64,000 nucleotides of DNA from contig JAFZSI010000076.1 of assembly GCA_017619445.1 (NCBI GenBank), forward strand, positions 41,744 through 105,743. The letters are read 5' to 3'. The stretch's first letter is position 1. Every line of letters starts with the position of its first letter. The position numbers and the translations under genes were made by a program. The stretch is from Prevotella sp. (GTDB taxonomy: Bacteria > Bacteroidota > Bacteroidia > Bacteroidales > Bacteroidaceae). Shown one piece after another: positions 1 to 64,000 of the stretch. The notes under the pieces were generated by a model. It was not told the DNA's origin. It saw nothing but the letters and a program-made list of their open reading frames with translations, and did not search any database.

Positions 1-896
1 TTAGCGGTCTTCAGCAGTTCGGTGAACGAACCGCGATCGTCAATATTCATCCGCAACGGGAAAGCAACTTTTTCCTTGGGCAGGTAGCTCAGGAAAGTAG
101 AGTACAACTTCTTTTCGAACGAATTATTGGGAATCTCTGGCATCAGTAGCGTCTGCGGCTGCTCATTGAACAAGTTTATCAGCTCAACAATATGTCCCAG
201 CGTCACTTTGTGTGTTATGGGGCAAAAACAATATCTGCCATCCTGCTTGGCAATCACCTCCAGCCCGTCGAACTCACAGCGGTGCTCGTTTCCTTCGAGT
301 GCATCGAGCATTTCAGTGACCAGGTCGTCTATATACAGCAGTTCCAGCTCCACGCTGGGGTCGTTCACCTGTATGGGCAGGTCGTTGGCGATGTTGTTGC
401 AGAAAGTAGCTACGGCAGAGTTGTAGTTCGGACGGCACCATTTGCCGAAGAGATTGGGAAAGCGATATATCAGCACCTTGGCCCCCGTTTCCTCCTGATA
501 GTGCAGGAACAAGTCTTCGCCGGCTTTCTTGCTGCGTCCATACTCACTGTTGCCAAAGCGTCCCGTAAGCGATGCCTGCTGCGAGCTGGAGAGCATCACA
601 GGGCACGTATTGCCCTGCTTTTTCAGTGTGTTGAGCAATGTGGAAGCAAATCCGAAATTACCCTCCATGAACTCGGAAGCCTCTTTCGGGCGATTTACAC
701 CTGCCAGATTGAAAACAAAGTCAGCCTCCTTGCAATACTCATCGAGTAGCGAGGGGGCTGTATCTATGTCATACTCCAGAATCTCGTCGATTTGCAGGTT
801 TGGACATGTGCGGTCTTTTCCTTCCTTAATATTTCTCAGCGAGGCACAAAGGTTTCTGCCTGCAAATCCCTTGGCTCCTGTAACAAGAATCTTCAT
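1..896 (-). CDS. capF: CapF/WbjC-type nucleotide-sugar reductase, partial
   Basis: The frame begins with ATG at 896 and runs off the left edge, giving about 298 codons; the family is about 370 residues, so the C-terminal end is missing. The N-terminus MKILVTGAKGFAGRNL is a Rossmann NAD(P) motif (GxxGxxG). Near the window edge, RGSFTELLKT is typical of the start of the C-terminal cupin part of CapF. In this family the enzyme reduces UDP-2-acetamido-2,6-dideoxy-L-arabino-hexos-4-ulose during UDP-N-acetyl-L-fucosamine synthesis for capsule or O-antigen. It starts 2 bases after the stop of capE, so the two are surely co-transcribed. The third enzyme, the 2-epimerase CapG/WbjD, is expected just outside the window. 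Confidence 0.85.
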   Translation of the reverse strand, partial: MKILVTGAKGFAGRNLCASLRNIKEGKDRTCPNLQIDEILEYDIDTAPSLLDEYCKEADFVFNLAGVNRPKEASEFMEGNFGFASTLLNTLKKQGNTCPVMLSSSQQASLTGRFGNSEYGRSKKAGEDLFLHYQEETGAKVLIYRFPNLFGKWCRPNYNSAVATFCNNIANDLPIQVNDPSVELELLYIDDLVTEMLDALEGNEHRCEFDGLEVIAKQDGRYCFCPITHKVTLGHIVELINLFNEQPQTLLMPEIPNNSFEKKLYSTFLSYLPKEKVAFPLRMNIDDRGSFTELLKTA

Positions 897-898
897 CG

Positions 899-1939
899 TT
901 ATTGCTTTGCCAGCTCATTCTGGATATACTCTAGCGAAGCTATCTTCGCTTTGGTCTCCTCCAGATTTAGGCGCTGGGTGTTGTTGGAATTGAACTCCTC
1001 AATCATGGCACGCTTCACGTTGCCCTCAGTGAAATACTTATCGTAGTTCAGGTCACGGTTATCTGCCGGCACACGGAAGAAGTTGCCCATGTCAATAGCT
1101 TTCGAGCATTCTTCCTTGGTGAGCAGTGTCTCATACATCTTCTCGCCGTGTCTTATCCCAATAACCTTGATGTCCTCTTTTTTGCCTCCAAACAGCTCGC
1201 ACACGGCCTCGGCCTGGGTCTGGATGGTGCAGGCCGGTGCTTTCTGCACCAGGATGTCGCCACTCTCGCCATGCTCAAAGGCAAAGAGCACCAAGTCAAC
1301 GGCCTCATCCAACGACATGATGAATCGAGTCATTGTAGGTTCGGTCACGGTGACGGGCAAACCATGGCGTATCTGGTCAATCCAAAGGGGTATGACAGAA
1401 CCGCGCGAGCACATCACATTACCGTAACGTGTGCAGCAGATTTTTGTTCTCGTCGGGTCGCACTGTCTTGCCTTGGCAACGGCAACTTTTTCCTCCACGG
1501 CCTTGGTAATTCCCATGGCGTTCACGGGATAGGCTGCCTTGTCGGTTGAAAGACAAATCACCGACTTCACCCCCTGTTCAATGGCGGCAGTCAGCACATT
1601 GTCAGTGCCGATGATGTTTGTGCGCACGGCCTCCATGGGGAAGAACTCGCACGATGGCACCTGCTTCAAGGCCGCAGCATGGAAAATATAGTCGGTGCCG
1701 GGCATAGCTGAGCGCACACTTTCCAATGAGCGCACATCGCCGATATAAAACTTTATCTTGTGCGCCTCCTGTGGAAACAGAACCTGATACTCATGGCGCA
1801 TGTCGTCTTGTTTCTTCTCATCACGCGAGAAAATGCGTATCTCGCGGATGTCGGTGTTCACGAAACGGCGCAGCACAGCATTGCCAAACGAGCCCGTGCC
1901 GCCCGTAATCATAAGGGTTTTGTCTTTGAAAATAGACAT
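899..1939 (-). CDS. capE: UDP-N-acetylglucosamine 4,6-dehydratase (CapE/WbjB type)
   Basis: A 346-residue extended short-chain dehydrogenase. The nucleotide-binding motif TGGTGSFGNAVL lies at residues 12-23, and the catalytic region reads NAMGITKAVEEK: methionine stands where most relatives have the YxxxK tyrosine, as known for the CapE/FlaA1 inverting dehydratases. The enzyme removes water from UDP-GlcNAc and inverts C5, the first step towards UDP-L-FucNAc. The gene is immediately upstream of capF (2-base gap). A good promoter lies about 340 bases upstream (2281-2311), so the transcript has a long leader. Full family length; confident in family, slightly less in the exact sugar product. Confidence 0.88.
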   Translation of the reverse strand: MSIFKDKTLMITGGTGSFGNAVLRRFVNTDIREIRIFSRDEKKQDDMRHEYQVLFPQEAHKIKFYIGDVRSLESVRSAMPGTDYIFHAAALKQVPSCEFFPMEAVRTNIIGTDNVLTAAIEQGVKSVICLSTDKAAYPVNAMGITKAVEEKVAVAKARQCDPTRTKICCTRYGNVMCSRGSVIPLWIDQIRHGLPVTVTEPTMTRFIMSLDEAVDLVLFAFEHGESGDILVQKAPACTIQTQAEAVCELFGGKKEDIKVIGIRHGEKMYETLLTKEECSKAIDMGNFFRVPADNRDLNYDKYFTEGNVKRAMIEEFNSNNTQRLNLEETKAKIASLEYIQNELAKQ

Positions 1940-2633
1940 ACTGAGATATTTACGATTTACTGTATTGACAATTTACGTATTAACAGTTCACAATCGTTAA
2001 CTGCCCAAACAGCACGAATCAGATGCAGAAGAACTAAAAAGCAATAAAACATTTCCCCACAGCCTCTGCTGAGGGATAATGCCATTTCTTGCCATAAAAA
2101 CACAGTGCGATTCAAGCCTGCATCCGCATAGGAGCACAACTACAGCAACAAACAAGGACATGAAGATACCACTGACTGACGTTTTCCTCTCTCCGTTTAC
2201 CCTTGTCTCCCTTTCTCCTTTTTCTTCTTTTATCAGTCCTGCTGTGCTCGCAGATCCGTACTATTCGTCTAATTGCGGTGCAAAGGTAAACAATATTGTT
2301 GACCTGACAAAGATTTTCACGTTTTTTATCTCACTATTATTGCGCGCAGGTGTATTTACGCCCAAATAACAAATGGAAAATAGGTGTTTTGATAAAGACA
2401 TAACAACCATTTGCTTGTTTCTGGTTTATATATACAAAAAATACAAAATTTCTTTACATTACCATCCATTAATATAACATATGCCCACTCAAAGACATTG
2501 CATCGGGAAGAACAGGAAGAAAGATAATTCGAAACAACCTTAAACTGCCCAGAACGCTGTTTTGTCGTCATAAATATTTACAAAAGAGTTACAAACAGAA
2601 AGATCAACAGTCTTGGAAAACGGCTCGGGGTTG
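1940..2633. other. 694-bp AT-rich gap in the polysaccharide cluster
   Basis: No convincing protein gene was found on either strand. The only structured signal is a minus-strand promoter at 2281-2311 that would transcribe towards capE. There is a pyrimidine-rich tract on the plus strand at about 2190-2230 (CTCTCTCC / CCCTTTCTCC), weakly resembling the CTCTCCTCTT micro-repeats found elsewhere in the window. A upxY/upxZ-type leader gene, common in Bacteroides capsule loci, was looked for and not seen. Confidence 0.6.
2281..2311 (-). promoter_or_regulatory. Bacteroidetes-type promoter for capE-capF
   Basis: Read on the minus strand: TTTG (2308-2311), a 19-base spacer, then TACCTTTG (2281-2288). 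This matches the -33/-7 consensus of the Bacteroidetes primary sigma factor exactly. Transcription would start near 2273, leaving about 335 bases before the capE ATG. Confidence 0.75.
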
Positions 2634-3761
2634 CTACTTCCAATACTTCCGAAGTTTGTGCAACCAACTATTGTTGCCATAGCGCCAAAGGGCATAGCGG
2701 AGGCCGAAACGACGGTAGGCACGCTCAAAAATGCGGCGGTGGCGATAGCCGTTATAGTTGCACTGAAGGGCTGGTTGACCACAGTTTTCCAGTTGAGCCT
2801 CAACGAGTTGCAGCTGCGACAAAACAGCATTAAGGTATTGCTGGCCACGCAGAGTGTTGACCAACACGAGCGAACAGCCGCGGTCGTCAGCGTTCATCTG
2901 GGGGGCTGTGCGCTCCCATCCCCAGAAATCGCCGAGGGTGATGTCTGAGGGGCGGCGGAAATTCTTGAACGGACAGGCAAAACACGAGTAGCGCTCGGTG
3001 TAGTTGCGCATGAAAAGAAACTTATACGCGTCTGTAGAAACCACCTTGCCGCCACCTTCAAAGGTTTCGCGGTGGGCGCGCCATCCGAAACGTTTTTTGT
3101 CACGGAACTCAACATGTGAGAAACTTACGCCAGCCTTGCGCTCCATCATTGCAAGGTAATCACGCCAGACGAACGGGCCTGGAACGCCGTGGCAGACAAT
3201 GTCAACCAACAGAAGTTGCTCGCTTTCAGCCCATTTGCTTCCGAGGAAAGCGCGCAAACCAGCTGTCTGACAGGCTGTTCCTGAGAACAACACAGTCTTG
3301 CATGCCTCCAAATCGCGCAGTACCTGAGAGAAAACGCCCGTCAGGTCGCTCTGAACATATTTGCTGCCACGCATGGCGTCGCGTTCCTCGCGGGTAGTTG
3401 CCCGTTTGTGCACCACACGAAAATGTTCAGCAAAGGCCGCCCCATAGACCACCCCGCCATGAGTAATTACCACGTCACTGAGGGCCGCAAACACCGCTCC
3501 ACTGCGACTTTTCTCCACTTCGGCAGAGTCGTTATGACGGGCAGCAAACGCCTGTGGCTCAGAAAAATCTGCACTTGTATCATAATCGGCACGAAACGCG
3601 CACACCCGCTCACACCGTCCGCAGTCCACACAGCGGTCCGCATCAACCTCTGGATACAAGAAACCAAGGCCATCGGGCCGCATGGAGATAGCTCCGTGGG
3701 CGCAGATGCTTTGACAGGCGGTGCAGCCGCTACAGTCCTGGGGATTCTGAAGACGTATCAT
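2634..3761 (-). CDS. Iron-sulfur, coenzyme F420 hydrogenase/dehydrogenase beta-subunit family protein
   Basis: A 375-residue protein with two N-terminal ferredoxin-type 4Fe-4S motifs: CSGCTACQSIC (residues 15-25) and CVDCGRCERVC (about 43-53). These are followed by the FrhB-type domain, including the GTACQTAGLR region and a later CFACPF cysteine pair. Proteins of this family occur in exopolysaccharide clusters, often near pyruvyltransferases or flippases; the reaction is not known, and a role in redox modification of a sugar is inference. The start codon overlaps the stop of the flippase gene by 4 bases (ATGA), so translation is probably coupled. It is the last gene of its transcription unit before the 694-bp gap. 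Confidence 0.75.
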   Translation of the reverse strand: MIRLQNPQDCSGCTACQSICAHGAISMRPDGLGFLYPEVDADRCVDCGRCERVCAFRADYDTSADFSEPQAFAARHNDSAEVEKSRSGAVFAALSDVVITHGGVVYGAAFAEHFRVVHKRATTREERDAMRGSKYVQSDLTGVFSQVLRDLEACKTVLFSGTACQTAGLRAFLGSKWAESEQLLLVDIVCHGVPGPFVWRDYLAMMERKAGVSFSHVEFRDKKRFGWRAHRETFEGGGKVVSTDAYKFLFMRNYTERYSCFACPFKNFRRPSDITLGDFWGWERTAPQMNADDRGCSLVLVNTLRGQQYLNAVLSQLQLVEAQLENCGQPALQCNYNGYRHRRIFERAYRRFGLRYALWRYGNNSWLHKLRKYWK

Positions 3762-5299
3762 CGGTTCAACAGTTTATTAATCAGCCTTCGGGCCTTGTTT
3801 TTCACGAATATGCGCTCCTCGGCATTGCATCCGATATAGAACACCACGGCAAACGAGCTCAGCAGACACACCAACGACAACACGACAAACCGCAGGAAAC
3901 TCTCGCCTGGCCAAAGATGGGCCACCAATAGGGGAAGCACCAGCGAGAGCAGCGTCACCACAATGACATTGAAATACACGCGCCGCAAATACTCGCCTGC
4001 CTTTAGGTGAATCATATTTCGGAGCATATAGATGCGCGCAAAGAAACAAATCTGCGACACGACTATGGCCACCACCATCACCGTCTCGGGTATGCAGCCC
4101 ATGCGCAGCAGAACGTAGGAAATGGGCAGGTTGAGCATGTTCAGTCCTCCTACCACAAGCTGGTAGTCGCGAATCTTTCCCGTAGCCAACTGCGCCGTAA
4201 TGAGCGGGTTGGAGATGCTCTCGCACATGCCGAACGTCAGCACCAGTTGGGTGAACAGCACGGCATGGTCGGGAACTTTCTTCAGCCACAAGTCGAGCAC
4301 GTAATGGGTATTGAGCAGAATAGGCAGCGAGAGCAACAGCAACATGTAGAACGACAGCCGCGCGCCCTGATACAACAGTCGCATCATGTAGTCGTGGTCG
4401 CCAGAGGCATACGACTTGGTGATTTGCGGATTAAGGGCCGTCATGAAGTTGCTCACGAAGCCGTGAACAGCCTTATTAACCGACATCGACACACCGCGAG
4501 CGGCATTGACAGCCGGACCCGCAAACAGGTTGATGATAACATTGCCGCCTTGGTCGCGTAGCACCGCCGCAGTGGCGCCAATGTAATTCCAGCCTGCAAA
4601 GGTAAACATCTGAGTGATAAGCTGTTTATCGCGCGACAGACGATAACGGCACTCGGAGAAATGCTTGCCGCAATACCATCCGTAGATGGCGCGGAGCATC
4701 ACGGTAACGAGTGCCATCAGTATGGCATAAAACACCAGGCGGTCTGCACCCGACATCTGGATGGCAAAAGCAATGAGGAGTTTCATCACACCATCGACAA
4801 TGGTGATGTAGGCAAAGGCCGACATGCGCTCGTGTGCGATAATGACAGCACGATAGGGCATGGTAGCCAGCGTCAACGCAAACGTGGCCACCGACAGATG
4901 GAACACCCAATAGGCAGCCGTCATGCGCTCGGGGGGAATGACCATCTTGTTGGCAAGGAACCAAAGGCCGACAGTCTCGGCCAGCACAACGATGATAAAG
5001 GATATGAGCAGCTGGATGGTGATGGCAGCCGAGAACACCTCGCTCAGTCTGGAGTCTTCCTTGCGCCCCAACTCGAACGTAAGAAAACGGCTGATGGATG
5101 AAGAAACTGAATGGGAAACCACCGAAAACAGACCCACAAAACCACCTACCACATTGTAAATGCCATAGTCAACCACACCCAACGCATGGAGAATCACACG
5201 GCTCGTGTATAGACTGATGGCCATGAGCAGCAACATGCGCATATAGAGCATGAGCGTGTTCTTGGCTATTCGTTTGCTGTTTTCGGTGTTTTTGGACAT
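3758..5299 (-). CDS. wzx: Polysaccharide flippase, Wzx/MATE-like
   Basis: A 513-residue, very hydrophobic protein. It opens with a short charged tail (MSKNTENSKRIAKNTLMLYMR) and then the segment SLYTSRVILHALGVVDYGIYNVVGG, typical of oligosaccharide flippases; about 12-14 transmembrane helices can be drawn. It would flip lipid-linked repeat units across the inner membrane for capsule or O-antigen assembly. It is the first gene of the minus-strand unit, with a promoter at 5368-5398, and overlaps the following iron-sulfur gene by 4 bases. The symbol is by function, not by a verified orthologue. Confidence 0.82.
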   Translation of the reverse strand: MSKNTENSKRIAKNTLMLYMRMLLLMAISLYTSRVILHALGVVDYGIYNVVGGFVGLFSVVSHSVSSSISRFLTFELGRKEDSRLSEVFSAAITIQLLISFIIVVLAETVGLWFLANKMVIPPERMTAAYWVFHLSVATFALTLATMPYRAVIIAHERMSAFAYITIVDGVMKLLIAFAIQMSGADRLVFYAILMALVTVMLRAIYGWYCGKHFSECRYRLSRDKQLITQMFTFAGWNYIGATAAVLRDQGGNVIINLFAGPAVNAARGVSMSVNKAVHGFVSNFMTALNPQITKSYASGDHDYMMRLLYQGARLSFYMLLLLSLPILLNTHYVLDLWLKKVPDHAVLFTQLVLTFGMCESISNPLITAQLATGKIRDYQLVVGGLNMLNLPISYVLLRMGCIPETVMVVAIVVSQICFFARIYMLRNMIHLKAGEYLRRVYFNVIVVTLLSLVLPLLVAHLWPGESFLRFVVLSLVCLLSSFAVVFYIGCNAEERIFVKNKARRLINKLLNR

Positions 5300-5367
5300 T
5301 GAGTATTATTGGTGGTGTTGCATAGCCCAACCCCTTCGCATGGCGAAAGTAGTATGAAAAGAGCGGC

Positions 5368-5398
5368 TAAAGGTACAAAGTTTTTAGCAACAGACAAA
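5368..5398 (-). promoter_or_regulatory. Promoter for the flippase gene
   Basis: Minus strand: TTTG (5395-5398), 19-base spacer, TACCTTTA (5368-5375). It is a near-consensus Bacteroidetes promoter facing away from the dxs promoter, so the 200-bp gap 5300-5507 is a divergent promoter region. Confidence 0.65.
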
Positions 5399-5446
5399 GA
5401 ATTTGGCAAAGAATTAGCCCCAGAAGTGCGATTTTTAGCAAATTGT

Positions 5447-5477
5447 TTTGTGCCTCGGCAAGAAAATTGTACCTTTG
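5447..5477 (+). promoter_or_regulatory. Promoter for dxs-trkA-trkH
   Basis: TTTG (5447-5450), 19-base spacer, TACCTTTG (5470-5477): a perfect consensus match. Transcription would start near 5484. Because the -7 box lies inside the longest open frame of dxs, it decides for the ATG at 5508. Confidence 0.8.
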
Positions 5478-5507
5478 CAAGGTTATAGAATCATTTGCGT
5501 CATTGAA

Positions 5508-7448
5508 ATGAGCGAAAAAGAGAAATACGGACTGCTCAGCCAAATCAACTCACCGGCAGACCTGCGAAAACTCAAGGTCGAGCAACTGCCCGAGGTGTGC
5601 AAAGAATTGCGCGCCGACATTGTTGACGAACTGGCAGTAAACCCGGGCCATCTGGCCTCAAGCCTCGGAGCCGTCGAAATAACGGTCGCTCTGCACTATG
5701 TGTTTGACACACCAGAGGACCGCATCGTGTGGGACGTGGGACATCAGGCCTACGGCCACAAGATTATTACGGGCCGGCGCGAGGCATTCTGCACTAACCG
5801 CAAACTGAACGGCATTCGCCCGTTCCCGTCACCTGCAGAAAGCCCTTACGACTCCTTTGTCTGCGGACACGCATCCAATTCTATTTCTGCCGCACTTGGC
5901 ATGGCCGTAGCCAGCTCTTTGGAACAGGACGAGAAACAGAAAAACCACAGAAAAGTTGTGGCTGTCATCGGTGACGGCGCCATGAGCGGCGGACTGGCAT
6001 TCGAAGGACTAAACAACGTGTCGTCGTCGCCCAACGACCTGCTCATCATCCTCAATGACAACAACATGTCCATCGACCGTTCGGTGGGTGGCATGAAGCA
6101 ATATCTGCTCAATCTCAATACCAACGAGACCTACAACGCGCTTCGCTATAAAGCCTCCAACTGGCTCCGCTCGCGGGGAATGATGAACGATGACCGCCGA
6201 AAAGGACTTATCCGCCTGAGCAACGCATTTAAGTCGGCTATCTCGCATCAGCAGAACATTTTCGAGGGCATGAATATCCGATATTTCGGACCCTTCGACG
6301 GGCACAACGTGCTTGAACTGGTGCGCCTGCTGCGCCAGCTGAAAAAGATGAAAGGCCCGAAACTGCTTCATCTGCACACCGTGAAAGGTAAAGGTTACGA
6401 ACCCGCCGAGAAACACGCCACTGTGTGGCATGCACCGGGCAAGTTCAACGCAGCTACAGGCGAGCGTCAGGTGAGCGCAGCCACCAACGTGCCACCAAAA
6501 TTCCAGGATGTGTTTGGCCACACCCTGCTCGAACTGGCACAGAACAATCCGCGCATCGTGGGTGTCACGCCTGCCATGCCTACAGGATGCTCCATGAACA
6601 TCATGATGAAGGCCATGCCAACCCGCACATTCGACGTGGGCATTGCCGAGGGACATGCCATCACGTTCTCCGGCGGTATGGCAAAAGACGGACTGCAACC
6701 TTTCTGCAACATCTACAGCGCTTTTGCGCAGAGAGCCTACGACAACATCATACACGATGTGGCCATGCTCAATCTGCCCGTCGTCATCTGTCTCGACCGG
6801 GCTGGTCTCGTAGGCGAGGACGGTCCCACGCACCACGGAGCTTTCGACCTGGCTGCCCTGCGCCCCATTCCCAACATCACCATCGCTTCGCCCATGGACG
6901 AACATGAACTGCGCCGACTAATGTACACGGCTCAGTTACCAGAAAAAGGAACGTTTGTTATCCGCTATCCCCGCGGACGGGGCGAACTGACTGACTGGCA
7001 GTGCCCATTTGAGGAAATTACCGTCGGAACAGGCCGCAAGCTGCACGACGGAACCGATGTGGCCGTGCTCTCTATCGGTCCTATCGGCAACGAAGTGAAA
7101 AAAGCTATCGCACACATAGAAAAAGAACACGATGGCATCGACAAAGGCCCGTCAGTTGCCCACTATGACATGCGTTTCCTGAAACCTCTCGACGAACAGC
7201 TGCTCAACGAGGTTGGCCAACGCTTTAGCCGTGTGATTACTATTGAGGACGGCGTGCGCAACGGCGGTCTCGGCTCGGCTGTGCTCGAATGGTTCAATGA
7301 CCATGGTTTTCAGCCGCAAGTCATACGACTTGGACTGCCCGATAACTTCGTGGAGCACGGCACTGTGAGCGAACTGCGACAGATTGTGGGCATTGACTGC
7401 GAAAACATCCGCAAGGCCATTCTCCAACAAGTACGGGAAACCATCTGA
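5508..7448 (+). CDS. dxs: 1-deoxy-D-xylulose-5-phosphate synthase
   Basis: Condenses pyruvate and glyceraldehyde 3-phosphate to DXP, the entry step of the MEP isoprenoid pathway and a source of thiamine and pyridoxal precursors. The 646-residue protein has the full family architecture: [19 protein letters not shown] near the N-terminus, [12 protein letters not shown], the thiamine-diphosphate/Mg motif GDGAMSGG followed by NDNNMSID, and the transketolase-type [15 protein letters not shown] in the second half. The reading frame stays open upstream to a TTG at 5448, but the promoter -7 box at 5470-5477 lies in that stretch, so ATG 5508 ([16 protein letters not shown]) is chosen. It is first in an apparent operon with trkA (44-base gap) and trkH. 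Confidence 0.95.
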
Positions 7449-7492
7449 CAACTGACAACAGAAATCAACCTACATCCATCCCATATCAGCCC

Positions 7493-8839
7493 ATGAAAAT
7501 CATCATCGTCGGCGCATACGCCATAGGAACCCATCTGGCAAAACTTCTTTCCAGAAACAACCACGACACCGTGCTCATCGACTCAGATGAGGAACGGTTG
7601 TCGAGCATCAGCAGCGACTACGACCTGATGACCATTCAGGCATCGGCATCACGCATCAGGACCCTCAAAGAAGCAGGCGTCAGCGGTGCTGACCTGTTCA
7701 TCGCCGTAACGCCCGATGAAAACCTCAATATGAACTCATGTATGCTGGCCAAGGCTATGGGAGCAAAGCGCACCGTAGCCAAGGTTGACAACTACGAATA
7801 CACCGACCCCAAGCTCAACGCGGTTTTCGAGAAGGTGGGCATCACCAAACTCATCTACCCTGAGAATCTTGCTGCGCGCGACATATCAAGCGGATTGAAA
7901 ATGTCTTGGGTGCGCCAGCGATGGGATGTGCACGAAGGAGCGCTCATCATGTTAGGCATCAAGCTGCGCGACACCTGCGAGATTCTCAACGAGCCGCTGA
8001 AAGACCTCTGCAAACCCGAGTCGCCCTATCACATCGTGGCCGTGAAACGCAACGGAGAAACCATCATCCCGCGCGGTGACGACGTTCTCAAGTTGAACGA
8101 CCTCGCCTACTTCATGACCACGCGAACCTACATTCCCTACATCCGCAAGATTGTGGGCAAAGAGCACTATGTTGACGTGAAGAACGTAATGATTATGGGT
8201 GGCGGAGCGACGGCCATTCGTGCCACGAGCATGATTCCTGAATACATGAACGTGAAAATCATCGAAGAAGACGAGGCCCGTTGCGAGCGCATCAACGAAC
8301 TGATTGACACCGACCGCGTCATGGTGATTCACGGCGATGGACGCGATTTGTCGCTGCTCAGCGAAGAAGGAATCAAGAACACACAGGCATTCGTCGCCCT
8401 GACAGGCAATGCCGAAACCAACATCCTTGCCTGCTTGACTGCCAAGCGCTTAGGAGTGAGGAAAACTGTAGCCATGGTCGAGAACTTCGATTATGTAGAT
8501 ATGGCTGAGAGTCTCGACATCGGCACCATCATCAACAAAAAAGCCCTGGCGGCCAGCTACATCTATCAGTTGATGCTCGATGCCGACGTGAACAACATCC
8601 GTTTCCTGATGTCTGCCAACGCCGATGTGGCGGAATTCACAGCCCAGCCAGGCTCTAAAGTGACGCGCAAACGTGTGTTTGAGTTAGGATTGCCCAAAGG
8701 TGCCACCATTGGCGGCCTGGTGCGCAATGGTGAAGGCCAGCTGGTGAGCGGCGGCACCCAGATTGAGGCCGGCGACTCGGTGGTGGTGTTCTGCCATGAC
8801 ATCAATATGTCGAAAATCGAGAAATTCTTCAAATACTGA
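7493..8839 (+). CDS. trkA: Trk potassium uptake regulator TrkA
   Basis: A 448-residue cytoplasmic, membrane-associated protein that gates the TrkH channel in response to nucleotides. It contains two RCK (TrkA-N plus TrkA-C) repeats: the first begins MKIIIVGAYAIGTHLAKLL and the second NVMIMGGGATAIRATSMI at about residue 230. The first glycine motif reads GAYAIG instead of the usual GAGxVG, a small deviation that may affect NAD(H) binding at that site. The C-terminal end has the TrkA-C pattern (LPKGATIGGLVRNGE...GDSVVVFC). It lies between dxs and trkH with gaps of 44 and 39 bases, and so probably shares their promoter. Confidence 0.93.
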   Translation: MKIIIVGAYAIGTHLAKLLSRNNHDTVLIDSDEERLSSISSDYDLMTIQASASRIRTLKEAGVSGADLFIAVTPDENLNMNSCMLAKAMGAKRTVAKVDNYEYTDPKLNAVFEKVGITKLIYPENLAARDISSGLKMSWVRQRWDVHEGALIMLGIKLRDTCEILNEPLKDLCKPESPYHIVAVKRNGETIIPRGDDVLKLNDLAYFMTTRTYIPYIRKIVGKEHYVDVKNVMIMGGGATAIRATSMIPEYMNVKIIEEDEARCERINELIDTDRVMVIHGDGRDLSLLSEEGIKNTQAFVALTGNAETNILACLTAKRLGVRKTVAMVENFDYVDMAESLDIGTIINKKALAASYIYQLMLDADVNNIRFLMSANADVAEFTAQPGSKVTRKRVFELGLPKGATIGGLVRNGEGQLVSGGTQIEAGDSVVVFCHDINMSKIEKFFKY

Positions 8840-8878
8840 TTCAATACCGACTCCGACATCCACAATTCCGAAGAACAG

Positions 8879-10336
8879 ATGCTGAACTTCAAGATAATAT
8901 ACAAAATCATCGGAACGCTGCTTTACATCGAGGCAGCCATGATGATGATATGTATGCTCATGGCCATTCAATTGAATGGCGATGACACGCTGGCATTTAT
9001 CATTTCGGTGGTGATCACCATCATGGGCGGCATCATCTTCCGTTACTTAGGGCGCAACTCCGAAAACTCGCTGGGCCGCCGCGAAGCCTATCTGTTAGTG
9101 ACCCTCACATGGATTATCTTCAGTTTCTTTGGTGCACTGCCCTTCATCATCAGCGGCTACATCAACAATTTCACCGACGCTTTCTTCGAGACTATATCGG
9201 GATTCACCACCACTGGCTGCAGCATTCTCGACGATGTGGAATGCCTGCCACACGGACTGCTGTTCTGGCGCACCATGACCCAGTGGATAGGCGGTTTGGG
9301 AATCGTGTTCTTCACCATCGCCATCATCCCTTCCTTGGTTGGGGGCAACGTCAAGGTGTTCTCAGCCGAGGCCACTGGCCCCATCCGCGCCAAGATGCAC
9401 CCGCGACTGAGCACAACAGCCAAATGGATTTGGAGCATCTACTTGTTTCTCACCATTACCTGTGCATTCTTTTACTATATTTCGGGCATGGGGATGTTCG
9501 ACTGTCTGAACTACGCCATGACCACCACGGCCACGGGTGGATTCTCCACACATAATGCCAGCACGGGTTACTTCCACAATCCATACCTCGACTACACGGC
9601 CATTGCTTTCATGTTCCTGTCGGGAACCAGCTTCACGCTGCTCTACACAACCCTTTTTAAAGGACGGATCAGGCAATTTCTGAAAAACTCGGAGTTCCGT
9701 TTCTATGTGACGGTCGTTTTCATTGCCACCACCGCCATTGTGCTGATTCTCGTCAACGACAACGGCTACAAACTGGCCGATGCCATCCGTGTGGGACTGT
9801 TCCAGGTGATTTCCTTCATTACCACCACCGGTGTATTCAACGACGACGCCGCCCAGTGGCACCACATCACTTGGGTCATACTGAGCATCTGCATGATTCT
9901 TGGTGCCTGCTCAGGCTCCACCAGCGGCGGACTCAAGAGCATACGCGCCGTCATGGTGCTCACCATCCTGAGAAACGAGATACGGCGCATCATCCATCCG
10001 CGCGCCGTACTGCCCGTCAAGGTAAACGACAACAACATTCCTTATTCTTCGCAGGTGACGTTGCTCGCATTCCTTGCGGCCTACATGCTGCTGTGCCTGT
10101 TCACCTATTTCTGCATGATTCTTATGGGCATAGACAGCACCAATTCCATCACCATCTCCATCAGTTGTGCCAGCAACGTGGGACCAACCTTAGGACTGGA
10201 AATCGGTCCGACGATGTCGTGGGCCATACTGCCAGCCACAGTAAAATGGCTGCTCTCAGCCCTGATGCTCATGGGTCGTCTTGAGATTTTCACGGTTGTC
10301 GTATTATTTACCCCATCATTCTGGAAAGACAACTAA
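8879..10336 (+). CDS. trkH: Trk potassium uptake channel TrkH
   Basis: A 485-residue inner-membrane protein of the TrkH/KtrB family with repeated membrane-pore-membrane units. Pore-loop signatures are visible: ETISGFTTTGCSIL, TTTATGGFSTHN, ISFITTTGVFNDD and ISCASNVGPTLG, each with the selectivity glycine after Thr/Ser-rich sequence. GACSGSTSGGLKSIRAVM is the conserved cytoplasmic stretch after the third pore. Together with TrkA it forms the low-affinity K+ uptake system. The coding region starts 39 bases after trkA and ends before a 127-bp repeat-rich gap. Confidence 0.94.
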   Translation: MLNFKIIYKIIGTLLYIEAAMMMICMLMAIQLNGDDTLAFIISVVITIMGGIIFRYLGRNSENSLGRREAYLLVTLTWIIFSFFGALPFIISGYINNFTDAFFETISGFTTTGCSILDDVECLPHGLLFWRTMTQWIGGLGIVFFTIAIIPSLVGGNVKVFSAEATGPIRAKMHPRLSTTAKWIWSIYLFLTITCAFFYYISGMGMFDCLNYAMTTTATGGFSTHNASTGYFHNPYLDYTAIAFMFLSGTSFTLLYTTLFKGRIRQFLKNSEFRFYVTVVFIATTAIVLILVNDNGYKLADAIRVGLFQVISFITTTGVFNDDAAQWHHITWVILSICMILGACSGSTSGGLKSIRAVMVLTILRNEIRRIIHPRAVLPVKVNDNNIPYSSQVTLLAFLAAYMLLCLFTYFCMILMGIDSTNSITISISCASNVGPTLGLEIGPTMSWAILPATVKWLLSALMLMGRLEIFTVVVLFTPSFWKDN

Positions 10337-10339
10337 TAT

Positions 10340-10463
10340 TCATTTACAATTTAACAATTTACAATTTACAATTTATTTGGCTTTTGACAATTTGACAATT
10401 TACAATTTCTCATTTGTCCGGTAACACCCAAACGACCAAACACCCAAACGACCAAACGACCAA
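10340..10463 (+). repeat. Composite short tandem repeats abutting the manA start codon
   Basis: The first half (10340-10410) is built from reiterated ACAATTT/GACAATTT phrases ending in ACAATTTCTCATTTGTCC. The second half contains four 8-bp units (CAAACGAC, CAAACACC, CAAACGAC, CAAACGAC at 10429-10460) followed directly by CAA and the manA ATG. No promoter of the usual type was seen. The whole leader of manA is thus repeat sequence. Confidence 0.85.
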
Positions 10464-11438
10464 ATGTATAAGTTCAAGCCCATATTAAAATCAACCCTGT
10501 GGGGTGGTGACAGAATCATTCCATTCAAAGCAATTCCAATTGACGTTGACCATGATGTTGACATCAACCAGATTGGCGAGAGTTGGGAGTTGTCGGGAGT
10601 TGAAGGTTATGAGACCGTCGTGGCCGATGGTCCCATGGCAGGCAAGAGCCTCAACGAGCTTGTTGCCCTGTTAGGCGACCGTCTTGTGGGGCACGACAAC
10701 TATGTCCGCAGCGGCAACGAGTTCCCGTTGCTGGTGAAATTCATCGACGCACGTCAGGATTTGAGCATACAAGTACACCCCAACGACGAGATGGCACGCC
10801 AAAAAGGCAAGGAGCACGGGAAAACAGAAATGTGGTACATCATGGACTCGCAGCCCGACGCGAAAATCTACTGCGGACTGCGCCAGCAAATTACTCCCGA
10901 AGACTACAACCGGATGGTGGCCAACGACACTATCTGCGACGCCCTGGCACAATACACCGTCAGCGAGGACGATGTGTTCTACCTGCCCGCAGGGCGCATC
11001 CACTCCATCTGCACCGGGTGTTTCCTCACTGAAATCCAACAAACAAGCGACATCACCTACCGCATCTACGACTTCCGGCGGCGCGACAAAGACGGCAACT
11101 ACCGCCAGCTGCACACAAAGGAAGCTGCCGAGTGCATAGACTACCACGTGCAGGACGACTACCGCACCCACTACACGCCCCAGAAGAACCAGCGCGTGCA
11201 GCTCGTCAGTTGCCCCCACTTCACCACAGCCGTCTATGACCTCGACCAGCCCACGACGCTCGACTATTCCCGCCTCGACTCGTTCGTCATTCTCATTGGA
11301 ATGAAAGGCGAGGCCACCATCACAGACGACACTGGCCAGCAAACCACTCTGCGCGCGGGCGAGACCCTGCTCATTTCCGCAACCACAAACTCGCTTCAAG
11401 TAAGCGGAACCCTGAAATTCCTCGAGTCATACGTATAA
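10464..11438 (+). CDS. manA: Mannose-6-phosphate isomerase, type I
   Basis: Interconverts mannose 6-phosphate and fructose 6-phosphate, supplying GDP-mannose for glycans or channelling mannose into glycolysis. The 324-residue cupin protein matches the compact Bacteroidetes form. The zinc-site region LSIQVHPNDEMARQ and the downstream EMWYIMD segment are present, as is the FYLPAGRIHSI motif with the second metal histidine. The N-terminus MYKFKPILKSTLWGG is typical. The ATG directly follows tandem CAAACGAC units and no Shine-Dalgarno sequence is visible, so initiation relies on the AT-rich, unstructured leader. The downstream neighbour is convergent. Confidence 0.92.
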   Translation: MYKFKPILKSTLWGGDRIIPFKAIPIDVDHDVDINQIGESWELSGVEGYETVVADGPMAGKSLNELVALLGDRLVGHDNYVRSGNEFPLLVKFIDARQDLSIQVHPNDEMARQKGKEHGKTEMWYIMDSQPDAKIYCGLRQQITPEDYNRMVANDTICDALAQYTVSEDDVFYLPAGRIHSICTGCFLTEIQQTSDITYRIYDFRRRDKDGNYRQLHTKEAAECIDYHVQDDYRTHYTPQKNQRVQLVSCPHFTTAVYDLDQPTTLDYSRLDSFVILIGMKGEATITDDTGQQTTLRAGETLLISATTNSLQVSGTLKFLESYV

Positions 11439-11467
11439 CTGCAAACGGCAAGCTAAAAGCTAGCAGA

Positions 11468-11612
11468 ACAACGTCGCACTTTACGCTCAAATTTTCTAGA
11501 AAATCTGTGCGTAAACCCATGCTTTGTGACAATAGTACAAAGCGTGGGTTTTGCAAACCTATGGTTTACGGTTGAATTCTTTAGAAAATTTGAGCGTAAA
11601 GTGCGACGTTGT
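11468..11612. repeat. Nested inverted repeats between convergent genes (palindrome family member)
   Basis: Two arms of 31 bp, 11468-11498 and 11582-11612, are perfect reverse complements; each ends in the TTTACGCTC-AAATTTTCTA sequence. The left arm runs into a complete ATTTTCTAGAAAAT palindrome (11491-11504). Inside the loop is a second hairpin, AAACCCATGCTTTGT (11513-11527) with ACAAAGCGTGGGTTT (11537-11551), matching at 14 of 15 positions. It sits between manA (+) and the DUF4435 gene (-) and could act as a bidirectional terminator. The same pieces recur at about 24.9, 35.1-35.3, 41.8 and 53.9 kb. Confidence 0.9.
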
Positions 11613-11671
11613 GTTTGGCAATGAAATAACGGGGATTCCGGAAATCCGCTTTGCAAAAACGGTGCTGGGGT

Positions 11672-12829
11672 TTATGGCTGCTGTTGCCGGGTGTGGGCAT
11701 TCTGCTTGAGGGTGTTGGCTCCTTCTGACTTGCCCAATGGGTTGGAATCGTCCTTCTTTCCTCTCTCCTCTCTCCTATCTCCTCTTTCCTCTTTCCACTC
11801 TCCTCTCTCCTCTTTTTGAGGCTCTTGGCGTGAGGTCTGCTGCACAAAGTGGAGAATGTCGTTCTGAAGTCGGCGGAAGGGCTCGCTCATGATGTAGGAT
11901 GTGTTTTTCTTGAGCATCTGCTCCACGTCCTGCAGGCTGTGGATGTAGCACGAGAGCTCGTTGCGGCGCTGGGTATCGTGCACGGCCTGTCGGTTAATTT
12001 CGTTCTCGCGTTCGCGGCGCAGGCGGTCGCATACTTTCTTTGCGAGCGGGAACACAATTTTATCGAACAGGTGGTGGCCCTGTATATATAAATAGGTGGT
12101 TTGCGGGGTGATGCCAAGCTGCTCGATAAGTTCTTGTTTGAGTGCAAGATACGACTCCTTGGCATCGGGGTGCTGGTGTATGAATTGCGAGAGTTTCTTG
12201 TTCACCTTGCGTTTAAGGTGTTCTATGGGCTCCAATGGCTCGCGCAGGTTCAGGTTGCCCAGGTCGCAGATGCGGTTGAGGTCGGTAATGGAGAACTGGT
12301 TGTAAATGCCACGGCGGTAGTGCCACACGCTCCACACGAAAACGGGGAACAGCACCTCGGAAAAGCGGGTGAGGAAGGTGACGAAGTCTAAGTCCTGATG
12401 GTCGTTGAGGGTTGCCATGACGCAGGCGGTGTGCAGGCCCTGGGCGTAGCAGTGGTAGTTCTCAATGGCATAGACGTAGGTGTGGAAAACGTATGGATTG
12501 TCGAGTATCTGCCTCGAAGTGAGCGTGATACCCTGCAGCACATAATCGTAGTCGGCATCAACACAGGCAATGAGGTCGCGCCCCACTTTCTGCGATAGCG
12601 TGTTCATGAGCACCGACTTCTTGCCCCGCTCAAGCACGCCCTTGGATGGGAGCATCACTTCGAAATACATCTGCGGGGTCTCGTAATTGCCGAGCACGGT
12701 ACGCCAGAAAAAAATGTCGTCGTAGCTCTCGACGTAGGCCACAATCCTACGCCGCGACTTCTTAGAGTTGAGCCTGTTGGCTGCCTCTAAGTATCTTGAC
12801 GAGATATTATCGTTCAGGCGTCTGCTCAT
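11672..12829 (-). CDS. DUF4435 (TOPRIM-like) protein, partner of the adjacent ATPase
   Basis: A 385-residue protein. The N-terminal half shows the TOPRIM-type acidic pattern used by nucleases: Glu34 in YVESYDD and Asp91/Asp93/Asp95 in ACVDADYDY. DUF4435 proteins include AriB of the PARIS anti-phage system, which is activated by an ATPase partner; the gene upstream here encodes such an ATPase. The C-terminal tail (from about residue 345) is low-complexity, EERGEWKEERGDRREERG, encoded by CTCTCCTCTTTCC micro-repeats on the plus strand, and is probably an addition not needed for activity. The gene starts 117 bases after its partner, across a repeat-rich gap. A housekeeping DNA-repair role is the alternative. 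Confidence 0.7.
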   Translation of the reverse strand: MSRRLNDNISSRYLEAANRLNSKKSRRRIVAYVESYDDIFFWRTVLGNYETPQMYFEVMLPSKGVLERGKKSVLMNTLSQKVGRDLIACVDADYDYVLQGITLTSRQILDNPYVFHTYVYAIENYHCYAQGLHTACVMATLNDHQDLDFVTFLTRFSEVLFPVFVWSVWHYRRGIYNQFSITDLNRICDLGNLNLREPLEPIEHLKRKVNKKLSQFIHQHPDAKESYLALKQELIEQLGITPQTTYLYIQGHHLFDKIVFPLAKKVCDRLRRERENEINRQAVHDTQRRNELSCYIHSLQDVEQMLKKNTSYIMSEPFRRLQNDILHFVQQTSRQEPQKEERGEWKEERGDRREERGKKDDSNPLGKSEGANTLKQNAHTRQQQP

Positions 12830-12837
12830 TTGAGTAA

Positions 12838-12945
12838 AGGAGAAATGAGGAATGAGGAATTGAAAAGTGGAGTTATCGGGAGTTAACGGGAGTTAGCGGA
12901 AGTTAGCGGACAAATGAAATAATTATCAATTGTCAATTATAAATT
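12838..12945. repeat. Composite micro-repeats between the ATPase and DUF4435 genes
   Basis: Plus-strand order: AAATGAGGA-type repeats (12846-12860), four near-copies of the 10-mer GGAGTTAACG (12869-12908), the phrase GACAAATGA, then ATTATCAATTGTCAATTATAAATTATC. The segment GGAAGTTAGCGGACAAATG recurs at 20118-20138 downstream of nagB. Confidence 0.85.
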
Positions 12946-12946
12946 A

Positions 12947-13762
12947 TCACAATGTAATGTCGGTCACTTCGGTCACGCGGTCCATCCATCCGTTCATCAC
13001 GACGGCTGGCGAGTGGGTAGTGAGAATGATTTGCACGTTGGGATTGAGTTCCAAAACAAGGTCAATGAGCCGTTGCTGCCAGTCGATATGCAGGCTCACC
13101 TCAGGCTCGTCCATGAAGAACACGTAATGCTGGTTGTCCTCAACAAGCACGGTGAGCAGGATGGCCAGCATCTGCTTCTCGCCGCTCGACAGCTGGTAAG
13201 GCACCAGCGTCTCGCCAATCTGCGTAAAGCGTATCTCGTTCTCCGTGCGCACGATGCGCTTGCCCGTGTCGCTGAACAGGTCATCGACGATGTCTTGGAA
13301 ACGGGTCTTGCGCGAGGCTATCTGCTGCGCTTTCTCGGCGGAGTCGGCCCCGCCCTGCTGCAACACCTCGATGATGCGGTTGCCAATGTTCACTTGATAA
13401 TCCAAATACTTTCTTTGCAACTGAAACAGCTGCCAGTCGAGCTCGGTGGCCAGACTGAGGTCCATTTTTGCAACCATGTCGCCGTTCATAATGGGACGGT
13501 CGAACGAACGTATCACATCATAGCGAATCCACTTGGCATCCTCGGGCACCACCTTCAGGCGCACGCCCTTGAGCATGTGGCTGGGAAACTCGCCACCAGC
13601 ACTCAAGCCGCGCACCACCTTATTTAATATAGTACTCTTGCCCACACCGTTGATGCCGCTCAGGATGTTCACCTGCCGGTCCAGGTTCCACACAATGTGT
13701 TTCTTGCCACTCCAAAGCGAGTCAATCTCAATCTGTTGGATATATTCCGCAAACTTCTGCAT
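12947..13762 (-). CDS. AAA/ABC-class ATPase (AriA-like)
   Basis: A 271-residue ATPase. Walker A is SGINGVGKST (residues 35-44), the ABC signature is LSSGEKQMLAI, Walker B is YVFFMDEPEVSLHI and the switch histidine is in ILTTHSP. This is the AAA_15/AAA_21 organisation of OLD-like and PARIS ATPases but at about half their length: no long coiled-coil insertion is obvious. It precedes a DUF4435 gene on the same strand, the same order as ariA-ariB. The start has an AGGA four to ten bases upstream of ATG, and a TATATTTG -7 box lies at 13791-13798. The role (defence or repair) is inference from the pairing. Confidence 0.75.
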   Translation of the reverse strand: MQKFAEYIQQIEIDSLWSGKKHIVWNLDRQVNILSGINGVGKSTILNKVVRGLSAGGEFPSHMLKGVRLKVVPEDAKWIRYDVIRSFDRPIMNGDMVAKMDLSLATELDWQLFQLQRKYLDYQVNIGNRIIEVLQQGGADSAEKAQQIASRKTRFQDIVDDLFSDTGKRIVRTENEIRFTQIGETLVPYQLSSGEKQMLAILLTVLVEDNQHYVFFMDEPEVSLHIDWQQRLIDLVLELNPNVQIILTTHSPAVVMNGWMDRVTEVTDITL

Positions 13763-13864
13763 AGTTTTCCTGTGTTGATTTAAGATGCAGCAAATATAAT
13801 AAAAAGAGCTGAAAAACTCACTTCAAAACGTCTTTTTTTTGTTTCTGAGCCCCATTTTTCACGG

Positions 13865-13911
13865 TTTGGCAGGCAAAAAACTGCTAAATACCACAATCGT
13901 GGTATGCCAAA
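13865..13911. promoter_or_regulatory. Nested inverted repeats upstream of metY, possible operator
   Basis: Inner repeat: ATACCAC (13888-13894), AATC, GTGGTAT (13899-13905). Outer repeat: TTTGGCA (13865-13871) and TGCCAAA (13905-13911). Both arms are perfect. The inner element is centred about 32 bases upstream of the -33 box of the metY promoter, a fitting place for a sulfur- or methionine-responsive regulator. No regulator is identified. Confidence 0.5.
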
Positions 13912-13927
13912 TGCCCCATGTGTGCGA

Positions 13928-13958
13928 TTTCACGGTATGGTTTTCCGCCGTAACTTTG
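13928..13958 (+). promoter_or_regulatory. Promoter for metY-cysK
   Basis: TTTC (13928-13931), 19-base spacer, TAACTTTG (13951-13958). The predicted start near 13965 leaves a leader of about 90 bases rich in A and AGGAG-like phrases (GAAAAGGAGAAAAGGAG). No SAM riboswitch fold was recognised in it. Confidence 0.7.
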
Positions 13959-14054
13959 CACCCAGAAACATTTATTAAGGGAGAAAAGGAGAAAAGGAGT
14001 ATAGAAAAAGAAGTAATAAAATAATAATTTAAACAAAAAGAAAGGAAACAAATT

Positions 14055-15347
14055 ATGAGCGAAAAGAAACTTCACTTCGAGACACTGCAACTTCATGTAG
14101 GACAAGAGCAGCCCGACCCCGCAACCGACGCGCGTGCCGTGCCCATATATCAGACCACCAGCTATGTGTTCCGTAACTCACAGCATGCCGCCGACCGCTT
14201 CGGACTGCGCGATGCAGGCAACATCTACGGACGTCTGACAAACTCCACGCAGGGCGTGTTCGAAGACCGCGTGGCAGCGCTTGAGGGTGGCGTGGCCGGA
14301 CTGGCCGTGGCAAGCGGTGCAGCAGCCATCACATACGCTTTGCAGAACATTGCACAGGCAGGCGACCACATCGTTGCTGCCGACAACCTCTACGGAGGTT
14401 CCTATAACCTTATTACCCACACGCTGGCCACACAGGGCATCAGCAACACCATCGTCAACGTGAACGACCTTGAGGCTGTCGAGGCAGCTATCCAGCCCAA
14501 CACGAAAGTGATTTACGCTGAAACCTTCGGCAATCCCAACAGCGATGTCACTAACCTTGAAGCCGTGGCCGAAATTGCCCACAGACACAACATTCCGTTC
14601 ATCGTTGACAACACCTTCGGCACGCCGTTCCTCATCCGTCCCATCGAGCATGGAGCCGACGTCGTGGTACACTCTGCCACAAAATTCATCGGCGGACATG
14701 GCAGCAGCCTGGGCGGCGTCATCGTCGATGGCGGTACATTCGACTGGAAGGCCAACGCCGACAAGTTCCCCACCCTGGCCAAGCCCGACCCAAGCTACCA
14801 CGGTGCCGTATTTGCCGATGTAGCCGGTGCAGCAGCCTTCGTCACCCGCATCCGTGCCGTCATTCTCCGCGATACAGGTGCAGCCATCTCACCGTTCAAC
14901 GCTTTCATCCTGCTGCAGGGACTTGAGACCCTTAGCCTGCGCGTGGAGCGTCATGTGTTCAACGCGCTGCGTGTGGTGGAATTCCTTAAGAACCATCCCA
15001 AGGTGGCCAAGGTGAACCATCCCAGCTTGCCCGAACATCCCGACCACGCCCTCTACAACAAGTATTTCCCCAATGGCGGAGGCAGCATCTTCACCTTCGA
15101 AATCAAAGGCGGCGAACAAGAGGCTTGGAAGTTCATTGACTCATTGCAGATTTTCTCACTCTTAGCCAACGTTGCCGACGTGAAGAGTCTGGTGATTCAC
15201 CCCTACACCACCACCCACTCGCAGCTCTCGCCCGAAGAACTGGAACAGCAGCACATCACCCCTGCCACCATCCGCCTGAGCATCGGCACCGAGCACATCG
15301 ACGACATCATCGACGACCTCGCACAGGCTTTCGACAAAATCAGATAA
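14055..15347 (+). CDS. metY: O-acetylhomoserine sulfhydrylase
   Basis: A 430-residue PLP enzyme of the Cys/Met-metabolism family that makes homocysteine from O-acetylhomoserine and sulfide. The PLP lysine is Lys210 in [11 protein letters not shown]. Other family marks are [22 protein letters not shown] near residue 60 and the long N-terminus [30 protein letters not shown], which favours MetY over MetB/MetC (shorter, about 380 residues). It is followed by cysK after a 110-bp gap of ATCTAGAA repeats, so sulfide fixation into methionine and cysteine is grouped. The promoter and a nested palindrome lie upstream. Confidence 0.93.
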
Positions 15348-15361
15348 AAATAGGGCTAAAA

Positions 15362-15420
15362 CCTCTATAACATCTAGAAAATCTAGAATATCTAGAACAT
15401 CTAGAGCTTCTATAACCCAA
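15362..15420 (+). repeat. ATCTAGAA short tandem repeats between metY and cysK
   Basis: Four near-copies of ATCTAGAA(AA/T) occupy 15372-15405, flanked on both sides by CT(C/T)TATAAC. The rest of the gap to 15457 is A-rich and carries no promoter match, so cysK is probably co-transcribed with metY. Confidence 0.75.
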
Positions 15421-15457
15421 TAACCCCCAAAAACAATAACAAAAAAAACATACAACT

Positions 15458-16405
15458 ATGACAAAGATTGCAAAACAACTGACCGAACTCATCGGCAACA
15501 CACCTTTGTTGGAACTCAACAAATTCTCACAAGCTAAGGGAATCAGCACCCCCATCATCGCAAAAGTAGAGTATTTCAACCCCGGCGGCAGCGTGAAGGA
15601 CCGCATCGCCCTGGCCATGATTGAGGATGCTGAGAAGCGGGGCATCATCAAACCCGGTGCAACCATCATCGAGCCCACCAGCGGCAACACAGGCGTGGGA
15701 CTGGCACTCGTTTCGGCTGTAAAAGGCTATAAACTCATCCTCACCATGCCCGAGACCATGAGCATTGAGCGCCGCAACCTGGTGAAGGCCTACGGAGCCG
15801 AAGTGCGCCTGACCAGCGGCAAGGACGGTATGCCCGGCGCCATCCGTGCAGCAGAGGAACTGCGCGACAGCATTCCCGGCAGCATCATCCTGCAGCAGTT
15901 TGAGAACGCCGCCAACCCGGAGAAGCACTACCAGACCACGGGCGAGGAAATCTGGCAGCAGACCGACGGACAAATAGACATCTTCGTGGCTGGTGTGGGC
16001 ACTGGCGGCACCATCAGCGGTGTTGCACGCCGACTGAAGGAACACAACCCCAACATTAAGATTGTGGCCGTAGAGCCCGCCTCTTCGCCCGTGCTTAGCG
16101 GTGGACAGAGCGGCCCACACAAGATTCAGGGCATCGGTGCCGGATTTGTACCCAAGACCTACGACGCACAGCTCATTGACGAGGTGCTGCCGGTGGAAAA
16201 CGACGACGCCATCCGCATAGGCCGCCAACTGGCTCAGCAGCAGGGTCTGCTCGTGGGTATCAGCTCGGGCGCTGCAGCCTTTGCCGCCTCAGAGATTGCC
16301 AAACGGCCAGAGAACCAGGGCAAGCGCATCGTAGTGCTGCTACCCGACACCGGCGAGCGCTATCTCTCTACCGTGCTCTATGCCTTTGACGAATATCCAC
16401 TATAA
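15458..16405 (+). CDS. cysK: Cysteine synthase A (O-acetylserine sulfhydrylase)
   Basis: Makes cysteine from O-acetylserine and sulfide. The 315-residue fold-type II PLP enzyme carries the PLP lysine Lys47 in [11 protein letters not shown], the substrate loop [12 protein letters not shown], the phosphate-binding [17 protein letters not shown] and the C-terminal [11 protein letters not shown]. Family length and all key residues are intact. It is downstream of metY; both use sulfide, which fits a shared transcript. Confidence 0.95.
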
Positions 16406-16453
16406 AAAGAAAACTTTTCGTCATCATCATGCCTGAAATATCAAAAAATGTTG

Positions 16454-16461
16454 TATTTTTG
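16454..16461 (+). promoter_or_regulatory. -7 box for the DUF1593 gene
   Basis: TATTTTTG in the context ATGTTGTATTTTTGC, identical over 15 bases to the nagB promoter core at 19206-19221. No good TTTG is present at the right distance upstream. It places the real start codon downstream of 16461. Confidence 0.55.
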
Positions 16462-16503
16462 CCACACAGAAACCAACGTGCAACCTTTCAGACAGGAACA
16501 AAG

Positions 16504-17973
16504 ATGATGACGAAAAGACTTTTCTTGATCATTCTCATAGCGACGGCTTCTGCCGCCGCTATTTTTGCTTACGGACAACCCGTGCAGAACGCCCATGAAA
16601 CAGCCATCAACAACGAACTGAAACCCCGCCTCGTGGTGCTCACCGACATTGCGCCGGGCAACATCGAGCCCGATGACATGGAGTCGATGGTGCGCCTCAT
16701 GTGCTACGCCGACCAGGTGGAAATCGAGGCACTCATCACCACCGTGGGATGGAACTGCGACCCCTATCCCACGGAATGGGCCGACTCGCTGTGGCGCGTC
16801 ATCGATGCCTACGAGCGCGATGCGAAGAACCTGATGCGACGCTCAACACAAAAGAAGTTCCTCAGTCTGGAACAAGAAAACGGACAGCAGACAATCGGCT
16901 ACTGGCCCAGCCCTGCCTATCTGCGCAGCCGCGTGGCCTTGGGCAGCACCCGTGCGGGCATAGGAATCATCGGCAACGGTAACCGCTCGGCGGGCAGCGA
17001 CCTGATTATACGCCTTGCAGACGAGGACGACCCTCGCCCGCTGTGGATTACGGCCTGGGGAAGCGCTAACACATTGGCACAAGCCATCTGGCAAGTGCAG
17101 CAGGAACGCACGCCCGAACAGCTGAAAACTTTTCTGAACAAGCTGCGCGTCTATACCATCACCGACCAAGATATGGTTTGGGGCATGAGAATGAACCGCC
17201 CATACAGCTCACACATGTGGATGCGACGCGAGTTTGCTGCCGACCTGATGTTCGTATGGGATGAGAGCGCATGGCTGTCACAAAACGAACTGGGCAGCAA
17301 AAGCTGGCAGCAATACGCCACACACATCCAAGGACACGCGAACTTAGGACGCGCCTACCCCACCTACAAATGGGGCGTGGAAGGCGACACGCCCAGCTGG
17401 CTAAACATACTCCCCAACGGCCTGCACGACCCTTCGCAGCCCGAACAGATTGGATGGGCAGGCTGTTTCTGCCGAGACATGTGTCCCGACTCACTCACCG
17501 TGGCCTGGACCAACTGGCGGCAACCGCAGAAAAACATCTCGCGCAGCTACGAGGAGAAATTCTATCCCGACATCTTCAACGATTTCGCCGCCCGTATGCA
17601 ATGGGCAGAAAAGGGAAAAGGCAACCACAACCCCACAGTCGTAGTCAACGGAAGCAACAACAGCCTGCAGCCCCTCTGCATCGAAGCGGAAGCAGGCAGC
17701 ACGCTTCACCTCGATGCCTCGCAGTCATACGACACCGACGGCGATGCGCTGACCTTCAGCTGGTGGCAACAAACAGACCTGTCACCATCCAAGGCCGTCA
17801 TCACGTTTGAAGGGGCTACTAATTCCCCGACTGCATCCGTCGCCGACGTACAGATTCCCGCCGACGCACAGGGGCAGACCATCCACCTCATCTGCGAGGT
17901 CCACGACAATGGTCCCTTCCAATTAGCAGCCTATCGCCGTATTATTGTGAAAGTAAAAGATACAAAGGAATAA
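16504..17973 (+). CDS. Secreted DUF1593 / Sde182-type nucleoside-hydrolase-like protein
   Basis: About 489 residues from the tandem ATGs at 16504/16507; the frame is open from 16429 but a -7 box lies in between and the signal peptide (MMTKRLFLIILIATASAAAIFA) begins here. The N-terminal domain starts LVVLTDIAPGNIEPDDMESMVRLM, resembling the acidic metal-binding start of nucleoside hydrolases. The C-terminal 100 residues (VNGSNNSLQPLCIEAEAGS... to the end) form an Ig/PKD-like region (DASQSYDTDGDALTFSWWQQT), as in cellulose-binding Sde182. Relatives occur in polysaccharide-utilisation settings; the substrate is unknown. The downstream esterase is convergent. Confidence 0.8.
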   Translation: MMTKRLFLIILIATASAAAIFAYGQPVQNAHETAINNELKPRLVVLTDIAPGNIEPDDMESMVRLMCYADQVEIEALITTVGWNCDPYPTEWADSLWRVIDAYERDAKNLMRRSTQKKFLSLEQENGQQTIGYWPSPAYLRSRVALGSTRAGIGIIGNGNRSAGSDLIIRLADEDDPRPLWITAWGSANTLAQAIWQVQQERTPEQLKTFLNKLRVYTITDQDMVWGMRMNRPYSSHMWMRREFAADLMFVWDESAWLSQNELGSKSWQQYATHIQGHANLGRAYPTYKWGVEGDTPSWLNILPNGLHDPSQPEQIGWAGCFCRDMCPDSLTVAWTNWRQPQKNISRSYEEKFYPDIFNDFAARMQWAEKGKGNHNPTVVVNGSNNSLQPLCIEAEAGSTLHLDASQSYDTDGDALTFSWWQQTDLSPSKAVITFEGATNSPTASVADVQIPADAQGQTIHLICEVHDNGPFQLAAYRRIIVKVKDTKE

Positions 17974-18010
17974 GAAGTAGGAGTTAACTCCCGAACACTC
18001 CATAGGCTCA

Positions 18011-19105
18011 TCAGAACCAATTCATCAGCACGCGGAGATAGGCGGTCAGTTCGGCGGCCATTTTCTGATGCTGCCACAAACTGGGATGCCAGTCGGCGCC
18101 ATAATAGAGTTCGCCCGTCTGCGGGGTAAAGTCAAAGCGATAGACTTCGTAGTCGCCGTTTTTGTTGGCATCCTCCTTAATCTGGTCGAGCGTCTTTCGT
18201 TGCAGTTCCATTTCCTTGCCGTTGAGCATACAACCGGTAAGCAGCACTATCTTGGCTTTGGGATAATGGCCGCGCACGGTAGCGAGAAACTTGCGGTATG
18301 CCTGGTCGAACAGTTTGATGTCGAAGTTGGGTGTCGAGAGGTCGTTGGTGCCAAGGTTGATGCACACCAGGTCGGGCTGGAAGCGGCTGAAGTCCCACCG
18401 CTGCTTGAATTCGTTGAAGAGCGTGTATTCATACTGTGCCGGCATACAGTCTTTGTTGCCCGTGCGGGGGCCGTTGTAGTTGCGGTAGATGCCTATGCCA
18501 CTACGCGCCACGACCCAATGCTGCGCGTCTAACTGGCGGGCAGCCTCAGCGGCGTAGGAGTAGTAGTGGTTTTCGGTTTCATATTCAAAGTGGTTGTTCT
18601 TGTCAATACTTTCGTTGCCGTATCCGCAGGTGATGCTATTGCCGATGAACTCTATTTTGCGCTCAGGCAACTGCGGTGCGTCGGCCAGGCTGCGGCCTTG
18701 GTCGAGAATGAAGCCTCGGAAAACGGGTTTCAGGTCGAGGCCCTCAACGATATACATCAGCCGCACGGTGTGCTGACCGTCGGGCAGCGCCATGGCCAGC
18801 GTGACCACCGAGTCGCGGGGCGCGTTGAAGCCTACCTTAAACGGCTCTGCCCCGTCTATCTGCGCCATGAAGTAACCGCTCTTGGGCTTGGCCATCATTT
18901 TGAGCGACGTGCCATAGAACGAAGCGATGATTTGCGTGCCCGGATAGGTGAACGTGGGCGCGTCGGGGTTGGCAAAACTAATGCGGCCCGTATAGACGAT
19001 GCGCGGGTCGCTGGGTTTGACTATTTGTCCTTTCACGGGGATGGTCGAGGCCGCAGCCGCCATGGCCATTGTCAAGGCCAGAAGTGACAGAAATGCTTTT
19101 TTCAT
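18011..19105 (-). CDS. SGNH/GDSL esterase, carbohydrate esterase family 2-like
   Basis: About 364 residues starting at ATG 19105 (MKKAFLSLLALTMAMAAAAS, a signal peptide); the longer frame to 19183 would overlap its own promoter. An N-terminal jelly-roll (residues about 20-140) is followed by an SGNH domain: block I FIGNSITCGYG (Ser nucleophile), block III INLGTNDLS, and block V DWHPSLWQHQ (Asp and His). This two-domain layout is that of CE2 acetyl-xylan esterases, which remove acetyl groups from xylan and glucomannan. Secretion to the periplasm or surface fits with the GH10 xylanase at 32 kb. It is transcribed divergently from nagB. Confidence 0.82.
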   Translation of the reverse strand: MKKAFLSLLALTMAMAAAASTIPVKGQIVKPSDPRIVYTGRISFANPDAPTFTYPGTQIIASFYGTSLKMMAKPKSGYFMAQIDGAEPFKVGFNAPRDSVVTLAMALPDGQHTVRLMYIVEGLDLKPVFRGFILDQGRSLADAPQLPERKIEFIGNSITCGYGNESIDKNNHFEYETENHYYSYAAEAARQLDAQHWVVARSGIGIYRNYNGPRTGNKDCMPAQYEYTLFNEFKQRWDFSRFQPDLVCINLGTNDLSTPNFDIKLFDQAYRKFLATVRGHYPKAKIVLLTGCMLNGKEMELQRKTLDQIKEDANKNGDYEVYRFDFTPQTGELYYGADWHPSLWQHQKMAAELTAYLRVLMNWF

Positions 19106-19139
19106 AATGAAGAAAATAAAAATGTTGATTTTCTGAGGG

Positions 19140-19169
19140 CAAAGATAACAAAAAAATAAGTGCATCAAA
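19140..19169 (-). promoter_or_regulatory. Promoter for the CE2-like esterase
   Basis: Minus strand: TTTG (19166-19169), 18-base spacer, TATCTTTG (19140-19147). It faces away from the nagB promoter 20 bases further on; the two may share regulation. Confidence 0.65.
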
Positions 19170-19187
19170 TAAAAAAATGACAAAATG

Positions 19188-19220
19188 TTTCGTGTTTTTC
19201 GTGCTCATGTTGTATTTTTG
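19188..19220 (+). promoter_or_regulatory. Promoter for nagB
   Basis: TTTC (19188-19191), 21-base spacer, TATTTTTG (19213-19220). It lies inside the longest open frame of nagB, supporting ATG 19260. Confidence 0.65.
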
Positions 19221-19259
19221 CAGCAGATTTTTCGGAAAACATCAAAAAAACAGAAGATT

Positions 19260-20054
19260 ATGAGACTAATTATTGAGAACGATTACCAACGCATGTCGCA
19301 ATGGGCGGCAGAGCACGTTATCAAACGCATCAACGAGGCAAAGCCTACGGCTGAGAAGCCGTTCGTTTTAGGACTTCCCACGGGCAGCTCGCCCGAGGGC
19401 ATGTATGCCTGCTTGGTGAAGGCCAATAAAGAGGGCCGCGTGTCGTTCAAGAACGTGATTACGTTCAACATGGACGAGTATGTGGGCCTGGCCGAGGACC
19501 ATCCCGAGAGCTACCACTCATTTATGGCCCGCAACCTGTTTGACCACATCGACATCAAGAAAGAGAACATCCACATCCTGAACGGCAATGCCGAGGATCT
19601 GGCTGCCGAGTGCGCTCACTATGAGCAGATGATAAAGGAGGCTGGCGGCATCGACCTGTTCCTTGGAGGCATTGGCCCCGACGGTCACATTGCCTTCAAC
19701 GAGCCCTACTCAAGCCTGAGCAGCCGCACCCGCGTGAAGACACTCACCACCGACACCATCATCGCCAACTCGCGTTTCTTTGACAACGATGTGAACAAGG
19801 TGCCCAAGCTGGCACTCACCGTGGGTGTAGGCACCGTGATGGATGCCCGCGAGGTGATGATTCTGGTGAACGGACACCACAAGGCCCGCGCGCTGAAGGC
19901 TGCCGTAGAAGGAGCCGTGACACACGAGTGGACCATCAGCGCCCTGCAGATGCACCAGCACGGCATCATCGTTGCCGACGAGCCTGCCTGCGACGAGCTG
20001 AAGGTGGCCACCTACAAGTATTTCAAGGACATTGAGAAGGACAACCTCATTTGA
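19260..20054 (+). CDS. nagB: Glucosamine-6-phosphate deaminase
   Basis: Converts glucosamine 6-phosphate to fructose 6-phosphate and ammonia, the last step of amino-sugar breakdown. The 264-residue protein from [17 protein letters not shown] has [15 protein letters not shown] (phosphate loop), [21 protein letters not shown] with the general-base Asp, and [17 protein letters not shown] with the catalytic His. The frame is open to 19185, but the promoter at 19188-19220 excludes that start. The next gene, GH97, lies 151 bases downstream across micro-repeats. Confidence 0.95.
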
Positions 20055-20090
20055 GCCTCGGAATTCGGACACAGAATGAGTTATTTGAAA

Positions 20091-20175
20091 TGGAGTTAAC
20101 GGGAGTTAGCGGAAGTTAGCGGGAGTTAGCGGACAAATGCTTCTTATCTCCTAATTTCCTCTCTCCTCTTATCAT
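20091..20175 (+). repeat. GGAGTTAGCG 10-mer repeats followed by a CTCTCCTCTT tract
   Basis: GGAGTTAACG and near-copies repeat about four times (20092-20132), ending in GCGGACAAATG, then CTTATCTCC and TTTCCTCTCTCCTCTTATC. The first part and its GACAAATG end are shared with 12869-12915; the second part is the pyrimidine phrase inserted in several genes of this window. Confidence 0.85.
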
Positions 20176-20205
20176 TATCTTCGGTATGAAACTGAAGGAC
20201 ACGCA

Positions 20206-22170
20206 ATGATTATGCGCAAACTTATTTCCATTCTACTGATATGTTGGGCCACGGCAATCGTGGCCCAACCCGTTTCGGTGCAGTCGCCCGACGGAAGGCT
20301 GACAGTCACCGTGAGCAACGACAACCACCGCGCGTGGTACGAAGTGACCTACGACGGTGTGACCGCCGTCCAGAAATCGGGCCTCGGACTGAAAACCAAC
20401 ATCGGCGACCTGACCGAAGAACTCACCATGACCAGCCACCACAGCAGCACCGTGACCGACTGCTACGAGATGGACCGTGTGAAAGCCTCGCACATCAACT
20501 ACGAGGCCAACCGCATTGACGTTGATTTCATCAATGCGCAAGGATTGTGCATGACGGTGGTGTTTCAGGTTTCGAACAACAACGTGGCCTTCTGCTACCA
20601 AATGCCGCGACCAGAGAAAAACAACCCCAAGTGCGCCGTCATCTACAGCGAGGCATCGGCATTCCGCCTGCCCGACGCCACCACAACCTTTCTCTCACCG
20701 CAAATCAACGCCATGGCCGGCTGGGAGCGCACCAAGCCCAGTTATGAGGAGGACTACGAGGTGGAACAGCCCATGCAGCGGGCTTCGAAGTTCGGCGAGG
20801 GCTACACATTTCCGTGCCTGTTTAAAATAGAACCCTCTCTGTGGCTCCTTATCAGCGAGACAGGCGTGTCGAGCAGTTACTGCGCCTCGCACCTGAGCGA
20901 TTTCAAACCCGACGAGGGCTACACCATTGCCTTCCCGATGGAGGGTGAGAACAACGGTGTGGGTAGTGCTTTCGCTGCCGTTTCGTTGCCGGCGCAGACA
21001 CCCTGGCGCACGATTACCGTGGGCACAGACCTGGCCCCCATCGTTGAGACCACCATTGCCTACGACGTGGTGAAACCGCTCTACGAGCCGTCGAAGAAAT
21101 ACGAGGGCGGGCGCTACACATGGAGCTGGCTCATCTGGCAGGACCAGAGCATCAACTACGACGACCAGGTGAAGTTCATCGACCTTGCCTCTGCAATGGG
21201 CATCGAGTATTGCCTGGTTGACAACTGGTGGGATACGCAGATTGGCCGCGAACGCATTGCCGAACTGAGCCGCTATGCCCAGAGCAAGGGTGTCAGGCTG
21301 ATGCTGTGGTACAACAGCAACGGCTACAGCAACGACGCTCCGCAGACTCCACGCGACTGCATGAGCACCGCCATTGCCCGCGAACGCGAGATGAAATGGC
21401 TGCGCAGCATTGGCGTGGTGGGCATCAAAGTGGACTTCCTTGGCAGCGACAAACAGGAGACCATGCGCCTCTATGAGGACATACTGAGCGACGCCAACCG
21501 CTACGGGCTGCAGGTGATTTTCCACGGCTGCACCATTCCGCGCGGATGGGAGCGCATGTATCCCAACTATGTGGCCAGCGAGGCCGCACTGGCCTCGGAG
21601 AATGTGTTCTTCAGCGAGGGCCATGCCCGCACCGAAGGCTTCGAACTGACCATTCACCCTTTCTGCCGCAACACCTTGGGCGCATTCGACTGGGGCGGAG
21701 TCATCATGAACCGCTACATCAGCAAAGACAACAAGAGCCGTCACCCTCGCTACACCAGCGACGTGTTTGAAATGGCTACGGGCATCACCAACCAGACGCT
21801 CGTTCAGTGCATTGCCATGCAGCCCAACAACCTGAACGAACTGCCGCAGTTTGAGATGGACTTCATACGCCAGCTGCCCACGCAGTGGGATGAGACGCGC
21901 TTCATCGACGGCTACCCCTCGCGCTACGTAGTGCTGGCACGCCGCCACGGCAACGACTGGTATGTGGCTGGGCTCAACGGCACCGACCGCGCCATGACGC
22001 TCACCCTGCAACTGCCCATGCTTGCAGGAAAGACGGTCAGCCTCTACACCGACAATCCCAAGCGCAAGGGTGAGATTGTGTCCACTTCTGTGCTCAAACA
22101 ACAAAAAATCGGGCGCGACGGCAACGTGAAATTGACCATTCAACCCATGGGCGGCATTATTTTGAAGTAA
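20206..22170 (+). CDS. Glycoside hydrolase family 97 (alpha-glycosidase, retaining type suspected)
   Basis: A 654-residue secreted enzyme; signal peptide MRKLISILLICWATAIVA, with ATG at 20206 or 20212 as start. N-terminal beta-sandwich PVSVQSPDGRLTVTVSNDNHRAWYEV, then a TIM barrel with RYTWSWLIWQDQSINYDDQVKFIDLA and GIKVDFLGSDKQ. GH97 enzymes are calcium-dependent alpha-glucosidases (SusB, inverting) or alpha-galactosidases (retaining); Asp410 in KVDFLG fits the nucleophile of the retaining group, which is inference. The C-terminal all-beta domain ends GRDGNVKLTIQPMGGIILK. It probably acts in the periplasm. It may be co-transcribed with nagB; a degenerate TATCTTCG lies at 20175. Confidence 0.88.
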   Translation: MIMRKLISILLICWATAIVAQPVSVQSPDGRLTVTVSNDNHRAWYEVTYDGVTAVQKSGLGLKTNIGDLTEELTMTSHHSSTVTDCYEMDRVKASHINYEANRIDVDFINAQGLCMTVVFQVSNNNVAFCYQMPRPEKNNPKCAVIYSEASAFRLPDATTTFLSPQINAMAGWERTKPSYEEDYEVEQPMQRASKFGEGYTFPCLFKIEPSLWLLISETGVSSSYCASHLSDFKPDEGYTIAFPMEGENNGVGSAFAAVSLPAQTPWRTITVGTDLAPIVETTIAYDVVKPLYEPSKKYEGGRYTWSWLIWQDQSINYDDQVKFIDLASAMGIEYCLVDNWWDTQIGRERIAELSRYAQSKGVRLMLWYNSNGYSNDAPQTPRDCMSTAIAREREMKWLRSIGVVGIKVDFLGSDKQETMRLYEDILSDANRYGLQVIFHGCTIPRGWERMYPNYVASEAALASENVFFSEGHARTEGFELTIHPFCRNTLGAFDWGGVIMNRYISKDNKSRHPRYTSDVFEMATGITNQTLVQCIAMQPNNLNELPQFEMDFIRQLPTQWDETRFIDGYPSRYVVLARRHGNDWYVAGLNGTDRAMTLTLQLPMLAGKTVSLYTDNPKRKGEIVSTSVLKQQKIGRDGNVKLTIQPMGGIILK

Positions 22171-22240
22171 AAAAACGCCTTTCTGTCGAATAGAAAGCGC
22201 AAAAATATGTAAAATGGGGGCTTAGTTGCGTTTTTATGCG

Positions 22241-22248
22241 TAACTTTG
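22241..22248 (+). promoter_or_regulatory. -7 box for the M6 protease gene
   Basis: TAACTTTG in TGCGTAACTTTGCACCCC, very like the metY box. It overlaps a TTG that would otherwise extend the reading frame, so translation must start at ATG 22294. Confidence 0.6.
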
Positions 22249-22293
22249 CACCCCATTTATTTACAAACTATAGTTTATCCACTACATCGAAGT

Positions 22294-24591
22294 ATGAGAA
22301 AAGTATTCATCACCTTGTTACTGATTGGACTGGCCACCACAACCGCACTGGCCATTCCCGCAAAACCCAGCCTATGGAAAACCATCAGACTCGCTAACGG
22401 AACAGAAGTGCGCGCACAACTGCGCGGCGACGAGCACGCTCACTTCTGGCAGGATGCCGACGGCAAATGCTATACCGAGCAGAACGGTGCCTTCGTGCTC
22501 ACCGATGCTGCCACCATTGCCCAAAGGGCTTCTGCACACCGCGCAATAGTTGCCAAAAAACAACAGAAACGCATGAGCAAACTCATGCGACGCTCGCCCC
22601 GCAAAGTGGGCGGAGCCACTGGCAACGACTACACTGGCCCCAAGAAAGGACTCATCATCCTGGTGGATTTCGACGGCACTCCGTTTCAGGAAAGCAACGA
22701 CCAAGAGCTCTTCGACCGAATAGCCAACGAGGAAAACTTCACGCACGAAGAAGGCTTCAAGGGCAGTGTGCACGACTATTTCCTAGCACAGAGCGGCGGA
22801 GTGTTCGACCTGACATTCGACGTTGTGGGTCCCGTTCACCTTGAAAAGCCATATTCCTACTACGGCGCGAATAATTCAAATGGTGATGACAAGAATCCTC
22901 ACATCATGGTGCGTGAAGCCTGCACGGCCGTTGACGAGGATGTGAACTTTGCCGACTACGACTGGGACGGCGATGGCGAGGTCGATCAGGTGTTTGTGCT
23001 CTACGCAGGCATCAACGAAGCAGTGGGCGGCCCGGCCAACACCATCTGGCCACACGAATACTATCTCTCTGGCTATAATACCTGGACCACCGATTACACC
23101 CTCACACTCGATGATGTAAAAATCGACACCTACGCCTGCAGCAGCGAGCTGACCACAGGCTATTCCAACGATTATGTCATCGACGGCATCGGAACCATCT
23201 GCCACGAGTTCTCTCACTGCCTGGGATTCCCCGACTTCTACGACACCGCCGGTGGTGGTAATTTCGGCATGAGTTCATGGGACTTGATGGACCAGGGCAG
23301 CTACAACGGCAGCTATCGCGGCTTTGTGCCCGCAGGCTACTCAAGCTATGAGAAATGGTGCGCAGGATGGTTAGAGCCCATTGAGCTCACCGAGGACACC
23401 GAGGTGACCGACTTGCAACCGCTCAGCGATGGCGGCGATGCCTACGTCATTTACAACGAAGCCCATCCCGACGAGTTCTTCCTCTTAGAGAACCGCCAGA
23501 AAATCAATTGGGATAAAGAACTGCCCGGCAAAGGCCTCTTAGTGATTCATGCCGACTACGACAGCGAGATTTGGGAATGGAACGTTGTCAATACCACCAT
23601 CACCAAAGACAACTATAGATCCTATTACGGTACCTCCTATCCTAATGGAGGTCCGCTCAACGACCACATGAGACTCACCATCGTTCCAGCAGACAACAAG
23701 ACTGGCGCCTATGATATGAGCAAGGATACATACCCCAACAGCAAACTCGACAGTCTGACCAACTATTCGAAACCCGCCTTCACCCTCTACAACGAGAATA
23801 CCGACGGTACGAACCTGCTCAATAAGGGCGTTTACAACATCAAGCAGAACAGCGACAAAACCATCAGCTTCAAGTTCAAGGCCAATCCTTATAACCAGGG
23901 AGTTGACCCCGTTGATCCCGTTGATCCCGTTGACCCCGTTGACCCCGAGATTCCCGAAGAGAACATCATTTTCCATGAGACGTTCGACAAGTGCGACGGC
24001 ACCGGCGGCAACGACGACAAGTGGACCGGCAGCCTGGGGTCGAAGGATAAGTTCAATCCCGACAACGAAGGCTGGCAAACGGGAGCCTATATTCAGTTTG
24101 ACACAAACGTTTCCTACGGATGCGACCGCTGCGCGCGCTTCGGCACCAGCCAGTTGACAGGACTGGTGATGACACCCAACTTCACCCTCAACGGCGAAGC
24201 CAAGTTCGTTGCGAAAATTGCACCTTGGGGCAACGACTCGGAAAACGCAATTCAGATATACTATGCGCCCGAAGGCATCACCGACTCCAACGAGCTGGTG
24301 GAACTCTTCAACGGCAACCTGACCTCGGGTCAGTGGAACGAGATTACGCTCACCGTCAACGGCAACGGAAGCAACTACATCCTCTTCGACCCCAAGCTAC
24401 GTCTGTTCATCGACGATGTAATGATATACATTGAGCAGAACGAAGACCCGACGGGCATCACCAACGCCATACCGAAAGTACAGCCCATCGGAGGGCGCAT
24501 CTACACCCTCGACGGCCGTTTCGCTGGTCTCACGTTCGACTCCCTGCCTCACGGAGTTTATATCATCGACGGGAAGAAAGTAGTTAAATAA
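22294..24591 (+). CDS. Secreted M6-family metalloprotease with sorting tail
   Basis: A 765-residue protein with signal peptide MRKVFITLLLIGLATTTALA. Zinc site HEFSHCLGFPD (His304, Glu305, His308, Asp314) followed by FGMSSWDLMDQGSYNG is the M6 (immune inhibitor A-like) signature; DWDGDGEVDQVFVLYAG is a likely calcium loop. After the catalytic domain comes a linker of four VDP repeats (about residues 535-550), encoded by tandem GTTGA(T/C)CCC units, then a lectin/MAM-like beta domain and the tail IYTLDGRFAGLTFDSLPHGVYIIDGKKVVK-type end, resembling Bacteroidetes type IX sorting tails. It would digest extracellular proteins. Start chosen as above. Confidence 0.88.
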   Translation: MRKVFITLLLIGLATTTALAIPAKPSLWKTIRLANGTEVRAQLRGDEHAHFWQDADGKCYTEQNGAFVLTDAATIAQRASAHRAIVAKKQQKRMSKLMRRSPRKVGGATGNDYTGPKKGLIILVDFDGTPFQESNDQELFDRIANEENFTHEEGFKGSVHDYFLAQSGGVFDLTFDVVGPVHLEKPYSYYGANNSNGDDKNPHIMVREACTAVDEDVNFADYDWDGDGEVDQVFVLYAGINEAVGGPANTIWPHEYYLSGYNTWTTDYTLTLDDVKIDTYACSSELTTGYSNDYVIDGIGTICHEFSHCLGFPDFYDTAGGGNFGMSSWDLMDQGSYNGSYRGFVPAGYSSYEKWCAGWLEPIELTEDTEVTDLQPLSDGGDAYVIYNEAHPDEFFLLENRQKINWDKELPGKGLLVIHADYDSEIWEWNVVNTTITKDNYRSYYGTSYPNGGPLNDHMRLTIVPADNKTGAYDMSKDTYPNSKLDSLTNYSKPAFTLYNENTDGTNLLNKGVYNIKQNSDKTISFKFKANPYNQGVDPVDPVDPVDPVDPEIPEENIIFHETFDKCDGTGGNDDKWTGSLGSKDKFNPDNEGWQTGAYIQFDTNVSYGCDRCARFGTSQLTGLVMTPNFTLNGEAKFVAKIAPWGNDSENAIQIYYAPEGITDSNELVELFNGNLTSGQWNEITLTVNGNGSNYILFDPKLRLFIDDVMIYIEQNEDPTGITNAIPKVQPIGGRIYTLDGRFAGLTFDSLPHGVYIIDGKKVVK

Positions 24592-24610
24592 AAATTTTCT
24601 AGCTTATAAT

Positions 24611-24761
24611 ATTCATGGGAGTTAGCGGGAGTTAAATGAATTCTGCGAATTCATTGGGAGTTAATGGAAGTTAGCGGACAATAGCAAAACTATTGTCAGT
24701 TAACTCCCTGAGCGGTCGCAGACCGCGATAACTTCAGTTAACTCCCGATAACTCCATGAAT
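24611..24761. repeat. Cluster of hairpins within a long imperfect inverted repeat
   Basis: Outer arms ATTCATGGGAGTTA (24611-24624) and TAACTCCATGAAT (24749-24761). Inside are three perfect hairpins: AATGAATTC-TGC-GAATTCATT (24635-24655), GACAATAG-CAAAA-CTATTGTC (24677-24697) and GCGGTC-GCA-GACCGC (24712-24726). GGAGTTAGCG-type 10-mers fill the left side and their complements the right side. It follows the M6 protease and could end its transcript. Confidence 0.85.
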
Positions 24762-24972
24762 AATTCAGGTTAGAAAATTCAATCGTAAAACCGCGAGATA
24801 AATTTTTATTTCGCGGTTATATTTTTCCAAAGCATTGCGTTAGAAAAACAAACCTATGGGTTACGACAACAACTCACTGCTTTACGAGCAAATTTTCTAG
24901 AGAATTTCAACGTATCTCATAGCGCCCCATTTTGCATGTCGCAGAATGGGGCGCTATTTTTTGCAGTTATTT

Positions 24973-25004
24973 CTTGGAAGTCTCGGTCTTTTTTCATATT
25001 TTTG
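24973..25004 (+). promoter_or_regulatory. Promoter for the lipoprotein / radical SAM operon
   Basis: CTTG (24973-24976), 20-base spacer, TATTTTTG (24997-25004). The predicted leader is about 31 bases. Confidence 0.55.
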
Positions 25005-25041
25005 CGGCGACAACATGTAGAAGCAAACAACTTGCAGACGA

Positions 25042-25260
25042 ATGAAGAAACTGTTAATGAAACTGGGCTCAGCCGCACTGCTGATGTTAGGGTTCTCGAG
25101 CTGCATATTCCAGCCCAAGCTCTACGGGTCGCCGCCCTGCCTGTATGGACCGCCGCCAGAGTTCAATGACTCGGTCAACGAAGTGGTTCCCGAGGAAGAA
25201 CAAAGTGCAGAGGGCGACAGCACGACTATCGGTGCCACGTTTAAAGAGGTTAAGGAATGA
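25042..25260 (+). CDS. Radical-SAM-associated small lipoprotein, copy 1
   Basis: A 72-residue protein with a lipoprotein signal (MKKLLMKLGSAALLMLGFSSC, lipid-attachment Cys21). Right after the cysteine come two copies of a short motif: LYGSPP (27-32) and LYGPPPEF (34-41). The rest is acidic (NEVVPEEEQSAEGD). Its stop overlaps the start of the radical SAM gene by 4 bases (ATGA). From memory, such lipoproteins next to SPASM enzymes were described as the rSAM/lipoprotein system (TIGR04133/TIGR04134) in Bacteroidetes; whether the lipoprotein is the substrate is unproven. Expected in the cell envelope, lipid-anchored. Confidence 0.82.
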   Translation: MKKLLMKLGSAALLMLGFSSCIFQPKLYGSPPCLYGPPPEFNDSVNEVVPEEEQSAEGDSTTIGATFKEVKE

Positions 25261-26351
25261 CTGACAGCCACGATTACCACCACCTGGGGCTGCGCAAACG
25301 CGTAGGGCTTGAAATCGCAAGGCTGATGCACAACAACATTGCAAAGGAACACCCGCTGCAACAGTTGTTCTGGGAATCAACGCTGCGCTGCAACCTGCAT
25401 TGTCGCCACTGCGGCAGCGACTGCCGCCGTGAAGCCGGACGTGAGGACATGCCCGTGGAGGATTTCTTGCGGGTACTTGACAGCGTGAGCCGCCACTACG
25501 ACCCGCACAAGGTGTTTGTCATCATCTCGGGCGGCGAACCGCTGATGCGCGACGACCTGGAGCAGTGCGGACGCATGATTTACGAGCGCGGATTTCCGTG
25601 GGGAATGGTCACCAACGGCCTCTATCTGACACCCGAGCGGTTTCGCGGACTGATGGATGCCGGTCTGCACTCCATGACGGTGAGCCTTGACGGTCTGGAG
25701 CAGAGCCACAACTGGATGCGCGGCCACAAAGACAGCTTTGCGCGCGCCTCGGCAGCCATCGACCTGATGGTGGCTGAGCCAAGGCTGGTGTTCGACGTGG
25801 TGACGTGCGTCAACCGCCACAACTACCATGAGCTGGCTGACTTGCGCGAGTTCTTGATTAAGAAGGGTGTACGCCAGTGGCGCGTCATCACCGTCTTCCC
25901 CGTAGGCCGCGCCGCCACCGACAACGACATGCGGCTCTCGGCCAGTCAGTTCAGGGGCGTGATGGACTTCATACGCGAGACCCGAGCCGACGGACGCATC
26001 ATGGCCAGTTACGGCTGCGAAGGATTCTTAGGAAAGTTGGAGCACGACGTGCGCGACTACTTCTACCACTGCGAGGCGGGCATCACCGTGGGCTCCGTAC
26101 TCATAGACGGCAGCATCTCGGCGTGCACAAGCATTCGCTCAAACTACCATCAGGGCAACATCTACAAGGACGACTTCATCGACGTGTGGGAGAACCGCTT
26201 TGAACCCTACCGCAACCACGAGTGGATGCGTCAGGGCGAGTGTGCTGACTGCAAGTTGTTCCGCTATTGTCAGGGCAACGGCATGCACCTGCGCGACGAC
26301 AACGGACAACTGTTATTGTGTAACCTGCATAGACTGGAGGACAAAGAATGA
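25257..26351 (+). CDS. Radical SAM/SPASM enzyme of the rSAM-lipoprotein system
   Basis: A 364-residue enzyme. The S-adenosylmethionine cluster motif CNLHCRHC uses Cys45, Cys49 and Cys52, and SGGEPLMR is the next conserved strand. The C-terminal SPASM domain has the cysteine set CEAG, ACTSIR, GECADCKLFRYCQGN and LLCNLH, enough for one or two auxiliary 4Fe-4S clusters. SPASM enzymes usually modify peptides (thioether or carbon-carbon bonds) or mature other enzymes. Both neighbouring genes encode small lipoproteins with LYGxPP motifs and overlap it by 4 bases on each side, so all three are translated together. The enzyme is cytoplasmic, so any modification must come before export. No peptidase or transporter gene is adjacent. 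Confidence 0.88.
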   Translation: MTDSHDYHHLGLRKRVGLEIARLMHNNIAKEHPLQQLFWESTLRCNLHCRHCGSDCRREAGREDMPVEDFLRVLDSVSRHYDPHKVFVIISGGEPLMRDDLEQCGRMIYERGFPWGMVTNGLYLTPERFRGLMDAGLHSMTVSLDGLEQSHNWMRGHKDSFARASAAIDLMVAEPRLVFDVVTCVNRHNYHELADLREFLIKKGVRQWRVITVFPVGRAATDNDMRLSASQFRGVMDFIRETRADGRIMASYGCEGFLGKLEHDVRDYFYHCEAGITVGSVLIDGSISACTSIRSNYHQGNIYKDDFIDVWENRFEPYRNHEWMRQGECADCKLFRYCQGNGMHLRDDNGQLLLCNLHRLEDKE

Positions 26352-26596
26352 AAAAGAACATACTTCATGCCATCAACAGTATTCTGGGCAGCTTGTTAGT
26401 GCTGCTCGGCTTCACCTCGTGCAAGACCACCTCAAGCAGCCAGAGCAGTAGCAACGAAGCGCCGGTTATCATTGAGAATCCACCCCAAAAACTGCTCTAC
26501 GGCGCACCACCCGCGGAGTACAGATATCCAGGCAAGTCAGAACCGAAGAAAACGCTCTACGGTCCTCCTCCCAGCGTTTACCGAGAAACGAGGTAG
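26348..26596 (+). CDS. Radical-SAM-associated small lipoprotein, copy 2
   Basis: An 82-residue lipoprotein; signal ending LLGFTSC with lipid-attachment Cys25, a Ser/Thr/Gln-rich spacer, then two repeats 20 residues apart, LYGAPPAEY (50-58) and LYGPPPSVY (70-78). The second stands almost at the C-terminus (RETR follows). It shares the motif but little else with the 72-residue lipoprotein on the other side of the radical SAM gene. Its ATG overlaps the radical SAM stop (ATGA). Followed by a very strong inverted repeat that probably ends the operon. Confidence 0.82.
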   Translation: MKKNILHAINSILGSLLVLLGFTSCKTTSSSQSSSNEAPVIIENPPQKLLYGAPPAEYRYPGKSEPKKTLYGPPPSVYRETR

Positions 26597-26614
26597 CAAG
26601 GTATTTACAATTAT

Positions 26615-26723
26615 CGGGGGTACGAAGGTAGGGGGTACGGAGGTACGAGAATTGTATAGCGACTTGTGTCTCTATTTGAAAGACTATTCTCGTACCTCCG
26701 TACCCCCTACCTTCATACCCCCG
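26615..26723. repeat. 38-bp inverted repeat with 33-base loop, likely bidirectional terminator
   Basis: Arms 26615-26652 and 26686-26723 are complementary at 37 of 38 positions. Each arm is itself made of repeated GGGGTACG/AGGTACG/AGGTAGG phrases. It lies between the lipoprotein gene (+) and clpB (-), with AAAAAAA after the right arm. No target-site duplication is evident, so a terminator is the simplest reading, though a stem this long is unusual. Confidence 0.85.
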
Positions 26724-26749
26724 AAAAAAACGTACACAAACGCACTACA

Positions 26750-29293
26750 TTAGTTGCGGAACACCAGACCATCGCCGAACTCATCGACGATGATGGGTTT
26801 CGTGCGGTCCACCTCGTCGGCAAGCAGGCGTTTAGACAGGTCGTTGAGCACGAGCTGCTGGATGGCCCGCTTCACAGGACGGGCGCCGTAGTCGGGGTCG
26901 TAGCCAGCTTCGGCCAGATAGTTGATGGCCTGGTCGGTGGCTTGCAGCGTGATGCCCTGCGGCTCGAGCATGTCGGCAACGCGGCGCATCTGCAGTCTTA
27001 CCACGTCGGCAATCTGCTCGCGGGTGAGTGGCTGGAAGGTAATGATTTCATCAATACGGTTCAGAAACTCGGGGCGCATGACGGCTCTGAGCTGTTCGCG
27101 CGTGGCATTGCTGGTCATAATGATGATGGTGTTCTTGAAATTGGCGGTGCGGCCTTTGTTATCGGTCAGCCGTCCGTCGTCGAGCACTTGCAGCAGAATG
27201 TTGAACACGTCGGGATGGGCTTTCTCTATCTCGTCGAACAACAGCACCTGATAGGGTTTGCGGCGTACTGCCTCGGTGAGTTGTCCGCCCTCATCGTAGC
27301 CTACGTAGCCCGGAGGCGCACCGATGAGTCGGCTGACGCTAAATTTCTCCTGATACTCGCTCATGTCGATACGGGTCATCATCTGCTCATCGTTGAACAG
27401 GTATTCAGCCAGCGTTTTGGCCAGTTCGGTCTTTCCTACACCCGTTGTGCCAAGGAATATGAACGAGGCGATTGGTCGTTTGGGGTCTTGCAGGCCTGCG
27501 CGGCTTCTGCGGACGGCGTCGCTGACGGCAGTGATGGCCTCGTCCTGACCAATGACACGGCGGTGCAGCTCCTGCTCAAGATGGAGCAGCTTGTCGCGCT
27601 CGCTCTGCATCATGCGGCTAACAGGAATGCCCGTCCAGCGGCTCACCACCTCGGCAATGTCGTCGGCAGTGACGGCAATTCCTCCTAAAGTCCCTGAAGG
27701 AGAGGCATCCATCTGTGCCTGCAAGGCTTTCAGCTCATCCTGTAACTGTTGCTTCAACCCGTAGCGAATCTCAGCCACTCTGGCATAATTGCCTTCACGC
27801 TCGGCCTTTTCGGCCTCAAAGGTCAGCTGCTCCAGTTGTTCTTTCTTCTGCTGGTATCTGTCTGACAAAGATTTCTCGCTCTCCCATTGGGCACGCATCT
27901 GGGTTTCTTGCTCTTTCAGTTCGGCAATCTGCTTCTCCATCTGGCTCAGCTTGGAACCCTGACCCTCCTTCTCACCTCTCTCCTCTTTACTCTCTCCTCT
28001 CTCCTCTTTTTTGATGCTCTCGCGCTCAATCTCCAATTGTGCTCTTTTCCTGATGATTTCATCCAGTTCTTCGGGCACTGAGTCGCGCTCCATACGCAGT
28101 TTTGCAGCAGCCTCGTCCATCAGGTCGATGGCCTTGTCTGGCAAGAACCGCTCGCTGATGTAGCGTTCCGACAACTTCACGGCGGCGATGCAGGCATCGT
28201 CCTGAATGCGCACCTTGTGGTGATTCTCATAGCGCTCCTTCAGTCCACGCAGAATAGAGATGGCACTCAACTCGTCGGGCTCATCCACCATGACCGTCTG
28301 GAAACGCCGCTCCAAAGCCTTGTCTTTCTCAAAGTATTTCTGATATTCGTTTAGCGTGGTTGCTCCTATGGAGCGCAGTTCACCGCGTGCCAAGGCTGGT
28401 TTCAGTATGTTGGCCGCATCCATGGCTCCCTCACCGCCGCCAGCACCCACAAGGGTGTGAATCTCATCAATGAACAGAATAATTCGGCCTTCGCTCTTGG
28501 TCACCTCGTTGATGACGCTTTTCAGTCGTTCCTCAAACTCGCCTTTGTACTTCGCACCTGCCACCACGGCACCCATATCGAGAGAGAACACCTGTTTATC
28601 CTTCAGGTTCTCTGGCACGTCGCCACGAGCGATACGCTGCGCCAGGCCCTCCACGATAGCCGTTTTACCGGTACCAGGCTCACCAATAAGTATGGGATTG
28701 TTCTTGGTGCGCCGCGAGAGAATCTGCAACAGCCGTCGGATTTCGTCATCACGGCCAATAACGGGATCGAGTTTCCCCTGTCGGGCCAAATCAACCAAGT
28801 TCTTGGCATACTTCTCCAGGCTCTGATAGTTGTCGTCAGCGTTCTGGCTCTGCACCCGCTGCCCCTGTCGCAACTCATTGATGGCGACGAGCATGTCTTT
28901 CTCGGTACAGCCAGCGTCCTTCAAGATGCGGCTGGCCGTACTCTTTACACCCAGCAACGCCAAGAGCAGTGGTTCCACGCTCACAAACTCATCGCCTTGC
29001 TTCTGAGCAGTCTCCTGCGCACGTACCAATACATTATTAGCCTCGCCCGAAAGATAAGGCTGGCCACCCTGCACACGCGGCAGATGCTTGATTTCCTGCT
29101 CGGTAAGTTTTTCTATCTGGGCACCATTGACGCCCAGTTTCTGGAAAATAAAACCCGTCACGTCGCGGGCCTTTTCCATCACACCTTTCAGCAGATGTAC
29201 CGGCTCAACCGCCTGTTGCCCATTCATCTGAGCCACGTTGACGGCCTGTTGCACGGCCTCCTGCGCTTTAATTGTAAATTTGTCAAGTGTCAT
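26750..29293 (-). CDS. clpB: ATP-dependent disaggregase ClpB
   Basis: An 847-residue Hsp100 chaperone that pulls apart protein aggregates with DnaK. It has the N domain (starts [22 protein letters not shown]), first nucleotide-binding domain with [15 protein letters not shown] and [18 protein letters not shown], the coiled-coil M domain (about 400-520), and the second with [19 protein letters not shown] and [15 protein letters not shown]. At the start of the M domain a stretch [19 protein letters not shown] is low-complexity and encoded by the CTCTCCTCTTT micro-repeat. An unusually strong AGGAGGA lies 7 bases before the ATG. A pair of GCCGACAG direct repeats lies about 60-80 bases upstream. 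Confidence 0.95.
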
Positions 29294-29352
29294 GTTTTGT
29301 TCCTCCTGATTCTTTGATTATTTGTTTCTACCCGAAACGGCTCAAACAACGT

Positions 29353-29375
29353 GCCGACAGCAATTTTGCCGACAG
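29353..29375 (-). promoter_or_regulatory. Direct repeat upstream of clpB, possible operator
   Basis: GCCGACAG occurs at 29353-29360 and 29368-29375 (plus-strand reading), 15 bases apart from start to start, with CAATTTT between. No CIRCE element (TTAGCACTC-N9-GAGTGCTAA) and no clear -33/-7 pair was found for clpB. Confidence 0.35.
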
Positions 29376-29428
29376 AATGACACACAAACATGACTATTTG
29401 TCGGTTTCTATAAGCTTGGAACTTTTAC

Positions 29429-29602
29429 TTTGAACTTTGAATAATGTTTAATCTTTCATCTTTCATCTTTAATATTTAAAAATCCCTATAAATGTGGATT
29501 GTGGAGGCGGGGAAATTGCCCTACCTTTGCACAAGTTTAGTATTGTTCTTTGAACTTTGAATAATGTTTAATTTTTCATCACTAATCTTTAATGTTTAAA
29601 AT
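29429..29602 (+). repeat. 54-bp direct repeat spaced 120 bp, overlapping the TonB receptor start
   Basis: Copy 1 (29429-29482) and copy 2 (29549-29602) both read CTTTGAACTTTGAATAATG, then TTTAAT(C/T)TTTCATC, then a less similar stretch ending ATCTTTAAT(A/G)TTTAAAA. Copy 2 contains the start codon AATGTTTAAAATT of the receptor; copy 1 has ATA at that place. The promoter lies between the two. Confidence 0.8.
29498..29529 (+). promoter_or_regulatory. Promoter for the TonB-dependent receptor
   Basis: ATTG (29498-29501), 20-base spacer, TACCTTTG (29522-29529). The predicted leader is about 55 bases and consists largely of repeat copy 2. Confidence 0.6.
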
Positions 29603-32033
29603 TCTTATGATAGTGGCCGCTGCCTTGCTCAGCGGCGAAAAAATGCTGGCCGAGGAAGCGGCCGATACTTCGCGTGTGGTAGATTTAGACGAGGTTGTTG
29701 TGGTGTCACAACCCAAAGAGCAAGTGCGCCTGCGCCTGCAGCCACTGAGCAGCAGCGTCTTTGGAAGCGAGCAGTTGCAGCAGCTCAACGTGCGCGACCT
29801 GAGTCAGCTTTCTCAGTACGTGCCGTCGTTCGTCATGCCAGCCTACGGCTCGCGGCTCACCTCATCGATGTATGTTCGCGGCATTGGCTCGCGCATCAAC
29901 AATCCTGCCGTGGGCGTGTATTACGACAACATCCCCCTGATGTCAAAAGCAGCGTTCAACAACCATTTCTATATGCTCGACCGCGTTGACATCCTGCACG
30001 GCCCTCAGGCCACACTCTACGGTCAGAACACCGAGGGTGGACTGGTGCGCATCTACTCGAAAAACCCCATGAACTATCAGGGCACCGACATACGTTTAGG
30101 CATCGGCACAGGGCTCTACAGCAATATTGAGGTGGCCCATCATCACCGCCCCTCCGAGCAACTCGCCTTCACCGTGGCTGGTTTCTACAGTGGACTGAGA
30201 GGTTTCATCAACAACACACAGTTTGACAAGAAAAACGACCTCTCAAACGAGGCCGGCGGCAAACTGCGCCTCATCTACCAGCCCACACAGAAGCTGACGT
30301 TCGACTGGACTGCCGACTACCAATATGTGAATCAGAATGGTTTCGGCTACGGCCAATTCCATCCAACCGATTATTTGAGTGGCGACATCATTTACGGTGC
30401 CGACAAGACTGCGAAGGACCCCGCCACCACCATTATGAATGGCTACAAGCGCAACATGCTGAACACCGGCCTGAACATCAGCTACAACATGAACAAGCTG
30501 CTCTTCACCTCCACCACCAGCTACCAATATCTGCGCGACATGATGCTGATGGACCAGGACTACATGGCTCCCGACTACCTGCGCCTCGAACAACGACAGA
30601 AGATGAACGCCCTGACACAAGAGTTTGTGCTGCGCTCGCACGCCTATACCCGCTGGCAACATGCCACAGGCCTCTTCGGCTCCTACCAGTGGTTGCGCAC
30701 CGATGCTCCCGTCAGCTTTGGCGACGCCATTACTGAGCCCATCAGCAATGCCATCACCAACGCCATGAAAACCGCCATGCAACAGGCCATGTACGGGCGC
30801 ATGCTACAACAGATGCTCGAGCAGGGCATGCCGCAGTCCATGGCAGAAGCCTCGGCACTGAAGGCAGCACAGGCCGCCGTGGAGAGTGCCGGCATCAGCA
30901 TGAGTGCCGAGATGGCCGTACCCGAATATTTCCAAACCCCCTCGGCCAACTTCGCAGCCTTCCACGAGTCGAACCTGCTTTTGACCAACCGCCTGAAGCT
31001 GACCCTCGGTTTGCGTTTCAACGTCGATAACGTCAAAATCAACTACCACTCGCTCGCCTATATGAACATGACAGGCGGCACGGCAGAACGGCAGGCCACC
31101 TATCACCTCACCTCGCTCATAGAAGACAATCTCTCGAAAACCTTCACCCAACTGCTGCCGAAGCTCGGACTCACCTACAACTTCGATTGGAATCTGGGCA
31201 ACGTCTATGCTCTCGTATCAAAAGGCTACCGCGCCGGAGGCTACAACATCCAGATGTTCAGCGACATCCTGCAAACCGAGCTTAACGCCCACCAACAGGA
31301 AGCCATGCGCGGCGACTACGACGTGGAGCACACGGAACAAGACTACAACAACATTGAAGAGACCATCGCCTACAAGCCCGAGGAGAGCTGGAACTACGAG
31401 CTCGGAGTCCACCTCAACCTATTGGAAAACAGCCTTCACTTCGACCTCGCCCTCTACTATATGCAGATTCGCAACCAGCAGCTCTCCATCATGGAGCCCA
31501 ACAGCAATTATGGCCGAATGATGGTCAACGCAGGCAAAAGCCACACCTGCGGACTCGAGGCCACCCTGCGCGGCAGCCTGCTTGACAACGCCCTCGACTG
31601 GGGATTAACCTACAGCTTCACCAATGCCAAGTTTGACGAGTACAATGAGATCGAAGTCATCAGAAATGGTACAGAAAGGATGCCACAACTCTTTGACTAC
31701 AAAGACAACTACGTGCCCTTCGTACCGCAGCACACATTCAGCGCCATGGCCGACTGCCACATCGGCAAGCTGACCCTCGGCGCCAACCTCGTAGGGCAGG
31801 GCAAAACGTGGTGGGACGAGGCCAACACCTACGCGCAGAACCTCTACGCCCTGCTCGGAGCACATGCCGACTACCAATTCGGCCCCATCCTCCTCTCGCT
31901 CTGGGGGCGCAACCTCACCAACACACACTACCATACATTCGCCGTGCAGAGCAGCGCCGCAGGCGGCACACGCCATTTCGCCCAGCGCGCCAACCCCATC
32001 CAGCTCGGCATAGACGCCCGCATCCATTTCTAA
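29592..32033 (+). CDS. TonB-dependent outer-membrane receptor
   Basis: An 813-residue receptor. Signal MFKILMIVAAALLSGEKMLA, TonB-box-like DLDEVVVVSQ, plug domain (LNVRDLSQLSQYVPSFVMPAYGSRLTSSMYVRGIGS..., VDILHGPQATLYGQNTEGG), then the 22-strand barrel; the last residues IQLGIDARIHF end in Phe as usual. It is not of the SusC length (about 1000) and no SusD partner follows, so a metal-chelate, vitamin or small-glycan receptor is likelier. Oddity: a 60-residue Met/Ala/Gln-rich helical insertion (about 375-440, with MQQAMYGRMLQQMLEQGM) inside the barrel. A hairpin terminator follows at 32107. Confidence 0.88.
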   Translation: MFKILMIVAAALLSGEKMLAEEAADTSRVVDLDEVVVVSQPKEQVRLRLQPLSSSVFGSEQLQQLNVRDLSQLSQYVPSFVMPAYGSRLTSSMYVRGIGSRINNPAVGVYYDNIPLMSKAAFNNHFYMLDRVDILHGPQATLYGQNTEGGLVRIYSKNPMNYQGTDIRLGIGTGLYSNIEVAHHHRPSEQLAFTVAGFYSGLRGFINNTQFDKKNDLSNEAGGKLRLIYQPTQKLTFDWTADYQYVNQNGFGYGQFHPTDYLSGDIIYGADKTAKDPATTIMNGYKRNMLNTGLNISYNMNKLLFTSTTSYQYLRDMMLMDQDYMAPDYLRLEQRQKMNALTQEFVLRSHAYTRWQHATGLFGSYQWLRTDAPVSFGDAITEPISNAITNAMKTAMQQAMYGRMLQQMLEQGMPQSMAEASALKAAQAAVESAGISMSAEMAVPEYFQTPSANFAAFHESNLLLTNRLKLTLGLRFNVDNVKINYHSLAYMNMTGGTAERQATYHLTSLIEDNLSKTFTQLLPKLGLTYNFDWNLGNVYALVSKGYRAGGYNIQMFSDILQTELNAHQQEAMRGDYDVEHTEQDYNNIEETIAYKPEESWNYELGVHLNLLENSLHFDLALYYMQIRNQQLSIMEPNSNYGRMMVNAGKSHTCGLEATLRGSLLDNALDWGLTYSFTNAKFDEYNEIEVIRNGTERMPQLFDYKDNYVPFVPQHTFSAMADCHIGKLTLGANLVGQGKTWWDEANTYAQNLYALLGAHADYQFGPILLSLWGRNLTNTHYHTFAVQSSAAGGTRHFAQRANPIQLGIDARIHF

Positions 32034-32106
32034 GTTCCAGGCACAGCCTGCCGCCACAGCGCGCACAACAGAACTGCAGGGAAAAACAAAAACGCTAAAA
32101 GCAAAA

Positions 32107-32140
32107 GCCACGGCACGGATTCTTCATTTCGTGCCGTGGC
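32107..32140 (+). terminator. Hairpin terminator after the TonB receptor
   Basis: GCCACGGCACG (32107-32117), 12-base loop, CGTGCCGTGGC (32130-32140): a perfect 11-bp stem followed by TTCTTCATTTC. Confidence 0.7.
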
Positions 32141-32261
32141 TTCTTCATTTCGCCCCCTGTTTAGTCTAAAAAACATGGATTTGCGGGCTTGTTTGTTGCG
32201 TAAAGCATCATTGTGAAATGTTTTTGATACTCTTGCGAAAGTAAATGTCGGGAGGAATGAG

Positions 32262-32269
32262 TAATTTTG
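32262..32269 (+). promoter_or_regulatory. -7 box for the xylanase gene
   Basis: TAATTTTG followed by C, 45 bases before the ATG at 32314. The -33 region is weak. It falls inside the extended reading frame, supporting the later start. Confidence 0.5.
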
Positions 32270-32313
32270 CAGCCAAAATACAAATAAGAGAATTAAAAAT
32301 AACAAAAAAACCT

Positions 32314-34950
32314 ATGAGGAAACTTCTACAAACATTGTTTCTCGCAGCGGTGGCTACTGCTGCGAACGCCCAGTTGTCGACTAACCCCGACAAATTCCTG
32401 GGCAACATCACTACTTCGGGACAGGTGGATTATGGCAAGGAGAAGTTCTACGAGCTCTGGAACCAGATTACGCCTGAGAACGAGTCGAAGTGGGATGCCT
32501 GCGAGCCGCAGCGCGGCAACTTTAACTGGAGCGGTGCCGACCGCGCATTTAATTATGCCAAGCAGCACGGCTTCACCTACAAGTTCCACACCTTGGTGTG
32601 GGGCGGCCAGTATCCCGGCTGGATGAACAACCTTTCGACGAGCGAGCAGTACAAGGCCATCGTGGAATGGTTTGACGCAGCCGCACAGCACTATCCTGAC
32701 ATGCCGATGATTGACGTGGTGAACGAGGCCATTGCAGGCCACGCTCCTGCTCCCTACAAGGAAGCTCTGGGAGGCGACGGGAAGACGGGCTACGACTGGA
32801 TTATCAAAGCCTTCGAAATGGCCCACGAACGCTGGCCGAATGCCATCCTGATTTACAACGACTATAATACTTTTACCTGGCAGCACGAGCAATTCATTGA
32901 CCTGGTGAAGACACTGCGCAATGCCGGTGCGCCCATCGATGCATACGGTTGCCAGTCTCACGACATGATGGACAAATCCATCAGCGAAATCAAGGATGCT
33001 GTGGACAACCTGAACAACCAGTTGAAGATGCCCATGTACAGCACGGAGTATGATATCGGTACGGAGGACGACAACACGCAGCTGAATTATTATAAGAACC
33101 AGATTCCCTATATGTGGGAGAAGGACTACTGCGCCGGCATCACCTTGTGGGGCTACATCTACGGCCACACATGGACTACCGGCGGCAACTCGGGTATCAT
33201 CAAGGACGGCAAAGACCGCCCTGCCATGACCTGGCTGCGCGAATACATGGCCAGCGACAAGGCGAAGAAAGCCAAGAGCCCCTTCCCGGGCATGAAGAAA
33301 GAGGCTTCGTTGTATGTAGGTGTAAACAACCTGAAGGCTACCCGTGGCGACAAGGTGAAAATCACCGTCAGGGCTAAGCTGCGCACAAAGACCATCAGGA
33401 GCATTGACCTCTACGTGAAGGGCTCGCTCGTCAAGTCGTTTGGCAATGCAAGTACCAGCACTTATGAATACACGCCCGCAAGCGAAGGAGAATACGACAT
33501 CAAGGCCGTGCTGACAGCCACCGACGGCTCAACCTACGAGCGTTGGTCGGGATTCGAGGCCTTCAAGCCGCGTCAGGCATACGGCAACAATCCCGTGTCG
33601 TTGCCAGGAACCATTCAGGCAGAGAACTTTGACGAGGGTCCCGAGGGCATTGCCTACCATGACTCTGACAATACTAACGAGGGCAATACCAACTACCGCT
33701 CAAACAGCGGAGGCGTTGACATCGTCACTGGCAACGGAGGCTATGCTATTGGCTACACCAACTCAGGCGAGTGGCTTGAATACACCGTCAACGTGAAGGA
33801 GGCAGGCAACTACTCGTTCGACGCAACCGTTTCGTCGGGCTCCACATCGTCTTCGTTCAGCCTCTCGCTGAACACCGACGACGGGCTGAAACAGCTCACC
33901 GACGCAATTCCCGTGCCCTGCGTGACGGCGAACGACTGGAACACCTACCGCACCGTTCACGGACGACTGTCCATACCGTTGGAGGCCGGCAAGCAGATTA
34001 TCCGCCTCAACATCACGGGCAGCAGCTGCAACATCGACAAGATTGTGTTCAAGCACATCAACATCGACAACAACATGAACGTGAGCATATCGGCCAACCC
34101 GTCGCCCGCAACCGTAGGCGAGGCTACGAAAATCAAGGTCAACGCCTCATCGTCGTCCAGCACCGTGAAGAGTGTGCGCATCTACTTCGACAACGTGTTG
34201 CAGACAACCCTCTCTTCACCGTTTGAGTACAACTACACCCCAGCGAATAAGGGCACCTACAACGTCAGTGCCATTGCCGTGGATGCCAACAACAAGGAGT
34301 CGAAGATTGTCAGGATGACTCTCACGGTGAACGGCAAGCGCACACCCTACAAGGGAGTGATTGCCATCCCTGGAACCATCGAGGCCGAGAACTTCGACAA
34401 GGGCGGCGAAGGATTCACCTACCACGACTCAGACAGTCAGGATGAGGGTGGCGCAAACTACCGCTCCGACAGCGAAGGCGTTGACGTAGTGCGCGGAGGC
34501 AGCGGCTATGCCCTGGGCTACACCGCCGGCAACGAGTGGTATGAATACTCCGTCAACGTTACCGAAGGCGGCGAGTATTCCTACGAAGCCTACGCATCGT
34601 CGGGCAACGACAACACCGCGTTCAGCCTCAGCATCTCTAACAACGGAAGCCTGACCAAGCTCTGCGACGTCAACGTGGGCAACACCGGCAGCTGGGACAC
34701 CTACAAAACAATCACTGGCAAACTGAACAGGAACCTCACAATGGGGCAGCAGATATTCCGCATCACCATCACCGGCGCCTACTGCAACATCGACAAGATT
34801 ACGCTGAAGTGCACCAAGAGCGGTGTCACCACCGTGCTGATGGATGCCCAGCAGGACAACGGTCCCGTTTATAACCTTTCTGGCCAGCGCGTGGGTGCCA
34901 ACTACAAAGGCATCGTCATCAAGAACGGCCGCAAGGTGCTGAACAGATAA
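32314..34950 (+). CDS. xyn10: GH10 endo-1,4-beta-xylanase with two CBM6 modules
   Basis: A 878-residue secreted enzyme (signal MRKLLQTLFLAAVATAANA). The GH10 barrel occupies about residues 25-330; acid/base Glu138 in DVVNEAI and nucleophile Glu245 in STEYDIG. The usual VWHxQ reads VWGGQ, so the conserved His of the -1/-2 subsite is missing. Two family-6 carbohydrate-binding modules (starting LPGTIQAENFDEG and IPGTIEAENFDKG) each follow an Ig-like domain, and the C-terminal tail VYNLSGQRVGANYKGIVIKNGRKVL resembles a type IX sorting signal. It cuts xylan outside the cell. The start is set by the signal peptide and the -7 box at 32262; a strong terminator follows. Confidence 0.93.
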   Translation: MRKLLQTLFLAAVATAANAQLSTNPDKFLGNITTSGQVDYGKEKFYELWNQITPENESKWDACEPQRGNFNWSGADRAFNYAKQHGFTYKFHTLVWGGQYPGWMNNLSTSEQYKAIVEWFDAAAQHYPDMPMIDVVNEAIAGHAPAPYKEALGGDGKTGYDWIIKAFEMAHERWPNAILIYNDYNTFTWQHEQFIDLVKTLRNAGAPIDAYGCQSHDMMDKSISEIKDAVDNLNNQLKMPMYSTEYDIGTEDDNTQLNYYKNQIPYMWEKDYCAGITLWGYIYGHTWTTGGNSGIIKDGKDRPAMTWLREYMASDKAKKAKSPFPGMKKEASLYVGVNNLKATRGDKVKITVRAKLRTKTIRSIDLYVKGSLVKSFGNASTSTYEYTPASEGEYDIKAVLTATDGSTYERWSGFEAFKPRQAYGNNPVSLPGTIQAENFDEGPEGIAYHDSDNTNEGNTNYRSNSGGVDIVTGNGGYAIGYTNSGEWLEYTVNVKEAGNYSFDATVSSGSTSSSFSLSLNTDDGLKQLTDAIPVPCVTANDWNTYRTVHGRLSIPLEAGKQIIRLNITGSSCNIDKIVFKHINIDNNMNVSISANPSPATVGEATKIKVNASSSSSTVKSVRIYFDNVLQTTLSSPFEYNYTPANKGTYNVSAIAVDANNKESKIVRMTLTVNGKRTPYKGVIAIPGTIEAENFDKGGEGFTYHDSDSQDEGGANYRSDSEGVDVVRGGSGYALGYTAGNEWYEYSVNVTEGGEYSYEAYASSGNDNTAFSLSISNNGSLTKLCDVNVGNTGSWDTYKTITGKLNRNLTMGQQIFRITITGAYCNIDKITLKCTKSGVTTVLMDAQQDNGPVYNLSGQRVGANYKGIVIKNGRKVLNR

Positions 34951-35011
34951 AACGCATTTTGAACAAAACAAAAGGTATAGGATAAAAAAGAAAAAAGATT
35001 GTTTTAACACG

Positions 35012-35050
35012 AAACCGCGCCGGGGCTGGAAAATGCCTGCGGCGCGGTTT
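35012..35050 (+). terminator. Intrinsic terminator after the xylanase gene
   Basis: AAACCGCGCCG (35012-35022) pairs with CGGCGCGGTTT (35040-35050), 17-base loop, followed by TTCTTTTC: a GC-rich 11-bp stem with a T-rich tail. Confidence 0.85.
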
Positions 35051-35110
35051 TTCTTTTCATTCACCACCAGCGCCAAGCAATGCTTTGCAAATGCAGGACT
35101 TTGCTTTACG

Positions 35111-35331
35111 AACACAAAGCAATGCTTTACACAGAAATTCTCTAGAAAATCTGAGCGTAAACCTGCACATGGCAGATGCGCCTCTCAGCATGGGGAACAC
35201 AAAGCAATGCTTTACGTTGAAATTCTCTAGAAAATCTGAGCGTAAACCTGCACATGGCAAATGCGCCTCTCAGCATGGTGAACACAAAGCAATGCTTTAC
35301 GTTTGAATTTTCTAGAAAATCTGAGCGTAAA
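35111..35331 (+). repeat. 85-bp tandem repeat, 2.6 copies, carrying the ATTTTCTAGAAAAT palindrome
   Basis: Units begin AACACAAAGCAATGCTTTAC at 35111, 35196 and 35281; the period is exactly 85 bp and the third copy stops after GCGTAAA. Each contains ATT(C/T)TCTAGAAAAT (35137-35150, 35222-35235, 35307-35320) flanked by TTTAC(G/A) and CTGAGCGTAAA. Copies 1 and 2 differ at only a few positions. Confidence 0.92.
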
Positions 35332-35341
35332 GCATAAAGTT

Positions 35342-35391
35342 AAATCCGTAACCCGCGGTGCGAGGAAAACAGCACCATGAGTTACGGATTT
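35342..35391 (-). terminator. Hairpin terminator after the cellobiose phosphorylase gene
   Basis: Outer stem AAATCCGTAAC (35342-35352) with GTTACGGATTT (35381-35391), inner stem GGTGC/GCACC (35357-35361, 35372-35376). For the minus-strand gene ending at 35446 the stem is followed by AACTTTATGC; termination is likely but the T-run is short. Confidence 0.65.
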
Positions 35392-35445
35392 ATTCTACAG
35401 GTTTACTGCGGCCAAAGCGGGGCCGACAAACTCTGAAGAGAAGAG

Positions 35446-37929
35446 TTACATCACCACTTCCACAACGTGCTTGCCGGGAGCATAAGGCACAACATTGCCA
35501 TCTACGGGCTTGCCATCTACGGTGATGCTCTTAACGCCCTTCTGCTGTCCGTTTGGCTTCACGCAGATGGTGTATTCAGCATCGCGGAAGCGGCGGTTGA
35601 CGGTATATTTGCCAGCGGTCTCGGGCAGACACGGGTCGATGAGCAGACCGTCGTATGCGGGCTTGATGCCGAGAATGTACTGGCTGACGGTGAGCCACAT
35701 CCAGGCAGCGGTACCCGTGAGCCAGGAGTTCTTTCCCTCACCGGGACGGGCGGCATCCTTGCCGGCCACCATCTGACAGTTGACGTAGGGTTCCACTTTG
35801 TGCAGTGTCTGGTATTTCTCCTCCACATACGAGGGCAGAATCTTGGCATAGTGGCTCCAGGCATCGTTGCCGCGCCCGGCCAAGGTCTCGCCGATAATCA
35901 CCCACGGGTTGTTGTGGCAGAAGATGCCGGCATTCTCCTTGTAGCCCTCGGGATAGCTGCTGATTTCGCCATATTCGTAGATGTATTTGGTGAAGGCGGG
36001 GTTGTTGAGCACCATGCCGTGCTCGCACTCCAGATACTTCTTGCACGAGTCGAGGCTCTTGGCCACCATACCCTCGTCGGCACCAATCTCAGCCATGGTG
36101 CACCAGCCCTGGCTCTCGATGAAGATTTTGCCCTCCTCGCACTCGTTGCTGCCAATCTTGCGGCCAAAGTAGTCGTAGGCGCGCAGATACCACTCGCCGT
36201 CCCATCCGTGCTTCTTCACGGCCTCCACCATGGCATCAATGGCCTGCTGCATACGTGCGGCCTCGGCCTGGAAGTCTTCGCTGGCGCATTTTGCGGCAGC
36301 AAGGCGGCGGCAAAGTTCCACATATTCCTTGCCCGTGACGACAAACAGACCGGCAATCATCAGACTCTCGGCCTTTGAGCCCTCGCTCTTGTTCTCGGTG
36401 GTCTGGAAACTCTCGTTGGGGTCCCATGAGAAGCAGTTCAGGTTCAGGCAGTCGTTCCAGTCGGCGCGCCCGATGAGGGGCAGGCAATGCGGACCTAAGT
36501 TATTGATGACGTGATTCATCGAAACTTTAAGGTGCTCGAACAGTGTAACCTCCGTACCTGGCTGATTGTCGAACGGCACCATCTCTTCGAGAATCGAGAA
36601 GTCGCCCGTTTCCTTGATATAGGCCACGGTGCCGAAGATAAGCCAGCATGGGTCGTCGTTGAATCCGCCACCGATGTCGTTGTTGCCGCGTTTTGTCAGC
36701 GGCTGATACTGGTGATAGCATCCTCCGTCGGGGAACTGCGTGGAGGCAATGTCGATGATGCGCTGGCGGGCACGGCTTGGAATCTGGTGGACAAAGCCCA
36801 CAAGGTCCTGGTTGCTGTCGCGGAATCCCATGCCTCGGCCAATACCGCTCTCGAAGAAGCTGGCCGAGCGCGAGAAGTTGAAGGTAACCATGCATTGATA
36901 CTGGTTCCAGATGTTCACCATGCGGTCGAGCTTCGCGTTGCCCGTTTCCACGTGGTAGATGTCGAGCAGTCGGTTCCAGTAGTCGCACAGCTCGTCAAAG
37001 GCTGCATCCACCTTCTGGGTGGTGTCGAGGCGGGCGATGGTTGCCTTTGCTTTCTCCTTGTTGATGACCTTCGGTGCAACGAATTTCTTGTCCTGTTCGT
37101 TTTCCACATATCCCAGCAAGAATACAAAGTCTTTCTGCTCGCCGGGCTGCAGCGTCACCTCGATGTAGTGCGAGGCGATGGGACTCCAGCCGTGGGCGTG
37201 GCTGTTGCGCGGACGGCCCTCCATCACGGCGTCGGGATTGGCAAACTCGTTGTAAAGGCCCACGAACGTCTCGCGGTCGGTGTCGAAGCCCTGAATATCA
37301 GCGTTCACGTGGTAGTAGGCATAGTGGTTGCGCCGCTCGCGGTACTCCGTCTTGTGGTAGATGGTTGAGCCTTCTATCTCCACCTCGCCTGTAGAGAAGT
37401 TGCGCTGGAAGTTCTCCATATCGGTGGCTGCATTCCACAAACACCACTCCTCAAACGAGAACAACTTCAGCCGCTTCACCTCTCCCGACTGGTTGGTGAG
37501 CGTCAGTTTCTGCACCTCGGCCCAGGTTTTCAAGGGCACGAAGAACAGCACGCTGGCCTCCACCCCATTCTTGCGGCCCGTGATGCGCGTATAGCCCATG
37601 CCGTGACGGCACTCGTAGAAGTCGAGCGGGGTCTTGCAGGGTTTCCATCCCGGATTCCACACTATTCTCTCCTCTCCCTTCTCTCCTCTCTCCTCTACAA
37701 TGTAGAAATAGCGTCCGCCATTGTCCATCGGCACATTGTTGTAGCGATAGCGGGTGATGCGGCGGAACTTCGCGTCTTTGTAAAAGCTGTAGCCGCCTGC
37801 GGTGTTGCTGATAAGAGAGAAGAAATCTTCGTTGCCCAGATAGTTAATCCAGGGCCACGGTGTGCGCGGGTCGGTAATCACGTACTCGCGGTGCTGGTCG
37901 TCAAAATGACCGTATCGTTTCTGTTCCAT
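35446..37929 (-). CDS. cbp: GH94 cellobiose phosphorylase
   Basis: An 827-residue cytoplasmic enzyme (no signal peptide) that splits cellobiose with phosphate to glucose 1-phosphate and glucose, saving ATP. Family hallmarks: [35 protein letters not shown]-type N-terminus, [24 protein letters not shown], and the catalytic Asp in [11 protein letters not shown]. Full family length. At about residues 79-87 the loop before VWNPGWKP reads [12 protein letters not shown], encoded by CTCTCCTCTCCCTTCTCTCC micro-repeats, an apparent in-frame insertion in a surface loop of the N-terminal domain. A TATCTTTG -7 box lies at 37978-37985. Confidence 0.93.
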
Positions 37930-37977
37930 GGTAGTTTATTGAATTGTGATAATTAGAATTCTATTCACTCTATTCTG

Positions 37978-37985
37978 CAAAGATA
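37978..37985 (-). promoter_or_regulatory. -7 box for cellobiose phosphorylase
   Basis: TATCTTTG on the minus strand, about 49 bases before the ATG. The nearest TTTG is 23 bases away (38009-38012), longer than usual. Confidence 0.5.
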
Positions 37986-38174
37986 CGAAAAAAATGAGTA
38001 AGTGAGTGCAAAGAAAACGTGTTTTCTTTACCGAACGTGAATTTTTTATCTAATAAGTGAGCAAAAAAGAAAAAGAAAAATGACTTTTTTTCGATTTTTC
38101 TTTTTTCGAACGAAAGTATGTTATTAAAAGATAACACATTTTCGGCGATGGGAACGCAATTCTTTTCAATTATT

Positions 38175-38205
38175 TTTCCCGACACAAGTTTTTTTAGTAC
38201 TTTTG
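38175..38205 (+). promoter_or_regulatory. Promoter for trmO
   Basis: TTTC (38175-38178), 19-base spacer, TACTTTTG (38198-38205). It excludes upstream ATG candidates at 38118 and 38208 and supports ATG 38238. Confidence 0.65.
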
Positions 38206-38237
38206 CCATGATTTCTGCCCAAGCAACTATACCGACA

Positions 38238-38939
38238 ATGAAAGAAATACGCCCCATTGCACATTTCCGCTCGCCCCTGACCAGCAAATTCGGCATTCCG
38301 AGGCAGAGCGGACTGGCCAACAGCCTGCAAGGACAAATCGTGATGGAAAAACCATTCGACAACCCCGATGCCCTGCGCGGACTTGACGGCTTCGACTACG
38401 TGTGGCTCATCTGGGATTTCTCGGCCAACCACACAAACACCGCACACAGCAGTGACGGAGCAACTTCTTCTGTGCCCCTCACCGTTCGTCCGCCACGCCT
38501 TGGCGGCAACCGCCACATGGGAGTGTTTGCCACGCGCTCGCCATTTCGCCCTAATGGTCTGGGACTGTCGTGCGTCCGCATCGCAAAGATTGAAGCGGGC
38601 GTCATTCATGTGACGGGTGCCGACCTTATGGACGGCACCCCCATCTACGACATCAAGCCATACATCCCCTATGCTGATGCCCACCCCGAGGCACGCGGCG
38701 GTTTCACCGACGAACAGCAGTGGCAGCCCCTCGCGGTAGAATTTCCAGACAACCTGAGCCGACACTTCAGCGACAAGGAACAGCGCGCCCTCGTTGAAAT
38801 ATTGCAACAAGACCCGCGTCCCCAATACCACGACGACCCCGAACGCATCTACGGAATGCCTTTCGCCGGACGCGACGTGCGTTTTAAAGTCTGCGGCCAA
38901 AAGCTCACCGTCATCGAAGTGCGAAGAATAGGGAAATAA
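38238..38939 (+). CDS. trmO: tRNA (N6-threonylcarbamoyladenosine37-N6)-methyltransferase
   Basis: A 233-residue TsaA/TrmO protein that methylates t6A37 in threonine tRNAs, improving decoding. The N-terminal beta-barrel starts MKEIRPIAHFRSPLTSKFGIPRQ; TrmO motifs include GFDYVWLIW, RLGGNRHMGVFATRSPFRPN (the SAM-binding region) and GADLMDGTPIYDIKPYIPYAD. Its length is close to the E. coli protein (235). The start is chosen because the promoter ends at 38205. A hairpin terminator follows. Confidence 0.9.
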   Translation: MKEIRPIAHFRSPLTSKFGIPRQSGLANSLQGQIVMEKPFDNPDALRGLDGFDYVWLIWDFSANHTNTAHSSDGATSSVPLTVRPPRLGGNRHMGVFATRSPFRPNGLGLSCVRIAKIEAGVIHVTGADLMDGTPIYDIKPYIPYADAHPEARGGFTDEQQWQPLAVEFPDNLSRHFSDKEQRALVEILQQDPRPQYHDDPERIYGMPFAGRDVRFKVCGQKLTVIEVRRIGK

Positions 38940-38964
38940 AAGCAAAACACAACCAAACAATAAC

Positions 38965-39002
38965 AAAATGACAGGGAAACGGAAGTTTTTCTGTCATTTT
39001 TT
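38965..39002 (+). terminator. Intrinsic terminator after trmO
   Basis: AAAATGACAG (38965-38974), 16-base loop, CTGTCATTTT (38991-39000), then TT. The stem lies inside the extended frame of the porin gene, further evidence for the later porin start. Confidence 0.75.
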
Positions 39003-39024
39003 CTGCTGTTATGCAAAATTATTG

Positions 39025-39032
39025 TACCTTTG
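39025..39032 (+). promoter_or_regulatory. -7 box for the porin gene
   Basis: TACCTTTG followed by CCACGC, 41 bases before ATG 39073; the -33 position has a weak TCTG. Confidence 0.55.
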
Positions 39033-39072
39033 CCACGCAAAAACTGAACAACCATTACAAAAAGATGAAGAA

Positions 39073-40161
39073 ATGAAAAAACAGACATTGAAAATTGCCA
39101 CGCTGGCCGTCATCATGGCAGCGATGAGCAGCAGTTACGCCATGGGACAACAAGCCTCGGGCGACAAAACCGACTGGATGAAAGACTTCACCAGCCGCAT
39201 TACCTTCAACGGGTACGCCCAGGCAGGCTATTCATGGCAGGATGCCAACAACACCAACCGCAACGACTTCAACCTGAAACGCACGTTGCTATGGGCCAAG
39301 GCCCGCATCACCGACCGGTGGTCGTTCTTGTTCATGCACGACTTTTCGAGCGTTGTACAAGAGTACTACACCGACTACCGCATTTCCAACGACAACGCTC
39401 TCACCGTCCGCGTGGGACAATTCAAACACTCTTACTCGATGGAAAATCCGCTCTCGCCCACCATGCTTGAGCTGATTGACGTATATTCGCAGGCTGTGCT
39501 CTATCTTGCCGGCGAGGGCCCCGACCCGCTCAACGGCGTGAACTATGGCCGCGACATGGGTGCCATGATTTACGGTGACCTGGCCAACAACCTGCTGCAC
39601 TATGAACTGGCCGTGATGAACGGACAGGGCATTAACCGCCGCGACGGCAACAACAACAAAGACCTGATAGCAAAACTGGAAGTCAGACCCATGCAAGGGC
39701 TGCGCGTCGTTGCCAGCGCTCAGAAGGGCAAGGGTCACGCCGTGGGCGAGGCTGCATGGAACCCCAGCGTAAAGCTTGGCGATGACTATACTCGCGACCG
39801 CTACAGCGTGGGCGCAGAATGGAAGACAGGCCAGTATGCGCCCGGCAAATACAAGGAAGCGCGCCCTGTGAGCATCCGTGCCGAGTGGCTCGGTGGCAAA
39901 GACGGCGACGTGGGCAGCCGTGGCGGCTATGCAACCGTCTGTGTGCCCGTTCAGAACGGCATCGACGTGATTGCCAGTGCCGAAACCTACGACCGCAACA
40001 CCACTATCGACGGCTGGAATCAGACCAACCTCACCGCAGGCCTACAATATTGGTTCTACAAGAAATGCCGCCTGCAAGTGCAATACACCCGCTGCCTCTG
40101 TGGCGACATGCTTGGTAAAGACTACAACTGGCTGCAGTCACAAATACAGGTCGCATTCTGA
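39073..40161 (+). CDS. Phosphate-selective porin O/P family protein
   Basis: A 362-residue outer-membrane barrel. Signal MKKQTLKIATLAVIMAAMSSSYAMG, then alternating strands: RITFNGYAQAGYSWQD, FNLKRTLLWAKARITDRWSFLFMHDF, TVRVGQFKHSYSMENPLSPTMLELIDVYSQ and a terminal QSQIQVAF ending in Phe. This layout matches the Porin_O_P (OprP/OprO) family, widespread in Bacteroidetes and not always phosphate-specific. The start is set by a terminator and -7 box upstream. A sodium:solute symporter follows after 38 bases, so the two may form an outer/inner membrane uptake pair. Confidence 0.82.
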   Translation: MKKQTLKIATLAVIMAAMSSSYAMGQQASGDKTDWMKDFTSRITFNGYAQAGYSWQDANNTNRNDFNLKRTLLWAKARITDRWSFLFMHDFSSVVQEYYTDYRISNDNALTVRVGQFKHSYSMENPLSPTMLELIDVYSQAVLYLAGEGPDPLNGVNYGRDMGAMIYGDLANNLLHYELAVMNGQGINRRDGNNNKDLIAKLEVRPMQGLRVVASAQKGKGHAVGEAAWNPSVKLGDDYTRDRYSVGAEWKTGQYAPGKYKEARPVSIRAEWLGGKDGDVGSRGGYATVCVPVQNGIDVIASAETYDRNTTIDGWNQTNLTAGLQYWFYKKCRLQVQYTRCLCGDMLGKDYNWLQSQIQVAF

Positions 40162-40199
40162 ACTTAAATTGTGAAATTGTAAAATAGTATAATATAAAC

Positions 40200-41741
40200 A
40201 TGTTTATCAAAATTCTTCTGACAATTGTATTCCTGGCCGTGACCGTGGCGATAGGTGTCTATTCGCGCAAGCAGGCCAGAAGTGTTGACGGTTTTGTGCT
40301 CGGTGGCCGCTCTGTAGGCCCTTGGCTGACGGCTTTCGCCTTCGGCACCTCCTATTTCTCCGCCGTGGTCTTCGTGGGCTACGCCGGACAGTTCGGTTGG
40401 AAATACGGTCTTAGCTCCACGTGGATTGGCGTGGGCAACGCCGTTATCGGCTCGCTATTAGCCTGGATACTGCTCGGACGGCGCACCAAGCTCATGACGC
40501 AGCACATCGAGAGCCGCACCATGCCCGACTTCTTCGGAACCCGCTACGACAGCCAGGGGCTGCGCGTGGTAGCCTCAGTCATCGCATTCGTGTTTCTCAT
40601 CCCCTACACCGCCGGAGTCTATAAGGGCATCTCCACCCTCTTTGAGATGGGATTCGGCATACCCTACGAGTATTGCGTCATCATCATGGCCATCCTCACC
40701 GCCGTCTATGTCATCCTCGGCGGCTACAAAGCCACGGCCATGAACGACTTCGTGCAGGGCATCATCATGCTCTTCGGCATCATCACCGTCATCGCTGCCG
40801 TGCTCAACACCCAGGGCGGACTCACCGAGGCCGTCAGCAAACTGGCCACCCTGCCCGCCGACACACCAACCGACGCGCCAGCCGCTGCAGCAGGCTCGGG
40901 TGGATTTGCCTCGCTCTGGGGACCCGACCCGTGGAACCTCCTCGGTGTGGTTGTCCTCACCTCACTCGGCACATGGGGACTGCCCCAGATGGTGGGCAAG
41001 TTCTACAGCATCACCGACGAGCAGGCCATCCACCGCGGCACCGTCATCAGCACCATCTTCGCATTCGTTGTGGCCGGAGGCTGCTACTTCCTCGGAGGCT
41101 TCGGACGGCTGTTCGGCACACCGCCCACACTGCCCAACGGACGGCTCGACTTCGACGCCATCGTGCCCTCCATGCTCGAGACCCTGCCCGACATCCTCAT
41201 CGCCCTCGTCGTGCTGCTCGTGCTCTCAGCATCCATGTCAACCCTCGCATCGCTCGTGCTCACATCCAGCTCAACCATGACCCTCGACCTCATCTACCGC
41301 GACAAGAAGTCGCTGCCCGGCGAGGTGGAAGAAGGCTCCATCGACGACCTTGTGGCCGAGAAGATTGAACGCCGCAAGGTGGTAGTCATGCGCGTGCTCA
41401 TCGTGTTCTTCATTGTCATCTCGCTCATGATAGCCCTCAACCCGCCCACGTTCATCGCCCAGCTCATGGGCATCTCGTGGGGAGCATTGGCAGGCGCGTT
41501 CCTCGCACCCTTCATGCTGGGTCTCTACTGGCGCGGCGTAACCACCGCCAGCGTCTGGGCATGCTTCGTCTGGGGCGTGGGCCTCACCGTTGTCAACATG
41601 CTCGTAGGCAACCCCATCAACCCCATCAACTGCGGCGCCATCGCCATGGTCGGCGGTTTTGTGGTAGTGCTCATTGCCAGCCTCTTCACCCCGAAAATGT
41701 CGCGCGAACGTGTGAACCAGATTTTCGAGTGCTATAAATAG
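40200..41741 (+). CDS. Sodium:solute symporter (SSS family)
   Basis: A 513-residue inner-membrane transporter with about 13 helices. Family signatures: YSRKQARSVDGFVLGGRSVGPWLTAFAFGTSYFSAVVFVGYAGQFG near the N-terminus, GGYKATAMNDFVQGIIML, and LVLSASMSTLASLVLTSSSTM (the Na2-site Ser/Thr helix). SSS members carry sugars, amino acids or carboxylates with Na+; the PutP-like sequence hints at an amino or organic acid but the substrate cannot be read. It lies 38 bases after the porin gene without its own promoter. A cluster of palindromic repeats follows. Confidence 0.85.
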   Translation: MFIKILLTIVFLAVTVAIGVYSRKQARSVDGFVLGGRSVGPWLTAFAFGTSYFSAVVFVGYAGQFGWKYGLSSTWIGVGNAVIGSLLAWILLGRRTKLMTQHIESRTMPDFFGTRYDSQGLRVVASVIAFVFLIPYTAGVYKGISTLFEMGFGIPYEYCVIIMAILTAVYVILGGYKATAMNDFVQGIIMLFGIITVIAAVLNTQGGLTEAVSKLATLPADTPTDAPAAAAGSGGFASLWGPDPWNLLGVVVLTSLGTWGLPQMVGKFYSITDEQAIHRGTVISTIFAFVVAGGCYFLGGFGRLFGTPPTLPNGRLDFDAIVPSMLETLPDILIALVVLLVLSASMSTLASLVLTSSSTMTLDLIYRDKKSLPGEVEEGSIDDLVAEKIERRKVVVMRVLIVFFIVISLMIALNPPTFIAQLMGISWGALAGAFLAPFMLGLYWRGVTTASVWACFVWGVGLTVVNMLVGNPINPINCGAIAMVGGFVVVLIASLFTPKMSRERVNQIFECYK

Positions 41742-41789
41742 GATAAGGGTGCAATGAACAGAATATACATCCCAAAGCTTTAGAATCAT

Positions 41790-41929
41790 AAACCCGCACT
41801 TTACAATCGCAAAGTGTGGGTTTACTGATAAATTCTGTAGAGAATTTGCACCCCCTGCGCAGGTTAAGATTGAATTTTCTAGAAAATGTAACAACAAACC
41901 CACGCTTTGCGATAGTAAAGCGTGGGTTT
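41790..41929. repeat. Two AAACCC-hairpins and two TCTAGA-type palindromes between convergent genes
   Basis: Hairpin 1: AAACCCGCACTTT (41790-41802) with AAAGTGTGGGTTT (41811-41823), 12 of 13 paired. AATTCTGTAGAGAATT at 41831-41846. ATTTTCTAGAAAAT at 41874-41887. Hairpin 2: AAACCCACGCTTT (41896-41908) with AAAGCGTGGGTTT (41917-41929), perfect. The same parts occur at 11491-11551 in another convergent gap. Confidence 0.9.
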
Positions 41930-41993
41930 ATTATCGTATTACCTCAAGCTGTGCCGACAGCACAGCAAACGGGGAGTTTCTGAAAAGGAAAGC

Positions 41994-44900
41994 TTACTTC
42001 ACCACTATCTTTTTGCCGTTGCGGATATACACACCCTTGGGTAATTGACTATTTGACAATTGACTATTTACAATTGTCTGACCGTTGAGGTTGTAATAAC
42101 GGTTATTGGTTATTTGTTCACGGTTATTGGCAGAGATGCGGTCGGTCAGTTCGTCGATTTCATCGTTGATATAGACAGCGAAGCTGGCTCCCTGCATATT
42201 GCCATTGTAGGGTATGTAGGCCTTGAACGGTGGAATCCAGTTGTTGGGGTTGTTGTAGTAGTAGAATCCCAGCACGCCGTGGCTGTTGTAGCCGAGGGTG
42301 AGGACGCTGCCCTCGTTGGAGTCAGACTGATAGACGTCTAAGCCGTATTTGTAGCCTCCGTTGCCGTCGCTGCCGATGCTGGTGCCCTGTAGCCAGTTCT
42401 CATATTTGTTGCTCTCGGGGACGGTTCCCTCGTAGGGCATGAGGCGGTAGGTGCCTTGGGCACTGGCCTGGATGACGACGGGGGTGGTGTGGTGAAGCAG
42501 GTTCTTCATGCGTTTGAGCTCCACTTCGGTGGTCTGGGGAGTAAGGTCGTAGTCGCTGGTCTTATTCACACGATAGGCTTTGAGTGTACTGGGCAGTTGG
42601 GTGGAGAATCCGATGTACATGGTGGCCCACTTGGCGCGCCCCACTTCGAGGGGGAAGTAGCGGTGGAGCTTGCCCTGTTGTTTGTAGCGTTCCCACTCGT
42701 CTTGCTGCAGGTATTCCTTCATGAGCACACCATTGTAGCGTCCGCCGGTGGAAGCGTCGTAGGTGCCGTCGTAGGTACCATCGTTGATATAGACATCCAT
42801 CATGCCGCCATTGTCGGCATCCCAGTGTACGATGCTCTCGCCAGCAGGGTCGAGCCAGGCTGCAGTGCCCGTGGGCTTGGGATTGTCGATATAAAGCTCA
42901 TCGAGCTGTGGAATGCGATAGAAGGCGTGTGGATAGATTTCGCCGATGGCGCCGCTGATGGTCACCTCGCTCTCTCCACGGGCTGGCGGATAGGCCACGA
43001 GGTCGTTGGTGCCTGTGGTGAACAGGGCGTTGCAGCGCACGTTGAACACTTCGTTGCGTGGTGCCACCTCAAACTCCTTCAGCGAGCTGTTGTCGAAGGC
43101 TCCTGGGGTAATTTCTCCCGTGGTTGCGGGGATAGTGACTGTCTCAAGGCTTGCACAGCCGGAGAATGCTTCTGCACCGATGGTCTGCAGTTTGTTGGGC
43201 AGCTGCACCTCGCTCAGCTGGTCGAGTCCTGAGAGGATGCCGGTGGTGAGGCTGGTGATGCCAACGAAGAAACGCATCTCGGGGAAATACTCCACGCCGA
43301 GGGCTTTTGCCTTCTGGTTGAACTGGCGGCCTTGGGGTGTGCCCTTTGCCGTGAGGGCATTGCGCAGGGTGATTACCTCGCCCTCGCCCTTGCCGAATAC
43401 TTGTTTCCAGGCTTCCTCGCACTTGGGGTCTTTGAACTCGATGCCCACCACTCCGGTAACGCTGGTGTTGAGTGCCATGACACGCAGGGCCTTGGTGCTC
43501 TCGCTCTTGGACTCGATGGTCTGGGCATAGATATACTCGAAGCCGCCGGTGGGTGTGGTGCTCATGGGAGTGGCCGCCCCGCACTCGTTGATCATATCGA
43601 CGTAGGTGTCGCCATTGACGGCGGCCCAGGTGACATTCTCTGTCGGGAACTCGAAGATCTTGGTCACATTGCCGGCGCGGTCGCCTTCGGCAAAGTGAAC
43701 GGGCATGGACAGGAGGTCGCCGTAGGGTGTTTTGGCAAACTGGCGGAGCATGGGGTAGCGTCCCTTCTCGTGCTGCCATGCGGCCTCGTTAGTGAAGATG
43801 TCGCCATTAATAAGCTCAGAAGTGTTGTGTTCGCCGCGGTTCTGTGTGCTTTGGAAGGCTGTTGTCATTTGCTGCTGGTCGAAGTACCAGGTCTGGGCTT
43901 CTGCGTCGGCATCAGTTCCTTCGCCGACAACTCCCACGCCTCTGCGGCCGGTGAAGTTCTCCACTTTGCCTGTTGACACGCAACGCTGGATATGGGCTAC
44001 CGGGCTGCCGGTGATGCCACCGCCGTTGCCTTCCTTTTGGGGTCTGTGGGTACCAGTGCCGATGCCGTATTCCACATGCACACAGGCAAAGCAGTCCTCA
44101 ATGGTGCCGCAGCTGGTGCAAACGGGTCTGTTGGTATCTCTGCCCAGACGCCACGACTCGGCAAAGTCGATTTCCCTGGAACCGCCTACGATGCCGCCGT
44201 TGTTGACAGAGCCATCGACGATGCCATGGGCCAGGCAGCGGCTTATGGTGGCACTGCCTGTCATCACGCTGCACAAGAGTCCGATGAAACTGGTGGCACA
44301 GACATAGCTATCGACGATGGCGAGGTCGTGCACGTTGCCGCTGAGCAGGTTGAACAGCCCGGCTCCTTTGATGGTGGTGTAATAGGTGACCGTCTCGGAA
44401 TTGGTGCCGGGGCCTGTCTTTCTGATGGTGGATTCCTTGGTGGTCGTGACATACATGCCATAGATGGACTTGCCGTTGCCGTCGAGGTTGGCGTGCCACT
44501 CCACGGGTGTCCATTCCTTCGCACCTGCTTTCACGGTCTCATCGGTCTGAATGAGATGCTGGTTCATGAACAGGTCGTTGGCCAGCTGGAAGTATGCTCC
44601 CTCTCGGTTCTTGGTATTGTCGGCGGCAGCCTTGACAAGCTGCGACACATTCTGAATCATGTAGGGGGTGTTTTTCGTGCCGTCGCCCACAAAAATATCC
44701 TCGGGCTCGTCGTCGCTCCACTCTATGCCATAGGCAATGTTCAGGTGGATGGTGCGGGTAAGGCTGGTGCCGGTGAGTGCCACGGTGAGGTTGGCCTCAC
44801 CCGGGTCGATGGGATAAACCATCGTGTTGTCGTCAGTCACCTCGTAATCCACAAACGTCAGGTCGGCGGGCAGCGAGAAGGTTGCCAGTTCTCCCTTGCC

Positions 44901-46532
44901 GGGCACGTTGCTTTGCAATGGCGACAGCGAGAAGGGCACGGTGACATAGTATGCCGCAAAGGCTGTGCTCTTCTTTCCCTCGCTCACATAGAAAGGAACG
45001 GAGGCCAGGATGAAGTTGTCCTTGAAGGCCACCTCCTGCCCATTGTGGCTGTCCTTGTAATCGCTCATCATGTCGCGGGGCATGATGTAGCAATACTCGT
45101 AGCCCACATGCTCGCCCTCCACCTCCTGGCTCGCCAGTTCGCGGGTCGGTTTGGTTTCAATGCCATTCAGCTCGCCCATTGAGCAGAAGGGCAGCCCACA
45201 CATGTTTTTGTCAACAAACACATCGTTGAAGGCCTGGTTCTCGTTCAGGAAGTCGGTGGCATTGTTGCCAGACGCTGTTGTGCAGCTGCCTACAATCGAG
45301 CCATAGTTCATCGAGCCGAGCTGTGTCTTGTCATATTTGAATGTACCGGCAAAGGTACATTGCGTAACGTATGCATTACACTGTGTGTTGTTGCTGTTTT
45401 CGAGCGCGCCTATCAGCCCGCCCGCATTGGTGTCTACTCCGTTTGTTATCTCTATTCCGCCGCTGGCAAAGCAATCGGTAAACGTCACAGGACTCAACAC
45501 GCGCCCTGCCAGGCCACCCACTGCCCCCGCGCCGGAAATAGAAACAGCCGACGCGCTGTGTTCAATGTTTCCAGTCGCCAGATAACCGAACAGCCCGCCC
45601 ATGAAGGGATTGTCGGCATTGGCAGGGGCATTAATGGAACCCGAAGCCGAACAGAAGACAATGACAGCCTTGCTGTCGACAAAGCATTCACCTATCAGTC
45701 CTCCGCCCCTGACTCCCGAATAATCGTCAACGGCAATATCGACGGCAGCATGGCAGTCTTCCACCACCACCGTGCTCTCATTCAAAACGTAGTTCAAACC
45801 ATTGTACTTGCCTGCCAAGCCACCACAGACGTGCCCGCCCAGCGAGCCCGTCACCGTGCAGTGGCTGAACGTGCAACCCGCCGCTATTCCAACAAGACCG
45901 CCCACAAAGCCGGAGCCCTCGTTCTGCACAATGCGCACGTTCGTGGCCGTGCAATTTTCTATGGTTATCGTGGGGCTGGCATCTATTCTTCCGCAAAGGC
46001 TGCCTGCCTCATACTGTCTGCTGATTTCGAAGTCCACATCCTTGAAACGGGCACCGCTCACACTTTGGTTCAGCGTTTCGAAAAGACCGAAGAAATAGGG
46101 GCCGCCCCACATGTTGCCAGTTGCCCGGATAGTCATTCCCTTGATGAAATGCTCGCCCTTGAACCTGACGATTCCTTTGAACGACTCGCTGATGGGCACC
46201 CAGTTCAGCGTCTGCACAGTGCCGTCAACCTCCTGCTGCTCACCCAGGTCAATGTCGGCATCCTGAAGGTCGATGAGGAAATATTTCCCTTCATACGACA
46301 CATTGTCAACATTCACCTTGTAAGCCAGCAGCGCCAGCTGTCCGGCAGTTTTGATAAGGAAAGGAGAAGACTCGCTCTGCCCCATGGTGGAATTTCCACT
46401 GGCATACATCGAAGCCTTGGCATCATACCAGGTAGGGCCATCGAAGCCAGAAACTTGTGTGTAAGCCGATGCATTGAGGCTGCAAAGCACGGCTGCTGCA
46501 CATACAGCAATTTTTTTGATTATTTCTTTCAT
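41994..46532 (-). CDS. Giant secreted GLUG / BspA-like leucine-rich-repeat protein
   Basis: A 1512-residue secreted protein: signal MKEIIKKIAVCAAAVLCSLNASA. Residues about 180-420 contain serial GLUG-type repeats (GFVGGLVGIAAGC, VCGGLAGKYNG, GGGLIGECFVD, GGLFGYLATGNIEHS, GGLAGRVLS), with more around 690-800 (HDLAIVDSYVCATSFIGLLC...). Residues about 1120-1240 are LRR_5/BspA-like (LPNKLQTIGAEAFSGCASLETVTIP, IGEIYPHAFYRIPQLDELYI). The tail is a sorting-like YYNLNGQ...GVYIRNGKKIVVK interrupted by NSQLSNSQL, which is encoded by a CAATTGTCAAATAGTCAATT repeat. Such proteins act as surface adhesins. It starts 15 bases after the previous giant gene. Confidence 0.8.
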   Translation of the reverse strand: MKEIIKKIAVCAAAVLCSLNASAYTQVSGFDGPTWYDAKASMYASGNSTMGQSESSPFLIKTAGQLALLAYKVNVDNVSYEGKYFLIDLQDADIDLGEQQEVDGTVQTLNWVPISESFKGIVRFKGEHFIKGMTIRATGNMWGGPYFFGLFETLNQSVSGARFKDVDFEISRQYEAGSLCGRIDASPTITIENCTATNVRIVQNEGSGFVGGLVGIAAGCTFSHCTVTGSLGGHVCGGLAGKYNGLNYVLNESTVVVEDCHAAVDIAVDDYSGVRGGGLIGECFVDSKAVIVFCSASGSINAPANADNPFMGGLFGYLATGNIEHSASAVSISGAGAVGGLAGRVLSPVTFTDCFASGGIEITNGVDTNAGGLIGALENSNNTQCNAYVTQCTFAGTFKYDKTQLGSMNYGSIVGSCTTASGNNATDFLNENQAFNDVFVDKNMCGLPFCSMGELNGIETKPTRELASQEVEGEHVGYEYCYIMPRDMMSDYKDSHNGQEVAFKDNFILASVPFYVSEGKKSTAFAAYYVTVPFSLSPLQSNVPGKGELATFSLPADLTFVDYEVTDDNTMVYPIDPGEANLTVALTGTSLTRTIHLNIAYGIEWSDDEPEDIFVGDGTKNTPYMIQNVSQLVKAAADNTKNREGAYFQLANDLFMNQHLIQTDETVKAGAKEWTPVEWHANLDGNGKSIYGMYVTTTKESTIRKTGPGTNSETVTYYTTIKGAGLFNLLSGNVHDLAIVDSYVCATSFIGLLCSVMTGSATISRCLAHGIVDGSVNNGGIVGGSREIDFAESWRLGRDTNRPVCTSCGTIEDCFACVHVEYGIGTGTHRPQKEGNGGGITGSPVAHIQRCVSTGKVENFTGRRGVGVVGEGTDADAEAQTWYFDQQQMTTAFQSTQNRGEHNTSELINGDIFTNEAAWQHEKGRYPMLRQFAKTPYGDLLSMPVHFAEGDRAGNVTKIFEFPTENVTWAAVNGDTYVDMINECGAATPMSTTPTGGFEYIYAQTIESKSESTKALRVMALNTSVTGVVGIEFKDPKCEEAWKQVFGKGEGEVITLRNALTAKGTPQGRQFNQKAKALGVEYFPEMRFFVGITSLTTGILSGLDQLSEVQLPNKLQTIGAEAFSGCASLETVTIPATTGEITPGAFDNSSLKEFEVAPRNEVFNVRCNALFTTGTNDLVAYPPARGESEVTISGAIGEIYPHAFYRIPQLDELYIDNPKPTGTAAWLDPAGESIVHWDADNGGMMDVYINDGTYDGTYDASTGGRYNGVLMKEYLQQDEWERYKQQGKLHRYFPLEVGRAKWATMYIGFSTQLPSTLKAYRVNKTSDYDLTPQTTEVELKRMKNLLHHTTPVVIQASAQGTYRLMPYEGTVPESNKYENWLQGTSIGSDGNGGYKYGLDVYQSDSNEGSVLTLGYNSHGVLGFYYYNNPNNWIPPFKAYIPYNGNMQGASFAVYINDEIDELTDRISANNREQITNNRYYNLNGQTIVNSQLSNSQLPKGVYIRNGKKIVVK

Positions 46533-46547
46533 AGTGCGTTATCTTGA

Positions 46548-49500
46548 TTAGAATTTGAACTTCAGAATGTCCTTACCTGTACTGAGCAGATATACGTCGT
46601 GGTTGTTCAGGGGAACAAAGATGCTCTCTGACTTCGAGGGCTCGCTATAGATGGCGGTGCCTGAGGAGCGGAACACTCGCACACGGTATTCGTTGCCTTC
46701 ACGGTCTGTACCCGTGGGCAGTCCACTGATGCGGACACCGTTTTCTTCGTTGGTGATGCGCACGCTCAGCCTGTCTTTATTCTCGCGGAAGCGCACGGGG
46801 TTGATTTCCGTGGGGTCGTTGCTGGGCTGCAGGATGACGAAGTGGGCATTCTCGGTGAAACTGATGTTTTCAACATAGTTGAACTCGGCACCGGCAGGAC
46901 GGCTTTCGAACAGGTGGAGGTTGAGGTAGGCTTGGGTGGTCTCGGCGACTCCAGCGACGCGGACGGTGGCGTATGCCTTGCGCACGTTGCCATAGAGGTG
47001 GAAGTCTGTTGCCTTGACGATGGTCTCGGCACCGTCTGAGACGGGCACGGGGAATGCGGGATGTGCAAACACACCTACATGCACTTCGTTGCCTGGGTTC
47101 ATGCCACGTGTGGAGCGGTCGGTGAGCTCGACGGTGAAGATGTTGGCACCGTCCTCAATGGCTTGTCCGAGCAGCCGCATCTCGATATTCTCCATGGATA
47201 TGCGCTCGCGGGGTGTGGACTGGAGCTGACGCTGGAGGCTGACGCTCTTGCGGCGGGCATGGCTCTTTGCGCGGAACACATTGTCGTACTCTACCTCTAC
47301 CTGGGTGGCGAGGTAACCGTCGAAACCGTTGCCGATGGGGTATTCGATGACGAAGTCACGGCTACGTAGCGGCTGGATGAAGGAGTCGCCGATGGAATAG
47401 GGCTGGGAGTTGACAAATACGGTGACGTGCTTGATGGGCGACGTGCCGGTGTTGGTGACGGTGATGCTGACGGGCAGGGTGCTGCTGCTGAGGAGCGACG
47501 ACGACTGGTAGTTGACCTCGTAGCGGAAGCTGTTGGTGAAGAACCGCTCGCTCTGCATGATGAGCGCTTCGTCGGATGCCACATCGCTCAAGGTATAGAC
47601 CACCTTGATATGCTGGTCGTCGAGGAAGCCGTCGAAGTCGGTCATTGTCAGTTCGTTGGTCTCGGCACCGAGTGTGAGGGGTGCTGTGATGCGCACGGTG
47701 GGGTCAAGTGCGATGCGCGATGCGTTGAGCATCATGCGCGTCTTGCCAGTATCCTTGGCCGTGCCTTCGGCACCATGTGCAGTATTGTTGACTTCTGTCC
47801 AGAGCACGGCGAAGTCGTTAAGGCTGGTAGCGGAGCGGTCGCAGACAATCTTGACGAGCTCGGGTGTGCAGAAGTTGACGCCGAGGTCGTTACCGGCAAT
47901 TCCGTCACCCACGCCGTTCATGGAGAGTGTCTTGACGTAGATGTCGCGCAGCGAGTCGTTCTTCTGGTAGAGCATGGTGATGACGGCATGTTCACCTACA
48001 CGGTTCATAAAGAATCGCTTGGGCTGGATTTGCTCGTTGACGTAGGTGGGTCGCTTGGTGGCAAGGGGCACAGAGGCAAAGGTGAACTTTGTCTTGCGGT
48101 TGTCGGGGTCGAGAATGTTCTCGGTGATGTTGCTGCCCACCAACACGGTGTCGTTGCGCATCATCAGGTCGTATTGCCCGGCGGTGTGTGTAGCATCGAG
48201 TTTATGGAGCTCGATGGGGGCACTCCACATTTTGCCGTTGTAGATGGAGAGCACCAGATTGCCGTCGATATAGGTGTTGTAATACTCGTTGTCGGCAACA
48301 TCGCTCTGCGTGTTTTTCTTGATGACGCCGTGCTGCCAGACGCAGGCTGCATGGCCGTCGTCCTGGATGGTGACAATGGGTTTGGCATCCACCATGCCGG
48401 GGTTATGGGCGATGACCATGTTCTTCCACTCGCCACCCTCAGTGCGAATGTTGGCCATGATGCGCTGCTGAGTGCCGAGTTGGGAGGCTACTTCCACGTC
48501 GCTGCCGGCATTGAGGTCGTCATCGCTTACCACGCGAGCCATTTCCTCATAGACAACGATTTCGTGTTCGCGCCGTTTTGAGCGCATGTGGTTGTTTGCC
48601 CTGAGCCCGTTGTTGGAGATGGTGGTGGTTTTCTGCGTTTGGGTGTTCAACGTAGAGATGCGGTCGTCGTTGATATTGGCAATCGAAGCAGGATCGTTGT
48701 AAACAATGGTGTTCTCATCCAGGTAGTGGGGGTTAGCATCGGTAGTCACACCTGTGACGATGGGGGTGCCGAAGTCGGTATCCTCAGGAGCCTGAATGGC
48801 GCGGCGGATAAGGGAGGATGTTGTGGGGTGAGCTGCAACCAGGGTGTTGGGTGATGGGTGTTGGGTGTTGGGTGTCCACAGGGCGTTGCCAGCCAGCTGC
48901 TCGTTCTCGGGAGTCCAAAGGGCATTGCCTTTGGCATTGGCGTTGGCTTTGGGTGCCCAGTAGGGATATTTCTCGTGGAAGGGGTTGTGGTTGTTGTTGT
49001 CGGGGAACAGCCAGCGGCCTCCGAAGTGAGCCTCAGCGCGCGCCTGTCCTTCGCCGAAGCAAGCACGTATGTAGGCGTATGCCTCGATGATGCCTATGGC
49101 CATGAGCATTCCGCCGAGGTCGTGGTGCTCGTGGAAGTCGGTTCCATAGCCAAAGCCTGCAGCCACCTTCAGACCGGCGCGCACGCCAGCTCCGAGATGG
49201 AGGAAGGGGTTGGGCGGGGTGTGCATTTCTATCCAAGCGCCTGTCTTCATTTTTGCTATCAGCGTGAGAAGGAATCCCCAGCCGTCGGCATCGTAGCCCA
49301 CTTCTTTTGCTGACCAGTTTTTGAAAGAGAGGTTGAGGTCGAAGCCTGCCGACCATACAGCACTACAGGTAATGAGGTTGAGTTTGGTGAGATACTTGTT
49401 AATCCATTCGCCGGGCTTGCCCAGTTTGTTGCCAATGAGACTCATCATGTTGGGAAGGGTAAGGCCGTAGGAATAGCGGATGTATCCAGCACCTTCGGAG

Positions 49501-51764
49501 ATGACGAACTTGGCGCTGGTTCCTTCTTTATGGCTACCATCACTATTGAGGTCTTTCTTCACATAGCCGAGGAATCCCGACAGGCTCAGTCCGAAGCCGA
49601 GACTGTGGCCGGGAGTTGGAACCTTGAATATGTCGTCAATTTCCTTGTAAATCCAGTCTTCGAGTTTCACGGCACTACCATTGGCCACAAGGCTTCCGTC
49701 GATGTTGTGCCACGTCTCTGTGTCGCCTTCTCCGGCAAACGTTCCCTTTTTGCGCCATTTGTCCCATTTTGCGGCTTCTTTCTGCTCTTTGCGCATCTGG
49801 CTAATGGATTCATCGCCATCGAAGCCGTGGCTGAAGTCGAGCGAAGCCTTGAATTCCCAGCTCTTTTTGCTGATGCTGAAATACCAGTAGAAACCAACCT
49901 TGAGCTTGTTGGGGCCGTTTTTTAGGCAATCGGGACCCCAGGAATAGTTGGAAGGTATGCCCCAGTCCATGCCAGAGTCGGCACCCGCTCCTGACAACGA
50001 TATGGGGTCGTTCTTGGTTACTTGGCCCATGGTGTTGTCGATGATTTCCTCGTTGCCGTCTTCATCGGCTTTACTACGGTCGAAATGGAACCGCTGGAAC
50101 ATGGGCAGTTTCTCATAGGTGCCATTGCTTGTCTGCAAGTGCATCACGCATTCCTTGTCGAGTTCCAGGTCGCAAAGGTCGTATTTCACGTCGTAGTAGT
50201 CGAAGGTGAAGATGGGGATGGACACCACGTCGGCAGAGGTGGCAAGCGACTGGAATCGCTGCACCTCATCCCATGTCGATGAATCGTAGGCCACCAGTAC
50301 GGGCTGCTGTATGGATGCTGTGGTTGTTTTTGTCTTGGAGAAGGTCATCACCAACTCTGCATACTGGTCAATAAGTCGGCCTTTCATGAGCTTGCCTCCA
50401 TCTTGTCCGCCATCCTTTGCATAGAAGATTGTAGTGGTGGCGGGTTGAGCAGACAGGTCAACATCCTCAAGGTCGCAGAGGGCGTGGTCCTCACCCCGAT
50501 AGACAACCACCTTCTTAGTGTCGCGCAGACCATAGAAATGCTGGCTGCTGACGGCAAATTCGGAATAATTGACGTTGCCCGGTGTCAACGTGACTTCTGC
50601 CGTGCAGCGTTCCTCGTCAACGATTCCCGAAATGGGGTCGGCGGCGCCTGGGAACCTGTAGATAGCGGGATAAAAGCCTTTGGCCAGGATTTCCAGATAG
50701 ACGGGATTTCCCATGGCGAGCACCTTGTGGGCCTCGCGGCTCTGGTCGTATCCGATATATTTCACCTGGTTGTTGGGCACGTAGTTGCCGTTGGCATCCA
50801 CACGTGCCACATTTATTTTTTCTATCGCGGAGATGGGCAGGCCGTTGCTGCGGCGCAATTTCACATAGAGTGTATCGAAGCTCTCAAACAAGCCTGTGCC
50901 AATCCAGTTGAAGTTGATTAGCTCTCTGTTGGCGTGGCGGTCCAGATGGAATGTTGGTGAGAGCGTGAGGTAGTTGAAGTCGTTGTCGGTGCCCACGCCA
51001 GGGTGGAGCCGTTTCTTGTTGATGCGCAACTTCTTTGCTTTCACTCCGTTCTTGACGGCACCTGTTGTGAGGAACACATCTGTAAGTTCTTTGTCATCAT
51101 CCACATAGAAACTCTGGAAACTGTTGCGCTGGAGTTTCAGCTGCATGGTGTCCTCTTTCAGCAGACCGTTGTTGTCGGCATAGCTGAGCACATACTCCAT
51201 GGTGTATTCCTCACCGTCGGCCTGACGTTTGGAGTCAAGCTGGAAGATGTAGAGGTTGTTGTCATTCCAGCCGTGCACGTGGTACTGGAATTTCAGCGTG
51301 TCGCCCACTTCTCCCATTTTCCACACCCGTATGTTGACGGGAGCCTCCTGCATGGGCATGTTGGCATAGAAATAGCGGCTGACGGTGATTTCCAGATTGT
51401 TGCCGTTGCCGTCGGTAGCATCCACTCCGTATGCATCGTTGCCGTTGCCGTCGTTGATGCGGAAGCACAGGAGCGAGTGGTCGCGCATGCGCCAGAACTG
51501 CTGTTGTTGTGTAAGGCCCTTCATGTCGGTGGATGCAAACATTTCCATCACGCTATTCGCCTCCACCTGGTTGGTATATACGATGGAGCCGTTGGGCGAA
51601 ACCTCTCGCCAGTTGAGGTTTGCCGTGCCTTCGTTTATCGACCTGACATCGTCCAGGTCGGAAATGTTGTTGGCAAAATAGAGTTTGAAACTCTGCGCCT
51701 GCACGTTAACGGCCAGGCAGAGCATCATGCCAACCATCAGTAATGGTGTAAATAGCTTTTTCAT
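46548..51764 (-). CDS. Giant secreted protein of unknown function
   Basis: About 1738 residues from ATG 51764 (signal MKKLFTPLLMVGMMLCLAVNVQAQ); the frame is open upstream only through repeat DNA. No catalytic motif was recognised. The first 600 residues look all-beta. The middle (about 640-950) is glycine-rich and reads like membrane-barrel or amphipathic strands (GFGLSLSGFLGYVKKDL, HLGAGVRAGLKVAAGFGYGTDF). Residues about 1020-1450 may be a propeller (IVTIQDDGHAACVWQHG, LNDFAVLWTEVNN). The end VYLLSTGKDILKFKF resembles a sorting tail. A low-complexity NALWTPNTQHPSPNTL (about 985-1005) is encoded by GGGTGTTGGGTGATGG repeats. It follows the 62-residue gene. Confidence 0.72.
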   Translation of the reverse strand: MKKLFTPLLMVGMMLCLAVNVQAQSFKLYFANNISDLDDVRSINEGTANLNWREVSPNGSIVYTNQVEANSVMEMFASTDMKGLTQQQQFWRMRDHSLLCFRINDGNGNDAYGVDATDGNGNNLEITVSRYFYANMPMQEAPVNIRVWKMGEVGDTLKFQYHVHGWNDNNLYIFQLDSKRQADGEEYTMEYVLSYADNNGLLKEDTMQLKLQRNSFQSFYVDDDKELTDVFLTTGAVKNGVKAKKLRINKKRLHPGVGTDNDFNYLTLSPTFHLDRHANRELINFNWIGTGLFESFDTLYVKLRRSNGLPISAIEKINVARVDANGNYVPNNQVKYIGYDQSREAHKVLAMGNPVYLEILAKGFYPAIYRFPGAADPISGIVDEERCTAEVTLTPGNVNYSEFAVSSQHFYGLRDTKKVVVYRGEDHALCDLEDVDLSAQPATTTIFYAKDGGQDGGKLMKGRLIDQYAELVMTFSKTKTTTASIQQPVLVAYDSSTWDEVQRFQSLATSADVVSIPIFTFDYYDVKYDLCDLELDKECVMHLQTSNGTYEKLPMFQRFHFDRSKADEDGNEEIIDNTMGQVTKNDPISLSGAGADSGMDWGIPSNYSWGPDCLKNGPNKLKVGFYWYFSISKKSWEFKASLDFSHGFDGDESISQMRKEQKEAAKWDKWRKKGTFAGEGDTETWHNIDGSLVANGSAVKLEDWIYKEIDDIFKVPTPGHSLGFGLSLSGFLGYVKKDLNSDGSHKEGTSAKFVISEGAGYIRYSYGLTLPNMMSLIGNKLGKPGEWINKYLTKLNLITCSAVWSAGFDLNLSFKNWSAKEVGYDADGWGFLLTLIAKMKTGAWIEMHTPPNPFLHLGAGVRAGLKVAAGFGYGTDFHEHHDLGGMLMAIGIIEAYAYIRACFGEGQARAEAHFGGRWLFPDNNNHNPFHEKYPYWAPKANANAKGNALWTPENEQLAGNALWTPNTQHPSPNTLVAAHPTTSSLIRRAIQAPEDTDFGTPIVTGVTTDANPHYLDENTIVYNDPASIANINDDRISTLNTQTQKTTTISNNGLRANNHMRSKRREHEIVVYEEMARVVSDDDLNAGSDVEVASQLGTQQRIMANIRTEGGEWKNMVIAHNPGMVDAKPIVTIQDDGHAACVWQHGVIKKNTQSDVADNEYYNTYIDGNLVLSIYNGKMWSAPIELHKLDATHTAGQYDLMMRNDTVLVGSNITENILDPDNRKTKFTFASVPLATKRPTYVNEQIQPKRFFMNRVGEHAVITMLYQKNDSLRDIYVKTLSMNGVGDGIAGNDLGVNFCTPELVKIVCDRSATSLNDFAVLWTEVNNTAHGAEGTAKDTGKTRMMLNASRIALDPTVRITAPLTLGAETNELTMTDFDGFLDDQHIKVVYTLSDVASDEALIMQSERFFTNSFRYEVNYQSSSLLSSSTLPVSITVTNTGTSPIKHVTVFVNSQPYSIGDSFIQPLRSRDFVIEYPIGNGFDGYLATQVEVEYDNVFRAKSHARRKSVSLQRQLQSTPRERISMENIEMRLLGQAIEDGANIFTVELTDRSTRGMNPGNEVHVGVFAHPAFPVPVSDGAETIVKATDFHLYGNVRKAYATVRVAGVAETTQAYLNLHLFESRPAGAEFNYVENISFTENAHFVILQPSNDPTEINPVRFRENKDRLSVRITNEENGVRISGLPTGTDREGNEYRVRVFRSSGTAIYSEPSKSESIFVPLNNHDVYLLSTGKDILKFKF

Positions 51765-51779
51765 ATTGATTGTATGATT

Positions 51780-51883
51780 GTTTTCATATTTGACATAGTA
51801 ACTGGGGTTTAGACATAGTAACATACTAACATCTTTTTTGACAGGGGTTTAGACATAGTAACATACTAACATCTTTTTCTTTT
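51780..51883. repeat. 40-bp tandem repeat with TAGTAACATACTA between the 62-residue gene and the giant gene
   Basis: GGGGTTTAGACATAGTAACATA-type units start at 51804 and 51844 (period 40) plus a partial unit at 51791. TAGTAACATACTA, itself an inverted repeat (TAGTA-ACA-TACTA), lies at 51816-51828 and 51856-51868. The same 13-mer occurs four more times at 52410-52584. Confidence 0.88.
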
Positions 51884-51898
51884 TTAGACTTGGTATTA

Positions 51899-52087
51899 TT
51901 ACTCTTCCCAAACCGAGCGGCGTACGGTTGTTTCTTCTTCGTCGTCGTAATCTGCTTCAGGAGCAAAGGCATCCGGAGTACCCGAGCCGGGATCAAAAGG
52001 AATCTCCGGGCCCGTTCCTTCTAACAGCTGGCAGCCACCGACTGCCAACAGTTTGATGTAGGGTTTCTGGTATTCTTTAAGTTTCAT
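51899..52087 (-). CDS. 62-residue acidic small protein leading the giant-protein operon
   Basis: The sequence starts MKLKEYQKPYIKLLAVGG, continues CQLLEGTGPEIPFDPGSGTP and ends in an acidic tail DYDDEEETTVRRSVWEE. No signal peptide or transmembrane segment. Reality is supported by a consensus promoter about 150 bases upstream (52236-52267) and by its place as first gene before two giant secreted proteins on the same strand. I recall similar short proteins with a YxKPxxxx start and a C-terminal SVWxE in Prevotella genomes, without assigned function. It could be a regulator, chaperone or peptide product; nothing in the sequence decides. Confidence 0.65.
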   Translation of the reverse strand: MKLKEYQKPYIKLLAVGGCQLLEGTGPEIPFDPGSGTPDAFAPEADYDDEEETTVRRSVWEE

Positions 52088-52235
52088 TTATTGTTTGTTT
52101 TTAAATTATTGAATATCTGTACTCTTGGGGGCTTTAAGTCTTTAGTTTCTTAGTTTTTGAGTGGATTTGAAAACTATCGAACTTATAAACTGTTTTCGAC
52201 GCGCTTTGCGCCGGATTATTATATAATATGTGGTG

Positions 52236-52267
52236 CAAAGTTACTTACATTTCCATTTCTTTGCAAA
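52236..52267 (-). promoter_or_regulatory. Promoter for the 62-residue gene and giant-protein operon
   Basis: Minus strand: TTTG (52264-52267), 20-base spacer, TAACTTTG (52236-52243): a good Bacteroidetes promoter. The predicted leader is about 140 bases. Confidence 0.75.
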
Positions 52268-52385
52268 TTTTACCGACAAAAGATACTAAATCTCATCGGA
52301 CAGAGGCCGTTTTTTCGGACAAATCGGGGGAACAGCATCATTTTTTGTCCGAACAACAAACTTTGAACTCTGAACTTTGGGCTTA

Positions 52386-52600
52386 GACAGAGTAACGGTG
52401 TTTAGGACATAGTAACATACTAACATATTTCTTTTTTTGACAGAGTAACGGGTTTTTGACATAGTAACATACTAACATAATTTCTTTTTTTTGACAGAGT
52501 AACGGTGTTTAGGACATAGTAACATACTAACATAATTTCTTTTTTTTGACAGAGTAACGGTGTTTAGGACATAGTAACATACTAACAGATTTTCTTTTGA
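52386..52600. repeat. About 54-bp tandem repeat, four copies, with TAGTAACATACTA
   Basis: Units begin GACAGAGTAACGG at 52386, 52439, 52493 and 52548 (periods 53, 54, 55) and end in poly-T of varying length. The palindromic TAGTAACATACTA lies at 52410-52422, 52462-52474, 52517-52529 and 52572-52584. The array lies upstream of the 62-residue gene's promoter and just after the argE-type gene. Confidence 0.92.
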
Positions 52601-52603
52601 ACT

Positions 52604-53707
52604 TTACTCCTTCAGATGGCTGAGCAGTTCCACGTATGTGCCGATGGCCTCAGCTATTTCGCTCACGCGAATGAATTCATCGGCCGAATGCGAGCGTGCG
52701 CTCTCACCGGGACCCAGTTTCATTGAGGGGAAAGGCATCACCGACTGGTCGCTGAGCGTGGGTGAGCCGTAGGGCTTCATGCCCATGTCAATGCAGCGGC
52801 GCACCAGCGGATGGTCGGTGGCAATGGCCGACGAGTGCAGGCGGAACGAGCGGGCGCGGAGCTCGCTGCGCACATGCTGCTGCAGGAATTCGAACACGTC
52901 TTCGTTGCGGTAGTACTCGTTGGTGCGCACGTCGATGACGAAACGGCACTCATCGGGCACCACATTGTGCTGCGTGCCGGCGTTCAGCACGGTAACCGAC
53001 ATCCTCGTGGAACCCAACAGCGGGCTGACGCGCTCGAAACGGTAGTCGCGCAGCCACACAAGGTCGTCGAGAGCCTCGTAGATGGCGTTCACTCCCTCGT
53101 TGCGGGCGGCGTGGCCACTCTGTCCGCGGGCAATGCCGTCAATCACCATCAGTCCCTTTTCGGCAATGGCAGGCTGCATACCCGTAGGCTCGCCCACAAT
53201 GGCCACGTCAATATGCGGCAACAGCGGCAGGGCGCGCACAATGCCGTCCTTGCCCGTCACCTCCTCTTCTGCCGAGGCGAGATAGACAAGGTTGAAAGGG
53301 ACAGTCCTCTCATTCTTGGTCGTTTGGTCGTTTGGTCGTTTGGTCGTTTGGTCGTTTAGAATGCGGAACACCTGCCAGAGGCTCACCAGTCCGCCGCCGC
53401 AGTCGTTGCTGCCCAGGCCGTAGAGCATGTCGCCCTCAAGACTGGGTTCGTAGGGGTTGCGTGTCCAGGTGCTCACAGGCCGCACCGTGTCGAGATGGGC
53501 ATTGAGCAGCACGGTGGGACGCCGCTCATCGAACGCCGGACTGACGGCCCAAACGTTGTTACCCTCTCGCTGCGGCTTGAAACCTGCGTTTTCGATGGTG
53601 CGCACCATGATGTCGGCCGCACCCTGTTCGTTGCGGCTTGTGCTGGGCGTGGCAATGAGCCACCTCAGCAGCTCCACCGCGTCGTCAATGTATGACTGAT
53701 AATTCAT
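52604..53707 (-). CDS. argE: M20 deacetylase, ArgE / N-acetylcitrulline deacetylase type
   Basis: A 367-residue M20 metallohydrolase. Metal and catalytic motifs: LLNAHLDTVRPV (His, Asp), GLGSNDCGGGLVSL (bridging Asp), ASAEEEVTGKDG (catalytic Glu pair), VGEPTGMQPAIAEKG, and the final His in ARSHSADEF. The short Bacteroidetes form acts on N-acetylcitrulline in arginine synthesis. Between FRILN and NERTVPF there is an insertion, (NDQTTKRP)(NDQTTK), encoded by five perfect 8-bp units TGGTCGTT on the plus strand (53317-53356). The unit length is not a multiple of three. The -7 box ends 8 bases before the ATG, so the mRNA is nearly leaderless. Confidence 0.85.
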   Translation of the reverse strand: MNYQSYIDDAVELLRWLIATPSTSRNEQGAADIMVRTIENAGFKPQREGNNVWAVSPAFDERRPTVLLNAHLDTVRPVSTWTRNPYEPSLEGDMLYGLGSNDCGGGLVSLWQVFRILNDQTTKRPNDQTTKNERTVPFNLVYLASAEEEVTGKDGIVRALPLLPHIDVAIVGEPTGMQPAIAEKGLMVIDGIARGQSGHAARNEGVNAIYEALDDLVWLRDYRFERVSPLLGSTRMSVTVLNAGTQHNVVPDECRFVIDVRTNEYYRNEDVFEFLQQHVRSELRARSFRLHSSAIATDHPLVRRCIDMGMKPYGSPTLSDQSVMPFPSMKLGPGESARSHSADEFIRVSEIAEAIGTYVELLSHLKE

Positions 53708-53715
53708 ATTCCCTG

Positions 53716-53723
53716 CAAATATA
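53716..53723 (-). promoter_or_regulatory. -7 box for the argE-type gene
   Basis: TATATTTG on the minus strand, ending 8 bases before the ATG at 53707; transcription would begin within a few bases of the start codon. Confidence 0.55.
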
Positions 53724-53861
53724 CAGTTTTCTTATGACACCGCCAAGCCCATTCAGCGTTTTTTTATATCAACCATTTGTTTTTGGGCAAATAGCCCTCA
53801 AAACATGCTCACAACTCTTTGAGTTGTTTTCACCAGAATAGGAACCACAATCACAGACCCG

Positions 53862-54010
53862 TGCTTTACGATGAAATTTTCTAGAAAATTTGTCGGTAAC
53901 TCTATGCTTTGTTTTCGTAAAGCATTGGTTGGTGAAAATAAAGCGGTGAGTTACGACAACAACTGATAGGTTTACGATGCAATTCTCTAGAAAATCTGGT
54001 GCTAACCCAT
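53862..54010. repeat. Two palindrome-family copies in a divergent gap
   Basis: ATTTTCTAGAAAAT at 53876-53889 (preceded by GCTTTACGATGAA, followed by TTGTCGGTAAC) and ATTCTCTAGAAAAT at 53982-53995 (preceded by TTTACGATGCA, followed by CTGGTGCTAAC). Between them GAGTTACGACAACAACT (53949-53965) repeats a phrase found at 24859-24874. The remaining gap to 54097 shows nothing else. Confidence 0.88.
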
Positions 54011-54097
54011 CGTGTTGTTTTGGGCGCGCAAAGTACGAGAGAAACAACTCGCAACGTGGCCAACGCGAGAACTCGCGAAAAAAAACATGGCAATAAT

Positions 54098-54130
54098 TTT
54101 GGTGTTTCCGCCAATTTGCATTATTTTTGC
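54098..54130 (+). promoter_or_regulatory. Promoter for the acyl-CoA ligase gene
   Basis: TTTG (54098-54101), 21-base spacer, TATTTTTG (54123-54130). It overlaps a TTG that would extend the frame and so supports ATG 54157. Confidence 0.65.
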
Positions 54131-54156
54131 AGATTATAACAAAACAACTGGTGCTT

Positions 54157-55965
54157 ATGCAGAATAATTGTCATCTCTCGGTGCTTGTTCACAAACAGGC
54201 AGAGAAATATGGTGAGAAGACCGTGCTCAACTACCGCGACTTCGGAAGTCTGAAGTGGCAGACAGCCTCGTGGAACGATTTTTCCAACAGTGTGCGACAG
54301 GTATCGAACGCCATGCTCAACATGGGCATCAAGATTCAGGAGAACGTGGGCGTGTTTGCACAGAACACCGTGCAGGGGCTCTATGTGGACTTCGGTGCCT
54401 GGGGCATCCGCGCCGTCACCATTCCGTTCTATGCCACGAGCAGCGAGCAGCAAATTCAGTACATGATTGGCGACGCTCAGATACGCTTCCTCTTCGTGGG
54501 CGAACAGGAGCAGTATGACAAGGCGCACCGCATTTTCCCGCTGTGCCCCACACTGGAACGCATCATTGTGTTCGACGCCAGCGTGCGTATCAACGCCCAT
54601 GACCCCAACACCATTTTCTTCGACGACTTCATGAAGCTGGGCGAGGGATTCCCGCGCCAGACAGAACTTGAGGAGCTCTACAAACAGGCCTCGATGGACG
54701 ACCTGGCAAACATCCTCTACACCAGCGGCACCACCGGCGACTCGAAAGGCGTGATGCTCACCTACGGACAGTATTATGCGGCTTTCGAAGCCAACGACAA
54801 GTGCGTGCCCGTGGGAGAGAATGACCGCGTGATGAACTTCCTGCCCTTCACACACATCTTCGAGCGCGGATGGACCATTCTCTGCCTCACCGAGGGTGCA
54901 GAACTCATTGTGAACACCTACCCCCGCGAGGTGCAGCAGAGCATGCTCGAAACCCATCCCACGTGCATGAGCTCGGTACCCCGTTTCTGGGAGAAAGTGC
55001 TGGTGGGTGTGAAAGAGAAAATTGAGAAATCGAATGCCGTGGAGCGCAAACTCATGCACAAAGCCTTGGCCGTAGGGCGCAAGCACAACATTGAGTATCT
55101 GAGCCGCGGAAAACGGCCACCACTGCATCTACACATGGAGTATAAGATGTACAACAAGACGCTCTTCAGCCTCGTGCGCAAGCAGCTGGGACTGGAGAAC
55201 GCGCATTTCTTCCCGACAGCAGGCGCGGCCGTGTCGGCTGAAGTGGAGGAGTTCATCCATTCGCTCGGCATCAACATGATTGTGGGCTACGGACTGACCG
55301 AGAGCCTGGCCACCGTCAGCTGCGACCACCTTGGCGAGCCCTTCACCATCGGCTCGGTGGGCAGACCCATCGAAGGCATAGAGATAAAGATTGGCGAGGA
55401 CGACGAAGTGCTCCTCAAAGGACCAACCATCACGAAAGGCTACTACAACCGCCCTGCGCTGAACGAGCAGGCCTTCGACGAGGACGGATTTTTCCACACC
55501 GGCGACGCCGGCTATCTCAAGGACGGCGAGCTGTTCCTCAAGGAGCGCATCAAAGACCTCTTCAAGACTTCAAATGGTAAGTACATTGCACCGCAGATGA
55601 TTGAGTCCAAACTGCTTGTCGATAAGTTCATTGAGCAGATTGCCATCATCGCCGACGAGCGCAAGTTCGTCTCAGCACTCATCGTGCCTGCCTATCAGGA
55701 ACTTGAAGAATACGCCAAGGACAACAACATTGCCTTCAGCAGCCGTGAGGAACTCTGCCAGAACAAACAAATCAACCAGGTGATAAAAGAACGCATCGAC
55801 ACCTTGCAACAGCAACTGGCCAGCTACGAGCAGATAAAGCGGTTCACCCTGCTACCCCACCCCTTCACCATGGAGGCTGGCGAACTGACCAACACGCTGA
55901 AAATACGCCGCCGCGTGCTCAACGAAAACTATAAGGAGCAGATTGACAAGATGTACGAGGAATAA
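54157..55965 (+). CDS. fadD: Long-chain acyl-CoA ligase (AMP-forming)
   Basis: A 602-residue adenylate-forming enzyme that activates fatty acids with ATP and CoA. Motifs: the P-loop-like ILYTSGTTGDSKGVMLTY, FLPFTHIFERGW, VGYGLTESLATVSC (A5), FFHTGDAGYLKDGELFLKERIKDLFKTSNGKYIAP (A7-A8). The C-terminal lysine region TNTLKIRRRVL is present. It lacks a signal peptide. The N-terminus MQNNCHLSVLVHKQAEKYGEKTVLNY is typical of Bacteroidetes homologues. The gene is alone on its promoter; the AT-rich four-helix-bundle gene follows. Confidence 0.9.
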   Translation: MQNNCHLSVLVHKQAEKYGEKTVLNYRDFGSLKWQTASWNDFSNSVRQVSNAMLNMGIKIQENVGVFAQNTVQGLYVDFGAWGIRAVTIPFYATSSEQQIQYMIGDAQIRFLFVGEQEQYDKAHRIFPLCPTLERIIVFDASVRINAHDPNTIFFDDFMKLGEGFPRQTELEELYKQASMDDLANILYTSGTTGDSKGVMLTYGQYYAAFEANDKCVPVGENDRVMNFLPFTHIFERGWTILCLTEGAELIVNTYPREVQQSMLETHPTCMSSVPRFWEKVLVGVKEKIEKSNAVERKLMHKALAVGRKHNIEYLSRGKRPPLHLHMEYKMYNKTLFSLVRKQLGLENAHFFPTAGAAVSAEVEEFIHSLGINMIVGYGLTESLATVSCDHLGEPFTIGSVGRPIEGIEIKIGEDDEVLLKGPTITKGYYNRPALNEQAFDEDGFFHTGDAGYLKDGELFLKERIKDLFKTSNGKYIAPQMIESKLLVDKFIEQIAIIADERKFVSALIVPAYQELEEYAKDNNIAFSSREELCQNKQINQVIKERIDTLQQQLASYEQIKRFTLLPHPFTMEAGELTNTLKIRRRVLNENYKEQIDKMYEE

Positions 55966-56008
55966 GAATTTTCTAAATTAGAAATTAGAAATTAGGAATG
56001 ATGATTGC

Positions 56009-56392
56009 TTGATGCGTATGTTGGAAAGGCGTGAAAACATCATTGTGATTAAAACCGAGGCTTTTGCTGACAGAATTGTAAAAATGCACAAGTATCTTCT
56101 CAAGAAGAATTGCTGTAGCAGAGAATTACTTAGTCAGGTTCTCAGAAGTGGAACAAGCATTGGTGCCAACACGGCAGAAGGACAATTTGCACAATCTAAG
56201 GCTGATTTCTTTACAAAGATGACAATTGCTCTTAAGGAAGCTAATGAAACTCGATTCTGGTTAAAAAGGCTTTATGCAGGTGAATGTTTGAGCGAAATGG
56301 AATATGAGTCTATTCTGACAGATGTTGAAGAAATAATCAGTCTATTAGTAAAAATAACAGAAACAACAAAAGAGAGATACAATAAAAAATGA
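56009..56392 (+). CDS. Four-helix-bundle protein (23S rRNA intervening-sequence family)
   Basis: A 127-residue protein (alternative start ATG 56018). The motif LLSQVLRSGTSIGANTAEGQFAQSKADFFTKMTIALKEANETRFWLKRL is characteristic of the IVP/four-helix-bundle family; its function is unknown. The gene is clearly more AT-rich than its neighbours and is bounded by micro-repeats: TTAGAAATTAGAAATTAGG before it and CATTTCTCATTT units after it, which suggests that it arrived as a unit. In other bacteria such genes sit inside rRNA intervening sequences or are free-standing, as here. Confidence 0.82.
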   Translation: MMRMLERRENIIVIKTEAFADRIVKMHKYLLKKNCCSRELLSQVLRSGTSIGANTAEGQFAQSKADFFTKMTIALKEANETRFWLKRLYAGECLSEMEYESILTDVEEIISLLVKITETTKERYNKK

Positions 56393-56407
56393 GCGAGTAA
56401 TGGTAAT

Positions 56408-56447
56408 CACCATTTCTCATTTAGCATTTCTCATTTCTCATTTTTAT
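56408..56447 (+). repeat. CATTTCTCATTT tandem phrases before prfB
   Basis: CATTTCTCATTTAGCATTTC and TCATTTCTCATTTTT, ending 6 bases before the prfB start codon; reverse complement of the AAATGAGAAATGAGG phrases at 12846, 58738, 60237 and 61676. Confidence 0.8.
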
Positions 56448-56452
56448 AATAA

Positions 56453-57577
56453 ATGATAACCCAAGACCAACTGAAAGATATACTTGACAGAACCGACAAA
56501 CTCAGGCACTATCTGAAGATTGACGAGAAACAGATAGAGTTTGAGGAGGAACAGCTGCGCACACAAGCTCCTGATTTCTGGGAAGACCCGAAACGGGCAC
56601 AGGCGCAGATGAAAAAAGTGAAGGACATACAGAAATGGATTGACGGCTACAAGAACGTGCGCACGCTGGCCGACGAACTACAGCTCGCCTTCGACTTCTA
56701 TCATGACGAGATGGTCACGGAACAGGAAGTAGATGACGACTACCAGCTGGCACTGAAAGCCATTGAGGATTTGGAGCTTAAAAACATGCTCCGCCAGAAG
56801 GAAGACCCCATGGACTGCGTGCTGAAGATTAACAGCGGCGCAGGTGGTACTGAAAGTCAGGACTGGGCACAGATGCTGATGCGAATGTACATGCGGTGGG
56901 CCGAAGCGCATGGCCATAAAGTGACCGTGAGTGACCTGCAGGACGGCGATGAGGCCGGCATCAAAAGTGTGACAATGGAAATCGAGGGTGGCGAATTTGC
57001 TTACGGCTACCTGAAAAGCGAGAACGGGGTGCACCGCCTGGTGCGCGTGTCGCCTTTCAATGCCCAAGGCAAGCGTATGACTTCGTTTGCTTCGGTGTTT
57101 GTATCGCCACTTGTTGATGACACCATCGAAGTGTATGTCGATCCGTCGAAATTGTCGTGGGACACATTCCGAAGCAGCGGAGCGGGCGGTCAGAATGTGA
57201 ATAAGGTGGAATCGGGCGTGCGCCTTCGCTATTGGTACACCGACCCCGACACAGGTGAGGAGGAGGAAATTCTCATTGAGAACACCGAGACGCGCGACCA
57301 GCCCAAGAACAAAGAGCGCGCACTGACGCTGCTCCGCTCGCAACTCTACGACCGTGCCATGAAGAAACGCCTTGAGGCACAGGCAAAAATCGAAGCAGGG
57401 AAGAAAAAAATCGAATGGGGCTCGCAGATTCGCAGCTACGTGTTTGATGACCGCCGCGTCAAGGACCATCGCACCAACTACCAGACCAGCGATGTTGACG
57501 GCGTGATGGACGGGAAGATTGACGGTTTCATCAAGGCATACCTCATGGAGTTTCCCGTCAATGATGAAGACAATTAA
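56453..57577 (+). CDS. prfB: Peptide chain release factor 2
   Basis: Reads UAA and UGA stop codons. The 374-residue protein has the RF2 recognition tripeptide SPF in VRVSPFNAQGKRM and the GGQ hydrolysis motif in SSGAGGQNVNKVESGVRLRY. In many bacteria prfB needs a +1 frameshift at an in-frame UGA after a TAT-CTT pair near codon 25. Here the matching place reads AGG CAC TAT CTG AAG ATT GAC (RHYLKID) with no stop, so the gene is a single frame and lacks that autoregulation. The leader is made of CATTTCTC repeats. The 45-residue membrane protein follows. Confidence 0.95.
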   Translation: MITQDQLKDILDRTDKLRHYLKIDEKQIEFEEEQLRTQAPDFWEDPKRAQAQMKKVKDIQKWIDGYKNVRTLADELQLAFDFYHDEMVTEQEVDDDYQLALKAIEDLELKNMLRQKEDPMDCVLKINSGAGGTESQDWAQMLMRMYMRWAEAHGHKVTVSDLQDGDEAGIKSVTMEIEGGEFAYGYLKSENGVHRLVRVSPFNAQGKRMTSFASVFVSPLVDDTIEVYVDPSKLSWDTFRSSGAGGQNVNKVESGVRLRYWYTDPDTGEEEEILIENTETRDQPKNKERALTLLRSQLYDRAMKKRLEAQAKIEAGKKKIEWGSQIRSYVFDDRRVKDHRTNYQTSDVDGVMDGKIDGFIKAYLMEFPVNDEDN

Positions 57578-57610
57578 TTCAAAATAACAACTTAAAAACC
57601 TAAAATTATT

Positions 57611-57748
57611 ATGAGCAAGAAAAAAGTAAATGCAAAGCGTGAGGCTTACAAAAGAAAGCAAGAACAACAGGGACAGAAGGTGGTGAACTGGATTTTCGGC
57701 GTACTCATTGCCCTTGGCGTTCTCTATGCCATCTATCTTTGTCTCTAA
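57611..57748 (+). CDS. 45-residue single-pass membrane protein
   Basis: It starts MSKKKVNAKREAYKRKQEQQ and ends NWIFGVLIALGVLYAIYLCL. A strongly basic N-terminal half (residues 3-18) is followed by one hydrophobic helix at the C-terminus (about 27-45), so it is probably tail-anchored with the basic part in the cytoplasm. It lies 33 bases after prfB and 21 before the CYTH gene in the same direction. The clean frame, basic-hydrophobic pattern and tight spacing support a real gene. Function unknown. Confidence 0.7.
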   Translation: MSKKKVNAKREAYKRKQEQQGQKVVNWIFGVLIALGVLYAIYLCL

Positions 57749-57769
57749 CCGAAAAACCAGGAGCACATT

Positions 57770-58324
57770 ATGAGCGGACTGGAAATTGAACGCAAGTTCC
57801 TGGTCAGGAAAGGCGACGCGTACCGACGCGCCGCCTTTTCAAGTAGCCGCATCAGGCAAGGCTACATTCCATGCGACAATGCCACTGTGCGCATACGTCT
57901 GCGCCAGCAGGACGAATCCCCCTCTCCTCTCTCCCCCTCAACTCCTCCTCTCTCAAAACAGGCTGAGGCCTTTCTCACCATCAAAGGCCGGAGCATAGAC
58001 GGCGGACTGGCCCGCTACGAGTTTGAGAAAGAAATAACCATTGACGAGGCCGAGCACCTGCTCAACCTGTGCCGCGGGGGCATCATCGACAAGCGCCGCT
58101 ACCTGGTGCGCAGCGGCAATCATGTATTCGAGGTGGATGAGTTCTACGGCGACAACGAAGGGCTCGTCATGGCCGAAGTGGAACTGCAAAGCCAGGACGA
58201 GCCCTATGAGAAGCCCGACTTCATCGGTCCAGAGGTGACCGGCGACCGCCGCTTCTACAACAAGAATATGCTCAGGAATCCCTTCTGCCTCTGGCGCGAA
58301 TCGCTACCAGAAGAATACCGATGA
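57770..58324 (+). CDS. CYTH-domain protein (triphosphate tunnel metalloenzyme)
   Basis: A 184-residue protein with the ExExK signature EIERKF at residues 5-10 and the tunnel-fold strands VRIRLR, AFLTIKGRS, YEFEKEI, KRRYLV, FEVDEF and MAEVEL. Such enzymes hydrolyse inorganic triphosphate or act as adenylate cyclases; in bacteria of this group triphosphatase activity is likely. Between RLRQQD and AEAFLT sits ESPSPLSPSTPPLSKQ, encoded by CCCTCTCCTCTCTCC micro-repeats; relatives have a short turn there. AGGAG lies seven bases before ATG. The 3' end overlaps the VanZ-like gene on the other strand by 53 bases. Confidence 0.85.
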   Translation: MSGLEIERKFLVRKGDAYRRAAFSSSRIRQGYIPCDNATVRIRLRQQDESPSPLSPSTPPLSKQAEAFLTIKGRSIDGGLARYEFEKEITIDEAEHLLNLCRGGIIDKRRYLVRSGNHVFEVDEFYGDNEGLVMAEVELQSQDEPYEKPDFIGPEVTGDRRFYNKNMLRNPFCLWRESLPEEYR

Positions 58325-58691
58325 GCGCGCCCACCGTGGCACCGAAGGCATCGGCCGCAAAGTCAAGCCAGTCGCCGCTGCGGTTGCCACCCGTGCACCA
58401 AGCCTGAGCCAGTTCTATCACACCGCCCATCAGGGCAGGAGCAAGCCAGCCCCAAAGCAACAGCTTTTTGAGGCTGGCTTGCTTTTCATAGCGGTGCACG
58501 TACTCATGCCAAATGACCAGCACCAATAAAGCATACATGCCGATATGCACCCATTTGTCAAAAAACGACACATCCTTCAGCGGCGTTTCGGGTACCGGAA
58601 CCAGACAAGCCACCCATATCGCCGCCGTCAGCAGACTGGACAACGGATAGTTCCTGACCTTTTTATATATATACTTCCAAATTCTTTTCAT
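58272..58691 (-). CDS. VanZ-like membrane protein
   Basis: A 139-residue protein with about four transmembrane helices. The VanZ-family pattern is visible: FFDKWVHIGMYALLVLVIWHEY (DKxxHxxxY) and GGVIELAQAWCTGGNRSGDWLDFAADAFGATVGALIG (ExxQ...R..D..D...N/G). The frame is open much further upstream, but ATG 58691 (MKRIWKYIYKKVRNYP) is chosen because a TACCTTTG box lies at 58718-58725 on the same strand. The function of most VanZ relatives is unknown. The C-terminus overlaps the convergent CYTH gene. Confidence 0.8.
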   Translation of the reverse strand: MKRIWKYIYKKVRNYPLSSLLTAAIWVACLVPVPETPLKDVSFFDKWVHIGMYALLVLVIWHEYVHRYEKQASLKKLLLWGWLAPALMGGVIELAQAWCTGGNRSGDWLDFAADAFGATVGALIGILLVAIRARGRRDS

Positions 58692-58717
58692 TGCCTTTGT
58701 CCTCTTAATTCTGGTTG

Positions 58718-58725
58718 CAAAGGTA
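58718..58725 (-). promoter_or_regulatory. -7 box for the VanZ-like gene
   Basis: TACCTTTG on the minus strand, 27 bases before ATG 58691. The expected -33 position falls within AAATGAG repeats (58738-58770), which give no TTTG. Confidence 0.55.
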
Positions 58726-58737
58726 GCGCAAAAAAAT

Positions 58738-58772
58738 GTGAAATGAGAAATGAGGAATGAGAAATGAGGCAA
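58738..58772. repeat. AAATGAGAAATGAGG tandem phrases
   Basis: Three to four imperfect AAATGAG(A/G)A units in the gap between the divergent VanZ-like and transporter genes, at the -33 position of the VanZ-like promoter. Confidence 0.8.
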
Positions 58773-58843
58773 AAGCCTTGCAAAATTGCCGCTCTTTTCG
58801 TCATTTTCCTTCAAGTTCACAGTTTTTTCTGCCATTAATTTTA

Positions 58844-58851
58844 TAATTTTG
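58844..58851 (+). promoter_or_regulatory. -7 box for the first NSS transporter
   Basis: TAATTTTG followed by C, 26 bases before ATG 58878; the -33 region is only T-rich. Confidence 0.55.
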
Positions 58852-58877
58852 CAGGCAAAACCATTTTTCTGTGTTTT

Positions 58878-60236
58878 ATGTCGAATATTGAGAGAGCGAA
58901 TTTCGGAAGCAAGATAGGCATCATCCTGGCCACGGCAGGCTCTGCCGTTGGCCTGGGCAACGTGTGGCGGTTTCCATATATGGCGGGCCAAAACGGGGGC
59001 GCGGCCTTTATACTCATTTATATATTCTGTGTATTGTTGTTGGGCATTCCGTGCCTTGTCAGCGAGTTCATTATCGGCCGCCACGCACAGAGCAACACGG
59101 CTCGTGCCTACGGCAAGCTGGGCGGCAAGGGCTGGGCCCTGGTTGGCGGCCTGGGTGTGCTCACTGGTTTTCTGATTACGAGCTACTATGCCGTGGTGTC
59201 GGGCTGGTGCCTGCAATATTTATACGCCTCGATAGCAGGACAGTTGAAAGGCGACCCGCAGTATGTGACGGAATATTTCCAGACATTCTCACAAGACCCG
59301 GTGAATCCGGTATTCTGGACGGTGGTAATTCTGTTTGTTACCTGTTTTGTGATTGTCAAGGGGGTGGAAAAAGGCATTGAGCGTGCCTCCAAGCTGCTGA
59401 TGCCCACCCTATTTGTCTTGCTCCTGGTGATTGTGGTGGCCTCGTGTCTGCTGCCGGGTGCAGGCGAGGGAGTCAAGTTTCTGCTGAAACCCGACTTCAC
59501 GATTATCGATAAGAATGTGTTTCTGGGGGCGTTGGGCCAGAGTTTCTACTCGCTGAGCATCGCCATGGGGTGCATTTGCACCTATGCCTCCTATTTCAGC
59601 CGCGACACCAACTTAGGCAAGTCGGCTGTGCAGATTGCCGTCATCGACAGTCTTGTGGCCATTCTGGCTGGCCTGATGATATTCCCCGCCGCCTTCTCGG
59701 TTGGTGTGAATCCTGACAGCGGCCCGTCGCTCATCTTCATCACATTACCCAACGTGTTCAACGAGGCATTTGCCTCGGTGCCCGTCGTTGGTTATGTGAT
59801 TTCGCTGCTGTTCTACGGTCTTTTGGCCCTGGCCGCCCTCACATCGCTCATTTCGCTGCACGAGGTGAGCACGGCGTTCTGCCACGAGGAGTTTCACCTT
59901 TCCCGGCGAACGGCAGCCATTGGCGTGACGGTGGTGTGCGCTGTTATAGGCACATTCTGCTCGTTATCGCTCGGCCATTACGATGGTCTGCAGCTGTTCG
60001 GCAAGTCGCTTTTCGACCTGTTTGACTACACCACGGGGCAAATCATGCTTCCCGTGGGTGGATTCCTTACCTGCGTGTTCTTGGGATGGTTTGTTCCCAA
60101 GAAGTTGGTACGCGACGAATTCACCAACAACGGCACGCTACGCGGCTCGCTGTTCGGCGTGTTCCTATTCGCCGTTAGGTTCGTATGTCCGTTGGGCATT
60201 CTACTCATTTTCCTCCATCAGTTGGGAGTGGTGTAG
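58878..60236 (+). CDS. Sodium-dependent transporter, NSS/SNF family, copy 1
   Basis: A 452-residue inner-membrane transporter of the neurotransmitter:sodium symporter family (LeuT-like). TM1 contains the Na+/substrate motif ATAGSAVGLGNVWRFPYMAGQNGGAAF, TM6 the unwound region LGQSFYSLSIAMGCICTYASYF and TM8 the FALTSLISLHEV-type LALAALTSLISLHEVSTAF. Bacterial relatives take up amino acids such as tryptophan or tyrosine; the substrate is unknown. It is followed immediately by a clear paralogue, with a nearly identical 3' flank, indicating tandem duplication. Confidence 0.88.
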   Translation: MSNIERANFGSKIGIILATAGSAVGLGNVWRFPYMAGQNGGAAFILIYIFCVLLLGIPCLVSEFIIGRHAQSNTARAYGKLGGKGWALVGGLGVLTGFLITSYYAVVSGWCLQYLYASIAGQLKGDPQYVTEYFQTFSQDPVNPVFWTVVILFVTCFVIVKGVEKGIERASKLLMPTLFVLLLVIVVASCLLPGAGEGVKFLLKPDFTIIDKNVFLGALGQSFYSLSIAMGCICTYASYFSRDTNLGKSAVQIAVIDSLVAILAGLMIFPAAFSVGVNPDSGPSLIFITLPNVFNEAFASVPVVGYVISLLFYGLLALAALTSLISLHEVSTAFCHEEFHLSRRTAAIGVTVVCAVIGTFCSLSLGHYDGLQLFGKSLFDLFDYTTGQIMLPVGGFLTCVFLGWFVPKKLVRDEFTNNGTLRGSLFGVFLFAVRFVCPLGILLIFLHQLGVV

Positions 60237-60315
60237 GAGGAATGAGGAATGAGAAATGAGAAATTGTAAATTGGAGTTCCTTGAGCTCCGCGAAAAAATC
60301 TTCAAATTGTAAATA
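60237..60315 (+). repeat. 3' flank repeat, copy 1
   Basis: AAATGAG-type units, then GAAATTGTAAATTGGAG, a near-palindrome GGAGTTCCTTGAGCTCC with following GCGAAAAAATC, and a second AAATTGTAAAT. Copy 2 at 61675-61752 differs at only about four of 76 positions. It may serve as terminator and spacer. Confidence 0.88.
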
Positions 60316-60321
60316 ATCATC

Positions 60322-61674
60322 GTGGCTCGCAGCAAGTTTGGCAGCCGTTTAGGCATCATTTTGGCAACAGCAGGCTCAGCCGTCGGACTGGGCAATGTCT
60401 GGCGTTTCCCCTATATGACAGGGCAGAACGGCGGCGCGGCCTTCATTGTGTTCTATTTTGTCTGCGTGCTGTTGCTTGGTCTTCCGGGAATGATTAGCGA
60501 ATTCATTGTGGGTCGTCACGGTGGCGCCAATGCTGCGCGTGCGTATGACAAGCTTTCACGAGGCAAACCGTGGCGATGGGTGGGCTACCTGGGCATATTC
60601 ACCTCCACCATAATCCTTGGATTCTATGCCGTGGTGGCGGGCTGGTGTCTGCAATATCTTTTCGCCTCGCTCATGGGAAACCTCAACGGCGATGCCGACT
60701 ATGTGGCCCGCTATTTCGCCAGTTTCTCCACCCATCCGTTGAAGCCCTGCCTGTGGGCAGTAGCCTTTGTGCTGATTACGCATCTGGTGATTGTGCGCGG
60801 CATTCAGAACGGCATTGAGCGCGCCTCGAAAATTCTCATGCCAACGTTGCTGCTCTTGTTGGTGGTCATTGTCGTTGCCTCGTGCTTGCTGCCGGGCGCC
60901 TTGCAGGGCATTGAGTTTCTGCTGAAGCCCGATTTCTCGAAAATCAGCCGCAATGTAGTGTTAGAGGCATTGGGTCAGGCTTTCTTCTCGCTCAGTATGG
61001 GCACCGCCTGCCTATGTACCTACGCTTCTTATTTTGGCCGCGATGTAAACTTGGGACGGTCGGCATTGCAGATAGCCCTCATCGACACCATGATAGCAGT
61101 CATGGCTGGTCTGATGATTTTCCCCGCCGCGTTTTCAGTGGGTGTAACGCCCGATGCTGGGCCCTCGCTCATATTCATCACACTTCCCAACGTCTTTCGC
61201 GAGGCTTTTGCAGCCGTGCCCATTGTGGGTCACATCATTGCCTTCATGTTCTATGCGTTGTTAGTATTCGCAGCCCTTACCTCCACCATCTCCATGCACG
61301 AGATTGGCACGGCTTTCTTCCATGAGGAACTGCGTCAGCCTCGTGGCCGTGCGGCTTGGGTGCTCACGGTGGTGTGCAGCGTGATAGCCGTATTCTGTTC
61401 GCTGTCAATGGGTGCGGTTCCCAGTTTGAAAATTCTCGGCCTCAACATTCTCGACTTCTGCGACAAGCTCACCGCGCAATACCTGCTGCCTTTAGGCGCG
61501 TTGCTCACCTGTCTGTTTGTCGGGTGGTACGTTCCGCGTCAGGTAGTGCGCGATGAATTCACCAACAACGGCACACTCCGCGGCTCGCTGTTCGGCATCT
61601 ATCTCTTTGCCGTCCGTTTTGTATGCCCGCTTTGTATTCTGCTGATATTCCTCCATCAGTTGGGAGTGGTGTAG
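60322..61674 (+). CDS. Sodium-dependent transporter, NSS/SNF family, copy 2
   Basis: A 450-residue paralogue of the preceding gene; it starts at GTG 60322 (MARSKFGSRLGIILATAG) because no ATG fits the conserved N-terminus. TM1 AGSAVGLGNVWRFPYMTGQNGG, TM6 LGQAFFSLSMGTACLCTYASYF and the C-terminal VRDEFTNNGTLRGSLFG...LHQLGVV align along the whole length, with divergence mostly in loops (for example SFSTHPLKPCLWAV against TFSQDPVNPVFWTV). The pair probably arose by duplication and may differ in substrate. Followed by repeat copy 2 and the HHH-protein gene, also with a GTG start. Confidence 0.87.
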   Translation: MARSKFGSRLGIILATAGSAVGLGNVWRFPYMTGQNGGAAFIVFYFVCVLLLGLPGMISEFIVGRHGGANAARAYDKLSRGKPWRWVGYLGIFTSTIILGFYAVVAGWCLQYLFASLMGNLNGDADYVARYFASFSTHPLKPCLWAVAFVLITHLVIVRGIQNGIERASKILMPTLLLLLVVIVVASCLLPGALQGIEFLLKPDFSKISRNVVLEALGQAFFSLSMGTACLCTYASYFGRDVNLGRSALQIALIDTMIAVMAGLMIFPAAFSVGVTPDAGPSLIFITLPNVFREAFAAVPIVGHIIAFMFYALLVFAALTSTISMHEIGTAFFHEELRQPRGRAAWVLTVVCSVIAVFCSLSMGAVPSLKILGLNILDFCDKLTAQYLLPLGALLTCLFVGWYVPRQVVRDEFTNNGTLRGSLFGIYLFAVRFVCPLCILLIFLHQLGVV

Positions 61675-61752
61675 GAGAAATGAGGAATGGGAAATGAGAA
61701 ATTGTAAATTGGAGTTCCTTGAGCTCCTCGAAAAAATCGTCAAATTGTAAAT
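61675..61752 (+). repeat. 3' flank repeat, copy 2
   Basis: Same order of elements as 60237-60315: AAATGAGG phrases, AAATTGTAAATTGGAG, GAGCTCC hairpin with CTCGAAAAAATCG, then CAAATTGTAAATA, directly before the next start codon. Confidence 0.88.
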
Positions 61753-61758
61753 ATAAGG

Positions 61759-62682
61759 GTGAATATAAAAGAGTGGTTCTATTTTCCGCGTTCCGACCGC
61801 AAGGTGCTGCTTGCACTGCTCATCGTGGGCAGCGCGGCATTGTTGGGTGTCTGGTTCTTAGGTAACAGCAACCGGCAGACAACCCTCACGGCAGCCGACT
61901 CGGCGGCCATCATGCAACAACGACAACAGAAGGGCTATTCTTACTATCGCAAATATCCGCACCGCCGAAATAAATGGTATTATGACCAGGGAACACACCA
62001 GAAGATAGAACTATCGGACTTCGACCCCAACACAGCAGACAGTTTCCAGCTACTTAAACTTGGCCTCAAGCCCTGGATGGTACGCAACATCTACAAATAC
62101 CGCGCGGCGGGTGGAATCTTCCGCCAGCCCAAGGATTTTGCGCGCCTCTACGGCCTCACCGTAAAGCAATACAAGATGCTGGAGCCCTATATCCATATCT
62201 CCAAGGAGTTTCTCGATGCTTCCACCATCTACAACTACGAGCCCGCAACCGAGCGCGACACCATCCGTTCGCCCATCAAAATAACGCCGCAAGAGCGCGT
62301 CGTGCTCAACAAGGCCGATACTAACCAGCTGAAGAAAATCCCAGGCATAGGCTCGCATTTCGCCCGGCACATCGTACAGTACCGCGAACGTCTGGGAGGT
62401 TTCTATAGCATCAACCAGCTGCGCGAGATTGAGGACTTCCCCGAAATGGCACTCAACTATTTCGTGATTCCCGATGACCAGCTGCGGAAAATCAACCTCA
62501 ACAGCCTCACGCTCGAACAGCTGCGCCGACACCCCTACATCAACTTCCACATGGCAAAGGCCATTGTAGATTACAGGCGACTGAAAGGCCCGCTCCGCAG
62601 TCTGCAAGACCTGCGCCTCGTGCGCGACTTCACGCCCGAAGCCATCCAACGACTGGAGCCCTACGTGGAGTTTGGCGATTGA
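61759..62682 (+). CDS. Helix-hairpin-helix (ComEA-like) membrane-anchored protein
   Basis: A 307-residue protein with an N-terminal transmembrane anchor (KVLLALLIVGSAALLGVWFLG, residues about 14-35) and three serial HhH units: NTADSFQLLKLGLKPWMVRNIYKYRAAGGIF, NKADTNQLKKIPGIGSHFARHIVQYRERLGGFY and NLNSLTLEQLRRHPYINFHMAKAIVDYRRLKGPL. The middle one has the canonical IPGIG loop for DNA backbone binding. ComEA-type proteins bind incoming DNA in competence; an uptake role here is inference. Start GTG 61759 (MNIKEWFYFPRSDRK). The NRPS gene starts 42 bases later on the same strand. Confidence 0.82.
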   Translation: MNIKEWFYFPRSDRKVLLALLIVGSAALLGVWFLGNSNRQTTLTAADSAAIMQQRQQKGYSYYRKYPHRRNKWYYDQGTHQKIELSDFDPNTADSFQLLKLGLKPWMVRNIYKYRAAGGIFRQPKDFARLYGLTVKQYKMLEPYIHISKEFLDASTIYNYEPATERDTIRSPIKITPQERVVLNKADTNQLKKIPGIGSHFARHIVQYRERLGGFYSINQLREIEDFPEMALNYFVIPDDQLRKINLNSLTLEQLRRHPYINFHMAKAIVDYRRLKGPLRSLQDLRLVRDFTPEAIQRLEPYVEFGD

Positions 62683-62724
62683 GCTTCATATAGAATCGTC
62701 GCATATTAAGCATTTTCTCTATCC

Positions 62725-64000
62725 ATGGAGACACCACACTATCCATTGTTGCAGTCGCAACTCGACATTTACTGGGCATGGACGGCAGACCCATCGTCAA
62801 CCGCCTATAACCTGCCTGCCGTATTGCCTTTCCCGAAGGCCATCGACATGCAGCGCCTGCAGGCTGCCCTGCAGTTGGTGGTGAGCCGGCGCAAGGTGCT
62901 GCACACCCGTTTCACCACCGATGCCCACGGACAGCCCCGCCAGTATGCCGACATGCAACACGAGGTGCCCGTTGTCCTTCGGCAGATGAGTGAGGCCGAT
63001 GCCCGCCACTACATCGACCACGGCTTTGTGCGCCCTTTCAAAAGCGATGGCAGCGAACCCCTTTGCCGATTCGAACTGATAGACACCCCCCTGCACAACT
63101 ACTTGTTACTCGACATCCATCACACCATTGCCGATGGCCTCACCATTACCCACAACCTGATAGAGAACGATTTGGTCAATGCCTACAAAGGACTTGCCTT
63201 GGAGGCAGAACCTGCTGGTGTTCCCGTGCTCTACCAGGCTGCCGCAGCCGAGACCGAGGTCTTCGCAAGCCCTGCCTATGAGAATGACCGCCAATATTTT
63301 CGTAAGTTGTTCAACGGAGTAGATTTTGTCAGGTTCGGCCGTTCTGTGGCCAAGCCGTGGGGCGAGGCAGCCGTTGCTGTCGCCGCGCCGCTTCCAGTGG
63401 ATGATGTACGGAACTGGTGCCGTGCTCATGGCGTGCCCGTGGCTCATTTGATGATGGCAGCGTTTTCTATCGTGTTGGCCAAGCTCAAAGGCCTGTCGCG
63501 CGTGGCATTCTTCGTGCTCCACGACGGGCGGATAGCCCGCCCTGGGCTTGACATTAACCGGCGTCAGCTGTCCCGTGTCTATGGCATGTTCGTCCGCAGC
63601 ATTCCCTTCGTGGCCGAAGTCTGTGCCGACATGCCGCTGTCACAATTCGTGCATGCGCTGCAAAGCCAGCTGATGAGCAGCTTGCGCCACTCCATCTATC
63701 CCTCCAGCCATTTCTGCCGCGACATGCAGGTAACTCCCACCATCACTTTTGGCTACCAAAGTGACAATATCCTTGAGGAACTGACCATCGACAACCAGCA
63801 TGTCGTTGGCCGACAGTTGCCGCACGGCCGTGTGAGTAACGACCTGGGATGCTTGATTTACATGAAGAACGGCCATTTTGAAATCAGGGTCGACTCAAGC
63901 ACCACGCTCAACAGCTTGGCCACCCTACAGCTTGTGGCCGACAGCGTCAGGCAGTGTGTACTCAATATGATGAGAGGAGAGAGGAGAGAGGAGAGAAGAG
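62725..64000 (+). CDS. Nonribosomal peptide synthetase, N-terminal condensation domain (partial)
   Basis: From ATG 62725 (METPHYPLLQSQLDIYWAW) the frame is open for 425 codons to the window edge. It is a condensation domain: the active-site motif HHTIADG lies at residues 132-138 in LLLDIHHTIADGLTITHN, the SRRKVLHTRF start motif and the late RVYGMFVRSIPFVAEV motif are in place. A C domain at the very N-terminus suggests either a starter that acylates with a fatty acid or a protein accepting a chain from elsewhere. The last visible residues, RGERREERRE, are coded by AGAGAGG 7-bp repeats and lie where the linker to an adenylation domain should begin. An ABC-type acyltransferase is a less likely alternative. 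Confidence 0.8.
   Translation, partial: METPHYPLLQSQLDIYWAWTADPSSTAYNLPAVLPFPKAIDMQRLQAALQLVVSRRKVLHTRFTTDAHGQPRQYADMQHEVPVVLRQMSEADARHYIDHGFVRPFKSDGSEPLCRFELIDTPLHNYLLLDIHHTIADGLTITHNLIENDLVNAYKGLALEAEPAGVPVLYQAAAAETEVFASPAYENDRQYFRKLFNGVDFVRFGRSVAKPWGEAAVAVAAPLPVDDVRNWCRAHGVPVAHLMMAAFSIVLAKLKGLSRVAFFVLHDGRIARPGLDINRRQLSRVYGMFVRSIPFVAEVCADMPLSQFVHALQSQLMSSLRHSIYPSSHFCRDMQVTPTITFGYQSDNILEELTIDNQHVVGRQLPHGRVSNDLGCLIYMKNGHFEIRVDSSTTLNSLATLQLVADSVRQCVLNMMRGERREERR

Follow-up and report, generated by a model that had tools for sequence, protein, structure and literature searches.

The closest described systems are the cyanobacterial PlpX/PlpY spliceases, the peptide-splicing enzymes by which part of a tyrosine is cut out and the chain is rejoined. 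We take the family of PlpX, in view of the matching gene order and core sequences, to be TIGR04103 (nif11-class peptide radical SAM maturase 3). Of 80 TIGR04103 loci examined in cyanobacteria, 75 have leader-like ORFs upstream that together contain 194 XYG sites, in which X is mostly L (86) or M (48), E not being among the nine commonest residues before the tyrosine. YGxP occurs at 30 of the 194 sites and YGxPP at 10, and the C-terminal end of a Nostoc TIGR04103 precursor reads LYGLPPELF. LYG and MYG are natural PlpXY sites (PMC10533398), PlpX was studied together with PlpY (PMC11002830), and ketoamides have been linked to protease inhibition and can be used for selective labeling (PMC11002830, PMC11117315, PMC10533398). 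FtsZ insertions carrying PIRPLYGLPI were not accepted by PlpXY, and the two FtsZ placements that were accepted had GYG in longer or other contexts (PMC10533398). The system analyzed here is not mentioned in the accessible parts of PMC10533398, PMC12710340, PMC11002830, PMC11117315, PMC10885120, PMC8326336, PMC10434189, and PMC10352776.

The three-gene operon

The window, i.e., the whole 64-kb stretch of DNA analyzed, carries on its + strand, in this order, the genes of lipoprotein A (72 aa, 25042..25260), of a radical SAM/SPASM enzyme (364 aa, 25257..26351), and of lipoprotein B (82 aa, 26348..26596), both lipoproteins being predicted substrates. The coordinates bear out the preliminary description as regards the lengths of the lipoproteins and the 4-base overlap at each junction (ATGA at 25257-25260 and 26348-26351). 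The enzyme is, judging from its profile match, a clear member of TIGR04133 (rSAM_w_lipo), which it matches with 585.3 bits (cut-off 425) over model positions 1-350 of 350, in addition to Pfam Radical_SAM and SPASM.

The lipid cysteine of lipoprotein A (Cys21) is followed by LYGSPP (motif A1, 25120..25137) and LYGPPP (A2, 25141..25158), and that of lipoprotein B (Cys25) by LYGAPPAEY (B1, 26495..26521) and LYGPPPSVY (B2, 26555..26581), the motif tyrosines lying 7, 14, 26, and 46 residues beyond the lipid cysteine. None of 20,000 shuffled versions of the mature A and B sequences had two LYGxPP in each protein, and 15 had any. LYG(S/P/A)PPxx(Y/F) had been said to occur twice in each lipoprotein: LYGxPP does so, but the aromatic residue at +7 is present in only three of the four motifs (LYGSPPCLY, LYGAPPAEY, and LYGPPPSVY), the fourth being LYGPPPEFN. 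Nor is the motif all that the two proteins share, as had been claimed, since the end of the signal peptide is also common to both (MLGFSSC in A, LLGFTSC in B). The element LGFSSC of lipoprotein A (25087..25104) may be a recognition (leader) element; its counterpart LGFTSC in lipoprotein B (26405..26422) emerged from the family-wide comparison of signals. Neither lipoprotein matches a Pfam family, and the Pfam search showed no Nif11/NHLP leader in these proteins, which carry a lipoprotein signal. The TIGR04133/TIGR04134 pairing named in the preliminary description holds for the enzyme, but not for the lipoproteins, which score 15.7 and 21.3 bits against TIGR04134 (cut-off 39.8), in the signal region only. 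Since the lipobox detector found only four candidates in the window, two of which are lipoproteins A and B, the window yields no usable background rate.

Occurrence of the motif with and without the enzyme

The family was sampled at 125 TIGR04133 loci, with 137 predicted lipoproteins contiguous with the enzyme genes. YGx(1,2)P is present after the lipid cysteine in 123 of these 137 proteins, as compared with a mean of 5.5 and a maximum of 13 in 1000 shuffles, and Y[GS]x(1,2)P in 125, YS replacing YG in some motifs (L059, L061, L082, L083, and L096). The 152 instances of YGx(1,2)P give the consensus [M/E/L/V/C]-Y-G-x-P, which is wider than LYGxPP: proline stands at +3 in 128, position +7 is occupied by Y or F in 100, and E directly precedes the tyrosine in 45, while the residue after YG is variable (T, P, V, S, G, A, and others; Gly in 13). 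The detection of lipoboxes was crude, as the first regular expression missed 42 of the 125 loci and the second, on which the counts are based, left 29 without a motif lipoprotein, which were judged by eye. When partners encoded in trans and proteins without a lipobox are included, a motif protein is present at 116 loci. The sequence AMYGVPPTQF in G681 was ruled out as a partner, being the end of a 500-aa frame that resembles, by eye, a sensor-regulator.

When homologous loci were compared to see whether LYGxPP is the sole conserved part of the lipoproteins, the motif proved to be constant, and apart from it only the signal element LLGFxSC recurs across the lipoprotein types, the remainder varying among coiled coils (by eye) and CarboxypepD_reg-like or TonB_C domains. 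LG[FYLIVMC] occurs in the signal of 111 of the 125 motif-bearing lipoproteins versus 1 of the 12 motif-free ones. The display of the motif on a lipid-anchored protein, as originally proposed, fits most of the loci; at 5 of the 125, however, the enzyme is paired with motif proteins devoid of a lipoprotein signal, so that lipidation of the partner would not be obligatory.

The motif might in principle serve the lipoproteins as a signal for binding or export, the enzyme working on something else. The preliminary description had named an enzyme without the motif as the refuting case, and 6 of the 125 loci indeed yielded no motif partner, either in cis or in the best-scoring matches in trans; in addition, four genomes in which the enzyme was not detected keep the motif (G545, G938, G981, and G530). 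Both observations fit such a signal. They are set against the overlap of the lipoprotein and enzyme genes in many loci, the apparent fusion of the two into one ORF at L058 and L077, the occurrence of this motif next to TIGR04133 in proteins that are not lipoproteins, and the seven genomes in which no motif gene lies beside the enzyme and a motif lipoprotein is encoded elsewhere (in one case frameshifted). The homologous lipoprotein has, moreover, lost its motif in three near-complete genomes in which no enzyme was detected: SENCTSYAKY replaces the CEYGTPYAKY of relatives in G802 (99% complete), ENYAEHT replaces CMYGSPYALHT in G813 (99%), and APEHGTPS replaces EYGTPS in G614 (94%), one of these losses consisting of a change of Tyr to His alone. 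In G802 and G813, the lipoprotein is kept between acs-like and comM-like genes, which flank both lipoprotein and enzyme at L038, L040, L068, and L235. Second lipoprotein copies without the motif occur in the enzyme-positive genomes G698 and G456. G817 was ruled out as an enzyme-less TIGR04134 genome, as the matching protein, 613 aa in length, has a start that is carboxypeptidase-regulatory-like. We regard a mere binding or export signal as very improbable. The constancy of the motif, the trans partners, and the decay in the three enzyme-less genomes support the earlier proposal that the repeated LYGxPP is the modification site, and it is very probable that the motif is where the TIGR04133 enzyme modifies its partners.

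The enzyme and its possible relationship with spliceases

TIGR04133 has the status of "hypothetical equivalog" in NCBIfam, where its name and the pairing are labeled hypothetical. Our literature search found no chemistry for the family; a splicease survey reportedly published by Scott et al. in 2022 (Chem 8:2659), which lay outside this search, may already include it. Enzymes of this family are present in 116 of the 399 genomes sampled from the family to which the window belongs, and the named records carrying them include Phocaeicola massiliensis, Parabacteroides distasonis, and Treponema saccharophilum.

The cluster noted previously in the middle gene was confirmed by sequence and alignment: CNLHCRHC (25389..25412, + strand) is the radical SAM CX3CX2C motif, with C45, C49, and C52. 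The SPASM region identified by sequence, Pfam, and alignment extends from C272 to C355 (26070..26321, + strand) and includes C272, C290, C329, C332, C338, and C355; it does not have the full set of cysteines attributed to it, since Gly342 takes the place of the fourth cysteine of the SPASM consensus CX2CX5CX3C. C56, C184, and C254 are further cysteines invariant in 62 aligned members. The AlphaFold2 model (pLDDT 93.8) has a helix at residues 12-31, N-terminal to CX3CX2C, and the solved folds nearest to it are those of SuiB, SkfB, BlsE, anSME, and PqqE.

The window enzyme scores 106.2 bits against TIGR04103, without reaching the cut-off of 725, and scores higher against TIGR04053 (125), AhbD (122), and NirJ2 (118 bits). 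Since NCBIfam bits are alike for several SPASM families, the profile ranking was dropped as proof of kinship, and trees and signature residues were used instead. TIGR04133, TIGR04103, and TIGR03913-type enzymes are grouped against the other SPASM rows with a support of 100/100 (57 rows, 11 of them from other families) and of 95/82 after five long rows were dropped (52 rows, 8 from other families), in trees that both have long inner branches and few rows from other families. These three kinds of enzyme also have in common G53, S292, and the block G256-x2-G259-x2-E262-x3-R266 (26022..26054, + strand), which are rare in 11 other SPASM proteins, where the four residues of GxxGxxExxxR occur in 0, 1, 0, and 2 cases. 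An AlphaFold2 model of a TIGR04103-type enzyme, with a pLDDT of 65.6, was set aside as too poor for comparing active sites.

The crosslink originally proposed, a cyclophane or another C-C or C-O bond that ties the tyrosine ring to a carbon atom in x or Pro, would display a rigid loop on the lipoprotein. SPASM peptide enzymes often form such bonds, and SuiB, one of the nearest solved folds, is itself a crosslinking enzyme; Tyr, Gly, and Pro are moreover the conserved positions of the motif. Maturases of the triceptide type join an aromatic residue to the beta carbon two residues on, and the glycine found at that position in 13 of the 152 motifs, which has no beta carbon, argues against such a cyclophane, as the variability of the residue after YG does against a crosslink in general. 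The enzyme signature and the XYG context indicate a splicease, and since both motif and enzyme resemble the tyramine-excising spliceases, the crosslink is no longer the best guess and seems unlikely to us. Hydroxylation, epimerization, methylation, or cleavage of the tyrosine side chain without rejoining would be in line with the many chemistries of SPASM enzymes, and the scores against heme and mycofactocin enzymes are about equal to that against TIGR04103; the common GxxGxxExxxR block and the XYG context nevertheless favor a splicease, and a change of this sort is, in our judgment, a distinctly unlikely one. A thioether in particular is improbable, because no cysteine other than the lipid cysteine recurs in 16 aligned lipoproteins.

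Proposed tyramine excision and comparison with known systems

The best reading of the operon, to which we give a probability of roughly 0.6, is that it encodes a leaderless tyramine splicease and its two lipoprotein substrates; by analogy with the cyanobacterial enzymes, the chemistry of TIGR04133 is probably tyramine excision. In the cytosol, prior to export, the enzyme would recognize the signal peptide, with its LLGFxSC element, as a leader, a role for which we see about even chances. It would then act on each X-Tyr-Gly-x-Pro motif downstream, excising a portion of the tyrosine and sealing the chain again, with a loss of tyramine amounting to about 135.07 Da per site. The lipoproteins would be exported and lipidated after this editing, each with up to two reactive ketoamides. 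The product would thus be a surface ketoamide, and might serve, at a guess, as an electrophile held at the surface, for instance to trap proteases or to provide a point of covalent attachment.

If the enzyme is a splicease, backbone editing, which has been shown for cyanobacterial peptides, extends to anchored proteins of a widespread group, and the single mass shift predicted could be visible in existing proteomes. It is conceivable, although we would put the odds a little below even, that Bacteroidota and some Spirochaetota use tyramine splicing as a standing modification of their envelope, with the lipoprotein signal peptide as the leader. Alpha-keto-beta-amino acids would be placed in many different lipoproteins and, within one subclade, also in proteins that are not lipidated. 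Backbone-edited electrophilic proteins would then belong to the normal surface of such bacteria, including gut species.

Among the known systems, SuiB, SkfB, and anSME have the same fold as the window enzyme (TM-scores of 0.64-0.69, normalized by query) but only 18-20% identity with it, and they have other substrates and another chemistry. The TIGR03913 GDL-motif maturases with their DUF1843 peptides fall together with TIGR04133 in the trees, and 6 of 11 DUF1843 peptides have LYG or PYG near the start; these substrates are, however, small soluble peptides, the other five have YA or YM, and not one of the six YG sites has proline at +3. The TIGR04103 enzymes share with TIGR04133 the GxxGxxExxxR block and CX3CX2CG, and YGxP and YGxPP cores occur among their substrates, whereas proline at +3 is far rarer there (30/194 sites versus 128/152 lipoprotein motifs). 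They also differ in that CX3CX2C starts at residue 19 in the Nostoc protein and at residue 45 in the window enzyme, which has no C-terminal extension, and in a SPASM cysteine invariant in 26 aligned TIGR04103 sequences (C329 of the Nostoc-type protein) that TIGR04133 lacks. As with PlpX/PlpY, the gene of a SPASM radical SAM enzyme adjoins that of a partner bearing X-Tyr-Gly sites, four of them LYG in the window pair. The substrates here, in contrast, are lipoproteins with export signals instead of precursors with Nif11/NHLP leaders, and the three-gene operon, judging by gene order only, includes no PlpY-like gene.

Organization of the operon and its enzyme

The operon is carried by the forward strand and consists of the genes encoding lipoprotein A (25042–25260), a 364-residue radical SAM/SPASM enzyme (25257–26351) and lipoprotein B (26348–26596), in that order; the 4-base overlap described earlier at both junctions was confirmed, the sequence being ATGA. 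Profile searches clearly placed the enzyme in TIGR04133 (585 bits, cut-off 425). The AlphaFold2 model of this enzyme is confident (pLDDT 93.8), and the nearest solved folds come from the radical SAM class, SuiB, SkfB, BlsE, anSME, and PqqE among them. The genome (2.87 Mb, 85% complete) contains one TIGR04133 gene. A Pfam search identified no family in lipoprotein A or B, and their match with the putative lipoprotein family TIGR04134 was sub-threshold and limited to the signal region.

An M6 family metalloprotease (Pfam Peptidase_M6) with a VDP repeat is encoded upstream (22246–24591). A 17-pair hairpin with a T-run after it (24919–24957) lies about 85 bases 5' of lipoprotein A and could be the upstream terminator or an attenuator; hairpin and T-run sites of this kind were no rarer in shuffled sequence. 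At 24997–25004, TATTTTTG matches the Bacteroidota -7 consensus by eye. Downstream of lipoprotein B, before the convergent clpB gene is reached, there is a 45-nt inverted repeat with 93% complementary arms (26611–26655 and 26683–26727; 27-nt spacer), from which a 21-base probe matched nothing in the window beyond the two arms.

Conserved motif and signal peptide of the partner lipoproteins

Two LYGxPP motifs in each mature lipoprotein were obtained in none of 20,000 shuffles of the window pair. The analysis was extended to 125 TIGR04133 loci, 65 returned directly by the searches and 60 taken from a longer list of places that these gave, using a lipoprotein detector blind to the motif. At 97 of these loci, 137 predicted lipoproteins were contiguous with the enzyme, and in 125 of them (at 96 loci) the lipid Cys is followed by Y[GS]x(1,2)P. 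Most of the remaining 12 are plain neighbors, for example a fragment resembling MutS (by eye), and one of them, at locus L097, contains LYGPLLP. When the pattern was restricted to YG, 123 of the 137 proteins matched, giving 152 instances, whereas 1000 shuffles yielded 5.5 matching proteins on average and never more than 13. The consensus of these instances is [M46 E45 L24 V19 C8]-Y-G-[T38 P35 V29 S17 G13]-P-x-x-x-[Y69/F31]; Pro occurs at +3 in 128 of the 152, a position biased by the pattern, which demanded Pro at +3 or +4. The first motif follows the lipid Cys at a median of 13 residues.

The idea that LYGxPP might be the only conserved part of these lipoproteins holds for the bodies, which vary between short tails and coiled coils (by eye), but not for the end of the signal peptide, where LG[FYLIVMC] was found in 111 of the 125 motif-bearing lipoproteins versus 1 of the 12 motif-less ones; in 88 of the 111, Leu is exactly 5 residues before Cys (LLGFxSC). 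As regards the bodies, a TonB_C domain was clear in both of two partners tested, and the single partner tested for CarboxypepD_reg gave a weak match that did not reach the Pfam cut-off (E 0.0045). The fact that lipoproteins in which the lipid Cys directly precedes Tyr (CYG; e.g., L016, L084, L010) retain LLGFSS or LGIGS 11–14 residues before Cys indicates that this signal element is more than a lipobox; it may be the element recognized by the enzyme.

Loci without a detected partner and genomes without the enzyme

The 29 loci where the detector found no motif lipoprotein were inspected by eye. A motif protein is adjacent or fused to the enzyme at seven of them (L005, L008, L019, L058, L077, L079, and L087, the last lacking a clear lipobox), and non-lipoproteins with YGPP or YGGPP are present at five (L106, L112, L114, L116, L118). 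A profile built from 16 lipoproteins was run on 16 chosen genomes and the best-matching loci inspected: for seven of the 29, a motif lipoprotein is encoded at another place in the genome (G482, G510, G878, G589, G607, G568, G667), broken by a frameshift in G607, and in one (genome G820) the motif protein is a kinase with two VYGPPP. Three are second enzyme copies (L091, L120, L123), the first copies of which (L090, L073, L069) have a motif lipoprotein. An enzyme unaccompanied by the motif is the case that would count against the preliminary description; for L110, L113, L119, L121, L122, and L124, no motif protein was found in cis or among the best trans matches. A motif protein occurs in cis or trans at 116 of the 125 loci, and is a lipoprotein or lipoprotein-like at 110 of these. 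The view that the motif is the enzyme's modification site is well supported.

Several other arrangements were observed. The G820 kinase (L298, 526–2928) is an 800-residue protein with kinase and FGE-sulfatase domains, and L116 and L118 likewise have kinase-like frames (by eye) 5' of the TIGR04133 gene. At L114 (genome G856; 18–533, enzyme set on the forward strand), a 171-residue protein with VYGPPEWFD near its end adjoins TIGR04133; it showed no Pfam match and no lipoprotein signal. Lipoprotein and enzyme share a single open frame in L058 (lipoprotein first) and L077 (lipoprotein last), possibly natural fusions or lost stops. At L091, L095, L099, L101, L102, L119, L120, L122, and L123, the gene overlapping or abutting TIGR04133 is that of a CorC/CNNM-like membrane protein (by eye) instead of a lipoprotein. 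Outside the Bacteroidota, plasmid pTS1 of Treponema saccharophilum carries TIGR04133 with a CYGMP lipoprotein (L127, 4613–6089).

Of 399 family genomes, 51 have a TIGR04134-type lipoprotein above the cut-off, and TIGR04133 is present in 46 of these. For a second genus the numbers are 27 of 109, with TIGR04133 in 23 (seven of the 27 also belong to the family set), and for the window's genus 15 of 150, with TIGR04133 in 14; these cross-counts were compiled by hand from lists. Absence of the enzyme means no match at E 1e-80 and is provisional, the first pass on the family set having scored at most five candidates per genome; in five enzyme-less genomes searched again with the window protein, none was found at E 1e-30. 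G817, taken as a fifth enzyme-less family genome, was a spurious match. In three enzyme-less genomes the lipoprotein has lost the motif: G802 and G813, each a single contig and 99% complete, and G614, which is 94% complete, the altered sites being SENCTSYAKY versus CEYGTPYAKY of a close relative, ENYAEHTLKG versus CMYGSPYALHTIKG, and APEHGTPS, with His in place of the motif Tyr. In G802 and G813, the neighbors of the orphan lipoprotein are an acs-like gene on one side and a comM-like gene on the other (names by eye), the pair that encloses lipoprotein plus enzyme at L038, L040, L068, and L235. In G545, EYGTP is kept beside a run of N where the enzyme gene could lie; in G938, G981, and G530 (82–89% complete) the motif persists and no enzyme was detected, the first two being near-identical at the lipoprotein gene. 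Among second lipoprotein copies in enzyme-positive genomes, the motif is kept in G878, G720, G752, and G490 and lost in G698 and G456. As a whole, this distribution is suggestive without being decisive.

Possible relationship with PlpX-type spliceases

A phylogenetic tree built from 57 SPASM sequences separated TIGR04133 (29 rows), TIGR04103-type (12) and TIGR03913 or similar (4) sequences and one Agathobacter protein from 11 others with branch support of 100/100, or 95/82 after removal of five long rows, the tree program warning of long branches meeting. Constraining TIGR04133 with an AhbD-like row was weakly rejected in the 52-row tree (AU p 0.034). Profile–profile comparison aligned 327 columns of TIGR04133 and TIGR04103 (probability 99.9); profile scores alone did not favor TIGR04103 over other SPASM families. 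The signature residues, retained by the two groups alike (28 and 17 rows) but uncommon among the 11 other SPASM proteins, are Gly53 after CX3CX2C and Ser292 (each 0/11) and the block G256-x2-G259-x2-E262-x3-R266 (in 0, 1, 0, and 2 of the 11, respectively). DUF1843 peptides beside TIGR03913-type enzymes carry LYG or PYG near the start in 6 of 11 cases and YA or YM there in 5.

We take TIGR04103 to be the PlpX family, in agreement with the gene order on a Nostoc plasmid, where a Nif11 precursor ending in LYGLPPELF is followed by a TIGR04103 enzyme and a 71-residue ORF. Among the best 80 of 198 cyanobacterial TIGR04103-type loci, a crude test found leader-like upstream ORFs with YG at 75 (116 ORFs, 194 sites). 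The residue before YG is L in 86 sites and M in 48; YGxP occurs in 30 and YGxPP in 10, including PYGLPPNLF and MYGLPPDRF, which have an aromatic residue at +7, as do most lipoprotein motifs. PlpX-type spliceases are known to act at X-Tyr-Gly; according to PMC11002830, action of PlpX on Xaa-Tyr-Gly was demonstrated together with PlpY. The tags described in PMC10533398, PIRP(L/G)YGLPI, are taken to follow the PlpA2 core; among its FtsZ insertions, LYG forms were not accepted and two GYG forms were.

Homology and the motif together point to tyramine excision, so that the TIGR04133 enzyme may be a tyramine splicease for lipoproteins, which would work on them before they are exported, the signal peptide serving as leader. 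The main rival is a crosslink installed in the motif by the same enzyme, as envisaged in the preliminary description; the modification site proposed there is well supported, and splicing is preferred to the crosslink on the basis of homology and motif.

The putative lipoprotein splicease differs from the known systems in several respects. It has an N-terminal helix (residues 12–31 of the AlphaFold2 model), which, speculatively, might replace the function of PlpY, the window operon containing no PlpY-like gene; it lacks one SPASM Cys of TIGR04103 and has other invariant Cys, such as C254 adjoining the GxxGxxE block. Given the helix, the missing PlpY-like gene and these Cys differences, TIGR04133 is best regarded as a variant rather than a member of TIGR04103.
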